Part shown: positions 1 through 11,615 of the stretch, piece after piece | How the letters are laid out: every line of letters starts with the position of its first letter | Position numbering within the stretch: the first letter of the stretch is position 1 | NCBI GenBank assembly: GCA_023150835.1 | Contig: JAKLKB010000194.1 | Location: 1 to 11,615, forward strand | Source: Myxococcota bacterium | GTDB taxonomy: Bacteria > Myxococcota_C > UBA6777 | Direction: 5' to 3' | DNA length: 11,615 nt | Notes under the pieces: model-generated | Database searches by the model: none | What the model saw: only the letters and a program-made list of their open reading frames with translations | What the model was told of the DNA's origin: nothing | Translations under genes and position numbers: made by a program

Positions 1-76
1 TAGGGGCAGCCCCCTGTGGCTGCCCAACCATCGGGCGGTTCGCGAACCGCCCCTACATCATGCGATCATACATTAC
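1..76. repeat. Dispersed palindromic element, left copy (cut by window edge)
   Basis: Two hairpins sit side by side. GGGCAGCC (4-11) pairs with GGCTGCCC (18-25) across a 6-nt loop. Positions 33-52 form a perfect 20-bp palindrome built on GGGCGGTTCG. Positions 1-25 are the exact reverse complement of 11544-11568 near the other end of the window. The flank at 51-76 resembles the flank of the palindrome at 7803-7828, with about 20 of 25 bases alike by eye. This is a dispersed repeat family rather than a gene. Whether it is a REP/MITE or a structured regulatory element cannot be told here. Confidence 0.8.
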
Positions 77-180
77 GCGGAGATATCGCGTTCAGATCTC
101 GCTATGTTAGACACCCTCTCAAACTCCGCTCCAAGAGATATCGCGTCTTTTTCACAACAGCGCAAAAAGGAGAATCAACG
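77..180 (+). promoter_or_regulatory. Leader of the lectin-like gene with a 12-bp direct repeat
   Basis: GAGATATCGCGT occurs at 80-91 and again at 135-146, 55 bp apart, and the core is partly self-complementary (GATATC). The second copy lies about 35 bp before the start codon, so the pair could be an operator or part of a promoter. I see no convincing -35/-10 pair. The leader ends in a good ribosome binding site, AAGGAG, 8 nt before the ATG at 181. Regulatory function is inference only. Confidence 0.3.
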
Positions 181-588
181 ATGCGTACATTGGGATGGAT
201 GGGCTTGGTTTCTGCGGTCCTTTTGGGCTTTCCAGACCAAGCAAACGCAAGGTACTACGACGCTGGCCCTGTGTGGAACAAACAACACGCAAAGCTTGTT
301 TGCCCCAACGTCTGCCAACAAAAACGCCTGTTTTGGGACGGTGATTGGATCAATCTTATTTTGGGCCGCGCTTCGGTCTGTGGATGCAGAAAATCCAACC
401 CAGCCCAAAACACCTCGAACCGCCAAGCCTGCTTGCGTCCCGGGAAAAGAAAAACGCGGCCTATTTACCACAAGCACCACGCAAAAAAAATCTGCCCCCG
501 CGTATGCCAAAAATACCGTTGCCGATGGGACGGCTATTGGCAAACCACCCTCTTCGGTACGATGTACGCCGTGTGTGGCTGCAAATAG
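181..588 (+). CDS. Small secreted protein with two mannan-binding-lectin (MVL-like) domains
   Basis: A 135-residue protein starting at ATG 181, chosen because AAGGAG lies 8 nt upstream and the start is followed at once by a signal peptide. That signal has a hydrophobic stretch around residues 5-18 and likely cleavage after ANA at residue 23. The mature part holds two homologous units, about residues 28-69 and 92-134. Each follows the pattern P-(V/I)-(W/Y)-x-K-x-H-A-K-x-(V/I)-C-P-x-V-C, then W-D-G-x-W, then VCGC. This pattern is that of the Microcystis viridis lectin (MVL) family, whose members bind oligomannose glycans. The paired cysteines (C41/C45/C67/C69 and C105/C109/C132/C134) suggest disulfides and an extracytoplasmic site. 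Basic residues are frequent. It is convergent with the next gene and probably monocistronic. Sugar binding is inferred; the domain call is fairly sure. Confidence 0.8.
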   Translation: MRTLGWMGLVSAVLLGFPDQANARYYDAGPVWNKQHAKLVCPNVCQQKRLFWDGDWINLILGRASVCGCRKSNPAQNTSNRQACLRPGKRKTRPIYHKHHAKKICPRVCQKYRCRWDGYWQTTLFGTMYAVCGCK

Positions 589-610
589 AATGATTCGCAA
601 ATGATCGGTA

Positions 611-629
611 CAAAAAACCTAGCTTTTTG
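611..629. terminator. Weak candidate bidirectional terminator between convergent genes
   Basis: CAAAAA (611-616) and TTTTTG (624-629) can pair around a 7-nt loop. Each strand then reads a run of T at the 3' side. It lies in the 88-bp gap between the convergent lectin-like gene and the membrane gene ending at 677. The stem is A/T only, so it is a weak candidate, placed mainly on context. Confidence 0.3.
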
Positions 630-676
630 CAGCCCCCCACAAACAACAAAGCACGCCCGCTCCGACCTCGACGCGA

Positions 677-2638
677 TCACCGATCTGGTGCCGGTGTAGT
701 CGCGTCGATTGGTGGGTTTCCTTTGACAGGTTCGCCAGCCCGAACGGCTGGTGGCGGCGTCGCCAAGGTCTCGTCCAACACCCACACCATCCGAGGAAAC
801 AGCCATTCTGCACCCCATACGCCGTCGCGCAACAGATGACTACGCAAAACGCCGAAGAACGCCAGCAAAGAGACGTCTCTCGCATCAGACTGTGCAAGAT
901 GCAGATGGAGGGCCTCGTGGGGAAAGAGTTTCTTGAGTTTCTTGAGGCAACCCAACAGACAAGCCTGATCCCACCCGTTCCCCCGCCGCTCACAAGTCGG
1001 ATACGTCTTCGTTGCTGCATTCAGATCACAACCCGCCCCGATCGCTGTTCCTTTTGTGAGAAACGTCACGCCCTTGGGCCGGATGCGCAACATCACAGGC
1101 ACTCCTGTTTGCTGGGAACCCTTTCGGATTTCCGAATCGATGGACAACTGCAAGCGATAAGCCCCCACCTGCGGCCACATCAATGGCTTTAAAAGATCAC
1201 GCGCAACCCTCGGATACTTGGGAGCATCCGACAATGAATACCTACTGTCTACTCTCTTCACCACCCAACTCACCTCTACGTACCGAAGACCCGATGATCT
1301 CGGTTGTTTTTTGATCTGCTCCTCCACCCAAAGACGCAACGCCCCCAAAACCGTCGCCAACGTCGCACGTCGATCTGTTTGCAATGTCACATGAAGAGCT
1401 TGCGTACCGCTCGCTCCTTGGGCAAGAGAGAACCGAGCCATCGTAGGCTTGCCGTCCTCAGCAATCCGCAAAAAAATAGGCTCAAACGAACCCGCTTTCG
1501 GTGCATTTGGATCCAAAAACATCTCGATCGATGATCGTGGGCTTGCGTGCGCCGCAGCCGCCTCCCTTGCATGGTCCATAGCACCAACCAACCGGCGCTC
1601 CGTATCAAGCGCCACGCCTACGCACAAAGCCACCGCGAACAACGCCACACACACAAAACTTGCGCGATCTTTCAGCGCCCCGCCACGAAACACCAACATC
1701 CCCAAACCCATCAGCAACATCCCACCCACGATCACCCACACCACACCAAACGCCTGCCCCGCCCAACTCGCATAACTCCGACACAACGCCTCTTTCTGAT
1801 CGGCTGTCGCGCTCTCCAATGCGCGCAACAATTGGCTTAAATGCACCCACACCACCGCATAACCCAGCAGCATCGGCGCTCCCAACGCTCCCAACCATGC
1901 TCCCCACATCCACCCGTCCGTATCTACCACCGCATTTTCTTGTTCTCCCCCACCTTCAGCCGCTTCCCCTTGTTCGGCTTTTCGTTGGTAGCCCAACGCG
2001 ATCACCCCTACAAACACTGCACCCCCAAACACCAACCAACCCCCCAGAGGAACCGCACTCATCGCCTGAGAAGCATTCCCCCCCGCCACCCAAAAGGCAC
2101 CCGCCAAACCGCCAACCGCGATTATCCCTCCCATCGCCACCCTCGTGCTCTCCAATCGACCACGCCCCCAACCTAGCCAACAAGACCACACACTCGCGAT
2201 CAAGCTAAACAACCCACCCAAGATCCCGCCAAACACCAGCGTATTCATCGAGATCGATACATATTGCGCAGCCAACTGATACCGATATTGAACCGACGCT
2301 TTATCCAACGCCGACATTGTTTCACGAAAACCCGCGAGGGTCCCCACCCAACCCAAAACACAACTCATCACCACACTGCCCACCACAACGAAAAACAACA
2401 CGCTCCTTCCCGATGCTTGGCGATACCCCCCCCGCAACGTGAACGCGCTCAAGCCCCACAGCGACAAGACATACAACCACAAAATCGGGTGCATAACGTG
2501 CCCACCGTCGAAATAAAACCGCTTGAGTTGGTCCATATCCCCAAACATCAAAAACAACGCTACCAGCGAAATTCCCCCCAACCCCAACACACTTAACGCT
2601 TTCCCCATCTCGTAGTGGCCTTGCCGCATCGCCTTCAT
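677..2638 (-). CDS. Fusion membrane protein: two ExbB/TolQ-like modules plus ExbD-like soluble region
   Basis: A 653-residue protein starting at ATG 2638, with AAAGGAG 5 nt upstream. The start matches that of its tandem paralogue (MKAMRQ versus MKARQ). About nine hydrophobic segments are seen, near residues 13-32, 49-67, 79-99, 132-156, 167-185, 196-216, 243-266, 294-317 and 327-344, followed by about 300 soluble residues. Module 1 looks like ExbB/TolQ: GGHVMHPIL before TM2, then LGWVGTLAGF (T100) and MNTLVFGG (T133). The two threonines are 33 residues apart, as are the channel threonines of E. coli ExbB (T148/T181) and TolQ (T145/T178). The ExbB glutamate five residues before the second threonine is Ser128 here. 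Module 2 (about 196-344) repeats the pattern with Val and Ala at the threonine positions. The C-terminal region resembles ExbD/TolR periplasmic domains: a P-x-G-V-T-F strand near the middle and a final segment ending MVWVLDE. A role in proton-driven energisation is inferred; the exact family is not recognised. The tail is Pro/Ala-rich. Confidence 0.7.
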   Translation of the reverse strand: MKAMRQGHYEMGKALSVLGLGGISLVALFLMFGDMDQLKRFYFDGGHVMHPILWLYVLSLWGLSAFTLRGGYRQASGRSVLFFVVVGSVVMSCVLGWVGTLAGFRETMSALDKASVQYRYQLAAQYVSISMNTLVFGGILGGLFSLIASVWSCWLGWGRGRLESTRVAMGGIIAVGGLAGAFWVAGGNASQAMSAVPLGGWLVFGGAVFVGVIALGYQRKAEQGEAAEGGGEQENAVVDTDGWMWGAWLGALGAPMLLGYAVVWVHLSQLLRALESATADQKEALCRSYASWAGQAFGVVWVIVGGMLLMGLGMLVFRGGALKDRASFVCVALFAVALCVGVALDTERRLVGAMDHAREAAAAHASPRSSIEMFLDPNAPKAGSFEPIFLRIAEDGKPTMARFSLAQGASGTQALHVTLQTDRRATLATVLGALRLWVEEQIKKQPRSSGLRYVEVSWVVKRVDSRYSLSDAPKYPRVARDLLKPLMWPQVGAYRLQLSIDSEIRKGSQQTGVPVMLRIRPKGVTFLTKGTAIGAGCDLNAATKTYPTCERRGNGWDQACLLGCLKKLKKLFPHEALHLHLAQSDARDVSLLAFFGVLRSHLLRDGVWGAEWLFPRMVWVLDETLATPPPAVRAGEPVKGNPPIDATTPAPDR

Positions 2639-2737
2639 CTCGACTCCTTTGTTGCGAACGTTGATCTCCTTCATGGCGACTCCTTCTTGTTGCGAACGTT
2701 GACATACTTCATGGCGACTCCTTCTGTTGCGAACGTT
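2632..2737 (-). repeat. Triplicated ribosome-binding-site/start-codon repeat (37-38 bp period)
   Basis: Three tandem units are read on the minus strand: 2737-2701, 2700-2663 and 2662 to about 2632. Each opens with AACGTTCGCAACA, followed by a Shine-Dalgarno (AAGGAG or AAAGGAG), 5 nt, then ATG-AAG. The three ATGs are at 2712, 2674 and 2638. The last two are in frame with the membrane gene; the first opens a 13-codon ORF. The last is the likely main start because the paralogue aligns from there. The array fills the 104 bp between the stop at 2743 and the start at 2638. It may have arisen by duplication of the initiation region and may affect translation rate. Confidence 0.85.
2671..2712 (-). 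CDS. Candidate 13-codon leader micro-ORF
   Basis: ATG at 2712 has AAGGAG 5 nt upstream and encodes MKYVNVRNKKESP. Its TGA overlaps the in-frame ATG at 2674 as ATGA, the usual layout for translational coupling. It is a by-product of the start-region triplication, where one repeat unit is out of frame. Whether it is translated or has any role is unknown; the peptide has no recognisable features beyond a basic middle. Confidence 0.3.
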   Translation of the reverse strand: MKYVNVRNKKESP

Positions 2738-2742
2738 CACCT

Positions 2743-4116
2743 TTACCGCTTCGGCGTCGGTGCGATGTTCTCAACCGATGGCTTTGTCTCGTCGACGGGC
2801 TGAGGAGAAACAGCGGTGCGTTTCGGCATCGCCAAGGTCTCGTCCATCACCCACACCATCTCGGGAAACATCGATTCTTGTCCCGAGCCTTTTTTGGGTA
2901 TCGTGCTGCGCAACGCGTCAAACACCGACAGCAGCGAGACTTCGAGGGCGTCGGCCTGTGCCACATACACTCGGATCTTTCTTTCTTCGGGAAACACCGC
3001 TTTGATCTTCCCCAAACAGCCCGTCAAACAAGCCTGATCCCAACCGCCATCTCTTCGCCCACACGTCGGAAACGTCTTGGATTCCTCTTTCAAGTCACAC
3101 CCCACCCCGATGGCTTTTCCCCTTGTTGTGATCGTCACGCCGTTGGGTTGAACCCGCAGCGTCAACAACAACGGATGTTTCTCTTCGGAACTCCTCTCTG
3201 TTTCCGCATCCGTCGAAAGCATCAAGCCATAAGCACCGATCTCTGGCCATGTCAGCGGCTTCAAGATATCGCTCAAGATCATCGGATACTTCGGGATGTC
3301 CGCCATTGAAAACCGATTGTCCCCCCGTTTCACCAACCAAGACACATAGATACCCCGAAGATGTGGAACTTGTTTCTTCCCACGCACAAAACGTCGGTTG
3401 TGATGTCTCTCTAACTCTGCGCGTTCTTTGGACGGTCGCCCCCTCAAAAGTCCCAAGGCCCCCGAACGATCCTCCCATTCGGGTTGCTTTTTGATCTGCT
3501 CAACCACCCAAGGCCGCAACGCCCCAAGAATGGCCGCCAAAGTCGCACGGCGATCCGTTTGCAAGAGCGCACTCGTTCGTACCGTGCTTTTCGAGCCTTT
3601 CGCCTCGAAAACTCGCTTCTGCTTTGGAGACGGCACGCGAACCATCGTGTACTTTCCATCCGCAGCGATGCGCATCAGATCGGGCTTCAACGACCCCATC
3701 TCTGGGGCTTTCGGATCAGAAAGCATCCCCAGTCCAGCAGGTACACGCAATGCCGCCGAGACTTCTCCTGCTTGCGTCAAGATCTTGCGCACCCCCTCCT
3801 CTGCCCTTTGTGACAAGATCACAAACAACGCCACCATCACCGCCCCACACAACGCAAATCCACCTCGACCTTTCAACGCCCCTCCACGCAGCGCCAGCAT
3901 CCCCATCCCCAACAACAACACCCCTCCCACGATCACCAACGACACAAGAAAGCTCTGCCCCGCTAAGTTTGCATAGTTCCGACACAACGCCTCTTTTTGA
4001 TCAACAGTCGCCCGATCCAAGGCTATCAAGACTTCGGAGAGATGCATCCACACCATCGCAAAACCCAACAAAATCGGCACGCCCAACGAACACACCCACC
4101 CCAAGCGCCCCCACAA
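2743..4116 (-). CDS. C-terminal part of a frameshifted ExbB/ExbD-like fusion protein (paralogue of 677-2638)
   Basis: An open frame of 457 residues if begun at the TTG at 4116. No Shine-Dalgarno precedes that TTG, so it is better read as the continuation of the gene beginning at 4738 after a one-base frame change. It aligns with the 677-2638 protein from its second ExbB-like module onward. It has ALDRATVDQKEAL, hydrophobic segments near residues 8-27, 54-78 and 86-102, then a soluble ExbD-like region with GVTITTRGKAIG, GWDQAC and a final MVWVMDE. Compared with the paralogue it has about 40 extra residues in the soluble part (a charged Arg/Glu-rich insert around residues 210-245) and a Pro/Lys tail. 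The TAA at 2743 is followed by the triplicated start region of the next gene. It could be a separately translated ExbD-like subunit, a broken gene, or a product of programmed frameshifting. Confidence 0.6.
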   Translation of the reverse strand: MWGRLGWVCSLGVPILLGFAMVWMHLSEVLIALDRATVDQKEALCRNYANLAGQSFLVSLVIVGGVLLLGMGMLALRGGALKGRGGFALCGAVMVALFVILSQRAEEGVRKILTQAGEVSAALRVPAGLGMLSDPKAPEMGSLKPDLMRIAADGKYTMVRVPSPKQKRVFEAKGSKSTVRTSALLQTDRRATLAAILGALRPWVVEQIKKQPEWEDRSGALGLLRGRPSKERAELERHHNRRFVRGKKQVPHLRGIYVSWLVKRGDNRFSMADIPKYPMILSDILKPLTWPEIGAYGLMLSTDAETERSSEEKHPLLLTLRVQPNGVTITTRGKAIGVGCDLKEESKTFPTCGRRDGGWDQACLTGCLGKIKAVFPEERKIRVYVAQADALEVSLLSVFDALRSTIPKKGSGQESMFPEMVWVMDETLAMPKRTAVSPQPVDETKPSVENIAPTPKR

Positions 4117-4738
4117 ACACCAACCAAAACCCCCAAGGCATCACATACAGCGCAGCCGCTACGCTTCCTCCCACCACAGCATAAGCTCCGCCCAAACTGC
4201 CCAACGCGATCAGCCCACCCAACGCCATCCCCATACCGTCCAACTGCCCCCCTCGCCAGCCCATCAAACAAGCCCACACACCCGCCACCAAGCACAATCC
4301 TCCCCCCAAAAATCCGCCAAACATCGAGGTGTACATCGATAACGAAACGTATTGGCTTGCCAATCGGTGCTTTTGATCCCACGTCGCCATCTCCAGCGCC
4401 TTCGATGTCTCCAAGAACCCCGCCTCTGTGCCGATCCACCCAAACGCAGACATCGCCGCCACACCACCCACCAAGAACACAAACACACCCATTCGCCCTG
4501 ATCCACCCGAATGGATCCCCAACAGAGAAACACTCACCATCGTAGCCACCGACAGCCCATACGCCGCCAAAATCGGGTGCATAAACAACCCACCGTCAGA
4601 ATAAAACTGCATGAACCGCCCCATGCTTCCGAACATCGCAACCAACAGCAACGGCACCAACGCTCCCAACACCACCAACAACAACGCTTGCCCGATCTCG
4701 GGCTTGTTCCCTTCGGACTTGTTCTGCCTCGCTTTCAT
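4001..4738 (-). CDS. N-terminal part of the same frameshifted gene: ExbB/TolQ-like membrane domain
   Basis: A 245-residue frame from ATG 4738, preceded by GAGGGG. It is homologous to the first about 215 residues of the protein at 677-2638: GGLFMHPIL before TM2, FGWIGTEAGF (T104), then SMYTSMFGG (T137). The threonines are again exactly 33 apart, as in ExbB/TolQ. About six membrane segments are expected near residues 17-36, 52-74, 83-104, 133-158, 168-188 and 198-220. The last 26 residues (after GVFVG) match nothing in the paralogue and are probably read out of frame. This frame overlaps the C-terminal frame by 116 bp. The whole span 2743-4738 is 1996 nt, one base more than a multiple of three, consistent with a single-base insertion. 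Its start overlaps the stop of the upstream small gene as ATGA. Confidence 0.65.
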   Translation of the reverse strand: MKARQNKSEGNKPEIGQALLLVVLGALVPLLLVAMFGSMGRFMQFYSDGGLFMHPILAAYGLSVATMVSVSLLGIHSGGSGRMGVFVFLVGGVAAMSAFGWIGTEAGFLETSKALEMATWDQKHRLASQYVSLSMYTSMFGGFLGGGLCLVAGVWACLMGWRGGQLDGMGMALGGLIALGSLGGAYAVVGGSVAAALYVMPWGFWLVFVGALGVGVFVGRADFVGFCDGVDASLRSLDSLGSGDC

Positions 4739-5118
4739 CTTACCCCTCTTTCCTTCTTCAACGTGGCCGCGCCACGCAACTGCCCACAGGGCGACAAACC
4801 AAAACAACACCCCACAGAGGATACGTGATCCGCAGGGTGTACTCGACCTCTGTACGGGCAGACAGATTTGGCTGCCCAAAGACACGACAACATCAAATCG
4901 TGAAAGCGTTTCGAGCGTACGCCTCTTGGATATCGACGCCATGCAGTTCGCAGGTCTTTGTCGCCCATACAATCGTCACGATACTCATCGAGTGTTCCCG
5001 AAGCTCTGAACGCCTCAACATCTACGCGATGCCTCTTTATGATGCTTTCGATCCGCTGCCACACTACACACTCTCCCCCTCCCAAACAAGCCCCCACAAC
5101 AAGCCCCCAACAAAACAC
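4735..5118 (-). CDS. Hypothetical small protein, possible lipoprotein, first gene of the minus operon
   Basis: A 127-residue frame from GTG 5118 with GGAGG 4 nt upstream. Its TGA overlaps the ATG of the membrane gene (ATGA), which suggests translational coupling. The N-terminus MFCWGLVVGACLGGG is a very short hydrophobic stretch with a V-G-A-C lipobox-like site. The middle (about residues 20-75) is charged with normal protein composition. The part after about residue 80 crosses the palindrome at 4856-4877 and looks less protein-like, being Cys/Gly-rich. No family is recognised. A neighbouring minus frame ending near 5015 also carries a lipobox-like LLGAC, so an upstream frameshift is possible. 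It may be a real gene with a repeat inserted in its 3' part, or a chance frame. Confidence 0.4.
   Translation of the reverse strand: MFCWGLVVGACLGGGECVVWQRIESIIKRHRVDVEAFRASGTLDEYRDDCMGDKDLRTAWRRYPRGVRSKRFHDLMLSCLWAAKSVCPYRGRVHPADHVSSVGCCFGLSPCGQLRGAATLKKERGVR
4856..4877. repeat. Short GGGCAG/CTGCCC palindrome of the dispersed family
   Basis: GGGCAG (4856-4861) pairs with CTGCCC (4872-4877) around a 10-nt loop. The stem sequence is the one used at positions 1-25, 7783-7807 and 11544-11568. It lies within the 3' part of the candidate small gene. Confidence 0.6.
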
Positions 5119-5382
5119 ACAACCTCCCCTTCACTCTCACGAAGATCAAAAGCAGAGAGAGTGTCCTCGCTTGCACCCACACCCCATCGCTTTTTCTCCA
5201 AAACGCATCGTTGCTCTCTTCTGCGCAAGGGTTGAACCTTCGGCTTGCTTGTGGCAAATTGCATCGCTTGTGCGACGCGCAAGCCTCGGATGAGACGTCT
5301 TGTCTTTTCGTTAGGTCTCTCCTCTCTAGCGTGCTCGCCTCCCACACACACCCTCACGGGTCCAAAGGGCAGAGGAAGAAGA
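5119..5382. other. Divergent intergenic region between the minus operon and the lipoprotein gene
   Basis: It must hold the promoters for the minus-strand operon and the plus-strand lipoprotein gene if both are transcribed from here. I see no convincing -35/-10 pair and no clear operator. The + frame is open back to 5245, but the ribosome binding site and lipoprotein signal place the start at 5383. Short inverted pieces such as AAGGgttgaACCTT near 5228-5241 are too weak to call. Confidence 0.3.
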
Positions 5383-7728
5383 ATGTTTGTCTCGATCTTT
5401 TCACGATGTTGGTCTAAACCTGTTTACAGAATGATCGCTTTACTTTCGCTGGGTGGGTGGTTTTCGCTCGGAGCCTGCGGCGGTGGTGAATGTCGGAACG
5501 ACGGCGATTGCGAAGGCACCAAACTTTGCCGCGATGGCAAATGCACTTCAAACGCCCTCAAGCCCCTTTGCAAGACCGACACGGATTGCGCTTCGGGAGA
5601 AAAATGCGTCAAAGACGGCTGCATCAAAGCCAACTGCGTCGAAGGCGAAAAACAACCTTGCTATGAAGGCCCCAAAGGCACCACCAACGTGGGCATCTGC
5701 AAAGGCGGCCAACGCACCTGTAGCAGCGGTCAATGGGGCTGGTGCGAAGGCCAAGTCCAACCCGCATCTGAACTCTGCGATGGCATCGACAACAACTGCA
5801 ACGGCCAAGTCGACGAAGATCCCAAATGTAGCGCTTCTTGCAAAGATGGCGACACCCGCCCCTGCTATACAGGCCCCCCCGGAACCCAAGGCATCGGCAC
5901 TTGCAGCCAAGGCACCGAAACTTGCGCATCGGGCGCATGGGGCGCTTGCACAGGAGACGTCCGCCCCGCCAACAAAGAAGCCTGCGGCGATAACCTCGAC
6001 AACAATTGCAACGGCCAAGTCGACGAAGGTTGCGGATCTTGCACCGATGCCCAGACCCGACCTTGCTACACAGGCCCCGCAAACACCCGCAGCATCGGAA
6101 CTTGCAAAGACGGCACAGAGACCTGCACCGGCGGAAAATGGGGAGCCTGTACAGGCGAAGTCAAACCCGAAACCGACAAGTGCGGCGATAACCTCGACAA
6201 CGATTGCAACGGCAAGATCGACGATGCCCAAGGATGCAGCACTTCCTGCAACAACGGCCAGACCCGCCTTTGCTACACCGGCCCCGCAGGCACAAAAGGC
6301 GTCGGCGAATGCAAAGAAGGCAATGAACCCTGCCAAAATGGCCAATGGTCGGGCGCTTGCATCAACGAAGTCAAACCCCTCGGACAAGAGATCTGCGGAA
6401 ACACCAAAGACGATAACTGCAACGGCCAAGCCGACGAAGGTTGCGGTGTTTGCCGTGACGGTGACCAAGATGTCTGCTACACAGGCACCGCTGGGTGTAC
6501 CAAACAACCCGATGGCTCCTATGCTTGCGCGGGGATGTGCCGCTCAGGCATCCGCGTTTGTGCAGGCGGTCAATGGGGCGCTTGCAACAACGAAGTCAAA
6601 CCCGCCGCAAAAGAGATCTGCGGCGATAACCTCGACAACGACTGCAACAACCAAATCGACGATGGATGCGGCGTTTGCACCGCTGGGCAAACCCGCCCCT
6701 GCTACACAGGCCCCGCAAGCACCCGTGGCGTCGGCGTCTGCAAAGATGGCACCGAGTCCTGCGTCGGCGGCCAATGGGCCGCCTGCACAGGCGACGTCAA
6801 ACCCACCCCCGAGACCTGCAACAACGCTGCCGACGACAACTGCGACGGCAAGGTCGATGAAAACTGCACCAGCACCAAACTTCACCAACCTTGCCAGACC
6901 GGAAACGACTGCGACAACGGACAGCTTTGCATCAACGTCGGCACTCAAGCCGCCCCTGACACTCGCTGCTTCCAAGACTGCACCAACCGAGGCACCATCT
7001 GTCAATCCAATGCTGACGGACGCACGGGATGCGTCGACTTCGCCACCGACGGCCAAGGCAACAGCATCCAGATCTGCGCCAAACAATCCCCCACTGGTGC
7101 CGCTTGCAACATCACCCAAAGCTCCCTCTGCCTCGCAGGAAACCTCTGCACCAACAACGTCTGCAAAGCCGTTGCCACCGCCAACGAAGGCCAAACCTGC
7201 GATCCCAATGCCGCCAACCCCATCCTTTGCTCCACAGGCAATACCTGCGTAGGCTTCGGCACAGGTTACCCAAGCATCTGCCTGAAAACGTGTACCGCCA
7301 CTTGCTCCCAAAGCGGCTTCCAGTGCATCACACTTAGCAACGGCGGAAAAGCCTGTCTCCAACAAGGCTGCACCTCCGATGCCCAATGCGTCTACGCCAA
7401 CCACGTCTGCGCCACCGACTCCACCAATGGCTCCCGCTTCTGTTCTCCTTCTCCCCTCCCCGGCACCGTACCCTACGGCGGAAACTGCACCCCCTCTAAC
7501 GCTACCTTGCGCTGCCAAGCCGGTCTCGTCTGTTTGACTTTCCCCAACGACACCACCGGCTTCTGTTCACGCCAATGCAACACCTCTTCTTGCCCCTCTG
7601 GCTCACGCTGCGAAACCATCAACTCCACCACAGGCGACCGCGCTTGCTTTGTCAACTGCACCACCAACGCCAACTGCCTCTCCACCCAAAACTGCGACTC
7701 TCGCATCAACGCTTGTTATCCCAAATAA
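5383..7728 (+). CDS. Large Cys-rich surface lipoprotein with six MopE-like metal-binding repeats
   Basis: A 781-residue protein. ATG 5383 is chosen for its GAGG 7 nt upstream and the signal that follows: hydrophobic MIALLSLGGWFSLGAC with lipobox L-G-A-C and Cys32 as the lipidated residue. Gly-Gly-Gly after the Cys favours outer-membrane sorting. Residues 33-84 are a small Cys-rich lead-in (NDGDC, TDTDC). Residues 85-495 contain six units of about 63-75 residues. Each has C-x-x-G-x-x-R-x-CYTGP, W-G/A-x-C, then an acidic CGDNLDNDCNG-type loop. This last part matches the putative metal-binding motif named for MopE, a surface copper-binding protein of Methylococcus, and the D-x-D-N spacing is also compatible with Ca2+. 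Residues 496-781 are further Cys-rich segments without the repeat. Cytochrome or enzymatic motifs are absent. It stands divergent from the ExbB/ExbD-like operon. Metal or ligand binding at the cell surface is inferred. Confidence 0.85.
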   Translation: MFVSIFSRCWSKPVYRMIALLSLGGWFSLGACGGGECRNDGDCEGTKLCRDGKCTSNALKPLCKTDTDCASGEKCVKDGCIKANCVEGEKQPCYEGPKGTTNVGICKGGQRTCSSGQWGWCEGQVQPASELCDGIDNNCNGQVDEDPKCSASCKDGDTRPCYTGPPGTQGIGTCSQGTETCASGAWGACTGDVRPANKEACGDNLDNNCNGQVDEGCGSCTDAQTRPCYTGPANTRSIGTCKDGTETCTGGKWGACTGEVKPETDKCGDNLDNDCNGKIDDAQGCSTSCNNGQTRLCYTGPAGTKGVGECKEGNEPCQNGQWSGACINEVKPLGQEICGNTKDDNCNGQADEGCGVCRDGDQDVCYTGTAGCTKQPDGSYACAGMCRSGIRVCAGGQWGACNNEVKPAAKEICGDNLDNDCNNQIDDGCGVCTAGQTRPCYTGPASTRGVGVCKDGTESCVGGQWAACTGDVKPTPETCNNAADDNCDGKVDENCTSTKLHQPCQTGNDCDNGQLCINVGTQAAPDTRCFQDCTNRGTICQSNADGRTGCVDFATDGQGNSIQICAKQSPTGAACNITQSSLCLAGNLCTNNVCKAVATANEGQTCDPNAANPILCSTGNTCVGFGTGYPSICLKTCTATCSQSGFQCITLSNGGKACLQQGCTSDAQCVYANHVCATDSTNGSRFCSPSPLPGTVPYGGNCTPSNATLRCQAGLVCLTFPNDTTGFCSRQCNTSSCPSGSRCETINSTTGDRACFVNCTTNANCLSTQNCDSRINACYPK
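5635..6867 (+). repeat. Six in-gene MopE-type repeats
   Basis: Units begin near 5635, 5840, 6040, 6248, 6451 and 6676. The acidic loops read DGIDNNCNGQVDE, DNLDNNCNGQVDE, DNLDNDCNGKIDD, NTKDDNCNGQADE, DNLDNDCNNQIDD and NAADDNCDGKVDE. Unit 5 carries an extra Cys-rich insert after CYTGTAG and lacks the usual GPxxTxGxG segment. The units have diverged in both protein and codons, so the array is not a recent expansion. Confidence 0.85.
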
Positions 7729-7744
7729 TACGATATCCGTGTGA

Positions 7745-7824
7745 TGTGTGATCGAACGATCGTGCGTAGATGCCCTACGGTCGGGCAGCCACGCCTGTCT
7801 GCCCCTACGTCTTACGATCACACA
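7745..7824. repeat. 80-bp palindromic element downstream of the lipoprotein gene
   Basis: TGTGTGATCG (7745-7754) and CGATCACACA (7815-7824) are perfect 10-bp inverted ends. Inside, CGTAG pairs with CTACG, and GGGCAG (7783-7788) with CTGCCC near 7800-7805. The right flank resembles that of the element at 51-76, so these are one family. Placed 16 bp after the lipoprotein stop, it could double as a terminator. The remaining sequence to about 7997 shows no supported gene. Confidence 0.7.
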
Positions 7825-7997
7825 ATGGGCGGATTTCGTATAACCCCCACGCTCTCGCGATGTTGTCCTTCTGAACCCCGCCCCATCGACGTTAGTCTTT
7901 ACGCCCCCACACTTCACGGTGTTGTGCTTTGTGGGGCGCTGCCACACCCCCCGCCTCCTTAGCGCGGCTCCCTTGGTCCCGTATCGGCGGGGAAGCC

Positions 7998-8057
7998 AGC
8001 GGCCCATCAGGCGGAAGAGCGGCCCATCAGGCGGGAGAGCGGCCCATCAGGGCTTGG
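7998..8057. repeat. 20-bp tandem repeat spanning the 3' end of the Rpn-like gene
   Basis: AGCGGCCCATCAGGCGGAAG occurs at 7998-8017 and, with one change, at 8018-8037. A partial third copy (first 14 bases) is at 8038. The stop codon of the minus-strand gene (8027-8029) lies within the array. The array writes the last residues, GRSPA, where the paralogue ends KSSAT, so repeat expansion has replaced the original gene end. Confidence 0.75.
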
Positions 8058-8947
8058 ATGCGAGACAGCGGCAAAGAAAGCATCTCCGCGACCTCTTGGG
8101 CATCAAAGCCACGCTCCAGAAGGCGCTGCGCTGCCATCTCCAATCCTTTCTCCAATCCTTTCTCCAATCCTTTCTCCAATCCTTCTTCAAGGCCGATCTC
8201 TCGGCCTTCTTCAAGGCCGATCTCTCGGCCTTCTTTGCGCCCGAGTTCGCGCAAGACTTCCTCGCGGGTGTCTCGGAGGTCTCTGATATCTTCCAGATCT
8301 TCGGGCGTAAGTTGCGAAGGGTGCTGTGTCTGGCTCATAAAGAAGCTCCTATCGAATGTGTTGAGTAGTGTGGCGTAGGGTTCGATGTGATCCGCAAAGA
8401 TTTTAATCACGGTGTCTCGGCGTTGTCTACCCTTTCCAAGCAAGCACAACAACAAGGTCTCTTCGCGCAACGCAAGCTCCGCCGTATTGATAGCGTAGAC
8501 CGTTTCGCGGCGGAATCCCTGCCACCGGCGCAAGCCTGTTTCCACCACCTCACCCTTTTCACCAAACACCGCATCCATCGCCGTTTCAGGCCAATAATTA
8601 AAGATTAGCCACAACACGCCCTTGGGATAGGGCTGGCCGAGCTTGTCTCGATACCAACGCTGCATCGCAAGGCGAAGCTTGGACAGGTTGGCTTCAAGGC
8701 GTTCTTCCGTCACGCTTCCGCTAAATGCTTCGATAAGGCAGCGCGCATCACCCGTGAGCCGAGCAAGCAAACCCACCCCTCGAATCGCTGGAAGCGGTTG
8801 ATTCGGAATCAGCAACACATCTGCCCGAAAATTATCAGGCAACAGATCCGTCCCCACCTCCACAAGCGTATGCTCACCAAAAATCCCCGCCACAAGGTAC
8901 TTGCTCAGCCGATCCTCAAATTGTTTAAGCCTAGGTTTTTCCGTCAT
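8027..8947 (-). CDS. Rpn/PD-(D/E)XK-transposase-like protein, copy 1
   Basis: A 306-residue protein from ATG 8947 with AGGAGG 7 nt upstream. The layout matches Rpn/YhgA-like proteins (recombination-promoting nuclease or PD-(D/E)XK family transposase). The N-terminal part has VEVGTDLLPDNFRADVLLI (D43) and CLIEAFSG (E73). It is followed by an aromatic-rich middle, a low-complexity run of Gly-Leu-Glu repeats (about 240-270), and the small C-terminal helix pair AAQRLLERGFDAQEVAEMLSLPLSRI typical of this family. The expected E-x-K/Q triad reads E-A-F, so nuclease activity is uncertain. Known family members cut DNA and promote recA-independent recombination. Its near-twin lies at 10341-11240. No terminal inverted repeats were seen, so it is not called an insertion sequence. 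Confidence 0.65.
   Translation of the reverse strand: MTEKPRLKQFEDRLSKYLVAGIFGEHTLVEVGTDLLPDNFRADVLLIPNQPLPAIRGVGLLARLTGDARCLIEAFSGSVTEERLEANLSKLRLAMQRWYRDKLGQPYPKGVLWLIFNYWPETAMDAVFGEKGEVVETGLRRWQGFRRETVYAINTAELALREETLLLCLLGKGRQRRDTVIKIFADHIEPYATLLNTFDRSFFMSQTQHPSQLTPEDLEDIRDLRDTREEVLRELGRKEGREIGLEEGREIGLEEGLEKGLEKGLEKGLEMAAQRLLERGFDAQEVAEMLSLPLSRIQALMGRSPA
8138..8230 (-). repeat. In-gene short tandem repeats encoding Gly-Leu-Glu runs (copy 1)
   Basis: On the plus strand, four 12-bp units of CTCCAATCCTTT type (8138-8185) encode GLEK steps. Two 24-bp units (8183-8206, 8207-8230) each encode the eight residues GREIGLEE. Both unit lengths keep frame. The paralogue has the same four 12-bp units but a single 24-bp unit. 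Confidence 0.9.
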
Positions 8948-9020
8948 CTCCTCTCCTCCTGCCTCTCCTTGATACAACAAGGAACCTCAATGGTTTCGAG
9001 CCACTTCTTCCGCCTGTCCC

Positions 9021-9434
9021 CCTTCAAAGCATCGGTTCGCTACCGAGCGCCACGATGTAGCCTTCGCTTCGTTACCGAGCGCCATTTTGAAGGCATCGAT
9101 TCGCTACCGAGCGCCATTTTGAAGGCATCGGTTCGCTACCGAGCGCCACGATGTAGCCTTCGCTTCACTACCGAGCGCCATTTTGAAGGCATCGGTTCGC
9201 TACCGAGCGCCACGATGTAGCCTTCGCTTCGCTACCGAGCGCCATTTTGAAGGCATCGGTTCGCTACCGAGCGCCATTTTGAAGGCATCGGTTCGCTACC
9301 GAGCGCCATTTTGAAGGCATCGGTTCGCTACCGAGCGCCACGATGTAGCCTTCGCTTCGCTACCGAGCGCCATTTTGAAGGCATCGGTTCGCTACCGAGC
9401 GCCACGATGTAGCCTTCGCTTCGCTACCGAGAGG
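9021..9434. repeat. 32-bp minisatellite with two alternating unit types
   Basis: Twelve contiguous 32-bp units run from 9051 to about 9434, preceded by a partial unit (9021-9050). All end in TTCGCTACCGAGCGC or a one-base variant, except the last unit, which diverges at its end. Type A begins CACGATGTAGCC and type B begins CATTTTGAAGGC. The order after the partial B is A B B A B A B B B A B A. Type A can form a GTAGC/GCTAC hairpin and type B a TCGGT/ACCGA hairpin. Base variants occur only in units 1, 2 and 4, at the 8947 side. The unit length is not a multiple of three and there are no unique spacers, so it is neither coding nor CRISPR. It fills the gap between the stop at 9437 and the next gene's leader. 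Confidence 0.92.
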
Positions 9435-9436
9435 CG

Positions 9437-10228
9437 TCAGCGAGAGGGCGGATTTTCGTTGGGTGGGGTGGGGGAAGGTTGGGTTTGGGAGGTTTCGGGA
9501 GCTTTTTCTTGTTGGCGTTCTTGTGCTGCGCGGCGTTTTCGGATCTGTTCGCGGACTTGGTGGTAGGGAGAAAGAAAGAGGCTTCGGAGAGTCGAGTTGC
9601 GTCCGTAGGCTGAGATGACAGCGGCGAGGTAGCCTTCGAGGGCTTCGGACCACGCATCCATGAGGCCGGGCTGGAGAGAGGCGGTGGTGTAGCCCATCGT
9701 GCGGCCATATTCTTCGGCTGCGGTTTGGAACATCTCGATTACGGGTTGGAGGCCGAGGGTCTGGGTGGCTTGTTGGCAGTGGGCTTCTTTGCTTCGGGCC
9801 AACATCAAGCGCATGGTTCCGTATTGGGTGCTGTAGCTTTTGCGCAAGAACCCTGTTCCGTTGGCAAAAAGCTCGTCGAGAAGCAAGGTTGCAGCGCCCA
9901 AAAGCTGCTGTTGTGCGGGGTTGAGGGCGTAGCGAGGAGAAGAAAGGGCTTGAACGAAGCCTTGCAGAGTATTGTGCAGGCCCGCAAGGATGCGATCGTT
10001 CGCCTGATCAACGGCCCAACGCTCGCTTGCGGATGTGCTCGACAAGACGTGGAGGGATTCTGCCGCAGCTACCAGCGCGGCTTTTTTTTCGAGGACAGAA
10101 GCCGAGATGGAAGGTTGGTTTTGTTGCTTGGCGTCTGCGACGGCTTGATCAACGAGAGCAGCGATCTTGGTGGTGAGGGTGGTGGCTTCGGCAGCATTCA
10201 GGTCTGAGAGGACGATCAGTTCGGACAT
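9437..10228 (-). CDS. Hypothetical helical cytoplasmic protein
   Basis: A 263-residue protein from ATG 10228, with AAGGA 9 nt upstream. It has no signal peptide or membrane segment and only one Cys. The sequence is Ala/Leu/Gln-rich and predicted mostly helical. Residues about 1-220 form the body, with SERWAVDQANDRILAGLH and a LGLQPVIEMFQ stretch. The end is a basic segment (REQIRKRRAAQERQQ) and a Pro/Ser/Thr-rich tail. The pattern faintly recalls DUF6261-type proteins, but I do not assign it. The stop codon abuts the 32-bp minisatellite, so repeat growth may have set the tail. It lies between two Rpn-like genes on the same strand, 112 bp after the upstream one; co-transcription is possible. 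Confidence 0.7.
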   Translation of the reverse strand: MSELIVLSDLNAAEATTLTTKIAALVDQAVADAKQQNQPSISASVLEKKAALVAAAESLHVLSSTSASERWAVDQANDRILAGLHNTLQGFVQALSSPRYALNPAQQQLLGAATLLLDELFANGTGFLRKSYSTQYGTMRLMLARSKEAHCQQATQTLGLQPVIEMFQTAAEEYGRTMGYTTASLQPGLMDAWSEALEGYLAAVISAYGRNSTLRSLFLSPYHQVREQIRKRRAAQERQQEKAPETSQTQPSPTPPNENPPSR

Positions 10229-10340
10229 ACAGGTGCATCCTTTTGGTTTGATGGGTTGGGGCCATGCACAAAGTCCACCATGCGAGTTGTCTGTCTAGCT
10301 GAAGGGACGCCGTGCGTTCTGATGAGTTTTGGGGATGTGT

Positions 10341-11240
10341 TTACGTCGCGGAGGATTTAGCAAGTTCTTGGATGCGAGACAAGGGGAGGGACAACATCTC
10401 TGCGACATCTTGGAGACTGAGACCGTGTTGGAGAAGGCGTTGCGCAGCCATCTCCAATCCTTTCTCCAATCCTTTCTCCAATCCTTTCTCCAATCCTTCT
10501 TCAAGGCCGATCTCTCGGCCTTCTTTGCGCCCAAGTTCGCGCAAGACTTCCTCGCGGGTGTCTCGGAGGTCTCTGATATCTTCCAGATCTTCAGGCGTAA
10601 GTTGCGAAGGGTGCTGTGTCTGGCTCATAAAGAAGCTCCTATCGAATGTGTTGAGTAGTGTGGCGTAGGGTTCGATGTGATCCGCAAAGATTTTAATCAC
10701 GGCCTCTCGGCGTTGTCTACCCTTGCCAAGCAAGCATAACAACAAGGTTTCTTCGCGCACCGCGATCTCTGCCGTATTGATGGCGTAGACCGTTTCGCGG
10801 CGGAATCCCTGCCATCGGCGCAAGCCTGTTTCCACCACCTCACCTTGTTCGCAAAAAACAGATTCGATGGCGGTTTCCGGCCAATAGTTAAAGATCAGCC
10901 AAAGGACACCTTTCGGATAGCGCAAACCGAGCCCGTCCCGATAAGCACGTTGGATCGCAAGGCGGAGTTTGGAAAGATTGGCCTCAAGGCGCTCTTCGGT
11001 GACGGAACCACTAAACGCTTCGATCAGACAACGCGCATCCCCCGTCAAACGTGTGAGCAAACCCACACCTTGCATCGTTGTTGGCAGCGGTTGATGGGGG
11101 ATCAACAATACATCCGCACGAAAATTATCTGGAAGCAAATCCGTCCCCACCTCCACAAGGGCATACTCCCCAAAAACGCCCGCCACGAGATACTTGCTCA
11201 ACCGATCCTCAAACTGCTTCAACCTGTTTTTTTCGGCCAT
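10341..11240 (-). CDS. Rpn/PD-(D/E)XK-transposase-like protein, copy 2
   Basis: A 299-residue protein from ATG 11240 with GAGGGAG just upstream. The upstream in-frame extension to 11342 lacks a ribosome binding site and is not shared with copy 1. It aligns end to end with the protein at 8027-8947: LKQFEDRLSKYLVAG, VEVGTDLLPDNFRADVLLI (D43), CLIEAFSG, the Gly-Leu-Glu run (about 241-263) and the C-terminal helices. The E-A-F replacement of the usual E-x-K/Q is shared, so it is a trait of this subfamily. DNA similarity to copy 1 is uneven: nearly perfect over the 3' third and clearly lower in the 5' half. The C-terminus AKSSAT is probably the original form. Confidence 0.65.
   Translation of the reverse strand: MAEKNRLKQFEDRLSKYLVAGVFGEYALVEVGTDLLPDNFRADVLLIPHQPLPTTMQGVGLLTRLTGDARCLIEAFSGSVTEERLEANLSKLRLAIQRAYRDGLGLRYPKGVLWLIFNYWPETAIESVFCEQGEVVETGLRRWQGFRRETVYAINTAEIAVREETLLLCLLGKGRQRREAVIKIFADHIEPYATLLNTFDRSFFMSQTQHPSQLTPEDLEDIRDLRDTREEVLRELGRKEGREIGLEEGLEKGLEKGLEKGLEMAAQRLLQHGLSLQDVAEMLSLPLSRIQELAKSSAT
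10452..10520 (-). repeat. In-gene short tandem repeats encoding Gly-Leu-Glu runs (copy 2)
   Basis: Four 12-bp units (10452-10499) and one 24-bp unit (10497-10520), identical in sequence to those of copy 1, which has two 24-bp units. Confidence 0.9.
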
Positions 11241-11371
11241 CTTCTCCCTCAAGACTCCATACAAAACGCAAACACCGCAACCTCCGTGCGGTGGTATCCC
11301 AAAGCACATCCACCTCCAAGAAAACACACATCGAAGAGCCACCGTACATTCTCTCGGTATCGAAAGATTCT

Positions 11372-11614
11372 TTAAGGATAGGACTTACGCAGTTGGATAC
11401 GAAAAAGGCCAATGTTCGGGCGCGGGCGGTTCGCGAACACTTGGACCAACTCATGCCATTCGTTTGCGATCATCATTCCTACAATATCCGTCAAAAGCGT
11501 ATCCATAAGCGTCGATGCGGTTTGTTGTAAACGCCCTGTGATTGGGCAGCCACAGGGGGCTGCCCCTACTTTTTCACGTACTTCACGGACGGAACTCGTA
11601 GAAACTGTTTGCTT
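11372..11614 (-). CDS. 3' end of a possible ORF running off the window
   Basis: The minus strand is open from the window edge to a TAA at 11372 (80 residues). It includes LQQTASTLMDTLLTDIV, MMIANEWHELVQVFAN, then RPRPNIGLFRIQLRKSYP. The composition of the last 50 residues looks protein-like. Two members of the dispersed palindrome family lie within it in frame: 11544-11568 is read as VGAAPCGC and 11424-11438 as FANRP. It may be a gene tail into which palindromes inserted, or repeat-laden intergenic DNA that happens to be open. No family is recognised, and the 5' part is missing. Confidence 0.35.
   Translation of the reverse strand, partial: KQTVSTSSVREVREKVGAAPCGCPITGRLQQTASTLMDTLLTDIVGMMIANEWHELVQVFANRPRPNIGLFRIQLRKSYP
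11424..11438. repeat. Fragment of the GGGCGGTTCGCGAAC palindrome
   Basis: These 15 bases are identical to positions 33-47 of the left-edge element. The core GTTCGCGAAC is a 10-bp palindrome. Here the right arm is not completed. Confidence 0.6.
11534..11568. repeat. Dispersed palindromic element, right copy, with competing hairpins
   Basis: 11544-11568 is the exact reverse complement of positions 1-25, with an 8-bp stem GGGCAGCC (11544-11551) / GGCTGCCC (11558-11565). In addition CCCTGTG (11534-11540) can pair with CACAGGG (11551-11557), which overlaps the loop of the first hairpin, so the two folds exclude each other. Confidence 0.8.
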
Positions 11615-11615
11615 T

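Follow-up and report, generated by a model that had tools for sequence, protein, structure and literature searches.

Do the tandem genes at positions 677-4738 encode a proton-driven motor whose subunits have been joined into one chain, or a protein that retains the shapes of such a motor after losing the residues that handle protons? Motors with a 5:2 subunit ratio are thought to need separate ring and axle subunits with an Asp residue in the membrane. A preliminary description of the locus proposed that ExbB-like and ExbD-like parts share one polypeptide here and make up a motor of altered, 1:1 composition. The window, by which we mean the entire stretch of 11,615 nucleotides that was analysed, belongs to a genome of 7.56 Mb in 239 contigs (G000). 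Its GTDB phylum is represented in the set available by five genomes, all from one family.

The gene that we call copy 1 (677-2638, minus strand) is a complete ORF for a protein of 653 aa (P0001), which appears to be a fused inner-membrane protein derived from ExbB and ExbD. A hydropathy scan finds nine membrane segments (residues 15-31, 52-68, 80-96, 134-150, 167-183, 198-214, 249-265, 299-315 and 328-344), in agreement with the roughly nine segments in about 650 residues noted before, and the loop charges fit a cytoplasmic N-terminus and a periplasmic C-terminal region beginning at residue 345. Residues 39-69 (2432-2524, minus strand) include a FYFDGGHVMHPIL motif, which matches FYVEGGIFMHPIA of the ExbB from the same genome, and TM1 (hydrophobic segment 52-68); this region is the equivalent of the ExbB N-terminus. 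Immediately 5' of copy 1 (2638-2740, minus strand) lies a cassette of the form AACGTTCGCAACA..AGGAGTCG..ATGAAG, which occurs three times in the window and twice in a second genome of the same genus (G001). The cassette provides several Shine-Dalgarno/ATG starts as well as a mini-ORF of 13 codons, the TGA of which overlaps the following ATG.

Conventional searches say little about the origin of this protein. The copy 1 protein has no significant match in Pfam, NCBIfam or PDB sequences, neither PF01618 (even at a maximum E-value of 10) nor PF02472 is found by Pfam in the fused proteins, and a match to PEN-2 (E 0.045) was taken as chance. However, a search of the same genome with the copy 1 protein returned copy 2 together with an ExbB gene and an ExbD gene that share one operon on contig C134. 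Profile-profile comparison with hhalign then relates separate segments of the chain to such subunits. Residues 1-165 match the AglR-type ExbB clade (98.1%, E 9e-14) with the alignment on TM2-TM3, which corresponds to residues ~93-150 of copy 1, and residues 500-653 match the ExbD1 clade of the same genome (98.8%, E 1e-16). Residues 240-345 give a weaker match to ExbB (69%, E 4e-5) and resemble residues 1-165 of copy 1 itself (67%, E 5e-5). For each of these three segments, all 100 column shuffles scored below the real alignment, so the claim that ExbB-like and ExbD-like parts are present in a single polypeptide is well founded. Judged by these profiles, residues 93-150 are homologous to ExbB and residues 510-625 to ExbD, and residues ~250-315 very probably form a second ExbB hairpin, which the preliminary description had overlooked. 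The two ExbB TM2-TM3 repeats are thus encoded by 2159-2401 (residues 80-160) and, for the weaker one, 1679-1906 (residues 245-320), both on the minus strand. A full 4+4 internal duplication, in which TM0-3 would equal TM4-7, is unsupported beyond the TM2-TM3 part (3.6%). The GGxxMHPIL motif pointed out previously is present as GGHVMHPIL and GGLFMHPIL in the two copies.

The ExbD-like end begins after the last membrane segment (residues 328-344; 1607-1657, minus strand; FVCVALFAVALCVGVAL), which occupies the place of the ExbD transmembrane helix and carries no acidic residue. Residues 510-625 (764-1111, minus strand) make up an ExbD/TolR-type periplasmic domain with a conserved Cys pair, C537 and C564, common to all aligned ExbD1-type domains. 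In a model of the C-terminal half, most of residues 512-601 are confident (pLDDT block means 72-86) and follow the order beta-beta-alpha-beta-alpha-beta. The best VIA-align match of this domain is E. coli TolR (5by4; Z 7.5, 84 residues, rmsd 2.9 A), and the same list also holds ExbD and another TolR, with unrelated folds close behind at Z 6-7. The full-length AlphaFold2 monomer model of copy 1 is of low confidence (pLDDT 45), and its Foldseek matches to GPCRs and ABC transporters were discarded as meaningless. The large ExbD-like soluble region originally described is upheld for residues ~510-625 and not for residues 360-505 (1124-1561, minus strand), where ExbD sequence signal is absent and 14 of 100 shuffles score equally high. 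We rejected this stretch as an identified ExbD domain and treat it as a periplasmic region of candidate ExbD-like origin, based on a weak secondary-structure pattern (beta-beta-beta-alpha-beta) in a low-confidence model. With two ExbB-like repeats and one proven, perhaps two, ExbD-like domains, a 1:1 ratio does not describe the chain.

Could this chain carry protons? In canonical motors the proton passes via an Asp of the ExbD helix, along a path lined by residues of ExbB TM2-TM3, and Asp25 of E. coli ExbD has been called essential (PMC9022066). The membrane segments of copy 1, both parts of copy 2 and a distant homologue from another genus (G003) contain no Asp or Glu at all, whereas canonical motors in the same genomes retain at least one Asp-bearing ExbD. 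We read the Thr positions (E. coli ExbB numbering) from an alignment with 20 standalone ExbB proteins of this and other genomes. The Thr148 column holds Thr in copy 1 and copy 2 and Ser in the G003 homologue. The Thr181 column, which is Thr in all 20 standalone proteins, holds Leu, Ser and Leu, respectively. A Thr does follow the GT motif at +33 in both copies, as had been observed, but it is not the Thr181 equivalent; it falls one position short of that column, as the AglR-type loop has one extra residue. In addition, the large cytoplasmic domain of ExbB between TM1 and TM2 is deleted in copy 1, whose loop there has ~11 residues (69-79) compared with roughly 90 in the ExbB of the same genome.

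Without the proton-carrying residues, the protein is unlikely to be a motor and more probably serves as a motionless anchor or regulator. We consider it somewhat probable that the gene is a lineage-specific ExbB-ExbD fusion that arose from an AglRQS-like motor, lacks the known proton relay, and might act as a static periplasmic anchor or regulator. The protein would reside in the inner membrane and extend its ExbD-like end into the periplasm. It would neither conduct protons nor rotate, and it may associate with canonical ExbB rings. It could present an ExbD-type binding surface to the partners of a canonical motor, either peptidoglycan or a GltG/TonB-like transducer. A more specific version of this idea is possible, although we give it considerably less weight. 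One chain might combine two membrane modules of ExbB type with two periplasmic modules of ExbD type, in the order ExbD2-ExbD1, and so mimic the heterodimeric axle of a motor. The resulting pseudo-motor would then be paralysed and would compete with, or regulate, the canonical AglRQS-like motor of its own cell.

The second gene complicates the picture. Copy 2 and copy 1 are indeed tandem paralogues, with 45-54% identity in three stretches. However, copy 2, at first treated as one chain, cannot be read as a single protein of ~665 residues, because 2743-4738 taken as one frame holds in-frame stops. Its N-terminal and C-terminal parts lie in different frames: the 5' frame (4001-4738, minus strand, 245 aa) corresponds to copy 1 residues 9-213 before it runs out of frame, and the 3' frame (2743-4116, minus strand, 457 aa) matches residues 242-653. 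The break falls within 4088-4125 (minus strand), a junction where ~120 bp of the copy 1 linker has no counterpart. In the sequence as given, copy 2 is therefore not one chain and is frameshifted near 4090-4125.

Relatives show that the fused layout is not peculiar to the window. G001 carries copy 1 at 88% identity (L022:6016-7977, minus strand). In place of the TAT of the window, codon 56 of that gene is an in-frame TAG, which is either a nonsense mutation or an assembly error. Copy 2 of G001 is cut by a contig end, and an intact copy 2 was found neither in the window nor in G001, whose contig ends inside the gene. The homologue in G003 has 619 aa and the same layout as copy 1. The fused gene is absent from the two genomes of genus g2, and a profile search of 386 genomes gave no full-length match outside the family. 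Beyond the family, this profile picked up standalone ExbB only, in five unrelated genomes, which supports the ExbB origin of the fused proteins.

The frameshift in copy 2 of the window and the TAG in copy 1 of G001 suggest that the family may be decaying. This is the chief rival to an anchor or regulator, as each of the two genomes of the genus has one broken copy, and on this view an ExbB-ExbD fusion has left two remnants that are in the course of being lost. The deletion of ~120 bp that accompanies the frame break and the lack of the gene in genus g2 both fit. Between the window and G001, copy 1 gives dS 0.173, dN 0.058 and dN/dS 0.34, and the C-terminal part of copy 2 gives dN/dS 0.46; both constraints are looser than that of the neighbouring lectin gene (0.15). 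Yet purifying selection reaches significance for both (Fisher p 3e-10 for copy 1; p 0.004 for the C-terminal part of copy 2). Moreover, the frames are intact in copy 1 of the window and in G003, and false indels and stops are possible in MAG assemblies. We regard decay as unlikely.

A less probable explanation of the frame break is that copy 2 is made as two polypeptides, an ExbB-like half and an ExbB/ExbD-like half, through overlapping frames or frameshifting, and that these pair with copy 1. The two frames overlap by ~116 bases, and each retains coding similarity to copy 1. However, a strong slippery site is absent at the junction, the break coincides with a non-triplet deletion such as an accident would leave, and the G001 contig ends before the junction.

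Very little is left in favour of a functional proton motor built from a single chain, with a changed subunit ratio and another residue to carry the proton. The presence of ExbB and ExbD parts in one chain and the retention of the Thr148 position in both window copies would suit such a motor, but the membrane segments lack any acidic residue, the Thr181 position and the ExbB cytoplasmic domain are lost, and at the Thr148 position the distant homologue carries Ser, so the proposal of a 1:1 motor is not sustained. Least probable of all is an unrelated polytopic membrane protein that resembles ExbB/ExbD in motif only, for which the absence of significant Pfam, NCBIfam and PDB sequence matches could be cited, because two independent profile matches (E ~1e-13 and ~1e-16) point to neighbouring genes within a single operon of this genome, standalone ExbB from unrelated genomes is recovered by the family profile as well, and the profile matches with their shuffle controls have already largely refuted it.

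The fused genes are adjacent to neither an AglRQS-like operon nor a TonB-like gene, which counts against an anchor or regulator. On one side is the lectin gene (181-588, plus strand), which codes for a secreted mannan-binding lectin of the MVL type with two repeats (PF12151, E 2e-18) and also neighbours the fused genes in G001. On the other side, 5245-7728 (plus strand) codes for a Cys-rich protein of 827 aa that contains six or more metal-binding repeats of the MopE type (PF11617, E 1e-23). The window also contains two near-identical paralogues at 8027-8980 and 10341-11342 (both minus strand), which are possibly Rpn/transposase-like according to a weak NCBIfam match of the first one and which differ in the number of their C-terminal GLEKGLE/GREIGLEE repeats.

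If the static anchor or regulator is correct, a conserved fusion in which the shapes persist without the residues that handle protons would amount to a natural pseudo-motor, analogous to a pseudokinase, and could be used to study which roles ExbD-type domains have besides proton-driven rotation. Parts of ExbB and ExbD have been recombined repeatedly in this small uncultured myxobacterial lineage. Such a fusion is not new in kind, and what is unusual here is a degenerate, multi-repeat fusion that is kept under selection; we found no description of one in the literature searched.

Among known systems, the rotary motors of 5:2 stoichiometry (ExbB/ExbD, TolQ/TolR and MotA/MotB) share with the fused protein the TM2-TM3 hairpin of the A subunit and the periplasmic fold of the B subunit. 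The fused protein differs from them in being a single chain with no membrane Asp, a short TM1-TM2 loop, extra TM pairs, and no PF01618 or PF02472 match.

The closest relatives of its parts are in the C134 operon, which codes for ExbB, ExbD1, ExbD2, a protein resembling the TonB/TolA C-terminus, and a putative outer-membrane protein, and whose ExbB-ExbD core is conserved across the family. This operon resembles the AglRQS/Glt core of Myxococcus, a label that is based on gene order and published descriptions rather than on M. xanthus sequences (PMC3169522, PMC9389320). AglRQS is the gliding motor of Myxococcus xanthus, in which AglR is ExbB/TolQ-like and AglQ and AglS are ExbD/TolR-like. Within the fused protein, the ExbB-derived portion is closest to the AglR-type ExbB of the operon, and the C-terminal ExbD-derived portion to its first ExbD. 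The window genes depart from the operon in their fused subunits, in the loss of the ExbB cytoplasmic domain and of the Asp and Thr181 positions, and in the lack of a neighbouring transducer gene. In the AglRQS-like operons of the family (L023:5599-6213 and L023:4855-5406, both minus strand; L127:1749-2279; L126:1554-2093), the first ExbD consistently has PLMN, with Asn at the ExbD Asp position, while the second keeps SLMD, which suggests a heterodimeric axle with a single Asp.

The same genome also contains a canonical ExbB-ExbD fusion (L098:3672-4787, plus strand, contig C87), so an ExbB-ExbD fusion is not in itself unique. This protein is one frame of 371 aa with the LLGT/TT and PLID residues intact, it is part of a TonB operon, where it is flanked by a long, TtpC-like ExbB and another ExbD, and its type is conserved in G001 and G003. 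In two unrelated genomes (G182 and G250), ExbB and ExbD also apparently share one open frame, as judged from frame lengths. Like the window genes, the C87 gene places ExbB and ExbD in one open frame. However, it is a plain head-to-tail fusion that keeps its functional residues, whereas the window fusion is degenerate. Of the two, the C87 fusion is the better fit to the idea of a forced 1:1 motor.

Finally, two proteins of the family (L026:3316-4473, minus strand; L027:3136-4221, plus strand) are apparently secreted and have no Asp-bearing helix. In the first, hhalign identifies a tandem of ExbD2 and ExbD1 domains (97.8% and 99.1%), and the second domain of the other is ExbD1-type. These proteins lack an ExbB part, and their first domain, clearly ExbD2-type in L026, has no detectable sequence relationship to residues 360-505 of copy 1. 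However, they resemble the fused protein in using a C-terminal ExbD1-type domain outside a motor, and their occurrence suggests that this family also employs ExbD domains in roles unconnected with motors.
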